Shown here: in pieces, positions 1-64,000 of the stretch | How the letters are laid out: every line of letters begins with the position of its first letter | Position numbering within the stretch: position 1 is the first letter of the stretch | Source of the DNA: Kangiella sp. TOML190 | Lineage (GTDB): Bacteria; Pseudomonadota; Gammaproteobacteria; Enterobacterales; Kangiellaceae | Length of the DNA: 64,000 bases | Assembly: GCF_023706045.1 (NCBI RefSeq) | Contig: NZ_BQYL01000001.1 | Location: forward strand, 1,966,001 to 2,030,000 | Direction of reading: 5' to 3' | Translations under genes and position numbers: made by a program | Notes under the pieces: generated by a model | What the model was told of the DNA's origin: nothing | Databases searched by the model: none | What the model saw: the letters and a program-made list of their open reading frames with translations, nothing else

Positions 1-395
1 TAGGTACCGACAATATGAACACCATCAGCGTTAAGTTTTCTGAGTTGTTTGGCTATGGGGGTGCCGCCGATGAGGGTAGAGATCTGTAAGGGGCGTTCAC
101 CTGCTATCACCAGTAAATCAATATTCATCATTTGCGCTAGCAGCTGCGGATTTTGTGCATCTTGACGGCTTTTAATTTCAATGGTTGAGCATTCAACAAA
201 ACCGTTATCGCTTAATACGGTTGCAATATGATGCTCTATTTGTTGTTCAGAAATGTTTAATATCAATGCTTTAGATTCAGAACTTAAACAAATGCTTCGT
301 AATTTCTCGCAAACATCGGGGCTGACCCAGTTTTCACACCCGCCGATGGCAATGATATAGCCACGCTCAAAATCCCCACTTCCTTTAGATGGCAT
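1..395 (-). CDS. cyanophycinase-like peptidase (S51), N-terminal part, runs off the window
   Basis: The first 131 codons are present, starting at ATG 395 behind an AGAGGTAG ribosome site; the rest lies left of the window. The N-terminus contains GYIIAIGG, like the GxLVIIGG strand of cyanophycinases. Near residues 80-131 the pattern DAQNPQLL ... STLIGGTPIAKQL ... GVHIVGT matches the family segment that leads into the GTSAGA nucleophile loop. The catalytic serine would be the next codons, just outside the window. The usual GGDQ motif reads AGERPLQ, a divergence from typical family members. Known family members hydrolyse the Arg/Asp storage polymer cyanophycin to beta-Asp-Arg dipeptides. Whether this one does cannot be settled without the C-terminus and the neighbour (a cyanophycin synthetase would be expected). 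Confidence 0.7.
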   Translation of the reverse strand, partial: MPSKGSGDFERGYIIAIGGCENWVSPDVCEKLRSICLSSESKALILNISEQQIEHHIATVLSDNGFVECSTIEIKSRQDAQNPQLLAQMMNIDLLVIAGERPLQISTLIGGTPIAKQLRKLNADGVHIVGT

Positions 396-896
396 CTTCT
401 ACCTCTGTTTATTTGATTTATTCAATTTTTGTAATGCTTGCTTACTTGTGTAAGCTCAAAGTTATAGCGACAGTGCCGTAAATGGCATCACTGACAGCAC
501 TATAAAAGTTAGGCAACAAAATTGCCAGTAATAAGCCACAAGTGCCAGCGATACTCTTAACCAACCACCTGGGCTTATAGAGCTGAGTTTAGAGCTGATC
601 CTAGTGATTTAAACCCATGAGGAGAAGTCTTAATAAAAGCTTAGATGCAAAACAATAAAAACACCTATTTTGAATAGGAATAAGAAAACCATCTTGAGCT
701 TGAAATGAAATTAATTTTTGTTTTTAAATGCATGATTTTATTGGTTAATCTTTGTGGTCGTAGTAATGTTTTTCGGAATCTTAGCCAAGCAAGCTGCAAC
801 CAAGAATCGCGACTTTTGTCAAAGTCAAAAATATGCTCTAATGTGCGCTTTCAACGCTATTAATGATTAAATTAATACTTATCAATTAGGCAAGAT
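396..896. other. 500-base divergent intergenic region
   Basis: No convincing gene is seen here. It separates the leftward cyanophycinase-like gene from the rightward M1 aminopeptidase. It holds the promoter listed at 811-844, and around 470-500 an imperfect inverted repeat (CAGTGCC / GGCATCACTG) that could be an operator or a weak hairpin. Confidence 0.5.
811..844 (+). promoter_or_regulatory. sigma70-like promoter with overlapping palindrome for the M1 aminopeptidase
   Basis: TTGTCA (816-821) and TAATGT (839-844) are separated by 17 bases, 52 bases before the start codon. The -35 box sits inside a perfect 6+6 palindrome, GACTTT-TGTC-AAAGTC (811-826), a plausible repressor site. This is inferred from sequence only. 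Confidence 0.45.
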
Positions 897-2891
897 ATGA
901 ATTACTCCATGTTAAAAACTCTTATTCCTATAATCGTAGTTGGAAGCCTAGTGGCTTGCCAAGATGGTGAATCTGAACAATCGCCAACAGCCGAGTCGCA
1001 AACTTCCGTTAGCTCTGCAGCCGAAGTTAAGGCTGAGGCTATGCCTATAGAAAAGCCTGTAGCTGAAAATACAAGCGCAAAAGCTGATCTGTCATACCTT
1101 AATGACGAACATTCTTATGCCAATAAAGATGAAGTACTACTCAAACACCTAGATTTAAATCTTGAGGTTTTATTCGATAAAAAGCAGCTTAAAGGTTACG
1201 TGGACTTGAAGTTCGAGCGCTTACAAGCCGATGCTAAAAAGCTAGTGCTGGACACGCGTGATTTAACTATCGAAAAAGTGAGTTCGATTGATGGACAAGC
1301 TAATGAATCTGCGGCTGAATTCGAGCTGGCGGAGAAAGATCCAGTGTTAGGCTCGAAGCTGACCATTAAATTAAAAGATGGCGAAGATACGGTTCGCGTT
1401 TATTACCATTCGAACCCAGAAGCCTCAGGTTTGCAATGGTTAACTCCTGAACAAACCGCCGGCAAAAAAGAACCTTTTATGTTTAGCCAAGCCCAAGCCA
1501 TTCACGCCCGCAGCTTTATACCGGTTCAAGATTCGCCGGATGTTAGGGTGACTTATAAAGCTAATATTCGCACGCCTAAGCAATTGCTGGCCGTGATGAG
1601 TGCTTTTAATGAACCGGACACCGAACTTGATGGCGATTACCATTTCGATATGCCGCAAGCCATCCCGCCTTACTTAATTGCCATTGGCGTTGGTGATTTG
1701 CGCTTTAAAGCAATGGGCGAGCGAACCGGTGTTTATTCCGAAGTGGCTTATTTAGACGCTGCGGTTAAGGAATTTGAAGATACCGAGCAGATGATCGACA
1801 TTACGGAAAAAATGTATGGTCCTTACCTTTGGGGGCGCTATGACTTACTGATTTTGCCGCCGAGTTTCCCATTCGGTGGTATGGAGAATCCGCGTTTATC
1901 TTTTATTACGCCTACCGTGATTGCGGGCGACAAAAGCTTGGTCAATTTGATTGCGCATGAGTTAGCCCACTCTTGGTCTGGCAATTTAGTAACCAACGCC
2001 ACTTGGCGTGACTTATGGTTAAACGAAGGTTTCACTTCCTATGTCGAAAACCGCATTATGGAAGAGTTGTTCGGAGTTGAGCGCGCCAATATGGAGAATG
2101 CCTTATCGGTTCAAGGTCTGCGTGAGCAGGTTAAAACTCTGCCAGTAGGAGATACTATTTTACATATCACTCTCGATGGGCGCGATCCCGATGATACGTT
2201 TTCAGGAGTGCCATACACAAAAGGGCAAATGTTCTTAGTCTTTTTAGAGCAGCGTTTTGGGCGTGAAGTGTTTGATCAATTCTTAAACCAATATTTTGGT
2301 GACCATGCGTTTAAAAGTTTGACCACGCCAGAATTTGAAGTCTATCTACAAAAACATCTAATCGATAAATACCCCGGTAAAGTTACTCAAGCAGAACTGA
2401 ACGAATGGCTGCATGCTCCTATGTTGCCTGAATTTATGCCAAACCCACAATCTGATGCTTTTGCCAATGTAGACAAGGCTCGTCAAAATTGGCTTGATAA
2501 AAATGTTGAACTGGCAGATTTACCAACGGATAAATGGTCAATTCATGAGTGGCTACATTTCATTAATAATTTGCCAAAAGACATTAGCCTTGAACAAATG
2601 GCGCAACTAGACAAAGCCTACAACCTCACCGCTTCGAGCAATAATGAAGTCGCTCATGCTTGGCTAAAATTGGCTATTCAGCGCGACTACCAAGTGGTCA
2701 ACCAGCGTTTGGAAGATTACCTTATTTCAATTGGTCGTCGTAAACTGATCGTGCCGCTGTATAAAGAGTTGATGACCTCGGATAAGGGTGAAAGCTTTGC
2801 TAAGCGTGTTTATCAAATCGCGCGTCCAGGCTACCATCCTTTAGCGCAAGGTACGGTTGATGCGATAGTTAATGCAGAAAATACAGAGTAG
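897..2891 (+). CDS. exported M1-family aminopeptidase, lipoprotein (LTA4-hydrolase-like)
   Basis: A 664-residue zinc aminopeptidase. The N-terminus is a lipoprotein signal ending at VGSLVAC (Cys about 21), followed by a Ser/Ala/Glu-rich linker, so the enzyme should be anchored in the envelope. The exopeptidase motif GGMEN is at 327-331. The zinc site HELAH is at 354-358, with the third ligand in NEGF at Glu377, exactly the HExxHx18E spacing. The C-terminal 150 residues (ending near YHPLAQGT) resemble the helical domain of leukotriene-A4-hydrolase-type M1 enzymes. The likely role is removing N-terminal residues from peptides in the periplasm, in keeping with the other peptidases in the window. 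Monocistronic, with its own promoter and terminator. Confidence 0.9.
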   Translation: MNYSMLKTLIPIIVVGSLVACQDGESEQSPTAESQTSVSSAAEVKAEAMPIEKPVAENTSAKADLSYLNDEHSYANKDEVLLKHLDLNLEVLFDKKQLKGYVDLKFERLQADAKKLVLDTRDLTIEKVSSIDGQANESAAEFELAEKDPVLGSKLTIKLKDGEDTVRVYYHSNPEASGLQWLTPEQTAGKKEPFMFSQAQAIHARSFIPVQDSPDVRVTYKANIRTPKQLLAVMSAFNEPDTELDGDYHFDMPQAIPPYLIAIGVGDLRFKAMGERTGVYSEVAYLDAAVKEFEDTEQMIDITEKMYGPYLWGRYDLLILPPSFPFGGMENPRLSFITPTVIAGDKSLVNLIAHELAHSWSGNLVTNATWRDLWLNEGFTSYVENRIMEELFGVERANMENALSVQGLREQVKTLPVGDTILHITLDGRDPDDTFSGVPYTKGQMFLVFLEQRFGREVFDQFLNQYFGDHAFKSLTTPEFEVYLQKHLIDKYPGKVTQAELNEWLHAPMLPEFMPNPQSDAFANVDKARQNWLDKNVELADLPTDKWSIHEWLHFINNLPKDISLEQMAQLDKAYNLTASSNNEVAHAWLKLAIQRDYQVVNQRLEDYLISIGRRKLIVPLYKELMTSDKGESFAKRVYQIARPGYHPLAQGTVDAIVNAENTE

Positions 2892-2917
2892 CTTTTTAGT
2901 GAAGCAAGACTTTGAGC

Positions 2918-2945
2918 AAAGGCTTTCTACGGAAGGCCTTTTTTA
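2918..2945 (+). terminator. intrinsic terminator after the M1 aminopeptidase
   Basis: AAAGGCTTTC and GGAAGGCCTT arms around a short loop are followed by a T run, 27 bases past the stop codon. Confidence 0.7.
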
Positions 2946-2977
2946 TATTATGGTAACTTTGAAAAGAGGAGTGGTAG

Positions 2978-3568
2978 ATGGCATTTTTAGAACCATTAGA
3001 TAAAAATTTACACCCTGACTTAGCCGATGATTTTCAGATTTTTGAAGAAATTCTAGGGTTTGTGCCGAACAGTTTACTGACCATGCAGCGTAGACCCGAC
3101 ATTGTTAAAGGTTTTGGTGAGCTAACAAAAGCTGTGATGCCAAAAGATGGTGAGGTACATTTAGGTTTCAAACGGCTTATTGCCCATTTTGCCAGTCGCG
3201 CCGTGGGTTGTCAGTATTGCGAAGCTCATTCTTTAGTGGCTGCAAAAATTCACGGTATTAGCCAAGAAAAACTCGATCAGATTTGGGAGTATCAAACCTC
3301 AGAGGTGTATACCGATGCAGAAAGAGTTGCCCTGGATTATGCGCTAGCGGCGGGCTCAGTTCCAAATGCCGTGGATCAAGAGTTGGTTGATCGGATGAAA
3401 CAACATTGGACCGAGAATCAGATAGTAGAAATTCTAGGTGTGGTTTGCTTGTATGGTTTCTTAAATCGCTGGAATGACTCGATGGCTACAGATTTGGAAG
3501 AGTCGCCGAAGGCGATGGGGGAGCGGGTGCTTTCTAGTGGCGGTTGGACCGGCGGCAAACATCTTTAA
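2978..3568 (+). CDS. carboxymuconolactone decarboxylase / AhpD-like protein
   Basis: A 196-residue protein of the AhpD/CMD fold. The signature CQYCEAHS near residues 76-83 is the CxxC-xxxH redox motif of AhpD-like peroxidase partners; true decarboxylases lack the two cysteines. The helical body and the LGVVCLYGFLNRWND stretch near the end are typical of the uncharacterised peroxidase-related group. The start ATG follows a clear AGAGGAG site. No redox partner is adjacent, so the substrate is unknown. The stop codon lies inside the left terminal repeat of a hairpin element (3563-3690), so that element may have set the present C-terminus. Confidence 0.85.
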   Translation: MAFLEPLDKNLHPDLADDFQIFEEILGFVPNSLLTMQRRPDIVKGFGELTKAVMPKDGEVHLGFKRLIAHFASRAVGCQYCEAHSLVAAKIHGISQEKLDQIWEYQTSEVYTDAERVALDYALAAGSVPNAVDQELVDRMKQHWTENQIVEILGVVCLYGFLNRWNDSMATDLEESPKAMGERVLSSGGWTGGKHL

Positions 3569-3690
3569 AATTATCTTTTTTGCGTAATACTAGGTTATAA
3601 ATGCGTTTTTTGTTTGTCATTTACGGATTGTAAAATCCGGCGCAAAAAACGTTTTACGTCTTGTCTTACGCAAAAAATCTTAATTTTAAG
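3563..3690. repeat. MITE-like long hairpin element with terminal inverted repeats
   Basis: A 128-base element with about 23-base imperfect terminal inverted repeats. The left end is CTTTAAAATTA, three bases, TTTTTTGCGTAA; the right end is its near complement. Nested inside are CGTTTTTTG (3604-3612) with CAAAAAACG (3643-3651), and at the centre CGGATT-GTAA-AATCCG (3624-3639). The whole element can fold into one long hairpin. It encodes nothing and lies between convergent genes, so it could also act as a bidirectional terminator. No target-site duplication is obvious. Confidence 0.5.
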
Positions 3691-3807
3691 CTAATCGTTT
3701 TAGATTAATATTTTATTGGAGAAAAATTTAAAAGTTGCTCATTTACTTTGTATAAAATCCCAATTTAAAATTGTTCTTCGCCGCGTCTTTAGCTAAAAAT
3801 CCTGTGC

Positions 3808-4080
3808 TTAAATTAGATTGTTAACAAATTGTTTTTTATGCTTTCGGTATTTTCTAAATAATTGATTCCAGTTCAGTATGCCGAAAAGAAATCCAAAAAT
3901 TGGCCAAATAAAGGCTCCAATCATAACCGCAGTCCAAATAGGTGCTTTACTGCCAAGAAGATAACTGACAATGGGGTTTATCGCTATTAACGGCAAGGAT
4001 TTCAAGACGCTTTTGATGATAAACCTGTCTTTTCCTGCATCGACAACTTTTTCCAGTTTCTCAAACTGTTTCTTATTCAT
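3808..4080 (-). CDS. small membrane protein of unknown function
   Basis: A 90-residue protein starting MNKKQFEKLEKVVDAGKD. Two hydrophobic segments follow (around residues 25-45 and 48-70), then a basic tail rich in Lys and Arg. I chose ATG 4080 rather than an upstream in-frame ATG because the longer form would run 106 bases into the neighbouring DUF3465 gene, whereas this one overlaps it by only 8 bases, as in a translationally coupled pair. Not recognised as a named family. The pairing with the DUF3465 gene suggests co-expression. Confidence 0.65.
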   Translation of the reverse strand: MNKKQFEKLEKVVDAGKDRFIIKSVLKSLPLIAINPIVSYLLGSKAPIWTAVMIGAFIWPIFGFLFGILNWNQLFRKYRKHKKQFVNNLI

Positions 4081-4516
4081 ATTTTTTCCCATTATGGATA
4101 ATCCAACCGCCTTGGCGTCGGCCTTTGGGATCATGGTGAGTCCAGTGGAGTAGGCCGCCTTGGTGATTCCATTCGTATTGCCCATAAATCTCGATCAGAT
4201 CACCTTCGCTTAGGCTATTAATTCTTGGCGCTAAGTCGATATTATGAGTCACCAAAACCGTCATGTCTTCGATTTGTAGAATGAATTTTTGATGTCGTGG
4301 TTCGATTAGGTCGTCGGCTAGTAATTTTTTGGTTACGCCAGAGAGTTTGATCATCTTTTTTGATATTTGTTGCTGGTAATAGCTTTTTAGGAGTTCAACC
4401 TGATTAGCTGGATTATTTGATGATAGTCCATTTTGTGCTTGATTAAAATACCAATAAAGCCCCGCTAGGACTACTAATATTAGTGCTTGAAATAGTTTGC
4501 TTTTGACGGATTTCAT
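4073..4516 (-). CDS. DUF3465 family protein
   Basis: A 147-residue protein with one N-terminal membrane segment or uncleaved signal (residues 8-25), then a compact domain outside the membrane. The motifs LLADDLIEPRHQKFIL, THNIDLAPRI, YEWNHQGGLLHWTHHDP and GGWIIHNGKKY are the hallmark of DUF3465, whose members look like small OB-fold-like domains of unknown role. It is the first gene of a two-gene minus-strand unit, overlapping the next small membrane protein by 8 bases. A terminator for the upstream lipoprotein gene separates it from that gene. Confidence 0.85.
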   Translation of the reverse strand: MKSVKSKLFQALILVVLAGLYWYFNQAQNGLSSNNPANQVELLKSYYQQQISKKMIKLSGVTKKLLADDLIEPRHQKFILQIEDMTVLVTHNIDLAPRINSLSEGDLIEIYGQYEWNHQGGLLHWTHHDPKGRRQGGWIIHNGKKYE

Positions 4517-4547
4517 AGCGAAATTATATTTGCGATAGTTTTTTTAG

Positions 4548-4580
4548 ATAAAAAAAGAAGCCCCGAAGGGCTTCTTTTCT
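4548..4580 (-). terminator. intrinsic terminator after the repeat lipoprotein gene
   Basis: AGAAGCCC-CGAA-GGGCTTCT is a strong stem with a tetraloop, flanked by A and T runs, so it works in either direction. It sits 15 bases past the stop of the minus-strand lipoprotein gene. Confidence 0.8.
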
Positions 4581-4594
4581 AGCTTAAGAAAGTA

Positions 4595-5695
4595 TTAAAG
4601 CGATACGCCTAATTTTTCTAAAGTCGCAATGGTTAATTGACCTGATGCCAAGCCATTATCCAATTGATACTTGTTAACCGCACGCATAGTCGCTGAACCT
4701 AAAACGCCATCGACTGAACCTGCGTCATAACCCGCTTCGTTCAAAGCACGTTGTAAGCGAGACACTAAACCAGGTGTGGTGTTAGTTTCACACAAGATTG
4801 GTCTCCACTCTAAGTAAGAGTCAGTAACTAACTGGCGCTTAGAAACCGTAGTGTACTCTTCAGGAATTGGGATACGGTTTTCAGATGCTGGGTTAACTAG
4901 CTTACGAACTTTAACTGTGTCGTATTTCGCAGGAATTACCACTTCGCGAGTGCTTGCCGGTTGGTCAATCACGGTGCGAGTAACGGTTTGGTATTTTGCT
5001 GGAATTACATCAGAAACCGTAGACGCAGGTTTTACTACCACGCGCTTAGTCACTGTGCGATATTCCGCTGGAACTTCAACCAAACACATGATTTCGCCAG
5101 TCGAAGAATCGACTTTTTCAATCGGCCCACGACCTTTTTTCCAAGTAGTGTAAGCTGGTTTTATCAAAATTTGCTCAGTTTCAGTGCCATACTCGGCTGG
5201 AACTTCGCGTAAAATGGTTTTTTCTGGCTCTACCATGATTTCTTCAGTAACCGTTTTGTAGGTGGCTGGAATCACTTCTAACTTAGTAGATTCTTCACGA
5301 ACAAGAACCGTTTCTTCGACCATCTCGTAGCTTGCTGGAATCACTTCAACGCGCTCAGAAGCAGCTTTTGCTAATACTTGCTCAGAGGTGGTTTCATACA
5401 CCGCAGGTACTAACACACGCGAGTAACACTCACCTGGCTTAGCGTTAGGTGGTAACAAGTCGCCAGAAGCTGTGTAGGCTGTTTGAACACTAGAGCCGCT
5501 TTGTGCTGCTGCCAGTTCTTGGCGTAAGCGCTCGGCTTCAGCCGCTTGACGAGCTTTTTCAGCGTTAGCGCGATCGAGCTCTGCTTGCAATTGAGCTGAG
5601 TTATCAGACGTTGCAGGAGCAGATTGTTGGGACGCACAGCCGCCTAATAGTGCTAATGTACTGGCTACAGCTAATGCTAAGGGAAGTTTTTTCAT
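4595..5695 (-). CDS. repeat-containing lipoprotein with C-terminal peptidoglycan-binding domain
   Basis: A 366-residue protein. The signal peptide ends in the lipobox LLGGC (Cys20). Residues 35-68 form an Ala/Glu/Arg-rich coiled coil, then come about eight tandem units of 20-25 residues built on the theme VIPAxYxTVxxxVxVxPAS. The C-terminal 60 residues (VSRLQRALNEAGYDAGSVDG onward) form a PG_binding_1 helical domain. The unit between 180 and 205 carries an insertion with a Cys, and two other Cys lie near the flanks of the repeat array, so a disulfide is possible. The likely role is tethering the outer membrane to the cell wall, or a rigid spacer. The function is not established. Monocistronic. 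Confidence 0.75.
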   Translation of the reverse strand: MKKLPLALAVASTLALLGGCASQQSAPATSDNSAQLQAELDRANAEKARQAAEAERLRQELAAAQSGSSVQTAYTASGDLLPPNAKPGECYSRVLVPAVYETTSEQVLAKAASERVEVIPASYEMVEETVLVREESTKLEVIPATYKTVTEEIMVEPEKTILREVPAEYGTETEQILIKPAYTTWKKGRGPIEKVDSSTGEIMCLVEVPAEYRTVTKRVVVKPASTVSDVIPAKYQTVTRTVIDQPASTREVVIPAKYDTVKVRKLVNPASENRIPIPEEYTTVSKRQLVTDSYLEWRPILCETNTTPGLVSRLQRALNEAGYDAGSVDGVLGSATMRAVNKYQLDNGLASGQLTIATLEKLGVSL

Positions 5696-5948
5696 GGTTG
5701 TCCTCCTTCAGGTTTCCATGCAGATTAATAAAGCTGATTAATAGTAGCACTTCCATCATAGATCCAAACGTCTCAATTGTAAAAGATCGGTAAAATGTGA
5801 AGTAAATTCATGGGCTTATGCTAAATGTAAAAAAGTGAATAATGAGTGAAATTTGCCCATTCTGACTTGAATTTTAGGGCGAAATGAGTGAGTATTTCTG
5901 ATGAATGGGCGGACATAGCCTTACAATTAACTAACGAGGTATAAAATA

Positions 5949-6278
5949 ATGGCGGGTAAATTCGTAGTATCCAAAGGAAAAGATGGCAAAGACTATTTTG
6001 TGTTAAAGGCTGGTAATGGCGAAGTCATTATGCAATCACAAGGCTATTCATCGCGTTCTGGCTGTGAAAATGGCATCGAATCAGTTCGTAAAAACTCTCA
6101 AGATGAAACTAACTTCGAAAAGAAAACGGCTAAAGATGGCCGCTTCTATTGGGGTTTAAACGCATCCAACGGTCAGCAAATTGGCAAGAGTCAAATGTAT
6201 AAGTCAGAAAGTGGCCGCAATAACGGTATCAAGTCAGTGATGAAAAATGCTGCTGATGCTCCAGTTGTGGAAGAGTAA
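5949..6278 (+). CDS. DUF1508 (YegP-like) protein, two tandem repeats
   Basis: A 109-residue soluble protein made of two DUF1508 units, residues 1-52 and 53-105. Each runs K-x-FxxxLxAxNGxxIxxSxxYxSxxGxxNGIxSVxKN, as in E. coli YegP. These small beta-alpha proteins have no proven function. The start follows an ACGAGG ribosome site. Single-gene unit with a strong terminator shared with the convergent UPF0114 gene. Confidence 0.9.
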   Translation: MAGKFVVSKGKDGKDYFVLKAGNGEVIMQSQGYSSRSGCENGIESVRKNSQDETNFEKKTAKDGRFYWGLNASNGQQIGKSQMYKSESGRNNGIKSVMKNAADAPVVEE

Positions 6279-6300
6279 TCAACACCTAATTCTTAGGGAT

Positions 6301-6328
6301 AAAAAAACCGCCAATTGGCGGTTTTTTT
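6301..6328. terminator. bidirectional terminator between DUF1508 and UPF0114 genes
   Basis: AAAACCGCC-AATT-GGCGGTTTT is a perfect stem with A and T runs on both sides, lying between two convergent genes. Confidence 0.85.
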
Positions 6329-6354
6329 ATATCTGCGCTAGTGAACCCAAGCTT

Positions 6355-6870
6355 CTAGTGGCTATGGTTACTTTTGCTGGTGAGGTAGTCCATAATCGCA
6401 AAAAGCAATCCTGAAATCACAAACACGGAATGAATCGAGAGTTTTGCCCAAACAATGCTTAAGTCATCACCGCCTGCCAATTGCATATAAGTTCTGAGTA
6501 AATCGATCGCGGAAATAGCCACGATAGAGCTAATCAGTTTTACTTTTAGGGTAGAAAAGCCTACTTTTCCCATCCAGCCTGGGCGGTCTTCGTGCTCAGC
6601 AACATCTATTTTCGAGACAAAACTTTCATAGCCACTAAAAATAATGATGATCAGCAAGTTCGCTAGTAGCGTGATATCCACCAAGGCCAAAATGCCTAAA
6701 ATGGTACTCATTTCATCAAGCTCGGAGAAATGGCTAACCAGATGCCAAAGCTCTTTGCCAAAGGTGGTTAACAGGATGATAATCCCAAAAATCAGGCCTA
6801 CAAAAAATGGTGCTAAAAGCCAGCGACTAACAAAAATACCTTTTTCAAAGGTGTGTTCGAGTTTTTTCAT
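6355..6870 (-). CDS. UPF0114 (YqhA-like) inner-membrane protein
   Basis: A 171-residue membrane protein matching the YqhA/TIGR00645 family: MKKLEHTFEKGIFVSRWLLA at the N-terminus, three or four hydrophobic segments, and the family motif KVDVAEHEDRPxWMGKVG-like stretch near the middle (here SKIDVAEHEDRPGWMGKVG). Function is unknown in all members I know. I prefer the ATG at 6870 over one two codons upstream, by family length. A tRNA-Arg gene lies just upstream on the same strand. Confidence 0.85.
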   Translation of the reverse strand: MKKLEHTFEKGIFVSRWLLAPFFVGLIFGIIILLTTFGKELWHLVSHFSELDEMSTILGILALVDITLLANLLIIIIFSGYESFVSKIDVAEHEDRPGWMGKVGFSTLKVKLISSIVAISAIDLLRTYMQLAGGDDLSIVWAKLSIHSVFVISGLLFAIMDYLTSKSNHSH

Positions 6871-6934
6871 GGGCATGTTTTTACCCCAAATGGAGTGAGT
6901 TAGCTAATATTAACTGAATAAGTGATGTTGTAAA

Positions 6935-7011
6935 TGGCGCACCCGACAGGAGTCGAACCTGTGACCTTCGCCTCCGGAGGGCGACGCTCTATCCAGCTGA
7001 GCTACGGGTGC
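6935..7011 (-). tRNA. tRNA-Arg (anticodon CCG)
   Basis: A 77-base cloverleaf on the minus strand. The acceptor GCACCCG pairs with CGGGTGC, the D arm reads AGCTCAGCTGGATAGAGC, the anticodon loop holds CCG between CCCT and GAGG, the T arm is CAGGTTCGACTCCTG, and the 3' CCA is encoded. It reads CGG codons. Confidence 0.95.
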
Positions 7012-7069
7012 GTAAAACCTAAAGCGCGCGTATTGTGGCAATTCTTATGGCGCTTATCAAGAGTAAAAT

Positions 7070-7744
7070 CTAAAAAGGGCAAGCCGCTGTGGCGGTTATT
7101 GCTTTGGTGCTTTTAGGATCCTGGATGGTTAACTGTTCGGCGTGCAGTAATAGTCTTGCAGATTTTTTTTGCGAGTCATTGCCGTGATAAAGCTGGCAGC
7201 CAAGGATTGGGTGACCAAGCTCTAGACAGTGTAGCCGCAATTGGTGACTACGACCGGTGATTGGCTTGAGTTTTAGACGAGTTTGATTTTTGCGTTCATC
7301 GCGCTGCATAACTTGCCATTCGGTCACGGCTTTTTTGCCTAGCTCAAAGTCGATTTTCTGCTTGGGGCGATTTGGCCAATCGGCGATCATGGGCTTGTCT
7401 ATAACTCCTGAATCTTCTTTAACTAGGCCATCGACTATGGCGATATAGTGCTTTTCAGTGTGTCGAAGTTCAAATTGTTTGCTGATCTCGCGATGGGCGA
7501 ATTTGCTTAAAGCGACCACCATGATTCCCGAAGTCGCCATATCCAATCGATGAACCACGCTGGCAGTTTTCGATTTTGGATGGCTCTGCAAACGGCTGAT
7601 CATGCAGTCTTTGTTTTCTTCGTGGCGGCCTGGAATGGTCAGCAATCCAGCGGGTTTATTGACCATTAAAAAGTGCTTGTTCGGTTTGATGATCTGCACC
7701 GGCTGTGGGCAAAAGGGCACTATGTGATAATCTTTATCGGACAT
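7070..7744 (-). CDS. rluA: dual-specificity rRNA/tRNA pseudouridine synthase RluA
   Basis: A 224-residue enzyme, about the length of E. coli RluA (219). It has the catalytic motif HRLDMATSG near residues 65-73 with the Asp nucleophile, and the RluA-specific stretches [18 protein letters not shown] and [11 protein letters not shown]. RluA isomerises uridine 746 of 23S rRNA and uridine 32 of several tRNAs. It is the last gene of the cmoA-cmoB-rluA unit, with an 8-base gap after cmoB, so a tRNA-modification operon is likely. Confidence 0.93.
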
Positions 7745-7752
7745 AAATTTGG

Positions 7753-8754
7753 CTACTTTCTTTTGGCGATCATAATCGCTCGTTTGGGCGCGGGATAGCC
7801 TTCGATGGTTTTGTTGCGATCATCAGGATCGAGATAATCGGTTAGCGATTGAAAATTCATCCAATCAGTTGCTCTTTGCTCGTCTAGCGAGGTTTGATTG
7901 ATATCGGCAACTCGAATATCGGTTAGGTTACAACGCTGCATCCACTTAGTTAGCATTTGTGTTGTCGGGATAAACCAGACATTATTCATCTGCGCATAAC
8001 GTTCCGATGGAATAAGCACCTGATCAGGATGTTCTACATCGTCACCATCGATCACCAAGGTTTCTAAAATCAACTCACCGCCATGTTTAAGTAGCTTTTT
8101 CAGATGCATTATATGGTCAATCGGCGAGCGTCGATGATATAAAACGCCCATCGAGAATATGCTGTCGAAGCCTTGCTGAGGGATTTCTGGTGGCAAATAT
8201 TCGATACCAATAGGCAAAAAATGTACTGGTGTTTGCGGTAAGTATTTTTTTATTACCGCAAATTGCATTAAAAATAATTGAGAGGGATCGATGCCTAATA
8301 CTAGCTTTGGATTCTGAGCCGCCATTCGCCAGCAATGATAACCATTGCCGCAGCCGACATCCAATACGATTTTATTCTCCAAGCTCGATATTTGATCTTT
8401 TAAACGATCCCATTTCCAATCGGAGCGCCATTCGGTGTCAATGTGTGTACCAAATAATTCAAAAGGCCCTTTACGCCAAGGGTGAAACTGTTTCAGGGTA
8501 TTTTCCAGTTCAAGCGATTGCTCAGAATTTAATTGGCCTTTATCGCCAATAGCGACTTTGCTCAGTAAATCGATTGGTGCAGCTTCTAGCTCTGGAAGCT
8601 TGTTAAGTTGCAGCGCCCAGTCGTTGATTTTGCCGTGGGTATAGTCGCTCATGCGCGCATCAATACCTTGTTTAAAGCCTGCTAACCAAGGTTTTAGTCG
8701 AGTGTCGGCAATGGCCTCGTAACTGGGGGCTAAAAATTGATGAATATCAAACAT
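7753..8754 (-). CDS. cmoB: tRNA U34 carboxymethyltransferase CmoB
   Basis: A 333-residue class I methyltransferase-fold enzyme. The SAM-type loop LDVGCGNGYHCWRM lies near residues 130-145, followed by VLGIDPSQLFLMQF and FSMGVLYHRRSPIDH, all diagnostic for CmoB. It transfers the carboxymethyl group of carboxy-SAM to 5-hydroxyuridine 34, giving cmo5U, which widens wobble decoding in family codon boxes. The co-substrate is made by CmoA, encoded directly upstream (36-base gap). Length matches the family. Confidence 0.95.
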   Translation of the reverse strand: MFDIHQFLAPSYEAIADTRLKPWLAGFKQGIDARMSDYTHGKINDWALQLNKLPELEAAPIDLLSKVAIGDKGQLNSEQSLELENTLKQFHPWRKGPFELFGTHIDTEWRSDWKWDRLKDQISSLENKIVLDVGCGNGYHCWRMAAQNPKLVLGIDPSQLFLMQFAVIKKYLPQTPVHFLPIGIEYLPPEIPQQGFDSIFSMGVLYHRRSPIDHIMHLKKLLKHGGELILETLVIDGDDVEHPDQVLIPSERYAQMNNVWFIPTTQMLTKWMQRCNLTDIRVADINQTSLDEQRATDWMNFQSLTDYLDPDDRNKTIEGYPAPKRAIMIAKRK

Positions 8755-8790
8755 GGGATTGAATACTGATGATTTTAAGCTCTTTAAGAA

Positions 8791-9519
8791 TTATTTTACC
8801 GCTAAGAAGGATACGAAATTATAGTGTTGAAACCAAGTATCATACTGGCTAAAGCCAGTAGCTTTAAAGCGTGCCATGTGTTGTTCACAACTTTCAGGGA
8901 TCAAAACGTTTTCCAAAGCAGCGCGTTTTTGCGCTATTTCCATATCGCTATAGCCATTGTGTTTTTTAAAGCGATGATGCAGTTCGATAATTTTATTGTT
9001 CAGTGCAGGTTGCGCCATTTGGATTTTTTCTGACAGGATCAAAGCGCCGCCAGGTTCCAGTCCTTGATAAATGGTATCCAATAAAGTTTGGCGCTGCGCA
9101 ATGGGTAGAAACTGCAAGGTAAAGTTTAAAACCACCAGACTGGCCTTGCGGATCGGAATTTGCGTGATATCGGCTTCCATAACCTCGATGGGCAGTGAAA
9201 ATTTATAGCCGTCTTGAATTAAACGGCAGCGTTCCACCATAGCCTTGGAATTATCAACGGCGATAATTTTGCTATTTTCTACCGAAACGCCTTGTCGAAT
9301 GCTAAAGGATGCGGCGCCAAGCGAACAGCCTAAATCGTAAATTTGGCTGTTTTCTTGAACATACTGTTTGGCGATCTGCCCAATCCCTTCAATGATGCTT
9401 TTGTAACCAGGCACAGAGCGTTCGATCATATCCGGAAACACTTCCACTACCTGCTGATTAAACTCAAAGGCTTTTAGGTTTTCCTGCGGTTTTAGAAAAA
9501 TATCGTCTTTAGCGCTCAT
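8791..9519 (-). CDS. cmoA: carboxy-S-adenosyl-L-methionine synthase CmoA
   Basis: A 242-residue SAM-binding enzyme. The glycine loop YDLGCSLGAASFSIR lies near residues 60-75, with the family stretches FPDMIERSVPGY and VVLNFTLQFLP. CmoA makes carboxy-SAM from SAM and prephenate, for use by CmoB. It is first in the operon. Its transcript probably begins beyond a minus-strand terminator hairpin at 9656-9691, so either the promoter lies between 9520 and 9655 or expression is attenuated there. Confidence 0.95.
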   Translation of the reverse strand: MSAKDDIFLKPQENLKAFEFNQQVVEVFPDMIERSVPGYKSIIEGIGQIAKQYVQENSQIYDLGCSLGAASFSIRQGVSVENSKIIAVDNSKAMVERCRLIQDGYKFSLPIEVMEADITQIPIRKASLVVLNFTLQFLPIAQRQTLLDTIYQGLEPGGALILSEKIQMAQPALNNKIIELHHRFKKHNGYSDMEIAQKRAALENVLIPESCEQHMARFKATGFSQYDTWFQHYNFVSFLAVK

Positions 9520-9933
9520 GGTCGTTTTTGCAGCTTGCTCATTGTTACCGCATGCGGTTCATGGTTAACAGGACTTGGTTTGCGTCTTATCTAAGTCCCA
9601 CAAAAGGTGGGGCAATTTTACACTAGATAGCGGAAGTTACCAAAGAAGCTTGGCAATTAAAAAGGCTTCCAGCTAAGTAACTGGAAGCCTTGCACTCTCA
9701 AAATTGAGAAGGAGGTATTTTGAGAATAGGATCCAAACTCATACAAGTCACACTAGGAAGATTTTGAATCCATCCTTACTGTAGCAAAACTCTTGTTGCA
9801 GGCTATTGGCTAAATGTAACAAAGCGTTACACTTTTAACGCTTAATCTTTGACGGATTATGTGGACTGACACTAGAAGTCAGTAACTAATTTTATTATCC
9901 TTGTTAGCCTTAAATTCTAAAAAGAGATACTAA
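9520..9933. other. 414-base divergent intergenic region with structured elements
   Basis: No ordinary gene. From left to right it holds a perfect terminator hairpin pointing leftward (9656-9691); a stem CTCAAAA/TTTTGAG (9697-9724) whose loop is AAGGAGGT on the plus strand, hence ACCTCCTT on the minus strand; a weak 15-codon plus-strand frame from TTG 9720; a perfect 8+8 palindrome AAGCGTTA-CACTTT-TAACGCTT (about 9820-9841); and ACTGAC/GTCAGT (about 9865-9886). Confidence 0.6.
9656..9830 (-). ncRNA. candidate small RNA or attenuated cmoA leader
   Basis: On the minus strand, an 11-base-pair stem (AAGGCTTCCAG / CTGGAAGCCTT, loop TTACTTAG) is followed by TTTTTAATT, a textbook intrinsic terminator 140 bases upstream of cmoA. 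Just 5' of it a second hairpin exposes ACCTCCTT, the exact anti-Shine-Dalgarno sequence. I cannot point to a clear promoter, and the 5' end given is a guess. Confidence 0.35.
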
Positions 9934-11958
9934 ATGAATAAGTTATTGATATTTTTGGTTTTTATCACTATGCCGCTGGCATCGATAAGCGCCAAAGAGG
10001 GTATGACGCTTGAAGATATCGCCAAAATTAGCTCAGTTAACCAGGTTGAAGTTTCGCCAAATGGTGATTGGATCGCCTTTACAAAAAGTAAAGCTCGCAT
10101 GCCTTACAAAGACGATGACGGTGGCGCTTGGATTGAGCTTTATTTAATGGCAACTGCCGATAGGGATACGGTAAGACCATTTATCACTGGCAAGGTTAAT
10201 ATTGGCAATATTAGCTGGTCTAAAGACAGTAAAAAAATCTATTACACCGCTAAGCGCCACGATGATAAAAAAACATCGCTTTACGCCATTCCTGTTGATG
10301 GCGGTGAATCGCAAAAAGTAGCTAGTCATAAATCAGGGGTTGGCGCCTACAGCATCAACCACGATGGCTCCAAAGCGGTCTTTATTGCCAAACCGGAAAA
10401 GCCCAAACATTTAGAAAAGCTAAAGAAAAAGGGTTTTAAAGCCAAAGTTTACGAAGAAGATATCCAGCAAAATCATTTGTGGTCATTGGATCTAACTAAA
10501 GAAGATGCCAAACCGAAAAAAGTGAACTTTAAACAACACCTGATCAGCGCTCGATTTAATCCTGTTAATGATCAGTTGTTAGTGCAATCTGCGCCGACAT
10601 CCTTGATCGATGACGTTATTATGAAAACGACGCTGCAAGTGATTGACTTAAAAGGTAAAGTTAAAACTACTTTCAAGACGCAAGGCAAGCAGGGTAAAGC
10701 CATTTGGTCAAGCGATGGTAAGTTGGTTGCATTTTTAGGCGCCAATGACTTTAACGATCCTACCGCTGGTGCTTTGTATGTGGCGAATGCGCGAACCGGA
10801 AAAATGGCTAAGCGCAAAAATAATTTCGATAGCCACATTATGGATTTAGCGTGGCATGCTAATGACGTTTACTATATCGAGCACAAAGACGCCGAGTCAC
10901 GAGTAGTGAAATCTGATGGTAATAGCGTATCGCCGATTGTTCGTTACGGTAATGGAATTCAAGTTGCGATCTCGATCGCCGATAATGGTCAAGTAGCCCT
11001 AAAAACCAATAGTGCGACGCACCCTAATGAAGTCTATCTGGCTAATCAGCGCATGACCGACTCCAATCCTTGGTTGAAAGAAATCGAGTTGGGTAAGCAG
11101 GAAGTTTTCAACTACAAAGCACAAGATGGCTTGGATATACAGGGCATTGTGGTGTATCCGGTTAACTACAAAAAAGGCAAAGCCTATCCGATGATTGCTT
11201 TTGTTCACGGCGGCCCAGAAGCACACCGCTCGAACGGCTGGAACACGCGTTATGCGGATCCCTTGCAAGTAGCAGCGGCGCAAGGCTACGTGTCTTTCGT
11301 GCCGAATTACCGTGGTTCTACAGGGCGTGGTGATGAATTTGCTCGCGCTGATCAACATGCTTACGCCGATCCAGAATTTACTGATATTGTTGATGGTAAA
11401 AATGCGCTGGTTGAAAAGGGTATTGTAAACAAAGATAAGGTAGGTATTACTGGCGGTTCTTACGGCGGTTTTGCCACAGCTTGGTCAGCTACGGCACTTT
11501 CTGAACATTATGCCGCTGGCGTGATGTTTGTGGGAATATCGAATCAATTGTCTAAATTTGGTACTACCGATATACCTAATGAGATGCACGCAGTACACGC
11601 ACGTGCTTGGCCGTGGGACGATTTTCAGTGGATGCTGGAGCGAAGTCCGATTTATCACGTTAAAAAGGCAAAAACGCCACTGTTGATCATGCACGGTGAA
11701 AATGACACCCGCGTTCATCCCTCACAGTCGATGGAAATGTACCGTTATCTAAAGACTTTAGGGCAGGCGCCAGTACGTTTAGTGCTTTATCCTGGCGAAG
11801 GCCATGGCAATCGCAAAGCTGCCGCTCAACTGGACTATTCAATGCGCTTAATGCGTTGGATGGATCATTACTTAAAAGGCAAAGGCGGTAAGCCACCTAA
11901 ATATGATCTTGAGCATGAGAAAAAGCTTGATGATGACAAGGATAAAAAGGATAAGTAA
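9934..11958 (+). CDS. secreted S9C-type oligopeptidase (acylaminoacyl-peptidase-like)
   Basis: A 674-residue serine peptidase of the prolyl-oligopeptidase clan. Residues 1-20 are a signal peptide ending ISA-KEG. Residues 25-400 form the seven-bladed WD40-like propeller (TISWSKDSK-type repeats), and 410-650 the alpha/beta hydrolase. The triad is visible: Ser509 in GGSYGG, Asp591 in NDTRVHP and His624 in GEGHGN. The Lys/Asp-rich tail after 650 is low complexity. The likely substrates are oligopeptides in the periplasm. Monocistronic with its own terminator. Confidence 0.92.
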   Translation: MNKLLIFLVFITMPLASISAKEGMTLEDIAKISSVNQVEVSPNGDWIAFTKSKARMPYKDDDGGAWIELYLMATADRDTVRPFITGKVNIGNISWSKDSKKIYYTAKRHDDKKTSLYAIPVDGGESQKVASHKSGVGAYSINHDGSKAVFIAKPEKPKHLEKLKKKGFKAKVYEEDIQQNHLWSLDLTKEDAKPKKVNFKQHLISARFNPVNDQLLVQSAPTSLIDDVIMKTTLQVIDLKGKVKTTFKTQGKQGKAIWSSDGKLVAFLGANDFNDPTAGALYVANARTGKMAKRKNNFDSHIMDLAWHANDVYYIEHKDAESRVVKSDGNSVSPIVRYGNGIQVAISIADNGQVALKTNSATHPNEVYLANQRMTDSNPWLKEIELGKQEVFNYKAQDGLDIQGIVVYPVNYKKGKAYPMIAFVHGGPEAHRSNGWNTRYADPLQVAAAQGYVSFVPNYRGSTGRGDEFARADQHAYADPEFTDIVDGKNALVEKGIVNKDKVGITGGSYGGFATAWSATALSEHYAAGVMFVGISNQLSKFGTTDIPNEMHAVHARAWPWDDFQWMLERSPIYHVKKAKTPLLIMHGENDTRVHPSQSMEMYRYLKTLGQAPVRLVLYPGEGHGNRKAAAQLDYSMRLMRWMDHYLKGKGGKPPKYDLEHEKKLDDDKDKKDK

Positions 11959-11977
11959 GACTAGACCGTTTATCGCT

Positions 11978-12003
11978 AAAAAGGCTTCTTCGGAAGCCTT
12001 TTT
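11978..12003 (+). terminator. intrinsic terminator after the S9C peptidase
   Basis: AAAAAGGCTTC-TTCG-GAAGCCTTTTT is a perfect stem with a UUCG loop, 20 bases past the stop. Confidence 0.9.
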
Positions 12004-12064
12004 GGTTTTCTAGGAGCGCTATTGATAGTCTTGAGGAAAAGCAATGCCAGTAAGTAATTTCTGA

Positions 12065-12739
12065 CTAAAAACATCCTTGCTGTAAAAAACTAATAATAGC
12101 GTTCATAACGTCTTTATTTTCCATCAACAGGGTGTGACCACAATTGACCACCTTAAGTTGATGCTCTTCTTCGAGTTTTGCGCTTTTTACCGAAACTTTG
12201 CCATCATGCTGTCCTTCGAATAAGTGGTTAAACCAAGGATCAGAAGAGCGTTTGCCGATAATGATCCCAACATCGGTTTGTAGCGGCTTTAGTTGTTGGT
12301 AGAGCGGGCTGGATTCGGTAAGCTGCTGGCCGGTTGGGCCGGTAGCGAGCTTGAACCACCACTTGTCTTTGAAATTATCCGCGATTTCGCTGCCATGATT
12401 GGGCGGTGCCAGCATAATGATTTTGCCTAAATTGGTGATTGAATGATTGGAAAGGTAGTAACGCACTAAAATCCCGCCCAAAGAGTGGGTGACAAAATGA
12501 ATTTTATCGAATTTTTTAGCGCTTAAGCTTTCTAGCGCCTTGCCAATATAGGATTCTGCCGATTGGTCAATTGTCTGTTTAGTCGAGGGATAGGACTGGT
12601 TATAGGTGGTAAAGCCTTGTTTTTGAATGTTTTTTTCCAAACGCTTGAGTGACCATTGGGTGCGCCCCAAGCCGTGGATCATAATTACTGCTTCAGCCAT
12701 TGAATTAAATACTAAGTCGCTTGGTTGCTTTAATGGCAC
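12065..12739 (-). CDS. alpha/beta hydrolase, lipase/PGAP1-like
   Basis: A 224-residue cytosolic hydrolase. The oxyanion strand VIMIHGLGRTQWSLKRL is near residue 18, the nucleophile elbow THSLGG near 85-90 (Ser), and the second HG-type motif NCGHTLLM near 200 supplies the His. An Asp is probably in the QHDGKVS segment. The arrangement matches the small triacylglycerol-lipase-like proteins often annotated as permease or PGAP1-like. Substrate unknown. Monocistronic, divergent from the AsnC-type regulator. Confidence 0.85.
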   Translation of the reverse strand: MPLKQPSDLVFNSMAEAVIMIHGLGRTQWSLKRLEKNIQKQGFTTYNQSYPSTKQTIDQSAESYIGKALESLSAKKFDKIHFVTHSLGGILVRYYLSNHSITNLGKIIMLAPPNHGSEIADNFKDKWWFKLATGPTGQQLTESSPLYQQLKPLQTDVGIIIGKRSSDPWFNHLFEGQHDGKVSVKSAKLEEEHQLKVVNCGHTLLMENKDVMNAIISFLQQGCF

Positions 12740-12859
12740 TAGTGTAACTAAATTTTGGTCAGACCAGAAACCTTATGCTTAAGATCCTTCAAAAAAGTTA
12801 GTGAATTAACCAAGTTAAAATAATTTATGATAGTATATGGTTGTCTTTATGAGTAATTA

Positions 12860-12884
12860 TTTTGAATTATTCCGTTTTGAATTA
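12860..12884 (+). promoter_or_regulatory. direct repeat upstream of the AsnC-type regulator
   Basis: TTTTGAATTA occurs twice, 15 bases apart (12860-12869 and 12875-12884), 27 bases before the regulator start. Lrp/AsnC proteins often bind such AT-rich sites and autoregulate, so this is a candidate operator only. Confidence 0.35.
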
Positions 12885-12910
12885 ATTATATTCTGATTCT
12901 AAGGTGTTAA

Positions 12911-13393
12911 ATGCTAAAATCTTCTAGAGAAAATGATTTGGATGCGATGGATCGTAAGATTTTATATATCTTGCAACAAGAAGGGCGCATCAGTAACGCG
13001 GATTTGGCTAAAAAAATCCACTTGTCAGCACCGGCCACTCATGGCCGGGTTAAGCGACTTGAACAAGAGGGTTTTATCAAAGGTTATGTGGCGTTACTTG
13101 ATCGACATCAGGTAGGTTACGACAACTTATGCTTTATTGAGCTAAGTTTGCAGCTCCATCGCCATCACCAGATCCAGTCTATCCTCGAAACGATTATGTC
13201 ATGGCCTGAGGTATTAGAGTGCCATAACGTAACCGGAGAGTATGATTATTTGCTCAAAGTGGCGGTTAAAAATACCCGCGCATTAGAACAATTTAATTCA
13301 AAAAAACTGATCCCCCTGGAAGGGGTTGCCAAAATTCACACCAGTTTAGTGTTGAAGGAGGTAAAAGCCACGACGGCTATCGACGTTAATTAA
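12911..13393 (+). CDS. Lrp/AsnC family transcriptional regulator
   Basis: A 160-residue regulator. Residues 10-65 form the winged helix-turn-helix (LDAMDRKILYILQQEGR ... LAKKIHLSAPATHGRVKRL). Residues 70-150 form the RAM ligand-binding domain, with the core CHNVTGEYDYLLKV. It lies 30 bases upstream of methionine gamma-lyase on the same strand, so the simplest reading is a sulfur-amino-acid-responsive activator of that gene plus autoregulation. This is analogous to other Lrp-type regulators beside gamma-lyase genes and is inferred from context. Confidence 0.92.
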   Translation: MLKSSRENDLDAMDRKILYILQQEGRISNADLAKKIHLSAPATHGRVKRLEQEGFIKGYVALLDRHQVGYDNLCFIELSLQLHRHHQIQSILETIMSWPEVLECHNVTGEYDYLLKVAVKNTRALEQFNSKKLIPLEGVAKIHTSLVLKEVKATTAIDVN

Positions 13394-13423
13394 ATGCATT
13401 GATACAGATAACCGAGAAGCCGC

Positions 13424-14638
13424 ATGTCTAATAGAAACCAAAAACATCAGTTCCAACATCTTGAAACCAAAGCGATTCATGCAGGCCGAGTCGGCGATCC
13501 TAGCTTTGGATCTTTAGCTACCCCAATTCACCAGACCTCTACTTTTGTGTTTGATAACGTGCAACAAGGCGCGAATCGATTTGCCGGCGAAGAGGGCGGT
13601 TTTATTTATTCCCGCTTAGGCAATCCGACTGTGATGGAGCTTGAGCAGCGCATGGCGGCGCTGGAAAATACTGAAGCGGCGGCAGCATTTGGCTCTGGTA
13701 TGGGGGCAGTTTCAGCCACTTTATTGGCGAACCTTAAGAAAGGCGACCATCTTGTGGCTTCAGCAGCTTTGTATGGCTGCTCTTTTGCGCTTATTAATCA
13801 TAAGTTTGCTGAACTTGGGATCGAAGCCTCTTTTGTCGATATTACCAATTCAGCCGAAATTGAAGCTGCCATTAACGAAAATACCAAGTTGATTTTCTTT
13901 GAAACACCAATTAACCCAAATTTAGTGTGCGCGGATCTAAACGAAATTAGTCGTATTGCCAAGCAGCATCAACTATTAACTGTGATCGACAATACTTTTA
14001 TGTCGCCCGTGCTGCAACAGCCAAGTGACTATGGTATGGATCTGATTATTCACAGCGCCACCAAGTACCTTAATGGGCATGGCGATGTAGTTGCCGGTAT
14101 CTGTTGTGGCAGTGCCGAGCAGATTGAACATATTAAAATGACCACATTAAAAGATATGGGCGCGGTCATGAGTCCTAACGATGCTTGGTTAATTTCACGC
14201 GGTTTAAAAACTTTATCGGTGCGGGTTGAGCGTCATTGCGATAACGCGGAAAAAGTTGCTGGCTATTTAGATCAGCATGCTAGCGTAAAAGCGGTTTACT
14301 ATCCGGGCCTCAAGCATCATCCAGCAAATCACTTAGTTGGTAATCAAATGAAGCGCGCCGGCGGCGTTATCGCTTTTGAAGTGGATGGTGCTTTTGAAGA
14401 TGCCGTACGTTTTATGAACCAGCTTAAAATGTGCCATATCGCAGTTAGCTTAGGCGATGCAGAAACCTTAATTCAACATCCTGCCTCGATGACCCATTCG
14501 CCTTATACGCCAGAAGAGCGCGCCGCAGCCGGCATTAGCGAAAGCCTGATTCGGATCTCCGTTGGCCTTGAGCATGTGGATGATATTATTGGCGACTTAG
14601 AGCAAGCCTTACAAGCGTTACGGATCAAAGCGGCTTAG
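13424..14638 (+). CDS. mgl: methionine gamma-lyase (PLP-dependent)
   Basis: A 404-residue Cys/Met-metabolism PLP enzyme. The PLP lysine is in HSATKYLNGHGD (near 213), YSRLGNPT binds phosphate, and LYGCSFAL carries the cysteine equivalent to Cys116 of Pseudomonas methionine gamma-lyase, which distinguishes it from cystathionine lyases and synthases. AVSLGDAETLIQHPASMTHS is also typical. It would split methionine to methanethiol, ammonia and 2-oxobutyrate. The 2-oxobutyrate could feed the 2-oxoacid dehydrogenase encoded at 54.5-58.3 kb. Likely an operon with the AsnC-type regulator. Confidence 0.9.
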   Translation: MSNRNQKHQFQHLETKAIHAGRVGDPSFGSLATPIHQTSTFVFDNVQQGANRFAGEEGGFIYSRLGNPTVMELEQRMAALENTEAAAAFGSGMGAVSATLLANLKKGDHLVASAALYGCSFALINHKFAELGIEASFVDITNSAEIEAAINENTKLIFFETPINPNLVCADLNEISRIAKQHQLLTVIDNTFMSPVLQQPSDYGMDLIIHSATKYLNGHGDVVAGICCGSAEQIEHIKMTTLKDMGAVMSPNDAWLISRGLKTLSVRVERHCDNAEKVAGYLDQHASVKAVYYPGLKHHPANHLVGNQMKRAGGVIAFEVDGAFEDAVRFMNQLKMCHIAVSLGDAETLIQHPASMTHSPYTPEERAAAGISESLIRISVGLEHVDDIIGDLEQALQALRIKAA

Positions 14639-14681
14639 TTTAGAGTGTTAAACCTTTTATATTGCGCTGATAAAAACGCAT

Positions 14682-14712
14682 AAAAAAGCCCCGCATTTGC
14701 AGGGCTTTTTGT
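14682..14712. terminator. bidirectional terminator between mgl and the convergent gene
   Basis: AAAAGCCC and GGGCTTTT arms, with an inner GCA/TGC pairing, are flanked by A and T runs between convergent genes. Confidence 0.8.
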
Positions 14713-14727
14713 ATCCAACGGTTGCGA

Positions 14728-16506
14728 TTAGTCAACCATCATATCCACATCAATGGCTAAACCTTGATCGGTGAAGTTAATTTTTTCACTCACCTGACCT
14801 TTGATGTTTTTGAACATTTCAAGAGCTTTCTTATCGCCGCTTGATAAGCCGTCGATACCACCCTGTGGTTCGGCCATACCCATAGCTTGATCAATCATGC
14901 CGAAGTATTTGCCCATATCGATGCTGAAGCTCATTAACCCATTCATATCCAAAGACGAGTTAGATTTTAAGGCGCCAGCCATAGCATTGGCTTTTTCACC
15001 AAAAGAAAGCACTAGATCATGTCCGCGCAAGGTGCCTTTAACTTCAACTGGAAGGGGCAATGGTAAGTTTTGTGGTTCGCCACCATCTTCAAGTTTAATG
15101 TTAGCTAGCATTGGCTGGAATTGACCTACCATTTGTACTAACGACATAGGATCATCAGCACTCAAGGTTACGAACATACTCATGGAATCAGCAACCGCCA
15201 TTGGGTTGTTTTGTGCTTGAGAAAGCCCATCAATATCCATATCTACTACCGCGAAGCCAAAGCCTTTAACGCCACCAAACATACCGGTCATCATGCCCAA
15301 TTGCATAACAGGGTTGCTTCGTTTCATTTCAGCTTGCATTTGCGCTAAAGGTTCACAGTTAAACGGCTCCTTAGTCATGCGCTTCCATAGATCCGTGACT
15401 ACTGGAGTAAGTTCAGCCATGTTAAGGCCCATGCCCATGCTAAATACAAAATCTTTATCGTCTAGCATTGGCGATAGGTGACCTTGAAGTTTTTGCAAGG
15501 TTTCTAAAAGCCCAGCGTTAGTGCCCTCAAGCATCATTTTATACTTAGCGGATTTGGCGTTGATTTCGGTATAACCCGCAGAAAGAGTTGGCCAGTTGCC
15601 AGCTAAAGCCGTGTATTCAGCTTTGCAAGCAGGTGTTTGTAGCTCAGATAAAGCATTGGCATCGCCATAAGCTGCTAGCAAGTCATTCAGCATGCTACCA
15701 AAGCTGTTAGCAGTAGGGTCAGTTACCCCTTTAACGGCGCCTAGGTTATCGACAAAGAAAATATTATGTCCTTCGTAGCCATACTTGCTCATTAAGCCAG
15801 AGAGTAACTTAGAGTCTTTGATCGATTGAGCAGGCTTTTCCAGACCTAATGCCAGTTTTAAATCTTTAGCATCTTCTAGCAAGGTATTAATGGTTACTAC
15901 CGCTTGGTTATCTTGAGTAGCAATGATAAGGGTTACTGGAGCCTGGTCGCCCAACGAATATTCGCGATATTCTTGGCCGTCGATATTACCAACTTTGGCC
16001 GTGACGTTATTCTCTTTTTCAACTTTAGCAATTAAGTCAGAAAAGGTTGAACTGCCATCAAGCGCCATACGCATAACAGGCAAAGCACCAACGGTATAGA
16101 TCGCTGCGTCCAAGTTTTTGTCAAAACCCATAGATTTAGGTAAATCGCTGGCTAATGCTTTGAGGTATTCACGATAGAAGCCTAAAGCAAATTTGGCAGC
16201 ATCAGGAGCATCAGCGTCAGTTTGCAGATCTTGTTCATCGGCTAGAGCCATAAAAGCGTTGAAATCAAAACCCATATTACGAGTGAGTTCCATAGCTTTT
16301 TCGTAGTCCATTGGCTCTAGGTTACCGCCGAACAATACGGTATCCGCTGGCACATAGTCTAAAACGGCGCTGTTAGAGCTGCCGCCCAAAGCACTCGAAA
16401 TGTTGGCCATAACGCCTGATTCGCCGTCAGCGGACTTGTTTTTATAGAAATAAACGCCAACTGCAACTGCAATCAAAGCTAGCGCTATGATGATAAATTT
16501 TTTCAT
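14728..16506 (-). CDS. membrane-anchored periplasmic protein of unknown function
   Basis: A 592-residue protein. Residues 3-22 are an N-terminal membrane anchor followed by a basic stop (YKNKSADG). The rest is a long, acidic, beta/alpha extracytoplasmic region with two Cys near 285 and 375. The opening LDYVPADTVLFGGNLEP and the tail NFTDQGLAIDVDMMVD resemble the start and end of DUF3352-like substrate-free proteins, but I do not recognise the family with confidence. No neighbours on its strand. Strong AAGGA-type site before ATG 16506. Confidence 0.6.
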   Translation of the reverse strand: MKKFIIIALALIAVAVGVYFYKNKSADGESGVMANISSALGGSSNSAVLDYVPADTVLFGGNLEPMDYEKAMELTRNMGFDFNAFMALADEQDLQTDADAPDAAKFALGFYREYLKALASDLPKSMGFDKNLDAAIYTVGALPVMRMALDGSSTFSDLIAKVEKENNVTAKVGNIDGQEYREYSLGDQAPVTLIIATQDNQAVVTINTLLEDAKDLKLALGLEKPAQSIKDSKLLSGLMSKYGYEGHNIFFVDNLGAVKGVTDPTANSFGSMLNDLLAAYGDANALSELQTPACKAEYTALAGNWPTLSAGYTEINAKSAKYKMMLEGTNAGLLETLQKLQGHLSPMLDDKDFVFSMGMGLNMAELTPVVTDLWKRMTKEPFNCEPLAQMQAEMKRSNPVMQLGMMTGMFGGVKGFGFAVVDMDIDGLSQAQNNPMAVADSMSMFVTLSADDPMSLVQMVGQFQPMLANIKLEDGGEPQNLPLPLPVEVKGTLRGHDLVLSFGEKANAMAGALKSNSSLDMNGLMSFSIDMGKYFGMIDQAMGMAEPQGGIDGLSSGDKKALEMFKNIKGQVSEKINFTDQGLAIDVDMMVD

Positions 16507-16801
16507 AGTTTCCTTCTCTTAATTTTAAGATTCACGTGCAAGCGACAGACAAAGTCTGCCAACTTGCTGCAGATTATATGCAAAATAAGATGTCAGACCA
16601 ATGAATTTGATGTTACTAAGTCCATAAAAGTGTGAATAAATGTTTCTTTTGTTGCCCTTTGCGTCATTGAACACCGTGCTAATCATGAGTCGAGTACACA
16701 GTTTGTTACTGTTAGCAGCCAATAATTACACATAAACACTAAACCTTTTGCTCGCTTTGTTACATCCTAAAAGTGCATTCTTAATGATGAAGGAGTTTAC
16801 G

Positions 16802-17575
16802 ATGAAATTGAAAGCTATGAATTTGCTATTGAGTACGGCGCTGATGCTGTCTATATCAGGCCCCGCAGCAGCTCATGAAGTTTCGTGTAGCGTTGATATG
16901 GACTACAACATTGATATTGATGAACAGACGATACGCCTGTCAGACGAAGAGCGTGAAATCGTGCTGATTGATGACGATGCGGATCTATTTATCAAAGGAC
17001 AAAAACAATCGCTTAATGCCGAGCAGCGGCGTTTGTTGGATGACTATGCGGACGAGATACGCGAACTGCTACCAGCAATCGATGAACTGGCGATGGAAGC
17101 GACCCATCTGGCTTTGGATGCGGTAACTGATGTTTCTAAACTGCTATTAAACGAATCACCTGCTAAGGCGGAAAAGCTAAAAAGCCGAGTCGAAGTTATC
17201 ACCTCTAAAGTGCGTGAAAACATCAGTAATCGCCATTTACACCCCAAAAATCTAGAAGCCTACTTAGAAGATCGTCAGTTTGAGAAAGAATTTGAAGCGA
17301 TTGTCGAAGAAGTGGTGGCGGATGTGCTGCAAGCGAATATTGGTGACATAATTTCTGCGGCTATGCGTGGCGATGAAGAAACGGTTAAGGCCTTTGAGCA
17401 GCGGATGGAGAGCTTTGGCGAGCAAATGGAGCAAAAGTACGAGAAAAAAGCCGAAGTGCTAGGAGAAAGAGCCGAGGAGCTATGCCAACTGGTTGAAAAG
17501 ATTGATGAAAAGGAAGAGTCTTTTATTCAATCATTCAATGATTACAAGTCGTATCAGCTGATTAAAGCGGGTTAA
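16802..17575 (+). CDS. YggN-like (DUF2884) periplasmic protein
   Basis: A 257-residue exported protein. I start at ATG 16802, 18 codons inside the longest frame, because it follows AAGGAG at ideal spacing and opens with a classical signal peptide (MKLKAMNLLLSTALMLSI ... AAAHE). The mature part is highly acidic and helical. It includes LFIKGQKQSLNAEQRRLLDD and a C-terminal Cys-containing coiled segment (RAEELCQLVEKID), as in E. coli YggN / DUF2884 proteins. No enzymatic motif. Function unknown. Confidence 0.8.
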   Translation: MKLKAMNLLLSTALMLSISGPAAAHEVSCSVDMDYNIDIDEQTIRLSDEEREIVLIDDDADLFIKGQKQSLNAEQRRLLDDYADEIRELLPAIDELAMEATHLALDAVTDVSKLLLNESPAKAEKLKSRVEVITSKVRENISNRHLHPKNLEAYLEDRQFEKEFEAIVEEVVADVLQANIGDIISAAMRGDEETVKAFEQRMESFGEQMEQKYEKKAEVLGERAEELCQLVEKIDEKEESFIQSFNDYKSYQLIKAG

Positions 17576-17601
17576 TGTTAGCGGCTTGACTGCTAAGGGC
17601 T

Positions 17602-18048
17602 TTATTCCAATGAGTGGAGTAAGGCTCTTACTTTTTGTCGAGTGTTGCTAATCGCAAGGCTTATCTGAGTTTCGGCATTTTGTTGCTGACCCAGCTGCTG
17701 GTGATGAGTTTGCCATTGTGTTTTCAAGTCTAGGGCTTGGCTTTCAATATCTTGCGGTAACAGAGCAGATAAATCCTCAATCAAAGCCACATGCCCCCAG
17801 CCTTGAATAAATTGCTCTTGAGTGAGCGCTGCATTTTGGCTTTGTGCATAATGCAGTTGATTGGTGGTGTTCTGCAATTTACCAAGCTCTCGAATCAGCT
17901 CAAAACTGGCGGTGCGTAAGTTGCGGTTGGTTTCCGTGGTATCAGTGCGCCAGGTGTTGTAGGTGAGGGCGACAATAGCGACCAATAAACTAATAATCGA
18001 CAAGCTGTGATGGCTTAATTGCTCTTTAAAACTGCTTTTATCGTTCAT
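17602..18048 (-). CDS. small single-pass membrane protein, unknown function
   Basis: A 148-residue protein. A short cytoplasmic segment precedes one membrane helix (residues 15-33, LSIISLLVAIVALTYNTW), then a Gln/Leu-rich helical domain with coiled-coil character (QNTTNQLHYAQSQNAALTQEQF; LGQQQNAETQ). Not recognised as a named family. Convergent with the DUF2884 gene, with only 26 bases between stops. Confidence 0.6.
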   Translation of the reverse strand: MNDKSSFKEQLSHHSLSIISLLVAIVALTYNTWRTDTTETNRNLRTASFELIRELGKLQNTTNQLHYAQSQNAALTQEQFIQGWGHVALIEDLSALLPQDIESQALDLKTQWQTHHQQLGQQQNAETQISLAISNTRQKVRALLHSLE

Positions 18049-18125
18049 AAAATGCCCACCTCGGGTTTTAGTCTCTCACTAACACTCTAAAAAGCTAAAA
18101 ATTTACTAAAAAGTGTAATATTCTT

Positions 18126-18154
18126 TTGACAAAGCCTCAATCTGCCATTAATAT
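18126..18154 (+). promoter_or_regulatory. strong promoter of tRNA-Glu
   Basis: TTGACA (18126-18131), 17 bases, TAATAT (18149-18154), then a GC-rich discriminator TGCGCCC, as expected for a growth-rate-controlled stable-RNA promoter. Confidence 0.75.
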
Positions 18155-18200
18155 TGCGCCCGCGTTTGAGGGAAAGGCCTAATTCCCCAAACTTTACAGT

Positions 18201-18276
18201 GTCCCGTTCGTCTAGAGGCCTAGGACACCGCCCTTTCACGGCGGTAACAGGGGTTCGACTCCCCTACGGGATGCCA
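18201..18276 (+). tRNA. tRNA-Glu (anticodon TTC)
   Basis: A 76-base cloverleaf. The acceptor GTCCCGT pairs with ACGGGAT, the anticodon arm reads CCGCC-CTTTCAC-GGCGG, and the T arm is AGGGGTTCGACTCCCCT. CCA is encoded. Followed by a strong terminator. Confidence 0.97.
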
Positions 18277-18283
18277 TACATCT

Positions 18284-18314
18284 AAAAGCCCAGCCGCAAG
18301 GTTGGGCTTTTTTT
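18284..18314 (+). terminator. intrinsic terminator after tRNA-Glu
   Basis: AAAGCCCA ... TGGGCTTT stem with inner GCC/GGT pairing and a run of T, starting 8 bases past the tRNA. Confidence 0.85.
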
Positions 18315-18549
18315 ATATTGGCGTTTTGTTCAGAGCAGGTGAGCAACTTTCGACTGCCTGCTTAGTGCTGTTTTCTGTCTCCACGAATGGCCTTAGATAA
18401 TCGCAATTTTCCGCTTTCATCAATTAGTTGGCTCACAAGCCGAGCCAGCGCAAAACTTATTAGCAAAAACCACCGAAATCTCTACTTATCAGAGCGACCA
18501 GCTGATATTTTTGTTACACTGTGTTTAGACAACCAAAAACATATTTACA

Positions 18550-20043
18550 TTGCTAGAACTTATTCAAACATATCCTTTTGAGGCGGTGCTGTTAGTGCTG
18601 TTGGGCGGGATTTTTATCCTGTTACTTTTGAACAGTTGGCGTAGTCGTCAAGGCTTTCGTGGCTATCAGCAGCACTTTTCGGACTCTAAGCAGCAGCTTG
18701 CGCAGCTTGACTCCAAGCAAGAAACCATTGCTCAGCAACAACAGGCTGAGTTTGTGCGTTTGGGTGAGCAACAACATAAAGTCTCGGAAAATTTGGTGGA
18801 AAAACTGGCGGGCAATCAGGCTAAATTGGCTGAGTCTTTCGGTCAGTTTGAAAATAAGGTTCAGTCGGGTTTTAACCTCTTTAGTGAGCAGCTCGGCGGT
18901 AAAGTTACCGATGGCACTCAACGCCAACAAAAAGAACTGTTTCAGTTTAAAGAACAACTGCAAAACACTATTGTGCAACTAAAAGAGCAAATTGCACATA
19001 ATCAAAAAGAGTCGCAAGAGTTATTACACAGCCAATTTAGACGTGGTATTAAGGATGTTCGTGAAGAGCTGACGGTTTCTTTGAAAACCCAAGCGGAATC
19101 TTTTGATAAAAATATGTCCGGTTTAACCCAAGCTACTGACGAGCGACTCAAAGAAATCAGCGGTCAAGTCGAAAAGCGTTTAGCTGATGGCTTTGAGAAA
19201 ACTACCCAGACTTTCCAAGATGTACTCAAACGCCTAGCCTTGATTGACGATGCGCAAAAGAAGATCACCGAGTTGTCGAGTAATGTGGTGAGTTTGCAGG
19301 AAATTCTAGCGGACAAACGCTCGCGGGGTGCTTTTGGCGAAGTTCAGTTGGAATCTTTGGTGTCGAATGTGATGCCCAGCAATAATTATAAATTCCAACA
19401 TACATTTAGTAATAATAAAGTGGTGGATTGTGCTTTATTTTTGCCAGAGCCGACAGGCGTGATTGGCGTTGATTCTAAATTTCCTTTAGAAAATTTCCAA
19501 AAGATGATGGATCACGATTTATCCGAAATCGAGCGCCGCCAATCGCAGAATCAGTTTGTTAAGGATGTCAAAAAGCATATTAATGATATAGCGTCGAAAT
19601 ACATTATCGAGCGTGAAACTGCGCCGGGTGCGGTGATGTTTATTCCTGCAGAGGCAATTTTTGCGGAAATTCACGCCCATCATCCGGACATTGTTGAGTA
19701 TGCCCAAAAATCTAAAGTGTGGATGGTTTCACCAACCACCATGATGGCGTTATTAACAACTGCCAGCGCGGTGCTCAAAGACGAAGCGACTCGCAAGCAG
19801 GTGCATATTATTCAAGAGCACTTGGCCATGTTATCAAAAGATTTTGGGCGTTTTAAAACGCGCATGACCAATCTTTCGCGACATATTGATAATGTGACTA
19901 AAGATGTTAAAGAAATCACAACTTCTGCCGACAAAATTAGTAGCCGCTTTGATAAAATCGAAAAGGTGCAGTTGCCAGAAGAAGAGTTAGAAGCACTTGA
20001 GCCAAAAAAAGTTAAAACCAAACAGTTAGAGTCTAAATCATGA
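18550..20043 (+). CDS. rmuC: DNA recombination protein RmuC
   Basis: A 497-residue protein with an N-terminal membrane anchor (residues 9-28), a long coiled coil (40-250), and the RmuC nuclease-like domain. The core RGAFGEVQLESLV and GVDSKFPLENFQKMM (near 260-320) is diagnostic. RmuC limits inversions at short repeats. The start is TTG 18550: an in-frame stop lies 8 codons upstream and no ATG or GTG lies between. The anchor begins right after it. It overlaps the following M23 peptidase by 4 bases (ATGA). Confidence 0.92.
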   Translation: MLELIQTYPFEAVLLVLLGGIFILLLLNSWRSRQGFRGYQQHFSDSKQQLAQLDSKQETIAQQQQAEFVRLGEQQHKVSENLVEKLAGNQAKLAESFGQFENKVQSGFNLFSEQLGGKVTDGTQRQQKELFQFKEQLQNTIVQLKEQIAHNQKESQELLHSQFRRGIKDVREELTVSLKTQAESFDKNMSGLTQATDERLKEISGQVEKRLADGFEKTTQTFQDVLKRLALIDDAQKKITELSSNVVSLQEILADKRSRGAFGEVQLESLVSNVMPSNNYKFQHTFSNNKVVDCALFLPEPTGVIGVDSKFPLENFQKMMDHDLSEIERRQSQNQFVKDVKKHINDIASKYIIERETAPGAVMFIPAEAIFAEIHAHHPDIVEYAQKSKVWMVSPTTMMALLTTASAVLKDEATRKQVHIIQEHLAMLSKDFGRFKTRMTNLSRHIDNVTKDVKEITTSADKISSRFDKIEKVQLPEEELEALEPKKVKTKQLESKS

Positions 20044-20876
20044 AGAAGTTTGTGAATTATTTAATAAGCCTCATCGTTTTATTCAGCACGGCAGTTTATG
20101 GCAAGGAGCCTCTGTTAGAGTCGCTAAACGGCGATTTCGCCCAAGGTGGCTTAGTGATTGGTAAAACCCAGCCTGGAACGCAGGTTGAATTTGGCGGTAA
20201 AAAACTCAAGCTTACCGACGAAGGTTACTTTGTGTTTGGTTTTCATCGCGATCACGAAGCAAAAGCGACCTTAACATTAAGCAAAGGCAAACAAAAAGAA
20301 GTGCAACCGCTGGCCATTCGTAAGCGTGACTACAATATCGAGCGAGTCGATGGCCTGCCGCCAAATAAGGTCAATCCGATGAAACCGGAGGTATTGGCTC
20401 GGATCAAAAAAGAGGGTGCTATGGTGGGCTCGGCGAGAGCTAAAACCTCAGACATTAAAGCCTTCTTGCAAAGCTTTATTTGGCCAGCAAAAGGCCGTTT
20501 AAGTGGTTTTTATGGTAGTCAACGGGTGCTTAATGGGGTTCCTAAGCGACCGCACTACGGAGTCGATGTCGCAGCACCAACAGGAACCGAAGTGGTGGCG
20601 CCAGCCGACGGTATTGTGCGCTTGGTGCATAAGGATATGTTTTATTCTGGCGGAACTTTGATTGTCGATCATGGTTTTGGCGTTAGCTCGACTTTTATCC
20701 ACCTAAACAGTATCGAAGTTGCAGATGGCCAAGAAGTAAAACAAGGCGATTTGATTGCTACCATTGGCGCTACTGGCAGAGCCACTGGCCCGCATTTGGA
20801 CTGGCGTATTAACTGGTTTAAATCACGCCTAGATCCGCAATTATTGGTGCCGCCTTTTAAAGAAACTAAATTTTAA
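20040..20876 (+). CDS. M23-family zinc metalloendopeptidase (LytM-like), exported
   Basis: A 278-residue protein. The signal peptide is residues 1-22 (ending VYG-KEP), an N-terminal beta domain covers 25-100, and the M23 domain 150-275. Zinc residues are in RPHYGVDVAAP (HxxxD). The usual HxH of M23 enzymes reads GPHLDW, so the last zinc ligand would be Asp rather than His. I believe this variant recurs in a subfamily, so it is not proof of inactivity. The likely role is peptidoglycan cross-link cleavage in the periplasm. Coupled to rmuC by a 4-base overlap. Confidence 0.88.
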   Translation: MKKFVNYLISLIVLFSTAVYGKEPLLESLNGDFAQGGLVIGKTQPGTQVEFGGKKLKLTDEGYFVFGFHRDHEAKATLTLSKGKQKEVQPLAIRKRDYNIERVDGLPPNKVNPMKPEVLARIKKEGAMVGSARAKTSDIKAFLQSFIWPAKGRLSGFYGSQRVLNGVPKRPHYGVDVAAPTGTEVVAPADGIVRLVHKDMFYSGGTLIVDHGFGVSSTFIHLNSIEVADGQEVKQGDLIATIGATGRATGPHLDWRINWFKSRLDPQLLVPPFKETKF

Positions 20877-20896
20877 GTGATTGTAAGTTAGCAAAA

Positions 20897-21928
20897 ATGA
20901 ATCCCTCTGACTATTGCAAGCATTTTGATCTGATTGAATTTGTTCGAGAAAACCCTGAGCGAATCTCGCCTTTTAGTCTCGATCTGGAAAAAATTAGCAT
21001 TAACTTTCGACAAGCGGGCATTATCGAATTTTTGCCAAAGCAAAGCTGCAATGTGGATATGATCTTATCTGCTGGAGTGCATGGCAACGAAACAGCACCG
21101 ATTGAGATCGTCAATGATTTAGTGAAAAAAATTATGCGTGGCGAATTGGAATTAAAGGTCAATTTGTTGGTGATGATTGGCAATCCTAAAGCCATGTTAA
21201 TTCAGGAGCGCTTTACCGGCTTTAATCTTAACCGTTTATTTAACGGTGAATGGAAAAACTATTTGGATAATCCCGAAGCGCAATACGAAGCTAAAAGAGC
21301 CGCTTTGTTAGAGCAAGAAGTCAAACGTTTTTATACCCAATCGCAACAAGAGGGTTTAGGCCATATTCGGATCCACTACGATCTGCACACCGCCATTAAG
21401 CCTTCGCTGCACCAGAAATTTGCGATCTACCCCTATTTGCATGAGCGTAAACACTCCGCATCACAGATTAAATTTTTACTCTCAGCGGGAGTCGATACCG
21501 TGCTGCTATACCATAAACCTAGCACCACTTTTTCTTATCATTCCAGCTTTAACTATCAGGCACATGCTTTTACATTAGAGCTTGGCAAAGTGCGTCCCTT
21601 TGGTGAAAATAATCGCGAAGATTTTGCTTTGTTTGAACAAAAACTAGAGCAACAGTTGGCGGGACAATACATTTTTGAAGCCGAACCAGATATTAGCCAA
21701 GCGCATCTGTACCAAGTTAAAAAAGAGCTGATTAAAAATTCGGAAATGGACGAGTTAGCCTTTGATTCGGCCAATACCGCCAATTTTACCCAGTTTAACC
21801 AAGACGAATTATTGCTCGACGCAGGTAAACACTCTTATCTAACCGAACAAGACGGCGAAGCCATCGTTTTTTCTAATAATAAAGTGCCTGTTGGACAAAG
21901 AATGGGATTAGTGGTTGTTAAGCAGTAA
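20897..21928 (+). CDS. astE: succinylglutamate desuccinylase AstE
   Basis: A 343-residue zinc carboxypeptidase-fold enzyme. SAGVHGNETAP near residues 55-65 provides the HxxE zinc pair, IRIHYDLHTAIKP near 155 the second His, and FTLELGKV near 225 the catalytic Glu, matching AstE. It hydrolyses N-succinylglutamate to glutamate and succinate, the last step of the AST arginine pathway. The other ast genes are not in the window, so it is an orphan here. It sits 20 bases after the M23 peptidase stop, probably in the same transcript. Confidence 0.88.
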   Translation: MNPSDYCKHFDLIEFVRENPERISPFSLDLEKISINFRQAGIIEFLPKQSCNVDMILSAGVHGNETAPIEIVNDLVKKIMRGELELKVNLLVMIGNPKAMLIQERFTGFNLNRLFNGEWKNYLDNPEAQYEAKRAALLEQEVKRFYTQSQQEGLGHIRIHYDLHTAIKPSLHQKFAIYPYLHERKHSASQIKFLLSAGVDTVLLYHKPSTTFSYHSSFNYQAHAFTLELGKVRPFGENNREDFALFEQKLEQQLAGQYIFEAEPDISQAHLYQVKKELIKNSEMDELAFDSANTANFTQFNQDELLLDAGKHSYLTEQDGEAIVFSNNKVPVGQRMGLVVVKQ

Positions 21929-21997
21929 ATAGCTAATAGCTCGAAAGGAGCTTCGATTATTGTAGTTCTTGGTTAACTCCATAATTGTTACTTAGGT

Positions 21998-22819
21998 CTA
22001 ATAAATCCTTCTTTCTATTTCCGTATCCGCCATAATTTTTACGGCGAGTTCTTCTACTGAACGAGAAGTCGTATTGATAAAAGGGATATTCTCGCGACGG
22101 TAGAGGGCTTCTACTTCACGCACTTCGAGCATACATTGGGGCATGGATGAGTATTTTGAATTAGGGCGGCGTTCGTTGCGAATTTCGTGCAGGCGCATTG
22201 GATCAATGGTTAGGCCATAGATCTTTTGTTTGTTTTGGGCCAAGCCCTGATTGAGTTTAATGTTAGGAATATCTTCATCGGTAAAAGGATAATTGGCGGC
22301 GAAAATACCAAATTGCATCGCCATATAAAGCGAAGTAGGGGTTTTGCCGCAGCGCGAAGCGCCGACCAGAATAATATCGGCTTTGTCATACTGCTGCGTG
22401 GTCATGCCGTCATCATTGTTGAGCGCAAAATTAATGGCGCTCATGCGGGTGTCATAGGCTTGCAAATCATCCGTTGAGTGAGACTTACCAACGCGAAAGG
22501 AACTATCAACGCCGAGTTCTTCTTCAAGCGGATCGATATAGGTGTGGAAGAAATCAAGCAACATGGCTTTCGCATTACGAATAATTTGTCTGATTTCTGG
22601 TCGCACTATAGTTTCAAAGACAATGGGTTTGGTGCCGTCTCGTAATGCGGTTTGGTTGATTCGAGTGACAGCGTTATTTGCTTTTTCCTGATCGTCCACA
22701 AAAGGAATCGTGTGATATTCAAAATCTACATCATCTTCAAATTGTGCCATCAAGGAATGGCCAAGCATTTCGGCGGTAATACCGGTGCGATCTGAAATAA
22801 AAAAAACGCTGCGTTTCAT
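21998..22819 (-). CDS. ppsR: PEP synthase regulatory kinase/pyrophosphorylase PpsR
   Basis: A 273-residue DUF299 protein. MKRSVFFISDRTGITAEMLG opens the protein and the P-loop-like GASRCGKTPTSLYMAMQ lies near 150. It phosphorylates PEP synthase with ADP to switch it off, and removes the phosphate with Pi to switch it on. I start at ATG 22819 by homology; a longer frame adds 21 residues with no family match. The ribosome site is weak at either start. Divergent from ppsA, its target, with a 207-base shared control region. Confidence 0.93.
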   Translation of the reverse strand: MKRSVFFISDRTGITAEMLGHSLMAQFEDDVDFEYHTIPFVDDQEKANNAVTRINQTALRDGTKPIVFETIVRPEIRQIIRNAKAMLLDFFHTYIDPLEEELGVDSSFRVGKSHSTDDLQAYDTRMSAINFALNNDDGMTTQQYDKADIILVGASRCGKTPTSLYMAMQFGIFAANYPFTDEDIPNIKLNQGLAQNKQKIYGLTIDPMRLHEIRNERRPNSKYSSMPQCMLEVREVEALYRRENIPFINTTSRSVEELAVKIMADTEIERRIY

Positions 22820-23026
22820 ATTTAACCAATTATTGAGTAGAATAGCGCCACTAACGGCGAAAATGTTAGTAAATTTAAGCATTTAGTAAGCAGTTGGGCA
22901 AGTTGTCATTTGATTTAGTTTTGCCGTTAACGCTGAAGTTTTTCAGTATCGTTAAAACATAACTTAAAGCATGACTTCAATTGCTGGGCTTAACTAATTG
23001 ATGAATAGCTAATCAGGAGAGAAATT

Positions 23027-25450
23027 TTGGAAACTACACCACAAGAACAACCGAAAGCCCCCACTTTTATTAATAGCCATTCCAACGAGTACGTCATTTG
23101 GTATGAAGAGCTTGGTATGAACGATGTTGAACGAGTCGGCGGTAAGAATGCTTCGCTGGGCGAGATGATCAGTAATTTAAGTAACGTTGGCGTTAGCGTT
23201 CCTGGCGGCTTTGCCACGACCGCCGATGCGTTCCGCTCTTTTTTAGAGCAATCGGGTTTAAACACAAAAATTAATGATGAGTTAAAAGAGTTAGACGTTG
23301 ATGACGTTGAAAAGCTAATGGAAGCGGGCGCTAAAATCCGTAGCTGGGTCATGGATACGCCATTTTTACCCGAAATGGAGCAAGCGATCCGCCAAGCCTA
23401 TGCGCGGCTAAAAGCTGATGCCAATGAAGAGTTTGCGGTTGCCGTTCGCTCATCTGCCACCGCAGAAGATTTGCCGGATGCATCTTTTGCTGGCCAGCAG
23501 GAAACTTTCCTGAATGTTCGCGGCATCGATAACGTCATGAAAGCGCTCAAAGAAGTGTTTGCTTCTTTATTTAACGATAGAGCCATTGCTTATCGGGTAC
23601 ACCAAGGTTTCGAACATTCTTTGGTAGCGCTATCTGCCGGTGTGCAAAAAATGGTGCGCTCGGATATCGCCGCGTCCGGCGTCATGTTCACCATGGATAC
23701 CGAGTCAGGTTTTAATGATGTGGTCTTTATTACTGGCGCTTACGGTTTGGGCGAAACGGTAGTGCAAGGCGCGGTCAATCCTGATGAGTTTTATGTACAT
23801 AAACCAACCCTAGAGCAAGGTCGTCAAGCGATTGTGCGCAAAACTTTGGGCGGCAAAGCGATCAAAATGGTATACACCGATGAAACCGATCACGATAAAA
23901 GTATCGAAACGGTTAAGGTCGATCCTAAAGAGCGCATGAACTTTTGTATTTCCAATGCCGAAATACAAGAGTTGGCGAAACAAGCCTTAATTATCGAAAA
24001 GCATTACAAGCGCCCGATGGATATTGAGTGGGCTAAAGATGGCGCTGACGGCAAGATTTATATTGTGCAAGCACGCCCAGAAACGGTGCAAAGTCGTGCA
24101 GATAAAAACGTGATTGAGCGATACCAATTACAGGGTAAATCTGAAGTGATTGCCACCGGCCGCGCTATTGGTCAGCGCATCGGTAAGGGTAAAGCGAAAG
24201 TCATTAGCTCGATCGATGAAATGGCTTCGGTTAAGCCTGGCGATGTGTTAGTCACTGACATGACCGATCCTGACTGGGAGCCGATAATGAAGCGAGCGGC
24301 AGCGATTGTGACCAATCGTGGTGGCCGTACTTGCCATGCAGCGATTATCGCTCGTGAGCTGGGTATTCCTGCAGTGGTTGGCTGCGGTAATGCGACCGAT
24401 TTAATTGCTAACGATGTGGAAGTGACGGTTTCTTGCGCCGAGGGTGAAACGGGCAATATTTATAAAGGCCTTTTGGATTTCGAGATCAGCAAAGATTCAG
24501 TTTCTGATATGCCGAAATTACCGTTTAAAATCATGATGAACGTGGGTAATCCTGATCGTGCCTTTGATTTTGCGCGTTTGCCGCATGCCGGTGTGGGTTT
24601 GGCACGTTTAGAGTTTATTATTAATCGCATGATTGGGGTACATCCCAAAGCCTTATTGGATTACAACAATCTTGAAGATGAATCGCTCAAGAAAACCATT
24701 GCTATGCAAATGGCCGGTTATGCCAATCCAAAAGAATTTTATATCAGCAAATTGGTGGAAGGCATTTCAACCATTGCTTGCTCGTTCGCGCCAGAGAAAG
24801 TCATTGTGCGGATGTCTGATTTCAAGTCGAATGAATATGCCAATCTGATTGGCGGACATCTATACGAGCCAAACGAAGAAAACCCGATGATCGGTTTCCG
24901 CGGAGCTTCGCGCTATATCTCGAAAGAATTCCGCGAATGCTTTGAAATGGAATGTGAAGCTATTAAACGAGTGCGCAACAAAATGGGCCTGACCAATGTG
25001 GAGGTGATGATTCCTTTTGTACGCACTTTGCAAGAAGCGAAAAAAGTTACAGAACTGCTCGAGCGGAATGGCTTAAAACGTGGGGACAATGGTTTGCGCG
25101 TGATCATGATGTGCGAACTGCCGTCCAACGCTATTTTAGCAGATGCCTTCTTGAAGTATTTTGATGGCTTCTCGGTGGGCTCGAATGACTTAACCCAATT
25201 ATCATTAGGTCTTGATCGCGACTCAGGCATTATTTCGCACTTGTTTGACGAGCGGGATCCGACCGTAAAAGTGCTTTTAGCCAATGCCATTAAGGCCTGT
25301 AAAAAAGCCGGCAAATACATCGGTATTTGTGGTCAGGGACCTTCTGATCATCCTGATTTTGCTAAATGGTTGATGGAGCAGGGGATCGATAGCGTCTCGC
25401 TAAATCCTGATACGGTGTTGGAAACTTGGTTATTTCTTGGCAAGAAATGA
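23027..25450 (+). CDS. ppsA: phosphoenolpyruvate synthase (pyruvate, water dikinase)
   Basis: A 807-residue enzyme with three domains: N-terminal ATP-grasp (residues 25-360, [31 protein letters not shown]), the phospho-His swivel (385-470, [15 protein letters not shown] with the catalytic His), and the PEP-utilising barrel (490-800, ending in CGQGPSDHP and SVSLNPDTV). It makes PEP from pyruvate and ATP for gluconeogenesis. The start is TTG 23027 behind AGGAGAG; the next ATG would delete the conserved WYEELG segment. Regulated by the divergent PpsR. Confidence 0.95.
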
Positions 25451-25566
25451 TAGAAAGCGGGCAAAAAATAATTAAAAGCGAGTAAAAAGTAGACAAAAGT
25501 CACTAAAGTTAGCTTAAAATTTGGCTAAAAATAGAGAAAAGTCACTAATTTTACAATTTAGGGTTT

Positions 25567-25608
25567 AAAGCCTTTAGAGTGTGATGCATACTCTAAGGGC
25601 TTTTTTTA
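25567..25608 (+). terminator. intrinsic terminator after ppsA
   Basis: AAAGCCTTTAGAGT and ACTCTAAGGGCTTT arms, then a run of seven T. It lies close to the next start, so it insulates the lipoprotein gene. Confidence 0.85.
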
Positions 25609-25624
25609 TGAGGAGGATAAGATA

Positions 25625-26140
25625 ATGAAAAAACTAGCAATAGCCTTATTGGCAACAACTTTGGTAGCTGCTTGTAGCGAAGATAAAAAAGAAGCTGCAG
25701 CCAAAGAAACTAAAGAAGCGGTTGAAGCGGTAAAAGACGCCACTAAAGACGCTATGGATAATACGGTAGAAGGTGCTAAGCAAATGGCCTCGGATGCTGC
25801 GGATGCGACTAGCGATGCTTATGATGCGAGTAAAGAAGCGGTTTCAGACGCTGCCGACGCTACTGCGGATATGGCTTCTGACGCGGCTGATAGCGCGAAA
25901 GCAATGGCTTCGGATGCGGTTGATGCTACTAAAAAGGCAGCGAGTGATGTTGCTGATTCAGCATCTGCAAAAGCTAATGAGATGATGGATAAAGCCAAGG
26001 GTGAAGCAAAAGATGCTGAAGCTTTAGCAAAAAAGGCTGAGGACAAAGCCAAAAGCGCAGAAGATTTGGCTAAGAAAGCTAAAGAAGAAGCCGAAGATAT
26101 TAGTGAAGAAGTTACTGAAGAAGATGATGGTGGCCAATAA
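25625..26140 (+). CDS. alanine-rich heptad/11-mer repeat lipoprotein
   Basis: A 171-residue lipoprotein; signal ends at TLVAAC (Cys17). The mature part is almost entirely Ala, Lys, Asp and Glu in repeats such as ASDAADATSDAYDASKEAVSD and KAEDKAKSAEDLAKKAKEE. It should form an amphipathic helix like LEA-type or Lpp-like coils. Likely an outer-membrane structural or stress lipoprotein, but low-complexity sequence makes homology calls unreliable. AGGAGG ribosome site 8 bases before the start. Confidence 0.8.
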   Translation: MKKLAIALLATTLVAACSEDKKEAAAKETKEAVEAVKDATKDAMDNTVEGAKQMASDAADATSDAYDASKEAVSDAADATADMASDAADSAKAMASDAVDATKKAASDVADSASAKANEMMDKAKGEAKDAEALAKKAEDKAKSAEDLAKKAKEEAEDISEEVTEEDDGGQ

Positions 26141-26171
26141 GCCCCTAGGTAACAATTGTTAATTGTGTTAG

Positions 26172-26200
26172 AAAAGCCGTATCCTAGGATGCGGCTTTTT
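26172..26200 (+). terminator. intrinsic terminator after the Ala-rich lipoprotein
   Basis: AAAAGCCG-x-ATCC and GGAT-x-CGGCTTTT arms followed by T run. Confidence 0.8.
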
Positions 26201-26213
26201 TTAACTATTGATT

Positions 26214-26660
26214 ATGCACAATCTTGATATTCAAACCGTTAGTGTGGATAAAGTTTACCCATTGAGAAGTAAGGTACTTCGTCCTAATTTGCCCATCGAG
26301 TCTTGTTATTACCCCGAAGATAACCATCAAGGGGCTTTTCATTTAGCCGCTTATCTTGAACAGGAACTTGTAGGAATAGCATCTTTTTATCCAGAAAAAC
26401 ATCAAACTTTATCTGCTGAAAATCAACATCGTTTGCGCGGTATGGCTGTCGAGCCAGAATTTCAAGCTCAGGGTGTTGGGCAAAAACTGTTAGCGAGTAG
26501 CTTTGATATTTGTCAGCAAGCTGGCTCTGATCTATTATGGTGTAATGCTCGGGTCAAGGCCGTGAAATTCTATAAAAAGCAAGGATTTCAACAGTTTGGT
26601 AATGCTTTTGATATTGCCGGAATTGGCGAGCACTTTATAATGTATAAAAGATTAACGTAA
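26214..26660 (+). CDS. GNAT family N-acetyltransferase
   Basis: A 148-residue GNAT-fold enzyme. The acetyl-CoA loop reads RGMAVEPEFQAQGVGQKLL (near 75-93), followed by LWCNARVKAVKFYKKQGF, a classic motif B. I start at ATG 26214 rather than a TTG two codons earlier. Substrate unknown; single gene between two terminators. Confidence 0.85.
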   Translation: MHNLDIQTVSVDKVYPLRSKVLRPNLPIESCYYPEDNHQGAFHLAAYLEQELVGIASFYPEKHQTLSAENQHRLRGMAVEPEFQAQGVGQKLLASSFDICQQAGSDLLWCNARVKAVKFYKKQGFQQFGNAFDIAGIGEHFIMYKRLT

Positions 26661-26739
26661 AAAATTAACGGCTATAAAATTATAACTAACCATCGAATAC
26701 AGGCCGTTTCGATACAACCTTATATAAGAGATCAAAATT

Positions 26740-28389
26740 ATGAGTCAAGAAGTTCCCTTAGAGTCAACCTTATCGGCATTTTACCGTTGGGAGCAACAAA
26801 GGGCGGATGAGGTTTTTCTGCGCCAACCTTTTGATAACGATTGGAAAGAATACAATTGGTCCGAAGTTGGGCAGCAGGTCAGGAAAATGGCGACCCATCT
26901 AAAGCAAAGCCTGCCAGAAAACTCTAAGGTTGCTATCTTGTCGCTAAATTGTGCGCATTGGTTTATGGCTGATTTGGCTATCATGATGGCAGGGCATATC
27001 TCGGTGCCGATTTATCCAACTGCGGGCAAGGATACAATTGCCACCATTCTTGAGCATAGCGAAGCGGAATTGTTGTTTGTGGGCAAGCTTTGGGACTGGC
27101 CTGCGAAACAAGAAGCTATCGATGACTCACTTAAGAAAATTGGCTTTTTCCATCAATACGAAGAATTTGCTAGCTGGGATCAAGTGGTTGCGCAAAGCGA
27201 GCCCATGAGTGAAAGCCCCGTCCCTGACTTATCTGAAATTGCTAGCATTATCTACACATCGGGCACAACCGGTATGCCCAAAGGGGTTATGATCGATTAT
27301 ATGGCTTTTGCCAACGGCGCTAAGGCGGCAATTGAATATGTGGATATGCAAAAAGAGCACTTCTTTTCTTACTTACCTTTGGCTCATTGTGCCGAACGCG
27401 AGCTGGTCGAAATTATTAGTATCCACAGCGGTAGCGTGGTTTCTTTTACAGAGTCATTAGATACCTTCCAACAAAATATACTCGACGTAAAGCCGACCAT
27501 TTTCTTAGGTGTGCCAAGGATCTGGCTGAAGTTTCAGCAAGGTATTGAGGCGAAGGTGGGCAAAGTTAAACTTGCGATTTTGCTGAAAATACCCCTTATC
27601 GGAAAGTTACTCAAGAAAAAGATTATCGCTGGACTTGGACTGGATAAGGTGAAAGTTGCTCTGTCGGGAGCGGCCGCTTTGCCTGCCGGAACCTTGGCTT
27701 TTTTTGAAAAGTTGGGTCTTAATATCTGTGAAGCCTATGGTCTTACCGAGTCAATGGCTTTTGGTACGGCGAATATTCCACAGGCGCGAGCCGCGGGCTC
27801 GGTCGGTTTGGCAATCAAGTCGGGCGAAGTCAAAATCGCCGAAGCCTCCGGCGAAGTCTTGTTGAAAAGCCCTTGTATTATGCAAGGCTATTACAAAGAG
27901 CCGCTAAAAACTGAAAAAGTTCTAACCGAAGAGGGTTATCTAAAAACTGGCGACTTAGGTACTTTTGATGAGCAAGGCTTTTTGAACATCACTGGCCGTG
28001 TTAAGGATATATTCAAGACCTCTAAAGGAAAATACGTTTCGCCCATTCCGATAGAAGCAAAGTTAGAGCCAGAGTTAGGGGTTGATAATTTATGCGTCAT
28101 TGGCGATGGTTTGCCATCACCTGTGGCGGTTGCTTCGGTTTATGGAAAAACCCTTAACGACCAAACGGCTTATGTTAAAGAAGCCGAGGTATTGCTGCAA
28201 AAAATTAACGGTTGTCTCGAAAAACACGAAAAGCTGTCGCACATTTTATTGGTAGGCGATGAATGGTCACCGGATAATGGGCTGATAACGCCCACGCTAA
28301 AAATCCGCCGTCCTCAGCTCGAAGAGCGATATAAGGACTTGATCGAGAAACACCGCAAATCACCGCAAAAAGTGATTTGGGTAAGCTAA
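26740..28389 (+). CDS. AMP-forming long-chain acyl-CoA synthetase-like protein
   Basis: A 549-residue ANL-superfamily adenylating enzyme. The P-loop IIYTSGTTGMPKGVM is near residues 170-185, YGLTE near 335, YLKTGDLG near 400 and GRVKDIFKTSKGKYVSP near 420. It is shorter than most long-chain synthetases (about 600) and resembles the FadD15-type group with the C-terminal lysine region reduced (KIRR near 530). It probably activates a fatty acid or fatty-acid-like carboxylate as its CoA thioester. Followed 23 bases later by a small membrane-protein gene. Confidence 0.85.
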   Translation: MSQEVPLESTLSAFYRWEQQRADEVFLRQPFDNDWKEYNWSEVGQQVRKMATHLKQSLPENSKVAILSLNCAHWFMADLAIMMAGHISVPIYPTAGKDTIATILEHSEAELLFVGKLWDWPAKQEAIDDSLKKIGFFHQYEEFASWDQVVAQSEPMSESPVPDLSEIASIIYTSGTTGMPKGVMIDYMAFANGAKAAIEYVDMQKEHFFSYLPLAHCAERELVEIISIHSGSVVSFTESLDTFQQNILDVKPTIFLGVPRIWLKFQQGIEAKVGKVKLAILLKIPLIGKLLKKKIIAGLGLDKVKVALSGAAALPAGTLAFFEKLGLNICEAYGLTESMAFGTANIPQARAAGSVGLAIKSGEVKIAEASGEVLLKSPCIMQGYYKEPLKTEKVLTEEGYLKTGDLGTFDEQGFLNITGRVKDIFKTSKGKYVSPIPIEAKLEPELGVDNLCVIGDGLPSPVAVASVYGKTLNDQTAYVKEAEVLLQKINGCLEKHEKLSHILLVGDEWSPDNGLITPTLKIRRPQLEERYKDLIEKHRKSPQKVIWVS

Positions 28390-28412
28390 TGGTTAAGCTA
28401 GCAGGTTAAATA

Positions 28413-28667
28413 ATGGGGATTTTAAGCTGGGTTTTAGTGGGTTTGTTAGCAGGCTTTCTTGCCAAATGGATTATTCCAAGCAAACGCCACAAAGGTGTGA
28501 TTCGAACCCTAATATTGGGCGTAATTGGCGGCCTGTTAGGTGGTTTTGTCGGTAAATGGCTGGGTTTTGGCGGTGATATGACCGGTTTCGATGCTAATTC
28601 AGTGGTTACCGCCACTTTCGGGGCTTTGTTTATTTTAATTTTACAGCGGTTGTTTGCAGAAAAGTAA
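28413..28667 (+). CDS. GlsB/YeaQ/YmgE-family small membrane protein
   Basis: An 84-residue protein with three hydrophobic segments separated by glycine-rich turns (LLAGFLAKWIIP, LGVIGGLLGGFVGKWLGFG), typical of the transglycosylase-associated / stress-response family. It follows the acyl-CoA synthetase gene by 23 bases and is probably co-transcribed. Confidence 0.85.
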   Translation: MGILSWVLVGLLAGFLAKWIIPSKRHKGVIRTLILGVIGGLLGGFVGKWLGFGGDMTGFDANSVVTATFGALFILILQRLFAEK

Positions 28668-28708
28668 CGCTGATTGTTTGCAGAAAATAAGGTTTTTCAG
28701 GGATGTGA

Positions 28709-28742
28709 GTTCAGATAGGGTTCAGTTAATTTCGGCTAGACT
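28709..28742 (+). promoter_or_regulatory. PhoP-type direct-repeat box and -10 element
   Basis: GTTCAG-ATAGG-GTTCAG (28709-28725), half-sites 11 bases apart, followed after 11 bases by TAGACT (28737-28742). This is the geometry of OmpR-family (PhoP/PmrA-like) activator sites replacing a -35 box. The response-regulator gene is 1.2 kb downstream. Confidence 0.55.
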
Positions 28743-28786
28743 GGCTTCATAGTGAAAATTTTCGGATAAACCGAATGGAGCAAGCT

Positions 28787-29455
28787 ATGAAAACTATGAC
28801 TAAAACCGTTGCGAAAAAACGCACTACAACTCATCTGACTGCCGCTAGCTTAGCTATTGCATTGGCTTTTAGCGGTGGCTTGCTAGCTGATGACAAAAAA
28901 TCCAAGCATTATTATGATGGCTATGGTGACCGTAATTTTAATGGTCAATATCAAGAACGCTATAGCAACTACAGTGACTATCAGGAATCTTACCGCGATC
29001 GTCACCAGCCAATTTATAGTCGTATAAAACGCGCTAAAGTGCTAGCGGTTGATCCGGTTTATCAAAGCGTGCGTTCGCAGCCGCGTCGCCACCAAGAATG
29101 TTGGAGCGAAACACGTCGTGGTTCGCGCTCTGATCGTGCCGCAGGGTCCTTGTTAGGTGCTGTGGTGGGCGGTGTTATTGGCTACAAAGTGGGTGGCAAC
29201 CATCGTCATAATAAACGCTCCGGTGCAGCCGTTGGTGCGGTGGTAGGTTCGGTTATCGGTTCGGAAGCGGCAAAGAATAAACAGCGTCGAGAGCGTCATT
29301 GTGAAACGGTTTATTCTGGCGGCTATGATCGTCAGGAGTTAATTGGCTATAATGTCACCTATAAATACAAAGGTGAGCGCTATACCACCTTTAGTGATTA
29401 CGATCCGGGGCGCTATATCGATATTCGGGTAACCGCTGAGCCGGTTCGCCGTTAA
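28787..29455 (+). CDS. glycine-zipper 2TM domain outer-membrane/periplasmic protein
   Basis: A 222-residue exported protein. Start ATG 28787 is chosen for its GGAG site; an ATG four codons upstream is possible. An atypically long signal precedes ALAFSGGLLADD. A Tyr/Arg-rich segment (45-90) is followed by the Gly-zipper GSLLGAVVGGVIGYKVGG and AAVGAVVGSVIGSEAA (near 120-160), and a C-terminal domain (ELIGYNVTYKYKGERYTT). Similar proteins are often envelope-stress linked. The PhoP-type box directly upstream suggests control by the two-component system next door. Confidence 0.8.
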   Translation: MKTMTKTVAKKRTTTHLTAASLAIALAFSGGLLADDKKSKHYYDGYGDRNFNGQYQERYSNYSDYQESYRDRHQPIYSRIKRAKVLAVDPVYQSVRSQPRRHQECWSETRRGSRSDRAAGSLLGAVVGGVIGYKVGGNHRHNKRSGAAVGAVVGSVIGSEAAKNKQRRERHCETVYSGGYDRQELIGYNVTYKYKGERYTTFSDYDPGRYIDIRVTAEPVRR

Positions 29456-29505
29456 AATCGGAACAAAGCAGAGTTTTAGTAAAAATCATTCAATTTAGGT
29501 AAGCA

Positions 29506-29805
29506 ATGAAAAAAGTAATTGGTTTGTTAATGATGGTGTTGTTGGGCATGAGTCTGAGCATAAGTTCACTTTCGCTGGAAGCTGCCAGCAAAAGAGAGCC
29601 ACGCAAAGATGATGACCGCCAGCAGTGCCGCCTGATTAGCAAATCGAGCGCTATGCGCGCGGTGGCAGCTAGAATTGACGGTAAAGTTATTTCTGCTTTT
29701 TTAACCCGTAGTCGCCCGCCTGTGTATCGGGTAAAAACCTTATCCAAATCAGGACGAGTACGAAGCGTTAGTGTTAATGCTTGTAATGGTCAAGTCTATG
29801 GCTAA
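29506..29805 (+). CDS. small secreted PepSY-like protein
   Basis: A 99-residue protein. Signal peptide residues 1-27, then a basic segment and a PepSY-like fold (AMRAVAARIDGKVISAFLT ... YRVKTLSKSGRVRSVSVNACNGQ). PepSY proteins are commonly encoded beside PhoP/PhoQ-type systems, as here (72 bases before the response regulator), and are thought to modulate sensor or peptidase activity. The exact role is inferred from context. Confidence 0.8.
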   Translation: MKKVIGLLMMVLLGMSLSISSLSLEAASKREPRKDDDRQQCRLISKSSAMRAVAARIDGKVISAFLTRSRPPVYRVKTLSKSGRVRSVSVNACNGQVYG

Positions 29806-29876
29806 TGATTCATGCGAAAACTACCAAAACTTACGACAAGAGTTGCACCATAAGTGATTAATAATAGGGGATTGGA

Positions 29877-30551
29877 ATGAAGTTATTGCTGGTTGAAGAC
29901 GATCAAGAATTGCGCGATCAATTGGTTGAGGCTTTAAAAAAGCAAAATTACGCGGTAGAAGCTGCTCCTGATGGCGAAGAAGCCTTGTACTTTGCGCGTG
30001 AATTTGAGTTTGATTTGGGCATTTTTGATCTTGGTTTACCTGGTATTTCAGGAATTGAAGCTATCCAAACCTTACGCAAAGAGAATGTTAACTTTCCGAT
30101 CTTGATTCTAACGGCTCGTGGTCATTGGCAGGATAAGGTTGATGGTTTGGCCGCTGGCGCCGATGATTATTTAACTAAACCCTTTCAAAACGAAGAACTG
30201 TTTGCGCGAGTGAACGCTTTATTGCGCCGCTCTTCTGGTTATGCCAGTCCTGAAATTGTCAAAGGCCCAATCGTGCTTAATAGTATGAAGCAGGAAGTGC
30301 GGGTCAATGATCAGGTAATGGATTTGACCGCTTACGAATATATGGTTTTAGAATATTTAATGCTGAATCCGGATAAGGTAGTTTCTAAAACCGAACTGAC
30401 TGAACATCTTTATGCGCAAGATTATGACCGCGATTCCAACGTATTAGAAGTATTCGTTGGACGCTTGCGCAAGAAAATTGATCCCGATGGTGAAATCAAG
30501 CCCATCGAAACCCTGCGCGGTCGTGGTTACCGTTTGCGCTCGGATCTTTAG
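29877..30551 (+). CDS. OmpR-family response regulator (PhoP-like)
   Basis: A 224-residue regulator. The receiver domain covers 1-115 with acidic pair ED at 8-9, phospho-acceptor Asp in IFDLGLPG (about 51), Thr in LTAR and Lys in LTKPF. The winged-helix DNA-binding domain follows (125-222; LTAYEYMVLEYL, VFVGRLRKKID, RGRGYRL). The sequence is closest in style to PhoP. The candidate target box is at 28709-28742. Followed 17 bases later by its kinase. Confidence 0.9.
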   Translation: MKLLLVEDDQELRDQLVEALKKQNYAVEAAPDGEEALYFAREFEFDLGIFDLGLPGISGIEAIQTLRKENVNFPILILTARGHWQDKVDGLAAGADDYLTKPFQNEELFARVNALLRRSSGYASPEIVKGPIVLNSMKQEVRVNDQVMDLTAYEYMVLEYLMLNPDKVVSKTELTEHLYAQDYDRDSNVLEVFVGRLRKKIDPDGEIKPIETLRGRGYRLRSDL

Positions 30552-30568
30552 TTAGGCGCTAATTTCTT

Positions 30569-31924
30569 TTGATTAAGTCTTATTCACTTCAAAAACGGCT
30601 CTTATTAAACACCAGTTTAGTGCTGGTGTTTTTTATGGTGGCCATGAGTGTGGTCTTGTTAAATGCTTATAAATCTGGAATACAACAAGCCACTTTTGAG
30701 CGGTTAACGGCGCAGTTTTATGGGCTTTTATCAGCAGCTGATTTGCATGAAAAAGACCAACTGTTTATCCCAGAAGAACCGCAAGTAGATCAACGTTTTA
30801 ATCAATACGCCAGCGGTTTATCAGCCTTGGTATTTGACGAAACGGAAACTTTAGTTTGGAACTCTGTGTCAGCGCAAGAAACTGAAGTTAAACTCCCGCT
30901 GAGCTTACCAGGCGAGCCGACTTTGTATGATATTGAGATTAAACAGGATCAATATTTCCAATTTCATTTTGTGACTGAATGGGAATCTGAGCAGGGCGAT
31001 GTGGCACTTTATCATTTTGTTATTTTGGAAAATAAACGCGCCTTTAATCAAGTAGTGGAAGCCTATCGCAACAAGCTTTTAATGTGGCTTGGGATCCTCG
31101 CTGCTTCGCTATTACTGGTTATGTTTCTAGTTCTACGCTGGACTTTTAAGCCGATTCGAAAGATGAGCCAAGAGCTAAGCTTAGTCAAACAAGGCTTAGC
31201 CGATAAGCTTGATGAAGCTTATCCTAGAGAAATTCAACTGCTTACCGAAAGCATTAACCGCTTTATTAGCAACGAACGTGAGCAATCCAAACGCTACAAA
31301 GAAACCTTGGCGAATCTAGCGCACAGTCTAAAAACTCCTTTGGCGGTAATGCAGTCGGCTCTGCAAAATCGAGTTGGCGAAGATGAACTGATGCGGATCA
31401 GTAGCGAGCAACTGGAGCGGATGAATCAAATAGTCGGTTACCAGCTACAACGAGCAACGGCTGGGCCAAAGGTGATGGCGCAACGTATCGAAGTCGAAGC
31501 AGCTATCGAAAAGCTAGTGGCGGGCTTGCAAAAGGTTTATGCCGACAAGGGCATTAATATTACCAGCAAGCTGGAAAAAGGCTTGTCCGTAACCTTAAGC
31601 GAAGGCGATCTCTACGAAGTTTGTGGCAACTTATTGGACAATGCTTGTAAATGGGCCAAATCGCAAGTATTGATCTCTACCCAAAGCAAAGATCACAAAA
31701 CATTTATTGCTATCGAAGATGATGGTCCAGGGATCCCGCAACTGGTTCAAGATGCTGTATTAAGTCGAGGCAAACGATTGGACGAAACGGTAGAAGGGCA
31801 AGGGATTGGTATGTCAGTTGTAAAAGAAATTATGGAAGCTTACAAAGCCAAAATCGAGATAAAAAAAAGCGCCACTTTAGGCGGCGCTCAAATCAATTTG
31901 GTGTTTAAAGGACTCAAGCCTTAA
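30569..31924 (+). CDS. PhoQ-like sensor histidine kinase
   Basis: A 451-residue kinase. TM1 is at residues 11-33 and TM2 at 165-188, with a periplasmic sensor of about 130 residues that is rich in acid residues (FIPEEPQVDQRF, ETEVKLPL), as expected for cation or peptide sensing. The phospho-acceptor is in NLAHSLKTPLAVMQS (near 252), the PhoQ style. N box DNACKWAK and G boxes DDGPGIP and GQGIGMSV follow. TTG 30569 is the only start option after an in-frame stop; the ribosome site is weak, so translation may be coupled to the regulator. It shares TTAA as overlapping stop codons with the convergent gene. Confidence 0.9.
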   Translation: MIKSYSLQKRLLLNTSLVLVFFMVAMSVVLLNAYKSGIQQATFERLTAQFYGLLSAADLHEKDQLFIPEEPQVDQRFNQYASGLSALVFDETETLVWNSVSAQETEVKLPLSLPGEPTLYDIEIKQDQYFQFHFVTEWESEQGDVALYHFVILENKRAFNQVVEAYRNKLLMWLGILAASLLLVMFLVLRWTFKPIRKMSQELSLVKQGLADKLDEAYPREIQLLTESINRFISNEREQSKRYKETLANLAHSLKTPLAVMQSALQNRVGEDELMRISSEQLERMNQIVGYQLQRATAGPKVMAQRIEVEAAIEKLVAGLQKVYADKGINITSKLEKGLSVTLSEGDLYEVCGNLLDNACKWAKSQVLISTQSKDHKTFIAIEDDGPGIPQLVQDAVLSRGKRLDETVEGQGIGMSVVKEIMEAYKAKIEIKKSATLGGAQINLVFKGLKP

Positions 31925-32736
31925 GCGGCTACGTTTGTCGATTCAAAAATCTTATCAGCGCTGGCCGCAACGAACCCTTGATACAGCTCGCCATTCGCCA
32001 TTGGAAAGCGCTCAGCAAATTCATAGAAGCAAGAGCGAATAGGGTAGTTGCCATCTTCAAATGCCCAGTCAAGGCTATTCGCCATAGTCGAGCTTTGTTT
32101 TAAACCTACCTTTTGCGAGCCTTTTATTTCTGAGCCACTGGTATTCAGTTTAAAACCAGCAGTTTTGACGAATTGGTTAACCGACTCGATGTCTTTCAAG
32201 CTTTCTAAATGGTTAATCGAAACGGTAAAGTGGTTAGCTCTCAGACCAAACGCTGCCAACCAAGCGGCATATTCAGACTCTTCGAGCAAACGTTCATAAG
32301 CATTGCGGCTGATCTTACCCCAATGACGGTTAGGAATTTGCAGGCCTTCTTGTGAGATCTGCCAATTAGCTTGGGCAATCAAACCGCGACAGAACATCTG
32401 TAGCTCTGCGGAAAACTCTTCCAGCAATAATTCACTGACAAAAACCTTAGGTGCCATAGCATCGGATTGGTGTGCAAAGTGCTTCGCGTAGAGCTTTTTC
32501 TCTTCGAAATGGTATTCTCCAGCTTCTGCATAACCGTGCTGGGCTAGAAATTTGCCAATGTGTTTAAGGTTGATTAGTCCATCATTAAAGGTTCGCAGTG
32601 CAATATGATCATTTACAATAGGATTGCTAGATAAACTACTGAATTCATTATGAACTTTTAAAGCATCCGGGGTAATGGCAACGTAATCATCCCACAGCTT
32701 GTGGAATAGTTCGGTATATAGATTTTGCATACTCAA
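31921..32736 (-). CDS. DUF1338 family protein (2-oxoadipate dioxygenase-like)
   Basis: A 271-residue protein of DUF1338, with NDHIALRTFND (metal-binding His), HFEEKKLYAKHF and FTVSINHLES. Long members (about 460 residues, HglS) are iron-dependent 2-oxoadipate dioxygenase/decarboxylases that make 2-hydroxyglutarate in lysine catabolism; this is the short form, whose substrate is not proven. Glu in FYEFAERFP near the C-terminus may complete the metal site. Its stop overlaps that of the sensor kinase. Confidence 0.85.
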   Translation of the reverse strand: MSMQNLYTELFHKLWDDYVAITPDALKVHNEFSSLSSNPIVNDHIALRTFNDGLINLKHIGKFLAQHGYAEAGEYHFEEKKLYAKHFAHQSDAMAPKVFVSELLLEEFSAELQMFCRGLIAQANWQISQEGLQIPNRHWGKISRNAYERLLEESEYAAWLAAFGLRANHFTVSINHLESLKDIESVNQFVKTAGFKLNTSGSEIKGSQKVGLKQSSTMANSLDWAFEDGNYPIRSCFYEFAERFPMANGELYQGFVAASADKIFESTNVAA

Positions 32737-32824
32737 TTTCTCTCAAACGAGACTGGTAAGAGGACAAACCAATTATCTCAAAGGCTTGTCCTATTGACTA
32801 GGCCTTTTATGACCTTAAATTGAA

Positions 32825-33607
32825 TTAAAAGTTTTTGACGGTCTGCACAAATTGCTTAAAAACGTGTGGATTAGCAGCGAGGATACTCTTAGCGCGACTG
32901 CTAAAAGGGTTGCCTTTAACGTCGCCAACAAGACCGCCGGCTTCTTTTACGATTAGGGTACCTGCGGCGGTATCCCAATCGGATAGGCCAAACTCCCAAA
33001 AGCCATTAACACGGCCAGCAGCTACGTAAGCCAAGTCCAAAGCGGCAGAACCCGCGCGACGCATATCGCTACAAGCAGGTAACAGAGCTGAGAAGTAATT
33101 TAGGTATTCCTCGACATTGGAACTGGAGCGGAAAGGAAAGCCCGTGGCTAAAATGGACTTTTCTAACTTCTTTTCCGCTGCCACCCGAATACGGGTTTGG
33201 TTCAATTGGGCACCATCACCGTTGGATGCACTGAACATCTCATCGCGCATAGGATCGAAAATAACCGCGGCTACGGTTTTGCCTTTTTGCTTAACCGCAA
33301 TGGAAATGGCGAAGTGCGGGTTACCATCGATGAAATTACGAGTACCGTCCAAGGGATCGATAACCCAGATGGTATCTTTGTCGCTGCCTTCTTTTAGGCC
33401 AGACTCTTCGGCCAGAATGGAGTGTTCGGGGTAACTTGCCTTGATGGTATCAATGATTAACCATTCTGCTTGCTGATCGACGTTAGTGACGAAGTCGTTC
33501 AGATCTTTCATCTTAGCAATGATTCGATCGCGGTCGTTAAACGCTTTAACAATATAATCACCGGCACGGTTAGCCGCGCGGATCGCAATAGTACGGTACG
33601 CATTCAT
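32825..33607 (-). CDS. suhB: inositol-1-monophosphatase SuhB
   Basis: A 260-residue magnesium phosphatase. Metal motifs are LAEESG (Glu near 68), WVIDPLDGTRNFIDG (about 83-97) and LSDWDTAAGTLIVKEAGG (near 210). SuhB dephosphorylates myo-inositol phosphates and also works in rRNA antitermination and ribosome maturation. It is divergent from trmJ, the usual gammaproteobacterial order next to the isc cluster. Confidence 0.93.
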   Translation of the reverse strand: MNAYRTIAIRAANRAGDYIVKAFNDRDRIIAKMKDLNDFVTNVDQQAEWLIIDTIKASYPEHSILAEESGLKEGSDKDTIWVIDPLDGTRNFIDGNPHFAISIAVKQKGKTVAAVIFDPMRDEMFSASNGDGAQLNQTRIRVAAEKKLEKSILATGFPFRSSSNVEEYLNYFSALLPACSDMRRAGSAALDLAYVAAGRVNGFWEFGLSDWDTAAGTLIVKEAGGLVGDVKGNPFSSRAKSILAANPHVFKQFVQTVKNF

Positions 33608-33792
33608 AGTTAATCACCAATTATCAAAGAACGGGGCGCTACCAAATCCGGTTGCTACCAATTGCGCGCATTCTATCAAAAATTCATAACAACTTAAAAG
33701 CCTTAATTTCTCTGAACCTTTTCTGCTAGGGTTATTTGCTGCGCTTTGATATGATCGGCTTAACTTATTGATAAATAGCAATTATTAGATAA

Positions 33793-34536
33793 ATGCTCGA
33801 TCAAATTAAAATTGTCCTTTGCCATACCAGCCATCCAGGTAATATTGGCGCAGCAGCGCGCGCCATGAAAACCATGGGCTTGTACCAATTGGTTTTGGTG
33901 AACCCTAAAGATTTTCCTTGTGAAGAGGCCTTGGTGCGCTCTTCCGGCGCTTTAGATATCTTGGACAGTGCGCTCGTGGTCGAGACCGTAGAAGAAGCGA
34001 TTAAAGACTGCAAATTGGTGATTGGCACTAGCTCGCGTAACCGAGCCTTACCTTGGCCTTTGATAGAGCCGCGTGAAATGGCGCAACTGATTGATACCAA
34101 GCCAGAGTCGCATCCTGTGGCGATTTTATTTGGCCGTGAAAGTGTGGGCTTGTTAAACGAAGAGCTGCAATTGTGTCATTATCATGTGAATATTCCTGCC
34201 AACCCTGACTATATGTCGTTAAATTTAGCTTCAGCGGTGCAGATTATTAGCTATGAATTGCGCTTAAAACATTTAACGCAAAATCCAATAACTGAAGCGC
34301 CACTAGAATTAAAAGATAGCGAGTTGGTTGCAACATCTGAGCAAGTGGAAGGTCTTTATCAACATTTGGAGCAAACCATGGTCAAGACTGAGTTTTTCGA
34401 TCCAGAAAACCCTAAATTATTATCTGCTAGAATACGAAGACTCTTTGCTAAAAGTCAGCTTAACCAAGGCGAAGTAAATATTCTGCGTGGATTTTTGTCC
34501 TCGATAGAAAAATATATAAAACGCAAGACTAAGTAA
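33793..34536 (+). CDS. trmJ: tRNA (cytidine/uridine-2'-O-)-methyltransferase TrmJ
   Basis: A 247-residue SPOUT enzyme. Motif 1 HPGNIGAAARAMKTMGL, motif 2 LFGRESVGLLNEEL and motif 3 NPDYMSLNLASAVQIISYE form the trefoil knot that binds SAM. The C-terminal helical extension (FFDPENPKLLSARIRRLF) is typical of TrmJ, which methylates nucleotide 32 in the tRNA anticodon loop. It heads the trmJ-cysE-isc run. Confidence 0.93.
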   Translation: MLDQIKIVLCHTSHPGNIGAAARAMKTMGLYQLVLVNPKDFPCEEALVRSSGALDILDSALVVETVEEAIKDCKLVIGTSSRNRALPWPLIEPREMAQLIDTKPESHPVAILFGRESVGLLNEELQLCHYHVNIPANPDYMSLNLASAVQIISYELRLKHLTQNPITEAPLELKDSELVATSEQVEGLYQHLEQTMVKTEFFDPENPKLLSARIRRLFAKSQLNQGEVNILRGFLSSIEKYIKRKTK

Positions 34537-34545
34537 TCATTAGCG

Positions 34546-34587
34546 TCATTCCCGCGCTGGCGGGGATCTATTAAATATAGGAATGAC
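34546..34587. repeat. REP-like palindromic repeat (copy 1)
   Basis: ATTCCCGCG-CTGG-CGGGGAT, with outer GTCATTCC / GGAATGAC, between trmJ and cysE. Related copies are at 35369, 62344 and 62463. Confidence 0.6.
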
Positions 34588-34595
34588 TATAATTA

Positions 34596-35333
34596 ATGTT
34601 TGAACGAATCAAAGAAGATATAAAAAGCGTTTATCACCGCGATCCATCGGCGCGTAACAACTTTGAGGTTTTGACCTTATATCCGGGCTTACACGCCATC
34701 TGGTGGTATCGGCTGACCAATAAACTTTGGCGCAATAACTGGAAATGGTTGGCGCGCGCGATTATGACCTTTGCACGCTTTTTAACCGGTATCGAAATTC
34801 ACCCCGGCGCCACCATTGGTCGTCGCTTCTTTATCGATCATGGTCTTGGCGTAGTGATTGGCGAAACTGCGGAAATTGGCGACGACTGTATGCTCTATCA
34901 TGGCGTCACCCTTGGCGGCACTAGCTTAGAAAAAGGTAAACGCCACCCAACCTTAAAAAATAATGTAGTGATTGGCGCGGGTGCTAAAATCCTTGGGCCA
35001 ATAACGCTAAATGATAACGCCAAAGTTGGCGGCAATGCAGTGGTAGTTAAAGATGTGCCCGTTGATGCCACCGTGATCGGAATTCCTGCGCGCGAGGCTT
35101 CCGAAACCGATCCCAAAGGTAAGCACAACTACCAAGCCTTTGGCGTAACTTCCGATCAAATCGACCCATTAGTGGTTGCTTTGCAAAATATGTATGAACA
35201 TTCCAATGCCCTAGAAGCGCAGCTCAAAGCTTTAAAAGCGCAGCTCAAAGAAAAGGGTATAGAAAGCGAGGACCTAGAAATCCCAGAGCTGGATTGTTCG
35301 AGTGTCCTAAATGGCGATTCGGGTAAAAATTAA
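34596..35333 (+). CDS. cysE: serine O-acetyltransferase CysE
   Basis: A 245-residue left-handed beta-helix acetyltransferase. Hexapeptide repeats run from [18 protein letters not shown] to [12 protein letters not shown], with the active-site His in [17 protein letters not shown]. It makes O-acetylserine, the precursor of cysteine that feeds sulfur to IscS. The C-terminal tail is coiled ([11 protein letters not shown]) and ends in a charged region without the usual Ile of feedback binding to cysteine synthase, so complex formation is uncertain. Confidence 0.92.
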
Positions 35334-35368
35334 ATCCGAGCAGTGCATCTAAGCATAGACTTTAGCCG

Positions 35369-35440
35369 TCATTCCCGCGAACGACCATCACGGATGATGG
35401 AAGTTAGAATAATGCAGGAGCAATTATCGAGCGGGAATCC
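35369..35440. repeat. REP-like repeat split by a 45-base insertion (copy 2)
   Basis: Arms ATTCCCGCG and GAGCGGGAATCC match the other copies, but the loop is enlarged by about 45 bases that themselves contain CCATCACGGATGATGG, an imperfect hairpin. Confidence 0.55.
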
Positions 35441-35455
35441 ATATAGTGAGCAATC

Positions 35456-35917
35456 TTACTTATTTCGGTATTTTGTCCAAGGATTGTTCTTAGTGCTTGG
35501 ACTTGCTTTTTTCCGATTAGAGCTTTTACTTTTTAAATCCTTACTGAACTCCAATGATTTCTTAGCGCTTTGTTCGCGCAAGAGTTCTGCACTTTCTAAA
35601 GTTAACTCCGCGGGTTCGCTGGGTATTTGATCCTCGGGAATAATGCGATCTCGTGGCGGCACTTGCTGATGCTTGTAAGAAGGAGAGGGCAGGTTCTTAT
35701 ATTGGTACAAATAAAAGCCTTCCACCTTTTCTCGCGCCCACCCGGTCTTTTTGAGAAAATTCACGCTCGAAGGAATGCTTGGATTGGATTTAAAGCAATT
35801 CAGGTTCAAATAAGCATACAAAATCTCATAGCCATAATGTTCCACTATCTCAGTCACTAGCTTTTTCAGGCTAACGCCATTAAGTGGATTGCTTTTGTAG
35901 TTTAGTTCGTTATTCAA
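35456..35917 (-). CDS. VF530 (DUF2132) family DNA-binding-like protein
   Basis: A 153-residue protein. The N-terminal 75 residues are the VF530 domain ([53 protein letters not shown]), a small helical fold proposed to bind nucleic acids. The rest is a basic, low-complexity tail ([21 protein letters not shown]), unusual in length for the family. It lies opposite to cysE and iscR in the gap between them. Confidence 0.85.
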
Positions 35918-36031
35918 GGACGCTACCTGAGTTTAGAGCTTACATGGTTGAGTGCGCCATTGTAACAAAGTAAAGCTGGATAGTATTGGTAATGGCGAAA
36001 AGTAACTCTCAAGATTACTAGGAGCGTATAA

Positions 36032-36063
36032 ATCTTGACTAATTTAGTCGGAATTGAGATAAT
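36032..36063 (+). promoter_or_regulatory. isc operon promoter with type-1 IscR site
   Basis: TTGACT (36035-36040), 17 bases, GATAAT (36058-36063). The sequence TTGACT-AATT-TAGTCGGAATT over the -35 box matches the palindromic type-1 IscR operator core (GACT-N4-TAGTC). In E. coli, [2Fe-2S]-IscR bound at such sites represses isc. Confidence 0.85.
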
Positions 36064-36118
36064 TTCACTATCGAAATCCGCTTTATTTTAGATTTTCTAA
36101 CCCGAACGACTTCTAATC

Positions 36119-36610
36119 ATGAAATTAAGTACAAAAGGCCGCTATGCGGTGACAGCGATGCTTGATTTGGCGCTTCATTCTGGAAGCGGGCCTATTAGTT
36201 TGTCTGAAATTTCGGGACGTCAGGATATTTCCTTATCTTACCTAGAACAGCTGTTTTCTAAGTTGCGTAAAGCCAATTTAGTCGATAGTATTCGCGGCCC
36301 GGGTGGCGGTTATGAATTGCAGCGCCCGAGCAATCGCATTACGATCGCAGACGTGGTTTTGGCGGTAAATGAGCCGATTGATGCCACTCGCTGTAAGGGT
36401 AAGGGTGGCTGTCAAGATGGTGAGCATTGTTTGTCGCATCAGTTATGGGCGGAATTATCCGACCAAATTTATCAGTTTTTAAGCGGTATTAGTTTAGAGC
36501 AGGTGGTTGAGCGCCGTTTTGTTAAGAAAGTGGCTGGTCGCCAAGACGCTGCAAATGAGACTATTTCTACAGGCAAGATCGGTGAAGATGAACTGATCTT
36601 CCTTAGTTGA
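36119..36610 (+). CDS. iscR: iron-sulfur cluster regulator IscR
   Basis: A 163-residue Rrf2-family regulator. The winged helix (1-65: [38 protein letters not shown]) precedes ligands Cys92, Cys98, Cys104 and His107, the same positions as E. coli IscR for its [2Fe-2S] cluster. When loaded it represses the isc promoter, reporting cluster supply. An IscR-type operator overlaps its own -35 box. Confidence 0.95.
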
Positions 36611-36611
36611 T

Positions 36612-36760
36612 ATCGAAGCTGTGATCCTGATGCCCCTAAAGGAGTTCCCTTAGGTCAAAAATCAGGATCTCGTATCGGCTATCTAAGGTGTTGATACGTG
36701 ATTGCCGCGGACTTAAAGAGCAACTCCTCGCAATGACGGATGATTTGAAAGTTTTAGTGT
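36612..36760 (+). other. structured iscR-iscS spacer
   Basis: GATCCTGAT (36623-36631) pairs with ATCAGGATC (36661-36669), with inner CCTAA/TTAGG. Further on, CGTATC (about 36669) and GATACG (about 36695), and ATTGC/GCAAT around 36700-36734, allow more hairpins. The last part (ATTGCCGCGG ... CCTCGCAATGACGG) looks like a dispersed genomic repeat. Confidence 0.6.
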
Positions 36761-36799
36761 ATTTGTAAATTGTATTTGAATTTAAGTGAAGAGAAGAAA

Positions 36800-38014
36800 A
36801 TGAAGTTACCCATCTATTTTGATTATGCTGCGACTACGCCAGTTGATCCGCGCGTGGTAGAGAAGATGATTCAGTACATGGGCGTTGAGGGGATTTATGG
36901 TAATCCTGCTTCGCGTTCACATAAATTTGGCTGGGCGGCTGAAGAAGCTGTGGACGAAGCGCGTGCTAATGTCGCCGAGCTTATTCATGCCGATCCGCGT
37001 GAAATTGTTTGGACTTCTGGTGCAACCGAGTCTGATAATCTTGCGATTAAGGGCGTTGCCCATTTTTACCAAAAGAAAGGTAAGCACATCATTACCGTTA
37101 AAACTGAGCATAAAGCAGTTTTAGATACGGCGCGTCAGCTTGAGCGTGAAGGTTATGACGTGACTTATATGGACGTGCAAGAAGATGGCCTATTGAATTT
37201 GGCTGCGTTAGAAGCCGCCATGCGCGAGGATACGGTTTTAGTGAGCGTGATGCACGTCAACAATGAAACTGGCGTGGTTCAGGATATTGATGCGATTGGT
37301 GAAATGTGCCGTGCGCGTAAAATTATGTTCCACGTTGATGCTGCGCAATCGGTGGGTAAAATGCCGATTGATGTGACTAAGACTAAAGTCGATTTAATGT
37401 CGATTTCGGGTCACAAAATGTATGGTCCAAAGGGTATTGGCGCTTTATACGTTCGTCGTAAGCCGCGCGTGCGGATCGAAGCGCAAATGCACGGCGGCGG
37501 GCATGAGCGTGGTATGCGTTCAGGTACTTTAGCTACTCACCAAATCGTGGGTATGGGCGAAGCGGCGCGTATTGCAGCAGAAGATATGGCGACGGATAAT
37601 GAGCGTATTATTAAATTACGCGAGCGTTTATGGGATGGCGTTAAAGGGATGGAAGAAGTCTATCTGAATGGTCATGAAACCCAGCGCGTTGCTGGTATTT
37701 TAAACGTCAGCTTTAACTTTGTTGAAGGTGAATCATTGATTATGGCGCTTAAAGATTTGGCGGTTTCTTCTGGTTCGGCTTGTACTTCGGCCAGTTTGGA
37801 ACCATCTTATGTTTTAAGAGCTTTAGGTCGAGACGACGAATTGGCGCACAGTTCGATCCGTTTCACCATTGGACGTTTTACCACCGAAGAAGAAGTGGAT
37901 TACGCCTTAGCACAAATTAACGACGGCATTGGCCGTTTGCGTGAGTTGTCGCCACTTTGGGATATGTACAAAGAAGGCATCGACTTGTCACAGGTTGAGT
38001 GGACAGCTCATTAA
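36800..38014 (+). CDS. iscS: cysteine desulfurase IscS
   Basis: A 404-residue PLP enzyme, the exact E. coli length. The PLP Lys is in [10 protein letters not shown] (about 206) and the persulfide Cys is in [13 protein letters not shown] (about 328). It takes sulfur from cysteine for IscU and for tRNA thiolation. The start ATG 36800 follows an AGAGAAG site; a longer frame from TTG 36770 lacks family similarity. Confidence 0.97.
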
Positions 38015-38045
38015 TCGGTTCTTGTGAAAGAACAGGAGAAATAGT

Positions 38046-38429
38046 ATGGCTTATAGTGAAAAAGTAATTGACCATTATGAAAACCCGCGCAACGTTGGTT
38101 CGTTTGAAAAAGACGAAGAGGGCGTTGGCACCGGTATGGTTGGCGCACCAGCTTGTGGTGACGTGATGAAACTGCAAATCAAAGTTAGCGAAGACGGTAT
38201 TATCGAAGATGCCAAATTTAAAACTTATGGCTGTGGTTCGGCGATTGCTTCTAGCTCGTTAATTACTGAATGGGTAAAAGGCAAGAGCATCGACGAAGCT
38301 CAAGAAATTAAAAATACCGATATTGCGGAAGAGTTAGCATTGCCTCCAGTGAAAATCCACTGCTCGGTGTTGGCCGAAGATGCGATTAAAGCTGCAGTAA
38401 CGGACTACAAAACCAAACAGGCTAAATAA
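38046..38429 (+). CDS. iscU: Fe-S cluster scaffold IscU
   Basis: A 127-residue scaffold. Cluster ligands Cys37 (GAPACGD), Cys63 (YGCGSA) and Cys106 (KIHCS) are present, and the HscA-recognised motif LPPVK lies before the last Cys. It builds clusters with sulfur from IscS and hands them on with HscA/HscB. Confidence 0.97.
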   Translation: MAYSEKVIDHYENPRNVGSFEKDEEGVGTGMVGAPACGDVMKLQIKVSEDGIIEDAKFKTYGCGSAIASSSLITEWVKGKSIDEAQEIKNTDIAEELALPPVKIHCSVLAEDAIKAAVTDYKTKQAK

Positions 38430-38441
38430 AGGTTAGCGTTC

Positions 38442-38765
38442 ATGGCAATTACCTTATCAGAAGCCGCCGCTGAGCGGGTTAAAAGCTTTTTGGCCAATCG
38501 CGGCAAAGGGCTTGGCTTGCGTCTGGGTGTAACCACCACAGGTTGTTCAGGTTTGGCCTACGTTCTCGAGTTCGTCGATGAGATGAACGAGGACGATGAA
38601 ATGTTTGAAGATAAAGGTATCAAAATTATTGTTGATGCCAAGAGCAAGGTGTATTTGGAAGGTACTCACCTAGAGTTTAAGAAAGAAGGTTTGAATGAAG
38701 GCTTCGAATTTACTAACCCTAACGTAAAGGGTGAGTGCGGTTGCGGCGAGTCCTTTACCGTCTGA
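38442..38765 (+). CDS. iscA: Fe-S carrier / iron-binding protein IscA
   Basis: A 107-residue A-type carrier. The three conserved cysteines are Cys35 (TTGCSG) and Cys99/Cys101 (GECGCGESF). It follows iscU by 12 bases. Confidence 0.96.
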
Positions 38766-38929
38766 TTGTTAAAATGCTCGATAGCTTCGTTAAAGTTCAA
38801 AATAAAATACTCAGGTATTATTTATACATTCCGTTTTTCTTTTTGAACTCCGCCTCGCTCTCAAACATTTTATCTAATCATGCGAAGCGCTATTAAATAA
38901 AGCTATTCCCGTGTAAACGTGGATCTAAA
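38766..38929 (+). other. iscA-hscB spacer with long-loop inverted repeat
   Basis: AGTTCAAAA (38794-38802) and TTTTGAACT (38841-38849) bracket a 38-base loop. A looser outer pairing joins GATAGCTTCG and CGAAGCGCTAT. No gene. Confidence 0.5.
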
Positions 38930-39463
38930 TTGAGAAGACAATTGAAAAATCCATTTGAGTTATTCGGCCTTGAGCCGAATTTTTTATTAAATGAGCGAGA
39001 GCTTTCGCAGAAGCTACGCTCCATGTTGCAGGCGGTGCATCCGGATCGGTTTGCCTCAGCTGGTGATCAGGAGCAATTGGCAGCTATGCAAAAAACGACT
39101 CAAATAAACGATGCTTATGGGATTTTGAAAAGTCCTGTGCGTCGCGCTCAAGCGCTGTTAAAACTGAAAACGGGGATGGACGGAGCTGCTGAGATTACGG
39201 TTAAGGATCCTATGTTTCTAATGCAACAGCTAGAGCTGCGAGAAGAGCTAGAAAAGCTATCGGATGACAAAGATATGAATGGACTTTTGGACTTTTCTGA
39301 GCAGATAGAAGCGATGCAGTCTGAGCAAATTACGGCGATAGATAGTTTGTTTAACCAAGACGCGCTCGATTCTGATAAAATTTTGGCAGAAATTCATAAG
39401 CTTCAATTTTTGCGTAAGACTTTAATGGATACTGAAGCGGCAGAAGACAAGCTTTTAGATTAG
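38930..39463 (+). CDS. hscB: Hsc20/J-type co-chaperone HscB
   Basis: A 177-residue protein. The J domain opens NPFELFGLEPNF and carries the HPD tripeptide (AVHPDRFAS, near 38-40). The C-terminal three-helix IscU-binding domain includes EAMQSEQITAIDSLF. No ATG or GTG is available: only TTG 38930 or TTG 38942 can start it after an in-frame stop at 38894. I take 38930 but the second gives a more family-like N-terminus (MKNPFELFG). Confidence 0.93.
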   Translation: MRRQLKNPFELFGLEPNFLLNERELSQKLRSMLQAVHPDRFASAGDQEQLAAMQKTTQINDAYGILKSPVRRAQALLKLKTGMDGAAEITVKDPMFLMQQLELREELEKLSDDKDMNGLLDFSEQIEAMQSEQITAIDSLFNQDALDSDKILAEIHKLQFLRKTLMDTEAAEDKLLD

Positions 39464-39522
39464 TGCTTAATTAATTCGCAGGGCAAAGCTCACAGGATAA
39501 AGAGTTCTAAAGAGAAGAATCT

Positions 39523-41397
39523 ATGGCCTTACTACAAATTGCAGAGCCGGGACAATCAACTAAGCCGCACGAGCATAAATATGCGGCAGGAATTGATCTG
39601 GGAACCACCAACTCTTTGATCGCCACGGTTCGTAGCGGCGTTGCACAAACCTTGCCCGATCTTAAAGGTAATCACCTCTTACCCTCGATTGTTCACTACG
39701 CCAAAGATGGTGAAGTGTCGGTTGGTCATTCGGCAAAGCTTTTTCAATGTTCGGACGCCGAAAACACCGTTAGTTCGGTTAAACGCTTAATGGGTCGCGG
39801 CCTTGGTGATGTTCAGGCGATTAAAGAATTTAGTGCTAACCGCTTAACGGCTTCTGGCATTGGCGAAAAAGGGATGCCTGCAGTACAGATTTACGATCAG
39901 ATCAAAAATCCTGTAGAAATTTCTGCAGAAATTTTAAAGGTGTTGGCTCATAGAGCCGAAGATGCGCTAGGTGTGCCAGAGGGTGAAAGCTTAGGTGGTG
40001 TGGTGATCACGGTTCCTGCCTATTTTGATGATGCACAGCGTCAAGCCACCAAAGACGCGGCGCAAATTGCGGGCTTAAATGTTTTACGCTTATTAAACGA
40101 GCCTACCGCGGCGGCAGTTGCTTATGGTTTAGATACTGGTAATGAAGGAATACATGCGATTTACGATTTAGGCGGTGGTACTTTCGACATTTCGATTTTA
40201 CGCTTAGAAAAAGGTGTTTATGAAGTGCTCGCCACGGGCGGTGATTCGGCCTTGGGCGGCGACGATTTTGATCGGGCTATTGCAGGTTTGTTAGTTAAAG
40301 AAGCTCAGATTGAGCTTGATGATCGTCAGTCGTATCAAATGGCGATGCTAAAAGCGCGCGAAATCAAAGAAGCCTTAACCGACACAGAGTCACTCGAGCT
40401 GCATTTTATGGGCTGGGATGGAACTGTTAGCCGCGAGCAGATTAATGAGTTGATGACACCAATAGTCGATAAAACCCTATTGGCATGCCGTAGAACCATT
40501 AAAGATGCTGGCCTTAAGGCTAGCGACATTAAAGAAATTGTAATGGTCGGTGGTTCGACTCGAGTACCCTTGGTACAACAAAAAGTAGCGGCTTATTTCA
40601 AGCAAGAACCCTTAACGACAATTGATCCGGATCGAGTGGTAGCCATCGGCGCGGCGATTCAGGCGGATGTTTTGATTGGTAATAAAGCCAATGATCAGTT
40701 GTTATTGTTAGACGTTTTGCCCTTATCTTTAGGGGTTGAAACCATGGGCGGCTTGGTCGAGAAAATTATTCCACGCAATACACCAATTCCCATTGCGCGG
40801 GCGCAAGAATTTACCACTTTTAAAGATGGCCAGACGGCTATGGCGATCCATGTGGTGCAGGGCGAGCGCGAACTGGTGGACGATTGCCGTTCGTTAGCGC
40901 GTTTTGAATTGCGTGGTATACCGCCAATGGTGGCGGGTGCCGCACGAATTAAAGTAACTTATCAGGTTGATGCTGATGGTTTGTTAAATGTTACAGCGCT
41001 CGAAGCTACCTCTGGAGTACAGGCAGAAATTCAGGTTAAGCCATCTTATGGCTTGACTGATAGCCAAGTGACCCAAATGCTGAAAAGCTCGATTGATAAA
41101 GCCGAAGAAGATATGCAGCTTCGGATGTTGCGTGAAGAACAGGTTGAAGCGAGCCGAGTCATTGAAGCTGTTCGAGCCGCGCTAGAGGATAACGGTCAAG
41201 CTTTGCTATCTGACGATGAGTTTGAAGCTATCCAATCAGCAGTAAAACAACTTGAAATAGTCGCTCAAGGCACCGATATAGAAGTTATTAAGGCAGCTAT
41301 AAAAGTGGTTGATGCCAATAGCCAAGAGTTTGCTTCAAGACGTATGGACGCCAGTATTGCTAAAGCTTTAGTGGGCAGTGAAGTTGATGAATTATAG
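39523..41397 (+). CDS. hscA: Hsp70-type chaperone HscA
   Basis: A 624-residue Hsp70. The actin-fold ATPase covers residues 20-390 ([37 protein letters not shown]), the substrate-binding domain 400-520 ([21 protein letters not shown]), and a helical lid follows. It drives release of clusters from IscU, with HscB as co-chaperone. Confidence 0.97.
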
Positions 41398-41426
41398 CGG
41401 ATAAGAAAAGTTACCAGGTTGAATGA

Positions 41427-41765
41427 ATGCCAAAAATTGTATTTTTACCCAATGAAGAATTATGTCCTGAAGGTTCTGTGGTCGAAGCGGAAGAGGGGCA
41501 AACCATTTTAGAAGTCGCCAAGCAGAATGATATTGATATCGAGCATGCTTGTGAGATGTCTTGCGCCTGTACAACTTGTCATGTGATCGTGCGTGAAGGG
41601 TTTGATTCGCTAGAAGAAAGCGATGAGCTGGAAGATGATATGCTAGATAAAGCTTGGGGCTTAGAGCCAGAATCGCGCTTAAGCTGTCAGGCAATGGTTG
41701 CGGATGAGGATCTGGTGGTTGATATTCCAAAGTATACCCTCAACCATGCTAAGGAAAACCACTAA
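41427..41765 (+). CDS. fdx: [2Fe-2S] ferredoxin, isc-type
   Basis: A 112-residue adrenodoxin-like ferredoxin with ligands in HACEMSCACTTCHV (three Cys) and LSCQAM (fourth Cys). The acidic stretch ESDELEDDMLD is where IscS docks. It supplies electrons in cluster assembly and follows hscA by 29 bases. Confidence 0.96.
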   Translation: MPKIVFLPNEELCPEGSVVEAEEGQTILEVAKQNDIDIEHACEMSCACTTCHVIVREGFDSLEESDELEDDMLDKAWGLEPESRLSCQAMVADEDLVVDIPKYTLNHAKENH

Positions 41766-41919
41766 GAGCTGATAATCGTCAACTATACTTCGTCATCATT
41801 TATTTTGGTGCTCGTCATTTGCACAAGCAAACTCCAACGCAACAAAATAAATGCTTCCTCGTCTAATTTTAGCTTATGAACTCTTAAATCGAGCTGGAAC
41901 TAACTATTAAGGTGAAGTT
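41766..41919 (+). other. fdx-iscX spacer with long-loop inverted repeat
   Basis: CATTTATTTTG (41797-41807) and CAAAATAAATG (41843-41853), a perfect 11-base pair, bracket a 35-base loop. Also CTTCGTC / CCTCGTC near the ends. No gene. Confidence 0.5.
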
Positions 41920-42114
41920 ATGAAATGGACTGATTCTTTAGATATAGCGATTGAGTTGTATGAAGCCAATCCGGAGCTAGATCCTAAAACCATCAATTTT
42001 GTTGATTTACGGCAAATGGTACTGGATTTAGAAGGATTTGCGGATGACCCTAATCGCTGCGGAGAGCGGATTTTAGAGGCCATCCAAATGGCATGGATAG
42101 AAGAAGCGGAGTAA
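41920..42114 (+). CDS. iscX: IscX small acidic ISC protein
   Basis: A 64-residue acidic protein, the standard length. Family motifs: MKWTDSLDIAIELYEANPEL and RCGERILEAIQMAWIEE. It binds iron and IscS as a regulator of assembly, and closes the isc cluster. Confidence 0.95.
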   Translation: MKWTDSLDIAIELYEANPELDPKTINFVDLRQMVLDLEGFADDPNRCGERILEAIQMAWIEEAE

Positions 42115-42119
42115 GGCTA

Positions 42120-42511
42120 CTATTTGGTGTAGTGATTTATCCGGCTTTTCATCGAGACTCGAGGAATGTAGCTATGATACATTCTTGAGCTGCTGCTATG
42201 GCCAGAATAATAAGATGGATAATAGCTATCTTGCCGACTCTTTTTGAAGTTAGTCTTGGCCTGTGTATCAGTTAAGATACATTCATCTTTATATTTGGCG
42301 TAACAGCTTGCGATTGATTTAGAAGTTTTTTCACTTAGTGCCTGGTTGTAATTGTTAAGCGCTTGTTGATAACTTAAAACGCATACGTTTCCTTGTGCAA
42401 AAATAATGCAATCATCGGCTTTAGGAGCTTCAGCTCTTTCACTATTTTGGTTTTCTGCAAAGCCGTTGTAACTAATAATATTAATGAGATGATGATTTTT
42501 GTTGTTTTCAT
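42120..42511 (-). pseudogene. small secreted Cys-containing protein, frameshifted in the signal peptide
   Basis: A gene for a secreted protein of about 130 residues, broken by one missing base. From ATG 42511, with a perfect CAAGGAG site, the frame reads MKTTKIIISLILLVTTA, a signal peptide, then goes out of frame. The next frame continues at FAENQNSERAEAPKADD. Adding one T at the TTT run (A run at 42459-42461) joins them into ...VTTAFAENQ, with an AFA signal-peptidase site. The mature part has four Cys (ADDC, GNVC, IASC, DEC), possibly two disulfides, and a Ser/Tyr/Arg-rich tail. Either a sequencing or assembly slip, or a phase-variable or dead gene. Confidence 0.75.
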
Positions 42512-42632
42512 GATTAACTCCTTGGTAATTCCAACCTGTAAATCCTATCAATGACATACATCTGATGTCAAACGTCACCTATCAAGCTATAATCAATATT
42601 AAAAGCATAAACGATGTAATAAACTAATAAAT

Positions 42633-42667
42633 AGGCTTGTATTTTTCGCGAAAAACAGTATTATACA
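42633..42667 (+). promoter_or_regulatory. promoter of tRNA-Lys copy 1
   Basis: TTGTAT, 16 bases, TATTAT followed by the GC-rich ACACGCC; a hairpin CCAAGAC-TGA-GTCTTGG (about 42676-42692) then leads into the tRNA. Confidence 0.6.
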
Positions 42668-42727
42668 CGCCTCACCAAGACTGAGTCTTGGAAGCAGAAA
42701 AGCTTTAAAAATCGCATTTAAAACAAT

Positions 42728-42803
42728 GGGTTGCTAGCTCAGTCGGTAGAGCATCTGACTTTTAATCAGGTGGTCACAGGTTCGATTCCTGTGCAACCCA
42801 CCA
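42728..42803 (+). tRNA. tRNA-Lys (anticodon TTT), copy 1
   Basis: A 76-base cloverleaf. Acceptor GGGTTGC/GCAACCC, anticodon loop ACTTTTAA with TTT, T arm CAGGTTCGATTCCTG, encoded CCA. Identical to the copy at 43885. Confidence 0.97.
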
Positions 42804-42822
42804 TTTTCAAGGCGTTAAGCCT

Positions 42823-42853
42823 AAAAAACCGCATCAGAAGATGCGGTTTTTTT
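42823..42853 (+). terminator. intrinsic terminator after tRNA-Lys copy 1
   Basis: AAAACCGCATC-AGAA-GATGCGGTTTT, then T run. It also lies just after the stop of the convergent pirin gene and, being symmetric, may serve both. Confidence 0.85.
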
Positions 42854-42872
42854 ATGCCTTGGGTTTAGTAGG

Positions 42873-43736
42873 TTAGCTGATACTACCGAAATCACCATTC
42901 TTAAAATCGCGAAGTGTGGCTTCGATTTCTTCTCTGCTGTTCATGACAAAAGGCCCATAACCTACAATCGGTTCATTTAAGGGTTCACCGCTTAAAATCA
43001 GCAATTTGGCATCATTATTGGCTTCGATACTAACGCCTGTACCTTCTGTGCTTAGTACTGCCATTTGGCGTTCTCTGACCAGCCGCTCCGAGTTGATTTC
43101 TACAGTTCCTGACAAGACTACCACAGCGCCCGTCCAACCCTGATTAAGTTCTAGCTCAATTTTCTTGCCCGCATTTATTCGAGTATCCATAACTTGCAAT
43201 GGCGAGAAGGTGCTCGCTGGGCCATGGCTGTCTTGATAATCGCCAGCAATCAGGCGTAACTGACCGGCATTATCGCCGAGCTGTAAGGTTGGGATCTGAC
43301 TAGCTTGTATATCTTGGTACTTTGGAGTCGTCATTTTATGCTTAGCGGGCAAATTGACCCAAAGTTGCGCCATCTCCATTTCGCCACCGGTTTGGGTAAA
43401 GTCAGTCGAAAGAAATTCTTCGTGCATAATTCCACTGCCAGCGGTCATCCACTGCACATCACCAGTTCCGATAACGCCACCTGCGCCGGTCGAATCTCTA
43501 TGTTCGACTTCGCCTTGATAAACGATGGTTACGGTTTCAAAACCTCGATGCGGGTGCTCTCCAACGCCACGCTTGTTGGCTGATGGCTCGAAAACCTTAG
43601 GTGCCGCATGATCGAGTAGTAAAAAGGGGCTTAAAGTTTCGCCATGACTTTGATAGCTGAACATGGAACTCACATGAAAGGCATTTCCAACCCAATGTTT
43701 GGCTGGCGCTGAATTTATAGCGATAACATTTTTCAT
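42873..43736 (-). CDS. pirin family protein
   Basis: A 287-residue double cupin. The N-cupin metal motif is HPHRGFETVTIVYQGEVEH (near 60-78) with further His/Glu in SGIMHEEF. The C-cupin is less conserved (NQGWTGAVVVLSG). The family binds iron or nickel and some members are quercetin dioxygenases; others act as redox sensors. Start ATG 43736 follows AGGT; a longer frame is not supported. Flanked by two identical tRNA-Lys genes. Confidence 0.9.
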   Translation of the reverse strand: MKNVIAINSAPAKHWVGNAFHVSSMFSYQSHGETLSPFLLLDHAAPKVFEPSANKRGVGEHPHRGFETVTIVYQGEVEHRDSTGAGGVIGTGDVQWMTAGSGIMHEEFLSTDFTQTGGEMEMAQLWVNLPAKHKMTTPKYQDIQASQIPTLQLGDNAGQLRLIAGDYQDSHGPASTFSPLQVMDTRINAGKKIELELNQGWTGAVVVLSGTVEINSERLVRERQMAVLSTEGTGVSIEANNDAKLLILSGEPLNEPIVGYGPFVMNSREEIEATLRDFKNGDFGSIS

Positions 43737-43826
43737 AAAATTACCTATAAAAAGGTTTAGCAATAGCTTGTAAATGGTGGTTTTTTATGCAAAATCAAGT
43801 CTACTAAAAAATGCTGCGGAAAATGC

Positions 43827-43856
43827 TTGTTTTTTCTTAATTTATCGGTATTATAC
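43827..43856 (+). promoter_or_regulatory. promoter of tRNA-Lys copy 2
   Basis: TTGTTT, 16 bases, TATTAT, then ACGCGCC, and a hairpin GAGTCT-TCT-AGACTC (about 43864-43880) before the tRNA. Same plan as copy 1. Confidence 0.6.
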
Positions 43857-43884
43857 GCGCCGTTGAGTCTTCTAGACTCGTTAT

Positions 43885-43960
43885 GGGTTGCTAGCTCAGT
43901 CGGTAGAGCATCTGACTTTTAATCAGGTGGTCACAGGTTCGATTCCTGTGCAACCCACCA
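43885..43960 (+). tRNA. tRNA-Lys (anticodon TTT), copy 2
   Basis: A 76-base cloverleaf identical to copy 1 (42728), with encoded CCA. Its promoter is of the same plan but its leader and terminator differ in sequence. Confidence 0.97.
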
Positions 43961-43996
43961 TATTTTATCTCCCTCTTGTGTAAAGAGCGGAGCACA

Positions 43997-44027
43997 AAGC
44001 CGCTTCAGGAATGTTGCGGCTTTTTTA
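43997..44027 (+). terminator. intrinsic terminator after tRNA-Lys copy 2
   Basis: AAGCCGC ... GCGGCTT stem with a run of T; 36 bases past the tRNA. Confidence 0.8.
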
Positions 44028-44040
44028 TTGGCTGCTCATT

Positions 44041-44063
44041 AAAAAAGGGCGCTTAAAGCGCCC
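44041..44063 (-). terminator. intrinsic terminator after the S9A peptidase (end of accessory locus)
   Basis: On the minus strand, GGGCGCTTTAAGCGCCC followed by TTTTTT; 19 bases past the stop of the peptidase gene. Confidence 0.85.
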
Positions 44064-44081
44064 TTGATTTAACTTTTAATT

Positions 44082-46259
44082 TTACTTTAGCTGATCTGCT
44101 AAGTAGGTATAAATGAGTGCATTCAAACTAGCACTTTGTTTGTTATTTGAAGCGCCGCCGTGGCCACCTTCGGTATTTTCGTAATACAGCACATCGTGTC
44201 CTTGAGCTTGCATCTTAGCGACCATTTTACGCGCGTGACCAGGGTGAACTCTGTCGTCGCGAGTTGAGGTCGTAAAGAATATTTTAGGGTATTCGGTATC
44301 CTTATCCACATTATGGTACGGCGAGTAGGTTTTGATGTATTCCCACTCATCTTCATTATCTGGATTGCCGTATTCACCCATCCAGCTGGCTCCAGCTAGC
44401 AGCTGATTAAAGCGCTTCATATCCAATAATGGAACCTGACAAACCACCGCGTTAAACAGATCCGGCCGCATAGTGGCAACCGTACCTACCAGCAAACCAC
44501 CGTTTGAGCCACCTCGTATCCCTAAATGGCGAGGAGAAGTGATTTTATTAGCGACTAGATCTTCGCCAACGGTAATAAAGTCGGTAAAGGCTATGTGGCG
44601 ATTTTTTTTCAGTGCCGCCTGATGCCATCTTGGGCCATACTCACCGCCGCCACGAATGTTCGCTAGCGCGTAAACACCGCCTTGCTCTAACCAATCAAAA
44701 CCGATGGTTGGCGAGTAGCTAGGGCGCAGTGAGACTTCAAAGCCACCATAGCCATAAAGTAGGGTAGGGTTTTTACCGTTAAATTCAGTATCTTTATGCA
44801 TGACCAAGAAATAGGGGATCTTAGTACCGTCTTTAGCGGTAGCAAATTGTTGCTCAACTTTGTAAGGCTGCGCATCAAAAAATGCTGGTAAGCTCTTCAA
44901 AACGCTAGTGCTATTATTGCTGCTATCGAAATAATACAAGCTACTTGGGGTTAAGAAGTTGTTGTAGTCGATAAAGAAATTATTATGCTGGTCACTCACT
45001 CCCGCAACTGAAATAGCGCCTAAATCGGGCATATCAACTTTTTCCTTTGACCATTTGCCATCGTCAAATTGATATCGATAGAGTTCGCTTGCCACATCTT
45101 TTAAGGTGTTAACTAAAATATAATCTTTGGTCGATAACACTCCTGAAATAGAAGTATTAGCATCAGGGATAAAGACTTCTGTAAAATTAGTTTTCCCAGC
45201 AAGGTAGTCGTCAATATTGATCGAAATTAGTGCAGCTTGCGGATAAGTTTTTTCACCCAGTGTCCAGTCGGATTTTAACTGAATCAAAACTTGATCATTG
45301 CTAATAGCGTTTATTGAGCTATCCTTTGGGCGTTCGAATTGATGTAACCCTTCGTCAGTGATTAGGTAGATGTCCGATGTATAGAAAGTTAGTCCTTGAT
45401 AAATAACTTTGTAAGATTTGCCTTTATCATGTAAGACAAATGCAGCGACCCAAACGTCTTTCTTTTCACCTTCAAAAATGGTTCTAGCCTTATCTAACGC
45501 TTCGCCGCGCTTCCACTCTTTAACGATGCGCGGGTAGCCAGAATCGGTCATGCTACCGTCACCAAAGTCGGTACCCACATAAATTGAATTTTCATCAATC
45601 CAGCTGACGCTAGATTTAGCTTCAGGCAGATAAAACCCGTTTTCAACAAAGGACTTTGAAGCAACATCAAACTCACGGACTACGGTTGCATCAGCGCCGC
45701 CACGAGACAAACTTAATAAACAGCGTTTATATTCAGGGTATAAGCAGTTAGCGCCTTTATAAACCCAGTTTTCGCCTTCTTTTTCGGCTAACTTATCCAG
45801 ATCTAAAATAAGTTCCCACTCGGGATTGTCTTTCTTATATTCAGCAAGCGTTGTACGTCGCCATAAACCCCGTTGGTTATTAGAATCTTTCCAGAAGTTA
45901 TAAAAATAGTCTCCCATTTGTTCGACGTAGGGAATCCGCTCGTCTGAGTCGTAAACTTTAAGGTTTTTTTCAAACAACTCTTGATAGAGCGGTTTAGATT
46001 TTAAATACCCTAAAGATTTTGTGTTGTTTTCTTCTACCCAAGCTAAAGCCTTTTCGCCTTCGACTTCTTCTAACCAGATATAAGGATCTTGCTCAGCTTG
46101 CTGGATTTGTTGTTCTTCGGCTTCTTTAGGCTGTTGTTCGACTTGTTTTACCGCTACAACTTCTGGCTTGGAAGCCGGTGTTTGTGTCTGATCGGCGCTA
46201 TCACAGGCATATAACGCTACCGACATCAGCGAAAAAAGCGCTAAGTATTTGATCTTCAT
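44082..46259 (-). CDS. lipoprotein prolyl oligopeptidase, S9A family
   Basis: A 725-residue serine peptidase. ATG 46259 is chosen because it is followed by a lipoprotein signal (FSLMSVALYAC) and has a GGGGA site; a longer frame adds 25 unlike residues. A Gln/Glu-rich linker, the N-terminal cap (DPYIWLEEVEGEKALAWVEEN) and a seven-bladed propeller (90-470) precede the hydrolase domain. Triad: Ser near 585 (GGSNGG), Asp near 668 (TRDDRVHP), His near 700 (EGGHGG). It probably cleaves proline-containing peptides at the envelope. Last gene of the halogenase locus. Confidence 0.92.
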   Translation of the reverse strand: MKIKYLALFSLMSVALYACDSADQTQTPASKPEVVAVKQVEQQPKEAEEQQIQQAEQDPYIWLEEVEGEKALAWVEENNTKSLGYLKSKPLYQELFEKNLKVYDSDERIPYVEQMGDYFYNFWKDSNNQRGLWRRTTLAEYKKDNPEWELILDLDKLAEKEGENWVYKGANCLYPEYKRCLLSLSRGGADATVVREFDVASKSFVENGFYLPEAKSSVSWIDENSIYVGTDFGDGSMTDSGYPRIVKEWKRGEALDKARTIFEGEKKDVWVAAFVLHDKGKSYKVIYQGLTFYTSDIYLITDEGLHQFERPKDSSINAISNDQVLIQLKSDWTLGEKTYPQAALISINIDDYLAGKTNFTEVFIPDANTSISGVLSTKDYILVNTLKDVASELYRYQFDDGKWSKEKVDMPDLGAISVAGVSDQHNNFFIDYNNFLTPSSLYYFDSSNNSTSVLKSLPAFFDAQPYKVEQQFATAKDGTKIPYFLVMHKDTEFNGKNPTLLYGYGGFEVSLRPSYSPTIGFDWLEQGGVYALANIRGGGEYGPRWHQAALKKNRHIAFTDFITVGEDLVANKITSPRHLGIRGGSNGGLLVGTVATMRPDLFNAVVCQVPLLDMKRFNQLLAGASWMGEYGNPDNEDEWEYIKTYSPYHNVDKDTEYPKIFFTTSTRDDRVHPGHARKMVAKMQAQGHDVLYYENTEGGHGGASNNKQSASLNALIYTYLADQLK

Positions 46260-46344
46260 TGATTTCCCCATTAGCTCAAAACCTAATGAGGATAACAAAG
46301 CAGTTAGCCGACTGCCAGAGCTTAATTGTTTCAAAAGTTAAAAA

Positions 46345-47970
46345 TTAGACCCAGCCGTTAGGTACGGCGATTTTTACGTATTGTTGCATTCCCAGTTTTT
46401 GTTGTAACCACTGCTCATGGCTAGGTAATCTTTCTTTAGCTAGGGCTAATCGTTGCAGAATTAATGGTGAACGACTGGTTTTAGGTGCATTTTCTAATGG
46501 TAAGGCTCCGTAGCGCTTTTCAAACTCCATACTGTAGAGGATATACTGATAATTACTCTTATCCCAGATTCCGGCGGTGTCTACAGATGGCCGAATATCC
46601 CCACCAGTTAAATGAGAAGCTTGATTCGATTGAGCTAGCCCCAAAAACGCTTGATCCTCGAAATCTAAAGGTGAGGGTGGCTTTTTTTTCCAGAAATCGA
46701 ATTTGGCCAATAAGCGATCGGTAATATGTTCTTCTTGTTGTACCGTTCGCCAAAACTCGGTATCGGTTCTTTGGGTTAAACAGTAATGCATATTAATAAA
46801 GTCTAAAATCTCATAGAATTTATTGGAGTGGATTCGATTGTAGCGAAAAGCCATCGCTTTCATTTGTGATTCATCTTGAGGAAAATGCTGGGCGAGCATA
46901 ACTGCGCCTAGATCACTTAGGTAAAGCCCTGTGGATTCCAAGGGTTCTATAAAACCACCTGAAAGGCCTACTGCAATGCAGTTTCCTTTCCATACCTGGT
47001 GACGGCGTCCGACTTTGAAGAAAATGGTTCGTGATTCAAGTTTATCGATGTCACCACCTTGATAGTTTCGCAGTTCTCTTTCTGCTTGCTCTGAATCTAT
47101 GAAAGCGCTGGAGTGAACGTAGCCAATGGAGCGCTGATTTTGCATTGGAATATCCCAAACCCAACCATTTGATAAGGCTGTCGCCGTTGTATAGGGGCGA
47201 ACCATTCCGGGATAATAGGTTTCGTAAGGAATATGCATTGCGATTGCTCGATCACACAGTAACCATTGTGAACAGTCTTCCCAGCCAACGTTGAGCGCTT
47301 CGTCAATCAGTTTTGCTTTAAAGCCAGTACAGTCAACGAATAAGTCGCCTGTAACAGAGCTTTCGATATCTAGATCGACGGATTGTATATGTCCATTGTC
47401 TTTCAAATTGACTTGGGTAACATTGGCTAAAGTGTGCTTGACCCCTCTTTTTACCGATAAATCTCGAAGTAAGTCGGCAAACTTTTGGGCATTCATATGG
47501 TATGCATAACTAAAAGGAGCGCCCATATTCCATTTGCCAAGCATCTGAGGAGATAGTCCTAATTCACATATGTCTGGTTGGGCTGAACAGGTTTGAACAA
47601 ACGGAATACTTCTGTCACTCGCTAACCACTGTTGAACGCTTGTGTCAATTGGCCCAGTGTTTAGTCGGTTAAATGGGTGATAATAAAAAGAGTTGTCATT
47701 TCTTAACCAGTTGACGTATTTTATGGATTGCTTAAATGAACCATCAGTTGCTTTTAGAAAATCTATTTCGCTAATACCAACCACTGAAAGGATATGCCGA
47801 ATCGATAAAACTGTGGCTTCGCCTACTGAAATTCTGGGAATATCGGGGGATTCAATTAACTCAATTTCTACCTTAGGTTTATTGCCATTTCTATTGATAG
47901 CACCGTTCAAGTAAGCTGCTACCATCCAGCCTGATGAGCCACCGCCAACAATTACAATCTTTTTCTTCAT
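46345..47970 (-). CDS. flavin-dependent tryptophan-type halogenase 1
   Basis: A 541-residue FAD enzyme. The Rossmann motif GGGSSGWMVAAYL, the GEAT loop (GEATVLS, where Pro is replaced by Leu), the catalytic Lys in FKQSIKYVNW, the halogenase motif GWVWDIPMQNQRSIGY and the Glu-containing PLESTGLYLS are all visible. FADH2-dependent halogenases chlorinate or brominate indole-like rings through a Lys-bound hypohalite; substrate unknown here. It overlaps the previous halogenase by one base (TAATG), so they are coupled. Confidence 0.92.
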   Translation of the reverse strand: MKKKIVIVGGGSSGWMVAAYLNGAINRNGNKPKVEIELIESPDIPRISVGEATVLSIRHILSVVGISEIDFLKATDGSFKQSIKYVNWLRNDNSFYYHPFNRLNTGPIDTSVQQWLASDRSIPFVQTCSAQPDICELGLSPQMLGKWNMGAPFSYAYHMNAQKFADLLRDLSVKRGVKHTLANVTQVNLKDNGHIQSVDLDIESSVTGDLFVDCTGFKAKLIDEALNVGWEDCSQWLLCDRAIAMHIPYETYYPGMVRPYTTATALSNGWVWDIPMQNQRSIGYVHSSAFIDSEQAERELRNYQGGDIDKLESRTIFFKVGRRHQVWKGNCIAVGLSGGFIEPLESTGLYLSDLGAVMLAQHFPQDESQMKAMAFRYNRIHSNKFYEILDFINMHYCLTQRTDTEFWRTVQQEEHITDRLLAKFDFWKKKPPSPLDFEDQAFLGLAQSNQASHLTGGDIRPSVDTAGIWDKSNYQYILYSMEFEKRYGALPLENAPKTSRSPLILQRLALAKERLPSHEQWLQQKLGMQQYVKIAVPNGWV

Positions 47971-49598
47971 TAAGCGACCCAACCTTTAGGCTTAATAGTA
48001 GTTTTGTAATCTTTCATACCTAATGCTTTTTGTAACCAGATATGGTGAGCTGGAAGTTGCTGACGAGCCATTTGTAAGCGTTGTAAAATGTAGGGATGTA
48101 TATTTACCACTTGCCGATTATTTCCATACAAAGCATCATAGTTTTCGCTATTAAAATGCATTCCATATAAAATACATTCATAACTTTCATGATTCCATAA
48201 TCCTGCTGTGTCTACAGGGTTTCTAGCATCAAAAGTTTCGCAAGTAAAATTAAAAGCCTGCTCCTTTTGGTCTAAGAAAAACTGGTCATCAAAATCAGAC
48301 ATCATAGGAGGGCGCATTTTCCAAAAGTCTAGCTTTGCTTTTAGTCTAGGATTAATTCTTTCCGGTTTTTGCACTTCCTTCCAAAATTCTGTATCGGTTC
48401 TTTTACTCAAGCAGTAATGCATATTGATAAAATCGAGAATTTCATAAAAACGATTTGATAAAATTCGGTTGTATCTAAAGGCCATAGGCTTAAGATCCTT
48501 ATCGGTATAAGGGAAGTATTCTGCTAAAGCAACAACCCCAAGATCGCTCAAATAAAGCCCTGTTGATTCCAGCGGTTCGATAAAACCGCCTGAAAGTCCA
48601 ATAGCTACACAGTTACCTTTCCAGTTTTGTTGTCTACGCCCAACTTTAAAGTAAACGGTTCGTGAATCCAGCTGTGAGGTGTTACCGCCTTGATAAGAGC
48701 GCATTTCTTTTTCCGCATCTTCTTCGGATATAAAAGCACTAGAGTGAACATAGCCAATGGATCTTTGACTTTGCATCGGAATGTCCCAGATCCAACCGTT
48801 AGAAAGGGCGCTAGCAGTAGTGTAAGGGCGTACCATGCCTGGGAAATAATCCTCGTAAGGAATATGCATGGTTATGGCTCTATCGCAAAGTAGCCATTGT
48901 GAATGATCTTCCCAGCTGACATTTAACTTTTCTTCGATCAATTTTGCTCGAAAACCGGTGCAGTCTATAAATAAATCGGCTTCAATTGTTTGTTCGGTAT
49001 CAGTTTTAACTGCAGTAATAGTTTGACTGTCTTTCATGTCTATATCAATGACGTTAGCAAGTATGTGCTTAACGCCTTGAGCAACTGAAATATCTCGCAG
49101 ATAGTCTGCAAACTTTTGAGCATTCATATGATAGGCGTAGCTAAGTGGCGCACCCATATTGTTGCGTCCGAAACCTAAAGGGCTTAAGCCCATCTCACAA
49201 ATTATTGGCTGTTCGGAGCATGTCTCCATAAATGGAATTGATTGATCACTCTCAAGCCATTCTTGTGCTGAAAAATCTAAAGGTTGCTTGCGGGCTCTTG
49301 AAAAAGGATGATGATAAAAGCTGTTATCTTTATGTAACCAATTGGTATATTTTATCGATTGTTTAAAAGTCGCATCGGTTGCTTTCATGAATTCGGCTTC
49401 GTTTACGCCAATCACATGGAGCAAATGCCTCATCGAAGGGATTGTCGCTTCGCCGACCGAAATTCGAGGAATATCTGGAGATTCAATTAAGGTTATTTCA
49501 ACTTCAGGCTTGATTCCATTGTTTAGTGCTTTTTGTAAATAAGCCGCAGCTATCCAACCGGAAGAGCCACCGCCAACGATAGTTACTCTACGTTTCAT
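47970..49598 (-). CDS. flavin-dependent tryptophan-type halogenase 2
   Basis: A 542-residue paralog of the next gene, identical over many stretches (GEATIPS, FKQSIKYTNW, GWIWDIPMQSQRSIGYVHSS, PLESTGLYLS). It keeps the usual Pro of GEATIPS. The C-terminus differs most (residues 430-510), the region near the substrate lid in these enzymes, so the two may act at different sites or on different substrates. A FADH2-supplying reductase is not in the window. Coupled to the sulfotransferase by a 4-base gap. Confidence 0.92.
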   Translation of the reverse strand: MKRRVTIVGGGSSGWIAAAYLQKALNNGIKPEVEITLIESPDIPRISVGEATIPSMRHLLHVIGVNEAEFMKATDATFKQSIKYTNWLHKDNSFYHHPFSRARKQPLDFSAQEWLESDQSIPFMETCSEQPIICEMGLSPLGFGRNNMGAPLSYAYHMNAQKFADYLRDISVAQGVKHILANVIDIDMKDSQTITAVKTDTEQTIEADLFIDCTGFRAKLIEEKLNVSWEDHSQWLLCDRAITMHIPYEDYFPGMVRPYTTASALSNGWIWDIPMQSQRSIGYVHSSAFISEEDAEKEMRSYQGGNTSQLDSRTVYFKVGRRQQNWKGNCVAIGLSGGFIEPLESTGLYLSDLGVVALAEYFPYTDKDLKPMAFRYNRILSNRFYEILDFINMHYCLSKRTDTEFWKEVQKPERINPRLKAKLDFWKMRPPMMSDFDDQFFLDQKEQAFNFTCETFDARNPVDTAGLWNHESYECILYGMHFNSENYDALYGNNRQVVNIHPYILQRLQMARQQLPAHHIWLQKALGMKDYKTTIKPKGWVA

Positions 49599-49602
49599 TT
49601 TA

Positions 49603-50388
49603 TTATTCGTATCCTAAAATTTTTCTCAGTCCAGGAGCTGCATAATCCACAAGCTGTTTTTGTATTTCTGGTAGTTCATTGGGTATGTCGAATTTCTGGC
49701 CATATAAATTTTCACGTGCAGTGCCACTTTGTTTGCGATCGGAACCGACCAATACACGCTCTTTCCAATCATCCGGGATATTGGTGATACCGCAGTTTGT
49801 TAACAGTTCATGAAAATAATGTTCAGCCTTATCCGAATCAATATCTTTTAAGTGCGTAATGATATCTTCATACTTAACAACCTTTGCATTAGTACCAAGC
49901 CAAGAAACGGCATTATGAGTAAATATCTCGTAAAGGGTAGGGGCTTTCTGATAAATGCCAAAAATCATCATGTTATAGATTTGTTCAAGGGTAAACTCTT
50001 CTCCTCTAAGGTGCTCTAGATTACCTTGAAAGGAGTCCGATAAAAAAAATCGGGTACGGGCTAAAACCCAGTTATAGGGATCTCTAACTACAACTATGTG
50101 TTTGACATTGTGCATAGCATAAGCAGATTCGTCAGAAAAGAGCAGGTGTCCCCAACTTAATTTTGGCGTGGTTTTAAACGCAGCAAGATGATCTTTTAGT
50201 ATGGGAATTTGGATAAATGCTTGATGGTACTGCTGATTAACAGGTACAAACATTCGAACAATATTTTTGATTAAGTGAGTTCCGCACTTCGGAACCGAAT
50301 TTAAAAACACTGATTGTTTTAATGGCTCTTGAATATAATTTTCATTGAGCTCATTTAAACTATCAGGTTTGGCAATGATTCTAGGCAT
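49603..50388 (-). CDS. sulfotransferase family protein
   Basis: A 261-residue cytosolic sulfotransferase. The 5'-phosphosulfate loop is SVPKCGTHLIKNIVR (near 31-45); the 3'-phosphate loop is VVRDPYNWVLARTRFF (near 98-113); GTARENLYG near 220 resembles the C-terminal PAPS-binding region. It would move sulfate from PAPS to a hydroxyl or amine of an acceptor. The placement directly before two halogenases suggests a common acceptor. A terminator separates it from the TonB receptor, so it probably has its own promoter. Confidence 0.88.
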   Translation of the reverse strand: MPRIIAKPDSLNELNENYIQEPLKQSVFLNSVPKCGTHLIKNIVRMFVPVNQQYHQAFIQIPILKDHLAAFKTTPKLSWGHLLFSDESAYAMHNVKHIVVVRDPYNWVLARTRFFLSDSFQGNLEHLRGEEFTLEQIYNMMIFGIYQKAPTLYEIFTHNAVSWLGTNAKVVKYEDIITHLKDIDSDKAEHYFHELLTNCGITNIPDDWKERVLVGSDRKQSGTARENLYGQKFDIPNELPEIQKQLVDYAAPGLRKILGYE

Positions 50389-50489
50389 GTTTTTTGTATT
50401 TTCTAATGAGGGATAACTATATAACTATTAAATTTAGAATAAAAGAGATTTAAAAAAGCCGGCTCTTGCCGGCTTTTTTAATGGAGCGA
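50389..50489 (-). terminator. terminator between TonB receptor and sulfotransferase
   Basis: On the minus strand, AAAAAGCCGGCAAGAGCCGGCTTTTTT at 50452-50479, ten bases past the receptor stop. It would end most receptor transcripts before the enzyme genes. Confidence 0.8.
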
Positions 50490-53453
50490 CTAGAAGTCGT
50501 ATTTTGCATTAACAAAGATACTTCTTCCAACCCAGTCATACTGACTATAGAACGCAGAGTTACCAGCTCTGGAACCCATGCCTCTACTGATTCTTGGCGG
50601 CTCCTTATCGAACATATTCCTAACACCTACGACAACGCCGATGCCGGACTCTTCATGATCATACCCAAATGAAAGGCTGTGATACATGATACGGGGAGTA
50701 TCTCCTACTCTGCGAGTTTCATTACCTAAGAAGGTAAATGTATCCGTAACACCAGTAACATCAGGATCATTTTCAGTTGGTCCAATAATATTGGTAAACC
50801 AGCTTACATTCCAGTTGTTGCGGTCATACCGCGCCAAGAAGGTGCCCGTATGCTTCGGTTCGCCGAGTGTTCCATTAAAGTCTTGAACTGTATCAGCAAA
50901 AATACCGCGAGCAGACTCGTCTTGAATTGTATGCTTGGTTTGTAGTGTCAATTTACCTGAAGGTAGATCTGTTCGGTAGGTAATATCAAAATCGTAACCT
51001 TTGTTATCTTGACGAGCGATATTGATAAAGCTATCCCTTACTACAGTGATCCGCATATCTTCGTTAGGACCTGTAGCACGATCAAACTGAGCACATAGAG
51101 GATCATTAGGGAAGAACTCAGAAGCGTAACAACGACCAACTAAGTTTGCAGCACCTAATTGAGTTACTTCGTCTTCAATTTCAAAGTCAAAGTAATCAAC
51201 TGAAATACTTAAGTCAGCGAACTCTGGACGCCAGACAATTCCCCAAGTATTCGATTCAGAAGTCTCAGGTTTCAGGATTCCTGCACCACCGCCCGTAAAT
51301 ACGGTTGCCGAAATAGCACCACCGGCAAAAGTTGGAGCAAGTCCATCAGCGGCACAGTTATCAGCCACGCGTTGAGAGATTTGACCATCCGCTAAGTTCT
51401 GACCCCAATTAATACAAGGATCAATAGCTCTTTGATTCACAAACGAGGTTTGATCAGCAAGATATAACTCGTACAAAGCAGGGGTTCTAAATGAAGTTCC
51501 GTGAGAACCACGGATTGTCCAACCGGCACCAATATGCCAAGCTAAACCTACTTTATAAGTTGTGTCAGAATCAATATCTTTGACGTCGGTGTAACGTGCA
51601 GATGCGGTTAGATTCAATTCTTCGACGCCCGGTAAGCCAGCCAAAAGTGGTAGATTAATTTCACCAAAAACTGCATAAGTATCAGAGTCGCCCTCGGTTA
51701 TACCTGCGCCAGTTGAACCCCATGTGTTGTTGGCTAAAGTTACATCGCCAGGTTTATCTTTAATATCATCAATTTGATATTGAAGACCGAATGCAACGCC
51801 TGCAACCCCGTGAGGCATTTCGAACGCATCACCTGTGATAGTAGCTTCCAGAGTATGTTGCTTATAGACAGTATTACCAGTCTCTTTACCAAACAAGAAA
51901 GCCCTATCTTCTGCAGAAATATTGCCTGCTAAGAACTCAGGATCAAGCCAAGCGACATCACGACACGGAACTCCACGAACAGGAGTATTCATACCCACAC
52001 AACTGCCGGAAAAGCCTTGGAAGATTGTATAAGGAGAAATAGCATCATCATAGATAATGGCATTTTCATAATCGCCATCACTACGGCTAGATTGAATTGA
52101 TGCGTCCCAGTACCACTCACCTAGTTGTCCTTTTAAACCAACCACAAAACGTGAATAGTCAACGGTGATGTTTTGGAAACTATGATCGGTAATAGCCGTC
52201 GGACTAAGCCATTGAGCTCCAGTCCATCCCGCGCTTAATGGCTCTCCGCCAAAGAAGTTTTCGTTGTACTTGTATGTCCAAAACTGTCTGTAACTTTGAG
52301 ACTCTGTTTCACGACGATTGAATAAAACCTCAGCATAACCACTTAAAGTTTGAGTAAAGTCATAATCACCTGTAGCCATCACAGTGCTTCTTGTGACTTC
52401 TGGGATCAAGCTTTGACGATCTTGAAAAGGATGATCGGCATTTAAAACCGGAGAAACGCCATTTACAGCAAACCAACCCGGAGGAGGTGAGAAATCGGCT
52501 GGACCTTGGGGATTAGGTGCATCGATGTAGTTGCCCAAATCACCATCGTAGTCAAATTGCGCTAAGTTTAGACGCAAACCATTGGAGTCGGTTAAGTTTG
52601 AAGCGCCGTAATCGTATAGCCAAACGTGTCCCCACGATAGATCACTACAATGAGGTTTCCCTGTGCGTGGGTCAATAATGTCTGTTCTAGCGCCAGTAGC
52701 AGCATCAAAATAATATCGCTCACCACAAGCAAAGTAGTCTCGATCTCCTCGTTTTAGCTCGGAAGTGACATTATGATCAAATGTTAGACGATAACTACCA
52801 TTGTCAAATGAGTCACCCCAGCTACCACTAATACGTGTCTGCTCACCACCATCATCTTCAGGTTGTGAGCGGAAAACCTCAATGGTTCCGCCATCACTTG
52901 TTTTGGTAATGATATTGACTACACCAGCGACAGCATCTGAGCCGTACAAGGACGAAGCGCCATCCTTTAAAATTTCAATACGCTCAACCGCTGATAAAGG
53001 AATTGTATTAAAATCGAATGCTGAGGTTGCGCCTCGCGTTCCCGCAGGGCCAGCTCGCCGGCCATTTAATAATACTAGGGTTCTACCGGCTCCCAAGCCA
53101 CGCAAGGAAAGAGTTTCTACACCAGTACCACCATTTTGAACGAAAGCAGAAGATGTTGCTGCAGTAACCTGAGCCGAGCCTGATGCTAAGGTGCTTTCTC
53201 TTAACAGCTGTCCGACATCTGTGATACCACGGTCAATAGCATCTTCAGCGATAATGACTTCAATAGGAACCGTGTCGTTTGCTTCATCCGCACGGATCCT
53301 TGAACCCGTTATGATTACTTTATTTGAGCTTTCAGCACTATCGTCATCAGAGGGTGCTTCTGCTGCATAAAGATTCAAAGACGAAAAAGCAAGCGCGCAT
53401 CCTATTGCCTTAGTGATAGGTTTTATTTTTAAACCTAAAGGATGACTTTTCAT
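50490..53453 (-). CDS. TonB-dependent outer-membrane receptor
   Basis: A 987-residue receptor. The signal peptide is residues 1-31 (ends NLYAAEA). The plug (50-175) contains VIITGSRIRADEAN, the TonB-box-like start, LSLRGLGAGRTLVLLNGRR and EILKDGASSLYGSDAVAGVVNIIT. A 22-strand barrel follows and the last residue is Phe (NAKYDF), as outer-membrane insertion requires. Cys are scattered in the extracellular loops (CGERYYF, CVGMNTPVRGVPC). The large, loop-rich barrel suits a peptide, glycan or aromatic ligand. Adjacent halogenases and sulfotransferase hint at the same small molecule. Confidence 0.95.
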   Translation of the reverse strand: MKSHPLGLKIKPITKAIGCALAFSSLNLYAAEAPSDDDSAESSNKVIITGSRIRADEANDTVPIEVIIAEDAIDRGITDVGQLLRESTLASGSAQVTAATSSAFVQNGGTGVETLSLRGLGAGRTLVLLNGRRAGPAGTRGATSAFDFNTIPLSAVERIEILKDGASSLYGSDAVAGVVNIITKTSDGGTIEVFRSQPEDDGGEQTRISGSWGDSFDNGSYRLTFDHNVTSELKRGDRDYFACGERYYFDAATGARTDIIDPRTGKPHCSDLSWGHVWLYDYGASNLTDSNGLRLNLAQFDYDGDLGNYIDAPNPQGPADFSPPPGWFAVNGVSPVLNADHPFQDRQSLIPEVTRSTVMATGDYDFTQTLSGYAEVLFNRRETESQSYRQFWTYKYNENFFGGEPLSAGWTGAQWLSPTAITDHSFQNITVDYSRFVVGLKGQLGEWYWDASIQSSRSDGDYENAIIYDDAISPYTIFQGFSGSCVGMNTPVRGVPCRDVAWLDPEFLAGNISAEDRAFLFGKETGNTVYKQHTLEATITGDAFEMPHGVAGVAFGLQYQIDDIKDKPGDVTLANNTWGSTGAGITEGDSDTYAVFGEINLPLLAGLPGVEELNLTASARYTDVKDIDSDTTYKVGLAWHIGAGWTIRGSHGTSFRTPALYELYLADQTSFVNQRAIDPCINWGQNLADGQISQRVADNCAADGLAPTFAGGAISATVFTGGGAGILKPETSESNTWGIVWRPEFADLSISVDYFDFEIEDEVTQLGAANLVGRCYASEFFPNDPLCAQFDRATGPNEDMRITVVRDSFINIARQDNKGYDFDITYRTDLPSGKLTLQTKHTIQDESARGIFADTVQDFNGTLGEPKHTGTFLARYDRNNWNVSWFTNIIGPTENDPDVTGVTDTFTFLGNETRRVGDTPRIMYHSLSFGYDHEESGIGVVVGVRNMFDKEPPRISRGMGSRAGNSAFYSQYDWVGRSIFVNAKYDF

Positions 53454-53795
53454 CGTTATAATACCCCATATATGTTTGTGTACACTTCGTTTAGAACTAT
53501 TATCGTTCTTTGCTAAAACAGAATCGTGGAAACAATAATTAGATCTAGCCTAATATTTACCGCACCGACCACTGGAAGTCAAAGATTAAAATTAGTTTTT
53601 TTCAACTAAATGCTTGTAATCATTAAAATTTGTAATAAATAAGCTATTTCGTTAATACAATGTTACAAAGTAAGTGTTAATTTAACCAAAACAGGTTAAA
53701 GCTGTAGCTCTGTTATTGAGGCTGGCGTTAAAACTTTTGAGCTGGATTATTGCTTAGTTAAATCTAGTTGGTAAACCATTAGTAGCAACTCCAAA
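53454..53795. other. 342-base gap upstream of the TonB receptor
   Basis: No gene. It includes TTTAACC-AAAACA-GGTTAAA (53681-53700, perfect 7+7), and AGAAC/GTTCT around 53490-53508 on the receptor side. Either could be an operator for the receptor, and the whole is AT-rich. Confidence 0.5.
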
Positions 53796-54503
53796 CTACA
53801 ACTTGACATCCATATATATTGGTAAGTGATCGGAGGCTCGTTTAGCTAGGGTAGATTGGTGAACCCCAAAGTCGCTTATGTCGAGTTCGCCGTAAATCAC
53901 GAAGCGATCCAGCGGCAGCTTAGGGTTTGAGGTATGAAAACTAGGTCCTGGGGTGATAACTTTAAAATCTTCAGCAAAAGCGCGAGCTGCTTTGCCAAAA
54001 GTGCGCCATTCGTTAAAATCGCCGGCAATAATACAGGGCGTATCATCCTTGGAGTCTTCAATGTAATTGACTAGGGCAGCGACTTGTTGCTGACGGGCTT
54101 TGCCTGCCAGTGATAGGTGGGTACCGATAATGCGCAGCTGTTTGTTATCCTTGAGCTGGATTCTGGTCAGTACCGCGCCTCTGGGTTCTAACCCTGGCAG
54201 TGTGATAGCGCAGGAGTTAATTTCCTGTAGTTCATTTTTTAATAAAACCGTATTGCCATGCCAACCGATACTCTGTTCTAAATTGTCGATTGCCACCGCA
54301 TGGTAGTTCATGTCCTGCTTAAGATTATCAACTGGTAGGGCACTCTGGCGGCTGCCAAAACGTTTATCGGCTTCTTGCAACGCGATAATGTCGGCATCAG
54401 TTTCAGCGAGTACGGTTAAAATACGCTCAGGGTTACGCTTCCAATCGAGGCCAACGGCTTTGCGGATATTGTAGCTAACGATTCTGATGGAAGTTTGCGA
54501 CAT
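53796..54503 (-). CDS. endonuclease/exonuclease/phosphatase (EEP) family hydrolase
   Basis: A 235-residue cytosolic protein. Metal and catalytic residues: SYNIRKAVG (Asn), ALQEAD (Glu), GTHLSLAG (His), AGDFNEWR (Asp and Asn) and the final SDHLPIYMDV (Asp-His). Substrate could be DNA, a phospholipid or a nucleotide; the group with this order (EEP, about 235 residues) is poorly characterised. It follows the E2 gene past a terminator and is probably independent. Confidence 0.85.
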   Translation of the reverse strand: MSQTSIRIVSYNIRKAVGLDWKRNPERILTVLAETDADIIALQEADKRFGSRQSALPVDNLKQDMNYHAVAIDNLEQSIGWHGNTVLLKNELQEINSCAITLPGLEPRGAVLTRIQLKDNKQLRIIGTHLSLAGKARQQQVAALVNYIEDSKDDTPCIIAGDFNEWRTFGKAARAFAEDFKVITPGPSFHTSNPKLPLDRFVIYGELDISDFGVHQSTLAKRASDHLPIYMDVKL

Positions 54504-54512
54504 AACAATGAG

Positions 54513-54544
54513 CTAAAAAAAGGAGCTGCTTGAGCTCCTTTTAT
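54513..54544 (-). terminator. intrinsic terminator at the end of the E1-E2 operon
   Basis: AAAAGGAGCT-CAAGC-AGCTCCTTTTTTT on the minus strand, just past the E2 stop. Confidence 0.85.
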
Positions 54545-54549
54545 ATGGC

Positions 54550-56262
54550 CTAATGGGCTTTTTGCAAGTCTTCAATCACCGCTGCGAGGAATCTTGCCGC
54601 CTCACCGCCGGTACAAGCCCTATGATCAAAGGTTAACGATAAAGGTAACATTTTGGCATTGTTGATACCTTTGTCGGTCAGCTTAAGCTCGTTACGGAAA
54701 CGCCCCGTCCCTAAAATTGCCACTTGTGGCGGCGACACTACAGGCGTGCCATAGCGGCCAGCGATCGAACCAAAGTTAGAAAGAGTAATGGTGCCGTTTT
54801 GCTGATCTTCTTGCTTTAACGCCTTGCTTTCGATTTTTTGGCGCAATTCTTGTACGCTGGCGCGAACCCCTGTCATATCCATACGATCGGCGTTATGCAC
54901 CACCGGTACATACAAACCATCGCCAGAGTCGACCGCGATCCCGACATTGACATTCGGATGCAAAATACGCTCGAAGTTTTGACCATCAAACCAAGCGTTT
55001 AGGGCTGGAACCTGTTTAGCCGCAGTGACCAAAGCGCGAACATAACGTGCCAGCGAGTCGGTACCTTTGGGCCAGGCAGAAATATCCGCATCTTCCACCA
55101 AAGTGGTTGGTACGACCGTTGCATGCGAGTGAGCCATACCCATGGCCATAGCGCGGCGCACGCCACGAACGGTTTCCGGTTTAATTTCTAAATTGACTGG
55201 TGGTAGCCCAGCTGCTTGGCTTGGCGACATTGCTGTAGCTGAAGGAGCGCTTGCTGCGAATGAAGCTGAACCGCCTTTAGCTGCGGCTTCCACATCGTCG
55301 CGGGTGATAGAGCCTTTGCGTCCTGAAGTGGCGCAAGAACCTAAATCTACGCCAAGTTTTTTGGCTAGCGCGCGAACTGCTGGCGAGGCTTTATAAGTTA
55401 GCGGATTCGAGGTTTCAGTACCGACCACTACTTCTGAGCTTGCGCTTGAACTAACTTGCGCTTGCCCACTGTTAGCTGCTGCTTTAACATCTTTTTGAGT
55501 AATTTGGCCGTTAGTACCAGTGCCTTTAACTTGCGCTAGATCCACTTTAAGCTTCTTAGCCAAAGCTTTAACCACAGCGCTAGAAGTCTCTGCGACAACA
55601 TTGTGACCGACTTCAACTGCGCCAACTACCGTGCCAGAATCGGCTCTTTTTTCTTCGCCAGAATCGGCAGGAGTAGCATCTGAGGAAGCGTTTGTAGAGC
55701 CATCAGCAGTACCACCAAATTCTACTAAAGGTGCACCTACTTCAATTACATCACCAGCTTGACCGAAGAATTTGCTGACAACACCCGCAACTGGCGAGGG
55801 TACTTCAACTACCGCTTTAGCGGTTTCCATTTCGACCATCGGCTGATCGACGGTAACGGTTTCACCTTCTTTAACTAACCAGCGAACCACTTCCGCATCT
55901 GGCAAGCCTTCGCCTAAATCGGGCAATTTAAAGATTTCCGATGCACCGTTTGCTGACGCATTGGCAGAAGTAGCAGCTTCTGCTTCTACTGCAGGAGCCT
56001 CAACTTCTTCACTAGTGATGGCTTCACCTGGTTCTCCAAAAGTCACCAACACAGCGCCCACATCAATCACATCGCCAGCTTGGCCATGTAACTTGGCAAT
56101 GCGCCCAGCGTAAGGTGAGGGGACTTCGACCACCGCTTTGGCCGTTTCCATTTCGACCATGGGTTGATCAACGGCAACCGTATCACCTTCTTTGACTAGC
56201 CAGCGAACCACTTCCGCATCCGGTAAGCCTTCGCCTAAATCGGGTAAGTTAAACTGTTTCAT
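54550..56262 (-). CDS. bkdB: 2-oxoacid dehydrogenase E2 (branched-chain type), two lipoyl and two E3-binding domains
   Basis: A 570-residue acyltransferase. Two lipoyl domains (1-76 with Lys42, 108-183 with Lys149; both METAKAVVEV) are followed by two peripheral-subunit-binding domains (about 233-270, VKALAKKLKVDLAQVKGTG; about 300-335, VRALAKKLGVDLGSC) in Ala/Ser-rich linkers. The catalytic domain starts near 360 and ends with DHRACTGGEAARFL, so the usual HRxxDG reads HRACTG. The ETAKAV lipoyl motif and the E1 partners suggest branched-chain or 2-oxobutyrate oxidation. Overlaps E1beta by four bases. The E3 (lpd) gene is not here. Confidence 0.85.
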   Translation of the reverse strand: MKQFNLPDLGEGLPDAEVVRWLVKEGDTVAVDQPMVEMETAKAVVEVPSPYAGRIAKLHGQAGDVIDVGAVLVTFGEPGEAITSEEVEAPAVEAEAATSANASANGASEIFKLPDLGEGLPDAEVVRWLVKEGETVTVDQPMVEMETAKAVVEVPSPVAGVVSKFFGQAGDVIEVGAPLVEFGGTADGSTNASSDATPADSGEEKRADSGTVVGAVEVGHNVVAETSSAVVKALAKKLKVDLAQVKGTGTNGQITQKDVKAAANSGQAQVSSSASSEVVVGTETSNPLTYKASPAVRALAKKLGVDLGSCATSGRKGSITRDDVEAAAKGGSASFAASAPSATAMSPSQAAGLPPVNLEIKPETVRGVRRAMAMGMAHSHATVVPTTLVEDADISAWPKGTDSLARYVRALVTAAKQVPALNAWFDGQNFERILHPNVNVGIAVDSGDGLYVPVVHNADRMDMTGVRASVQELRQKIESKALKQEDQQNGTITLSNFGSIAGRYGTPVVSPPQVAILGTGRFRNELKLTDKGINNAKMLPLSLTFDHRACTGGEAARFLAAVIEDLQKAH

Positions 56263-57239
56263 TTGTACTCCATGATTCTGCGCGCTTCATCTAAGATGCG
56301 ATCAACCGTTGGCATGTATTGTTTTTCCATCTTGTAGTATGGCATAACCGTATCATAGCCCGATACGCGACCAATTGGCGCCAACAAGCTCATGATCGCG
56401 TGCTCGGCAATCTCGGCCGCGATTTCAGAACCTACCGCACCGGATTTTGGCGCTTCTTGGATAATACAAACGCGGCCGGTCTTGCGTACTGACTCTAAAA
56501 TGGTGTCCATATCAATAGGACTGACGGTCGCTACGTCTATGACTTCAGCGTCAATACCTTCGGCGGCTAATTTTTCCGCAGCGATATTGGTTTCGTGCAT
56601 CATAGCACCCCAAGAAATAAGGGTGATGTCTGAACCTTCACGATCCACAAAACAAACTTCCAATGGATACTCTTCGCCATTATCTTCAACTTCGTGTTTA
56701 ACAATACGATAAACGCGTTTTGGCTCTAAGAAAATGACCGGATCCGGATCGCGAATAGCCGCTAGCATCAAGCCATAGGCGCGACTTGGATTGGACGGGA
56801 TCACTACTTTCAAGCCTGGTATATGAGCAAATAATGCTTCGGTAGACTCGGAATGATGTTCAGGAGCGTGAATACCGCCACCAAAAGGTGCACGAATCAC
56901 CATCGGCATGGTCAAGCGGCCGCGAGTACGGTGACGCATACGCGCTGCTTGGCCAAAAATTTGATCTACTGCGGGAAAGATAAAGCCCATAAACTGCATT
57001 TCAGCAACCGGTTTCATGCCTTGCGCAGCCATGCCCACCGCAAGTCCAGCAATCATAGATTCTGCTAGTGGCGAGTCGATCACTCGATCTTCACCATATT
57101 GCGCCTGCAAACCGTCAGTCGCGCGGAAAACACCGCCGTTTTTTCCCACATCTTCACCGAATAACACCACATCTTTATCGTGTTCTAATTCGTAAGCAAG
57201 AGCAGCGTTAACTGCTTCAATTAAAGTAATTGCCGCCAT
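56259..57239 (-). CDS. bkdA2: 2-oxoacid dehydrogenase E1 beta subunit
   Basis: A 326-residue transketolase-like beta subunit, cofactor-binding partner of E1alpha. Typical stretches are LFGEDVGKNGGVFRAT, VIDSPLAESMIAGLAVGMA, MPMVIRAPFGGG and VCIIQEAPKSGAVGSEI. Overlaps E1alpha by one base (TAATG) and E2 by four, a tightly coupled operon. Best match is the branched-chain / PdhB-like group. Confidence 0.9.
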   Translation of the reverse strand: MAAITLIEAVNAALAYELEHDKDVVLFGEDVGKNGGVFRATDGLQAQYGEDRVIDSPLAESMIAGLAVGMAAQGMKPVAEMQFMGFIFPAVDQIFGQAARMRHRTRGRLTMPMVIRAPFGGGIHAPEHHSESTEALFAHIPGLKVVIPSNPSRAYGLMLAAIRDPDPVIFLEPKRVYRIVKHEVEDNGEEYPLEVCFVDREGSDITLISWGAMMHETNIAAEKLAAEGIDAEVIDVATVSPIDMDTILESVRKTGRVCIIQEAPKSGAVGSEIAAEIAEHAIMSLLAPIGRVSGYDTVMPYYKMEKQYMPTVDRILDEARRIMEYK

Positions 57240-58333
57240 TATTTCGCTCCTGATGTTTGAGTTTTAGCGCGAGCAATTGCCGCTTCGCGTTGTGGTTTGG
57301 TTTTTTCGGGTAATTCCGCAAACAGATTATCGAACATCGCTTCAGGACCAGGAATAGGGTGCGCTTCATAAGCTTTTACCGCCGCATCCACTTCCGCTGC
57401 AATTTCCGCTTTCATCGCTTCTTCGTCTTTTTCCGACCAAGCTTTGTTGTCTTCTAAATACTTGCGCAAGCGAACCATGGGCTCGTTTTTCCAAGCAGCT
57501 TCTTTGACTTTTGGATCGTCATAACGAGAAGCGTCATCGGCAGTGGTGTGATCACACAAGCGGTAAGTAATGGCTTCGATCAAGGTTGCGCCACCGCCAT
57601 TACGTGCTTTTTCAAAAGCATATTCCGCCATTTGTTTAACCGCAATAATATCGTTACCGTCCACTTGTACGCCTTCGATACCGGCGGCAATTGCTTTTTG
57701 CGCGTAAGTTTCTGTAGCCGTTTGAATTTCGGTAGGAACCGAGATAGCCCACTGGTTATTATTGACCATAAAGACACAACCTAAATTCCAAATACCGGCA
57801 ACATTGATACCTTCATAGAAATCACCCTCGGAAGTACCGCCTTCACCAATCTCAGTGGCAACCGCACGTTTTTGGCCGCGCATCTGAATCGCTTTAGCAA
57901 CACCGGCCGCATGAATAATTTGGTTGGCAATCGGTACACAAATCGGGAAATCTTCTTTGGCGTTTCTATAGTTAGCGCCGTCTTCATTACCGCCCCAATA
58001 GATAAAAATCTCTTCCATGCTAATGCCGTGCTTTAACATGGCGCCAGTGGAACGATAGTAGGGGACTAAGACATCTTCTTTAGTCATGGCATCGCCATAG
58101 CCAATGCCAATCGCTTCTTGTCCAAGCGAGGCAGGGAAGGTGCCCATTTTGCCTGTTCTTTGTAGCGCATAGGCTTTGGCATCGAAAGCGCGCAGCAAAG
58201 CCATGTCGCGATACAATGAACGCATTTTATCCATGTCTTTAGCAAAAGCAGGTAATTCTTGAGTCGGCTTACCATCAGCACCCAAGTACTGGTGATACTT
58301 AATCTCGAAAGAAGCAACAGTTCTAGTCGTCAA
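57239..58333 (-). CDS. bkdA1: 2-oxoacid dehydrogenase E1 alpha subunit
   Basis: A 364-residue thiamine-diphosphate subunit. The TPP motif reads IGEGGTSEGDFYEGINVAG ... MVNNNQWAISVP; the GEG version rather than GDG is seen in branched-chain types such as BkdAA. The Ser/phosphorylation-loop region RLCDHTTADDASRY is typical. I start at TTG 58333, with GGAGA 8 bases before it; a longer frame to TTG 58417 lacks similarity and no ATG precedes the conserved N-terminal KYHQYLG segment. It oxidatively decarboxylates a branched or 2-oxobutyrate-type acid. Confidence 0.88.
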   Translation of the reverse strand: MTTRTVASFEIKYHQYLGADGKPTQELPAFAKDMDKMRSLYRDMALLRAFDAKAYALQRTGKMGTFPASLGQEAIGIGYGDAMTKEDVLVPYYRSTGAMLKHGISMEEIFIYWGGNEDGANYRNAKEDFPICVPIANQIIHAAGVAKAIQMRGQKRAVATEIGEGGTSEGDFYEGINVAGIWNLGCVFMVNNNQWAISVPTEIQTATETYAQKAIAAGIEGVQVDGNDIIAVKQMAEYAFEKARNGGGATLIEAITYRLCDHTTADDASRYDDPKVKEAAWKNEPMVRLRKYLEDNKAWSEKDEEAMKAEIAAEVDAAVKAYEAHPIPGPEAMFDNLFAELPEKTKPQREAAIARAKTQTSGAK

Positions 58334-58655
58334 GGCTAGATCTCCTTTAATTGAGCGGGGAAATAATATGATAATCAGCAAGTTAGGTGCTGAACCTAAA
58401 CTAACCCCTAAATACAAATAGATTCATTTTCGGGCGCGATCTTACGCAATTTTAGGTCATTTGTATAGCGACTTTTGCGCCAGCCTAAACTTGAGTTAGG
58501 TGGTTTTATATATTTACTTTGGCGCATAAAAAAAAGTAATGACAACAATGCTCATCGCTATAACTATTGGCCAAGTTCCAAGCATCAAAACCAATAGGAT
58601 TTGATTGCGAAACTCTCAAGTGATTTTAAGCCACCTTACTGCTTTCTATCAGCTT
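58334..58655. other. 322-base gap upstream of the E1alpha operon
   Basis: No gene apart from the 3' end of the interrupted methyltransferase next to it. It has two palindrome-like pairs built from the same words: GTTAGGT-GCTGA-ACCTAAAC (58382-58401) and CCTAAAC-TTGA-GTTAGG (about 58484-58500), plus a lone TTTAGGT between them. These could be operators for a regulator of the dehydrogenase. Confidence 0.45.
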
Positions 58656-59717
58656 TTACGCTTTAACCTCTAATACCATATTGGTTGGAGTTTGTGCAGC
58701 GCGTCGGATCTGGTTAAAACCGGCTTGATTTAAGACATTGGTAAGCCTAGCTTGACCAGCTTGAGCGCCGAGTCCTAAACCTACCTCTTGTGCTTTGGAG
58801 GTTGGCACTCAAACCACCGTTGAAAAGCCGTAAAAAATTGCCGAAAGCGGATTAAGATTATCTTCCAGTTTATCCTGCGCCATTGGTTCCACCAGCATAA
58901 AAGTACCATCGGATTTCAAAGTGCTTTTTATATGAGCCGCGGCGCCGCCCATATCGTGCAAGGCATCAAAAATACACGCAAAATCGAATTGGTTAGCGGG
59001 TATCTCTTTAGCGGCGCAAACCTCAAAGCTAATGTTGGTCAAACCTGCTTGCTCGGCTTTGCTTCGAGCAGCTTGAATAGAAGGCTGATGAAAGTCATAA
59101 CCAATAAATTCGGAATTGGGATAGGTTTGCGCCATCAAAATGGTTGAAGAGCCATAGCCACAACCAATATCGGCAACCTTAGCGCCTTGGGTTAGCTTTT
59201 GTTCAACGCCATCTAACGCCGGGATCCAACTTTCGACTAAGTTTGCAACATAGCCAGGACGGAAGAATCGATCGGTGCCACAAAAGCAACAACTGCTGTG
59301 TTCGCTCCATGCTCTTCCTCGTCCGGTTTTAAAGACATCCACTGCGGTTTGATTGGTTTCAAACTGGCCAACTATGGCCTGAAAAAAGCCTTGCATGCAG
59401 GTAGGTTGGCCTTCGTGAGCAAAAATAGCGGCTTGTTCAGGAGACAAACTAAAAGATTGGTTGCTGGCATCAAATTCAACGTAACCAAGGGCTGTGTTGG
59501 CTGATAGCCACTCCATTAAATAGCGCTCGTTAAGGCCTGTGCTGCTGGCTAGTTCTTGAGCGCTACAGGGACCATTTTGCTCTAGCGCTTGGTAGGTGCC
59601 TGACTGGTCGCCAATATAGGCCATGAGTAAGCCCATCGCGCCAGCGACATCACCTAAAACTTTACCAAAGAGTTGATTGAATTTATCTTCGTTAATAGCA
59701 GGAGTATTCATTGACAA
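58656..59717 (-). pseudogene. class I SAM-dependent methyltransferase interrupted by an in-frame TGA
   Basis: Reading from ATG 59717, a 302-residue product ends at TGA (58811-58809) after YGFSTVV. The same frame then continues for 51 more codons, VPTSKAQEVGLGLGAQAGQ ... PTNMVLEVKA, to TAA at 58656. This segment matches the C-terminus of full-length relatives, and the total of 354 residues is their usual length. The N-terminal winged helix (25-110), FFRPGYVANLVESWIPALDG, and the SAM loop VADIGCGYGSSTILMA are intact. Related proteins usually have Cys where TGA falls, as far as I recall. Options are a nonsense mutation, a sequencing error, or selenocysteine; see findings. Confidence 0.85.
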
Positions 59718-59828
59718 TCCTCATATCCTTATTGAGAACTAATCAATCTACTCTGGACTTTTTAACTAGGCAAGGAATCAGCTCACAGCAACGCTGTAAA
59801 ACAATATGACGGTTTGGTTAAGGGCGCT

Positions 59829-60215
59829 TTATTCACTGAGCCATTCTAATGCACGATCTTTATCTTCAAAAAACTGTTTTTTACCACCCATAAACCAGTT
59901 GGCTATTTTGGTGTATTTGTGTTGCCATTTTTTATTACCATAAACAGCAACTTTTTCAAACTCTCGGCCATGTTTTAAACATAGTTTTAAGTCATACCAA
60001 GCAGCTTTGGCATCCCATTTATCCAATTCAGTTGCATCAATCAAAGCTCTAGCTCTTGGTTTATCCGAAGCTTGTAACGCTGAGTCAATTACTGGGCTAA
60101 CGATTTCGAAATCTTGGCGCGTTAAAGTGCCAGTAGCTTTTAGCAAAAAATAGACATTAGTTTGATGGCGCTCGATGCCGATAGAAAGTCCGTTGGTAAT
60201 AATGCGGCTTTTCAT
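59829..60215 (-). CDS. STAS/SpoIIAA-like protein
   Basis: A 128-residue soluble protein. The fold follows the SpoIIAA-like (DUF3478) pattern: VYFLLKATGTLTRQDFE, ARALIDATELDKWDAKAAWYDLK, KVAVYGNKKWQHKYTKIANWFM and FFEDKDRALEWLSE. Members bind lipids or nucleotides as SEC14-like domains, with function unknown. Single gene. Confidence 0.85.
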   Translation of the reverse strand: MKSRIITNGLSIGIERHQTNVYFLLKATGTLTRQDFEIVSPVIDSALQASDKPRARALIDATELDKWDAKAAWYDLKLCLKHGREFEKVAVYGNKKWQHKYTKIANWFMGGKKQFFEDKDRALEWLSE

Positions 60216-60398
60216 AAGGCTACTCCTTGCAGGTAACTGCTCCTATGCTTATTTTTAGTTTACCTATCTTACCCTTAAACTCAAGTTATCCGCACGCTTA
60301 TCTAGTGTTATTGCTCGCTCGCTTGAGTTAACAGCTTTCACTTTCTGTTATTTTTTTGATGGGTTAGAATAATGACAAATATCTAAAACTACTTGTTT

Positions 60399-60899
60399 AT
60401 GAACAATCAGCGTCAAGAACACCTAGCTTTTCAGCAGCAGATGCCGAATAACCACTGTTTCGGTTGTGGCACTCTCAACGAGCAAGGATTAGGGATTAAA
60501 AGTTATTGGGTGGAAGGAAAAGAGGGCGAGGAGTCGGTGTGCGAATTTATGCCTCAAGCCCACCATAATGCAGGTCCAGAGCATGTATTAAATGGCGGTA
60601 TTATCTCGACCATAATTGATTGCCATTGTGTGTGTACAGCTTTTGCAAAAGCCTATGCGATGGATGGGCGACCAATTGGTGATACACAAAATGGTGACTT
60701 TTTATGGTTTGCTACGGGCACTTTAGAAGTTCGCTTTAATCGCCCTGTAGCGATTGACCAGCCTGTTATTTTGCGCGCTAAAATCATTCAAGCCAAGCCT
60801 AAAAAAATTACTTTAGAATGTACCTTAGAATCCGAAGGTGAAATTTGTAACGAAGCAAAATTAATTGCAGTAAAAGTGCCTAAGGAGTTTTTGGGTTAA
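60399..60899 (+). CDS. hotdog-fold thioesterase (PaaI/YiiD-like)
   Basis: A 166-residue protein. The N-terminal MPNNHCFGCGTLNEQGLG and the hotdog helix VLNGGIISTIIDCHC carry the catalytic Asp/Gly pattern; LEVRFNRPVAIDQPVILRA completes the fold. It likely hydrolyses acyl-CoA or a related thioester. I use ATG 60399; a TTG two codons earlier is possible and there is no good ribosome site. Confidence 0.8.
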   Translation: MNNQRQEHLAFQQQMPNNHCFGCGTLNEQGLGIKSYWVEGKEGEESVCEFMPQAHHNAGPEHVLNGGIISTIIDCHCVCTAFAKAYAMDGRPIGDTQNGDFLWFATGTLEVRFNRPVAIDQPVILRAKIIQAKPKKITLECTLESEGEICNEAKLIAVKVPKEFLG

Positions 60900-60949
60900 T
60901 TTTTTTAGATTGGTTTTAGTATATTAACCCTATACCCTTACTTGGCAGC

Positions 60950-62155
60950 TTATTTTAAGCTATTTATACCTTTAACAAGCATGGCTTCAATTTGTTGTAC
61001 TATTTGCTTTTCTACCTGCGGTTCAAAACCTTGAATGCGCGGTGTATGGATATGGCCAGTGGGGATCTGTGAGCCGAGTTTGTTGCGCAAATTGATACTG
61101 CGATAAGATATTTCATTGGACAAGTAACCGCCGCCTGAGCCTGCTACTGAGGTTGAACCAGTCAAATCTGCATAAACCTTTGGATGGAAGTTTTTCTCCA
61201 GAGTAGTAACTTCATTGTTGTCATTAACTTGATAGCGGCCTAAAGCTTGTTGCATAGCAGCAACTGGCAATGAGAACTCAACAAATTCAGGACCAGAAAG
61301 CGGCTGATTTTTAAATAGAGGGATGATGGGGTTTTGCGAGCTGGCTCCAGTAAAAACATTGAGATTATCAGGGGCTTTTGCCGAGCGACGCAAACCAGGA
61401 AAGCGTTCCAAATCAAAATGCTCTCGCCCCATGCTGATGGTGGCAATCATATCAACGGAGTTTGATTGATAAAACGGCATTAAAAAATTCTCAACTTCAC
61501 CTAAATCAAAATCAATAAAACGTACTGGAAAAATAGCACTCTCGATCTGCACTTTGCCTTTCCTTGTAGTGATCACTTTGCCATCCAATAGCAGGGCGGC
61601 TAAGCCGGAAGGGTTGCTTTGAGCAATATTTCGATCTAGAAAAAAGGGATCAAAGCCCGTAACTAGAACCTTCTTAACTTCATCATTGGAAAAGTTGATA
61701 TCTTTTTGACCGCGAGATGCTCTTTCCATTGTCCAGTAAAGCAGATCTAGCTGTTCAGGCGTTAATGTAATGGCGTATCTGCTAGTCTTAAGCATTTTAG
61801 AGAATTGCAGTCGCGCCCAATACAAAGGGCGATCATCATAAGTGCTGTTTTTTGCTTGAAGTTTAGTAGTTGCGACTTGCCATAAGAGATTGGCATGTTT
61901 TGCCACTACAGCATTCAGCTCAGAAAAGCTTTTGGCTTGGGTAATGGCTTGTTCAAAATCGGCAAGGTTTTGTTTGAAAACTAAACTTAGTTGAGGTTTT
62001 TCAGATACAAGCTTGGTAAGTCGCAGCTCTTCTACGCTTAGTGAGTTTGTTTGAGTTGGTTCAAGGTTCGTCGTGCTGCTGCTGTTTATCGAGCAAGCAG
62101 TTAGAGTACAAATTGCAATTGCTACGCTAGCATAAAAGCTTACGAGCTTAGTCAC
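60950..62155 (-). CDS. pyroglutamyl-peptidase-like (C15) lipoprotein, catalytic Cys replaced
   Basis: A 401-residue lipoprotein. It starts at GTG 62155 behind AAAGGAT; the signal ends in TLTAC. Residues 25-170 are a helical region without known motif. The C-terminal half is a C15-like domain: KVLVTGFDPFFLDRN (PGP opening), SNPSGLAALLL, ISMGREHFDLERF (catalytic Glu region), then GSGGGYLSNEISYR, where the family has SAGTxxCN. Ser replaces the nucleophile Cys. HIHTPRI may supply the His. Either a Ser-based enzyme or a non-catalytic binder. Confidence 0.8.
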   Translation of the reverse strand: MTKLVSFYASVAIAICTLTACSINSSSTTNLEPTQTNSLSVEELRLTKLVSEKPQLSLVFKQNLADFEQAITQAKSFSELNAVVAKHANLLWQVATTKLQAKNSTYDDRPLYWARLQFSKMLKTSRYAITLTPEQLDLLYWTMERASRGQKDINFSNDEVKKVLVTGFDPFFLDRNIAQSNPSGLAALLLDGKVITTRKGKVQIESAIFPVRFIDFDLGEVENFLMPFYQSNSVDMIATISMGREHFDLERFPGLRRSAKAPDNLNVFTGASSQNPIIPLFKNQPLSGPEFVEFSLPVAAMQQALGRYQVNDNNEVTTLEKNFHPKVYADLTGSTSVAGSGGGYLSNEISYRSINLRNKLGSQIPTGHIHTPRIQGFEPQVEKQIVQQIEAMLVKGINSLK

Positions 62156-62156
62156 T

Positions 62157-62333
62157 TTAAAATCCTTTCCAAAGTTTTGATGTTTTTTCTTGGCATTCTG
62201 GGTTATCACGCTTTTCATCAATTTCAGCGTATTTCTTTTTTTCTGCTTGACGTGATTTTGAGTCAGGTTTGATGGTTTCTTCTAACTCTTTAAAGAATTC
62301 TGTGATTTCGCTAGTGTGATTGCTTTTGCTCAT
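62157..62333 (-). CDS. small acidic/basic hypothetical protein
   Basis: A 58-residue protein, highly charged and helical (ITEFFKELEETIKPDSK; RQAEKKKYAEIDEKRD), one Cys near the end (NPECQEK). It ends one base before the GTG of the C15-like gene, so the two are likely translationally linked. Weak ribosome site. Not recognised. Confidence 0.5.
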   Translation of the reverse strand: MSKSNHTSEITEFFKELEETIKPDSKSRQAEKKKYAEIDEKRDNPECQEKTSKLWKGF

Positions 62334-62343
62334 AAATTCGGGC

Positions 62344-62367
62344 TCATTCCCGCGCAAGCGAGAATCC
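62344..62367. repeat. REP-like repeat (copy 3)
   Basis: TCATTCCCGCGCAAGCGAGAATCC, an imperfect hairpin in the same family as 34546 and 35369; it sits just upstream of the small ORF start and forms an inverted pair with copy 4. Confidence 0.6.
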
Positions 62368-62462
62368 AGTATTAATAATAATGTCGGATCATGAAAGCAA
62401 CTTTATAATGTTATTTCTTCTATGACAAATGAATTCAATAAGATGAGTAGCTTGTTTTGGGG

Positions 62463-62482
62463 ATTCCCGCTTGCGCGGGAAT
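62463..62482. repeat. REP-like repeat (copy 4)
   Basis: ATTCCCGC-TTGC-GCGGGAAT, a perfect palindromic hairpin just past the asnS stop. With copy 3 it makes a BIME-like inverted pair 95 bases apart, and it may terminate asnS transcripts. Confidence 0.65.
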
Positions 62483-62503
62483 GGCTGTTCGATTGGGAAT
62501 TGT

Positions 62504-63901
62504 TTAGAACTTAACGTTGTTTGGCACCCGTGGGAATGGGATCACATCGCGAATATTCTGTACACCGGTCACGTAGGATACGCAGCGGTCAAAGCCTAAG
62601 CCAAAACCTGCGTGCGGGACTGTGCCATAACGGCGCAGATCGCGATACCACCAGTAATGTTCTTTGGGTAAGCCCATTTCATCAATACGCGCATCTAATA
62701 CGTCTAAACGCTCTTCACGCTGCGAACCACCGATGATTTCGCCAATGCCCGGTGCTAAAACGTCCATCGCAGCAACGGTTTTACCATCGTCGTTCATGCG
62801 CATATAGAAAGCTTTAATGTCTTTCGGGTAGTCAGTCACCACGGTAGGGCGGCCAACAAACTCTTCGGCGATGTAGCGCTCATGCTCGGACTGCAAATCA
62901 ATACCCCATTTCACATCAAATTCGAACTTTTTATTCGATTTTTCAAGGGTTGTAATCACGTCGGTATAGCTCATGCGCTCGAAATTATTGTTAATCACAT
63001 TTTCCAAACGGTTGATGCAGTCTTTATCTACGCGCTGTTGGAAAAAAGCCATATCATCGCCACATTCATCTAACACTGCTTTGAAAATATACTTCATCAT
63101 GGCTTCGGCCAGATCGGCATCTTGCGCCAGATCGGCAAAGGCGATTTCCGGCTCCACCATCCAAAATTCTGCTAAATGGCGGCTAGTATTGGAATTTTCT
63201 GCGCGGAAAGTAGGGCCAAAAGTATAAACCTTAGACATAGCCATACAATAGGCTTCGACGTTTAACTGGCCTGAAACCGTTAAAAATGACTCTTGTCCAA
63301 AGAAGTCTTTAGAGTAATCAATCTCGCCCTTATCGGTCATAGGCAAGTTGGTTTGATCCAAGGTGCTGACGCGGAACATTTCACCAGCGCCTTCAGCATC
63401 AGATGCGGTAATGATCGGGGTATGGATCCAGTTAAAGCCATTTTCATGCATAAAGCGGTGAATGGCTTGGGCTAGGCAGTTACGCACGCGAGTTACCGCA
63501 CCGATAAGGTTAGTACGTGGACGCAAATGCGCGTGTTTGCGTAAATGCTCAACCGTATGCGGCTTCATGGGCATTGGGTAGGTATCCGGATCATCAACCC
63601 AACCTAAAACCTCTAGCTTGCTCGCTTGGATCTCAAAAGTTTGGCCTTTACCTTGCGATGGCACCAACTTACCAGCAACTCGAACCGAACAACCGGTGGT
63701 TAACTTGGTTACTTCAGACTCATAGTTAGCGACATTATTATCGACCACTGCTTGGATTGGATTAAAGCAGCTACCGTCGTGGATATTAACGAACGAAAGT
63801 CCAGCTTTCGAGTCACGACGAGTTCGTACCCAGCCTTGAACGGTAACCTCTGCACCTTCGCTAGGTTTGCCCGCGAGGGCGTCGATAATAGAAACTAACA
63901 T
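62504..63901 (-). CDS. asnS: asparaginyl-tRNA synthetase
   Basis: A 465-residue class II synthetase. The OB-fold anticodon domain (1-110, [14 protein letters not shown]) precedes motif 2 ([21 protein letters not shown], near 222-242) and motif 3 ([15 protein letters not shown], near 434-448). Length and sequence match bacterial AsnS. Its promoter probably lies in the last 99 bases of the window. Confidence 0.97.
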
Positions 63902-64000
63902 TATTGTGTACCTTTAAAGCGGCTACCGTAAAGCTTTATGACTTCGCTAGCCGTTGATATTTGATTAAACTTAACGTATTACTTTAATTTTCGAGTTTAA

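Follow-up and report, generated by a model that had tools for sequence, protein, structure and literature searches.

The natural substrates of halogenases encoded beside TonB-dependent receptors are an open question. In receptor-halogenase-SapC loci of the chitin/GlcNAc type, for which Xanthomonas and Caulobacter presumably provide further examples, a receptor gene lies near a gene of the halogenase family PF04820. RaxST, which we take to sulfate a tyrosine of the peptide RaxX, would offer a parallel as a bacterial sulfotransferase that uses PAPS and may have a peptide as its substrate. BrvH of Brevundimonas BAL3 (PDB 6frl) is a PF04820 halogenase whose natural substrate is unknown; according to its description, a second halogenase gene adjoins brvH, and the open active site of BrvH is likened to that of the peptide halogenase MibH (PMC5945002). 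In the openly accessible literature, no publication was found which treats a sulfotransferase, a TonB-dependent receptor and a halogenase together, and the novelty of such an arrangement is provisional to that extent. Cassette-like loci are not described in the accessible part of PMC11337851 (tryptophan halogenase, TonB-dependent receptor, Kangiella).

Here, we analyzed a window of 64,000 nucleotides from Kangiella sp. TOML190, to which all coordinates refer. A first-pass annotation had listed five genes on one strand, namely a TonB-dependent receptor, a PAPS sulfotransferase, two halogenases and a lipoprotein oligopeptidase, with a terminator after the first. All five are present on the minus strand at the positions given below and belong to the families named, except that no Pfam or NCBIfam model covers the sulfotransferase. 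The terminator was found as well, at 50481-50450, with a 14-pair stem and a T-run. The features are:

53453-46345, minus strand: four-gene accessory cassette in the order TonB-dependent receptor, terminator, sulfotransferase (ST), halA, halB
50490..53453, minus strand: TonB-dependent receptor of 987 aa, leading the cassette (Pfam Plug and TonB_dep_Rec; model pLDDT 83.4)
52608..52634, minus strand: receptor codons 274-282, the aromatic strip W-G-H-V-W-L-Y-D-Y, in a large loop assigned as extracellular
52203..52226, minus strand: receptor codons 410-417, W-T-G-A-Q-W-L-S, of which S417 and W415 track ST linkage
50450..50481, minus strand: predicted intrinsic terminator in the gap between receptor and ST (14-pair stem and T-run)
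49603..50388, minus strand: PAPS-type sulfotransferase (ST) of 261 aa, assigned by conserved residues and predicted fold
47970..49598, minus strand: halA, predicted flavin-dependent halogenase of 542 aa (PF04820, 442 bits)
46345..47982, minus strand: halB, tandem paralog of halA (PF04820, 430 bits; 65% identity to halA)
44082..46259, minus strand: S9A prolyl-endopeptidase-type lipoprotein peptidase (Pfam Peptidase_S9 and N-terminal propeller), judged a neighbor and not a member of the cassette
44045..44065, minus strand: predicted terminator 3′ of the peptidase gene, from sequence

The end of ST and the start of halA are 4 bases apart, and for halB the ATG at 47970, which touches the halA stop codon, is a likelier start than 47982. 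The open reading frame of the peptidase spans 46334-44082, with the ATG followed by a lipobox at 46259 as the likelier start. GC content per kb is 0.39-0.44 in the cassette vs. 0.39-0.51 in the flanks, with no clear difference from all flanks, and no repeats bracketing the cassette were seen at its boundaries. Between the gene for PDH E2 and the cassette lies a gene of the endonuclease/exonuclease/phosphatase family (53796-54503), which is unmatched in the compared regions of the Kangiella genomes G016, G011, G014, G007 and G018. A 152-aa open reading frame at 42120-42578 has no Pfam or NCBIfam match.

Both halogenases match Trp_halogenase (PF04820) far above its curated cut-off of 21 bits (halA 442, halB 430), and K79, E344, WxWxIP and GxGxxG are intact in each. 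We take this Lys, this Glu and the two motifs to be the catalytic or diagnostic features of PF04820 flavin-dependent halogenases. K79 and E344 are each found in 107 of 108 halogenases and both together in 106, while the remaining motif positions are kept in 100-108 of the 108. By profile and motifs, halA and halB are flavin-dependent halogenases (variant A, PF04820) with predicted activity. The best PDB matches are 9ltb and 9lu2, and BrvH (6frl) is matched with a phmmer E-value of 7.3e-69. In Arsukibacterium sp. MJ3 (L053:9983-11614), halA is broken into two open reading frames, which represents either a pseudogene or a sequencing error.

At E ≤ 0.001, neither Pfam nor NCBIfam yielded a family for the ST, and its sequence found no meaningful match in PDB. 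In an alignment of 55 members sharing 54-86% identity with the window ST, the residues P33, K34, G36, H38, H81, R102, D103 and P104 are invariant (55/55). The protein contains PKxGTH, presumably the PAPS-binding loop, and what we assume to be the downstream RDP motif. An AlphaFold2 model (pLDDT 90.4) gave 59 Foldseek matches at E ≤ 0.001, and all 50 listed are sulfotransferases, headed by PAP-bound cytosolic sulfotransferases (SULT; best E-value 1.4e-5), with 10-17% identity among these 50 and a TM-score of about 0.5. We conclude that the window ST has the predicted fold of a PAPS sulfotransferase and belongs to a family that has no model in Pfam or NCBIfam; the earlier designation as PAPS sulfotransferase is borne out by conserved residues and predicted fold, despite the missing family match. 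Carriage of the cassette on plasmids was considered and rejected, as ST is unmatched in 72,556 plasmid records.

The peptidase had been proposed as a dedicated member of the pathway. Its best PDB match is 4hvt and it is nearest to prolyl endopeptidases; in the model for oligopeptidase B it scored 163.5 bits at a cut-off of 1313. The earlier naming as an oligopeptidase is corrected accordingly. A five-gene pathway of this organism including the lipoprotein peptidase would be in line with the position of its gene, 85 bases 3′ of halB on the same strand, and with the enrichment of S9 peptidases beside the module in other lineages (see below). However, an ortholog (69-85% identity; fragments in G003 and G012) is present in 20 of 20 Kangiella genomes, whereas the cassette receptor (at least 64%) is found in five, the window genome and four others with orthologs of 64-76%; ST and halA occur in the same five. 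In the cassette-free genomes G016, G011 and G007, the genes PDH E1a-E1b-E2-S9A are contiguous, and in a blastn comparison with the empty sites, the stretch between PDH E2 and S9A that holds the cassette finds no match. In G018, the cassette occupies the same gap in inverted orientation, and in G014, E2-S9A is intact with the cassette about 430 kb away. Because of this phyletic pattern and the empty sites, dedicated membership of the peptidase was rejected; it is probably a genus-wide bystander, and we regard the five-gene pathway as very unlikely.

In other lineages, S9 peptidases account for 19 of 157 genes adjacent to the module vs. 2 of 630 farther away, a contrast based on profiles built from the neighbors themselves, uncorrected for kinship and including the Kangiella S9A in 3 of 18 loci. 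An S9C-type peptidase adjoins the receptor at five of nine loci without linked ST (L181, L197-L200) and is absent beside the receptor at L180, L182, L193 and L196. This recurrence of S9 peptidases suggests peptide uptake as the role of the receptor family. The S9C peptidases were also considered as lasso-peptide isopeptidases, an idea set aside, as the best PDB matches of the S9C protein of L057 are amino-acyl and acylamino-acid peptidases.

A search of genome contigs with halA yielded 105 loci, of which the best 80 were analyzed, membership being assigned by BLASTP at E ≤ 1e-5 within the fetched DNA. Receptor, ST and halogenase occur together in 65 of these best 80, including L064 and L097 with a receptor of just 37-38% identity. 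The others comprise 4 loci with receptor and halogenase, 1 with ST and halogenase, and 10 with halogenase alone. Among the 14 loci lacking ST, seven are contigs shorter than 7 kb (L052, L080, L082, L089, L091, L096, L104), the contig of L072 stops inside the receptor, and in L037, equated with G028 from its position, the ST is on a separate contig. The five remaining ones (L100, L101, L107, L108, L111) carry a protein from another sulfotransferase cluster instead, which in L101 and L107 consists of TPR and Sulfotransfer_3 (Pfam); in L107 and L111, the halogenase is near a contig end. The loci belong to marine bacteria of scattered lineages, including Kangiella, Pleionea, relatives of Idiomarina, Arsukibacterium, Porticoccaceae, Woeseiaceae, Robiginitomaculum, Hellea and others. 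Gene orders vary: all three genes may be colinear (receptor-ST-halogenase), the halogenase may converge on ST-receptor, or it may diverge from receptor-ST. In Idiomarina and Pseudidiomarina (L049-L051, L054-L056, L058, L060, L061), the cassette lies between the grpE and dnaK genes, as judged by eye. Thus, of the conserved co-occurrence of all five families looked for after the first-pass annotation, the part concerning receptor, ST and halogenase holds across many genera, but that concerning the S9A peptidase does not.

Of 394 genomes from the order, 15 contain a strong ST match (at least 432 bits), and the list holds just one more, at 25 bits. The receptor profile was run on what is taken to be an identical draw (same order, equal size, no more than two candidates scored in each genome), and it scored at least 1438 bits in exactly these 15 of the 394. 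Three further order genomes have receptors of 1096-1231 bits and no ST match; the line of 1400 bits separating the two groups was set after the score gap had been seen. ST adjoins the receptor in 14 of the 15 genomes. Among 369 genomes drawn from the class, a strong ST match was found in the window genome only. The cassette loci are related by descent, and none of the tests in this analysis corrects for kinship. A mere chance neighborhood without joint function, for which the terminator separating receptor and ST might be cited, is extremely unlikely: restriction of both genes to the same few genomes, their adjacency even after relocation and the single strong ST match in the class draw speak against it. 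For receptor and ST, it is already contradicted.

Of the 15 genomes with ST, 10 also contain a halogenase of the halA type (at least 60%). In the five others (G022, G049, G457, G671, G713), which lack it (best match at most 39%), ST is still located beside the receptor. From 289 genomes drawn across the phylum, three more loci were obtained (L192, L194, L195) that have a receptor with linked ST and no recognized halogenase within the fetched 19 kb. Conversely, two of 61 relatives, G035 and G026, contain a halA-like gene without ST (54%, or 61% for a fragment at a contig end). Based on the five ST genomes and the linked loci free of halogenase, we conclude from gene content that receptor and ST form the core of the cassette, with the halogenase as a frequent third member. 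Mirror-tree correlations over 60 loci (ST-receptor 0.73, halogenase-receptor 0.81, ST-halogenase 0.68) ignore the species phylogeny and carry little weight.

The neighborhoods were searched for genes supplying or moving a substrate. Among 96 neighbors scanned, no inner-membrane transporter is found in the 25 commonest of 148 Pfam families, and neither exporter nor regulator is among the commonest neighbor families. No NRPS, PKS or RiPP scaffold family is among the listed neighbor families (open reading frames of at least 80 aa). Since the cassette relocates as a unit, in both orientations and without recognized biosynthetic genes, its enzymes probably act on an imported, a universal or a cassette-encoded substrate. 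If universal, a metabolite of the tyrosine, tryptophan or indole type might be converted to a halogenated, sulfated signal or metallophore-like compound which the receptor re-imports. TonB-dependent receptors commonly import metallophores, and the presence of ST and receptor in the same genomes as well as the occurrence of the cassette in unrelated hosts, with no scaffold genes recognized, would agree with such biosynthesis and re-uptake. We nonetheless consider it unlikely, given the lack of exporter and regulator in the commonest neighbor families, the halogenase missing from five of 15 ST genomes, and the S9C peptidases adjoining receptors without linked ST.

The receptor itself gives hints of the ligand. 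It consists of plug and barrel (Pfam), with 22 strands assigned by hand from DSSP of the model, in which residues 276-280 form a strand. Its profile matches PDB entries (CirA, BtuB, FepA and others) only over the plug and the first part of the barrel, and no ligand is indicated. All 8 conserved Cys and 11 of 18 conserved Trp/Tyr fall in loops assigned as extracellular from the strand order of the predicted model. Conservation averages 0.648 in the loops, 0.600 in the strands and 0.764 in the plug; loops at least as conserved as barrel strands point to one shared ligand.

To find residues tracking ST, 76 receptors counted as ST-linked, including L037 and tandem second copies, were contrasted with 10 relatives from 9 loci, few and partly related, in which ST is absent from the fetched 12-19.5 kb (genome-wide absence being established for G761, G645 and G034). 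Positions 274-282 form a strip of the pattern W-G-[HQ]-x-W-x-Y-[DN], where W274 (76/76 linked vs. 1/10 unlinked), H276 (72/76 vs. 0/10), W278 (76/76 vs. 5/10), Y280 (76/76 vs. 2/10) and Y282 (73/76 vs. 0/10) differ between the groups. The same applies to Y394 and W415 (each 70/76 vs. 0/10) and S417 (76/76 vs. 0/10). Trp/Tyr make up 5 of 13 tracking positions vs. 15 of 206 others (p = 0.003; 73 linked vs. 4 unlinked sequences), in a test devised after inspection of the list and with few, related unlinked sequences. A first receptor tree groups four unlinked receptors as a clade separate from the linked receptors; after the addition of nine sequences, they are placed among the linked receptors (support 0.63). 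The L193 receptor belongs to a five-member clade (support 0.999) whose other members are linked, its placement within that clade having a support of 0.14. Genome G945 contains both the ST-linked L192 receptor, with the aromatic strip, and the related L193 receptor, with neither adjacent ST nor strip.

Taken together, receptor subfamily and ST family occur together, almost always at one locus, and are usually accompanied by at least one halogenase whose motif residues are intact. Our preferred reading, held tentatively, is a self-contained accessory cassette of a receptor plus tailoring enzymes, by which a conserved aromatic ligand is imported and then sulfated and halogenated. The ligand would be one conserved aromatic, probably peptide-derived compound. 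It would be bound by the aromatic strip (W274, H276, W278, Y280) in the large extracellular loop and be imported through the receptor, driven by TonB energy. Host S9 peptidases could trim it in the periplasm, and a host permease would carry the aromatic piece into the cytosol. There, the PAPS-dependent ST may sulfate a hydroxyl and the FADH2-dependent halogenase may halogenate the ring, leaving the ligand inactivated or re-used. The empty site, the inverted insertion and the second insertion site within Kangiella support this reading. The import-and-modify pathway of the first-pass annotation is retained as far as receptor, ST and halogenase recur and S9 neighbors fit a peptide-like ligand, but not with S9A as a dedicated member. 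A terminator-like hairpin is present in 51 of 58 same-strand gaps between receptor and ST, often with a GCCGAC/GTCGGC core, as counted with a simple detector of our own without shuffled control. The simplest reading of its conservation after the receptor gene is that much receptor and, through read-through, little enzyme would be made.

On the other hand, ligand and enzymes may never meet, as no inner-membrane transporter is among the commonest neighbor families and ST and halogenases, judged by eye, lack a signal peptide. The halogenase missing from five of 15 ST genomes also counts against import and tailoring, as do related loci of another halogenase clade. In relatives of the window genome, such a halogenase is accompanied by one Pfam-confirmed receptor and by SapC at each of L146, L147, L149 and L150. 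A GH20 chitobiase is also present at L146 and L147, a BadF-type kinase at L146, L147 and L150, and an amidohydrolase at L146. Chitobiase and kinase beside these genes make a chitin-type sugar the likely ligand, which could not be halogenated.

Such loci would be understandable if the enzymes acted on the receptor polypeptide, with ST, and possibly the halogenase, modifying it in the cytosol before export, for instance at conserved extracellular Tyr/Trp. The receptor is the only candidate substrate traveling with the self-contained cassette, an inner-membrane transporter would be unnecessary, and the conserved extracellular aromatics track linked ST. The open, MibH-like site described for the related BrvH (PMC5945002) also fits. 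Furthermore, other lineages have Asp/Asn beta-hydroxylases (PF05118) and ST-hydroxylase-TPR fusions near the module (13 of 157 adjacent vs. 11 of 630 farther genes). PF05118 and TPR proteins with a sulfotransferase-like N-terminus were noted close to modules of receptor, ST and one to three halogenases, at L087:13246-15255 (weak Sulfotransfer_1 match) and L109:6994-9042 (no Pfam support for this N-terminus); L074, L075 and L102 contain proteins of the same similarity cluster. However, no receptor residue tracks the halogenase, as no position conserved to at least 95% in 67 receptors is lost in two or more of five halogenase-lacking loci. Residues tracking ST are equally expected of a ligand-binding site, and Y280 is kept in two of the ten unlinked receptors, which are few and partly related. 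We regard maturation of the receptor as unlikely, on a par with biosynthesis and re-uptake. Slightly less likely is the wider proposal that ST and halogenase modify aromatics of the partner receptor before export, thereby tuning its ligand site, and that receptor-linked halogenases are receptor-modifying in general; if true, it would explain why halogenases accompany receptors with unrelated ligands.

The cassette may help to answer which substrates halogenases beside TonB receptors act on. It confines the question to a set of three or four genes, offers a sharply delimited receptor subfamily, an ST family lacking a model and candidate tracking residues, and makes the substrate directly testable, as sulfation is easily traced with labeled sulfate. 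Compared with RaxST/RaxX, neither a precursor peptide nor a dedicated exporter was recognized here, short open reading frames being outside the systematic search. SULT and Teg14, the latter at Foldseek rank 34, share the predicted fold of the window ST, but at only 10-17% identity and with no match to ST at the level of sequence family or PDB. The receptor-halogenase-SapC loci resemble the cassette in placing a receptor near a PF04820 halogenase; they differ in having SapC and sugar genes and in their halogenases, which share 38-42% identity with halA, whereas the cassette has ST, and SapC was found neither among 8 window proteins (Pfam) nor among the 25 commonest neighbor families. With BrvH, the cassette halogenases share family PF04820 and the unknown natural substrate; here, they are joined by ST and a receptor.
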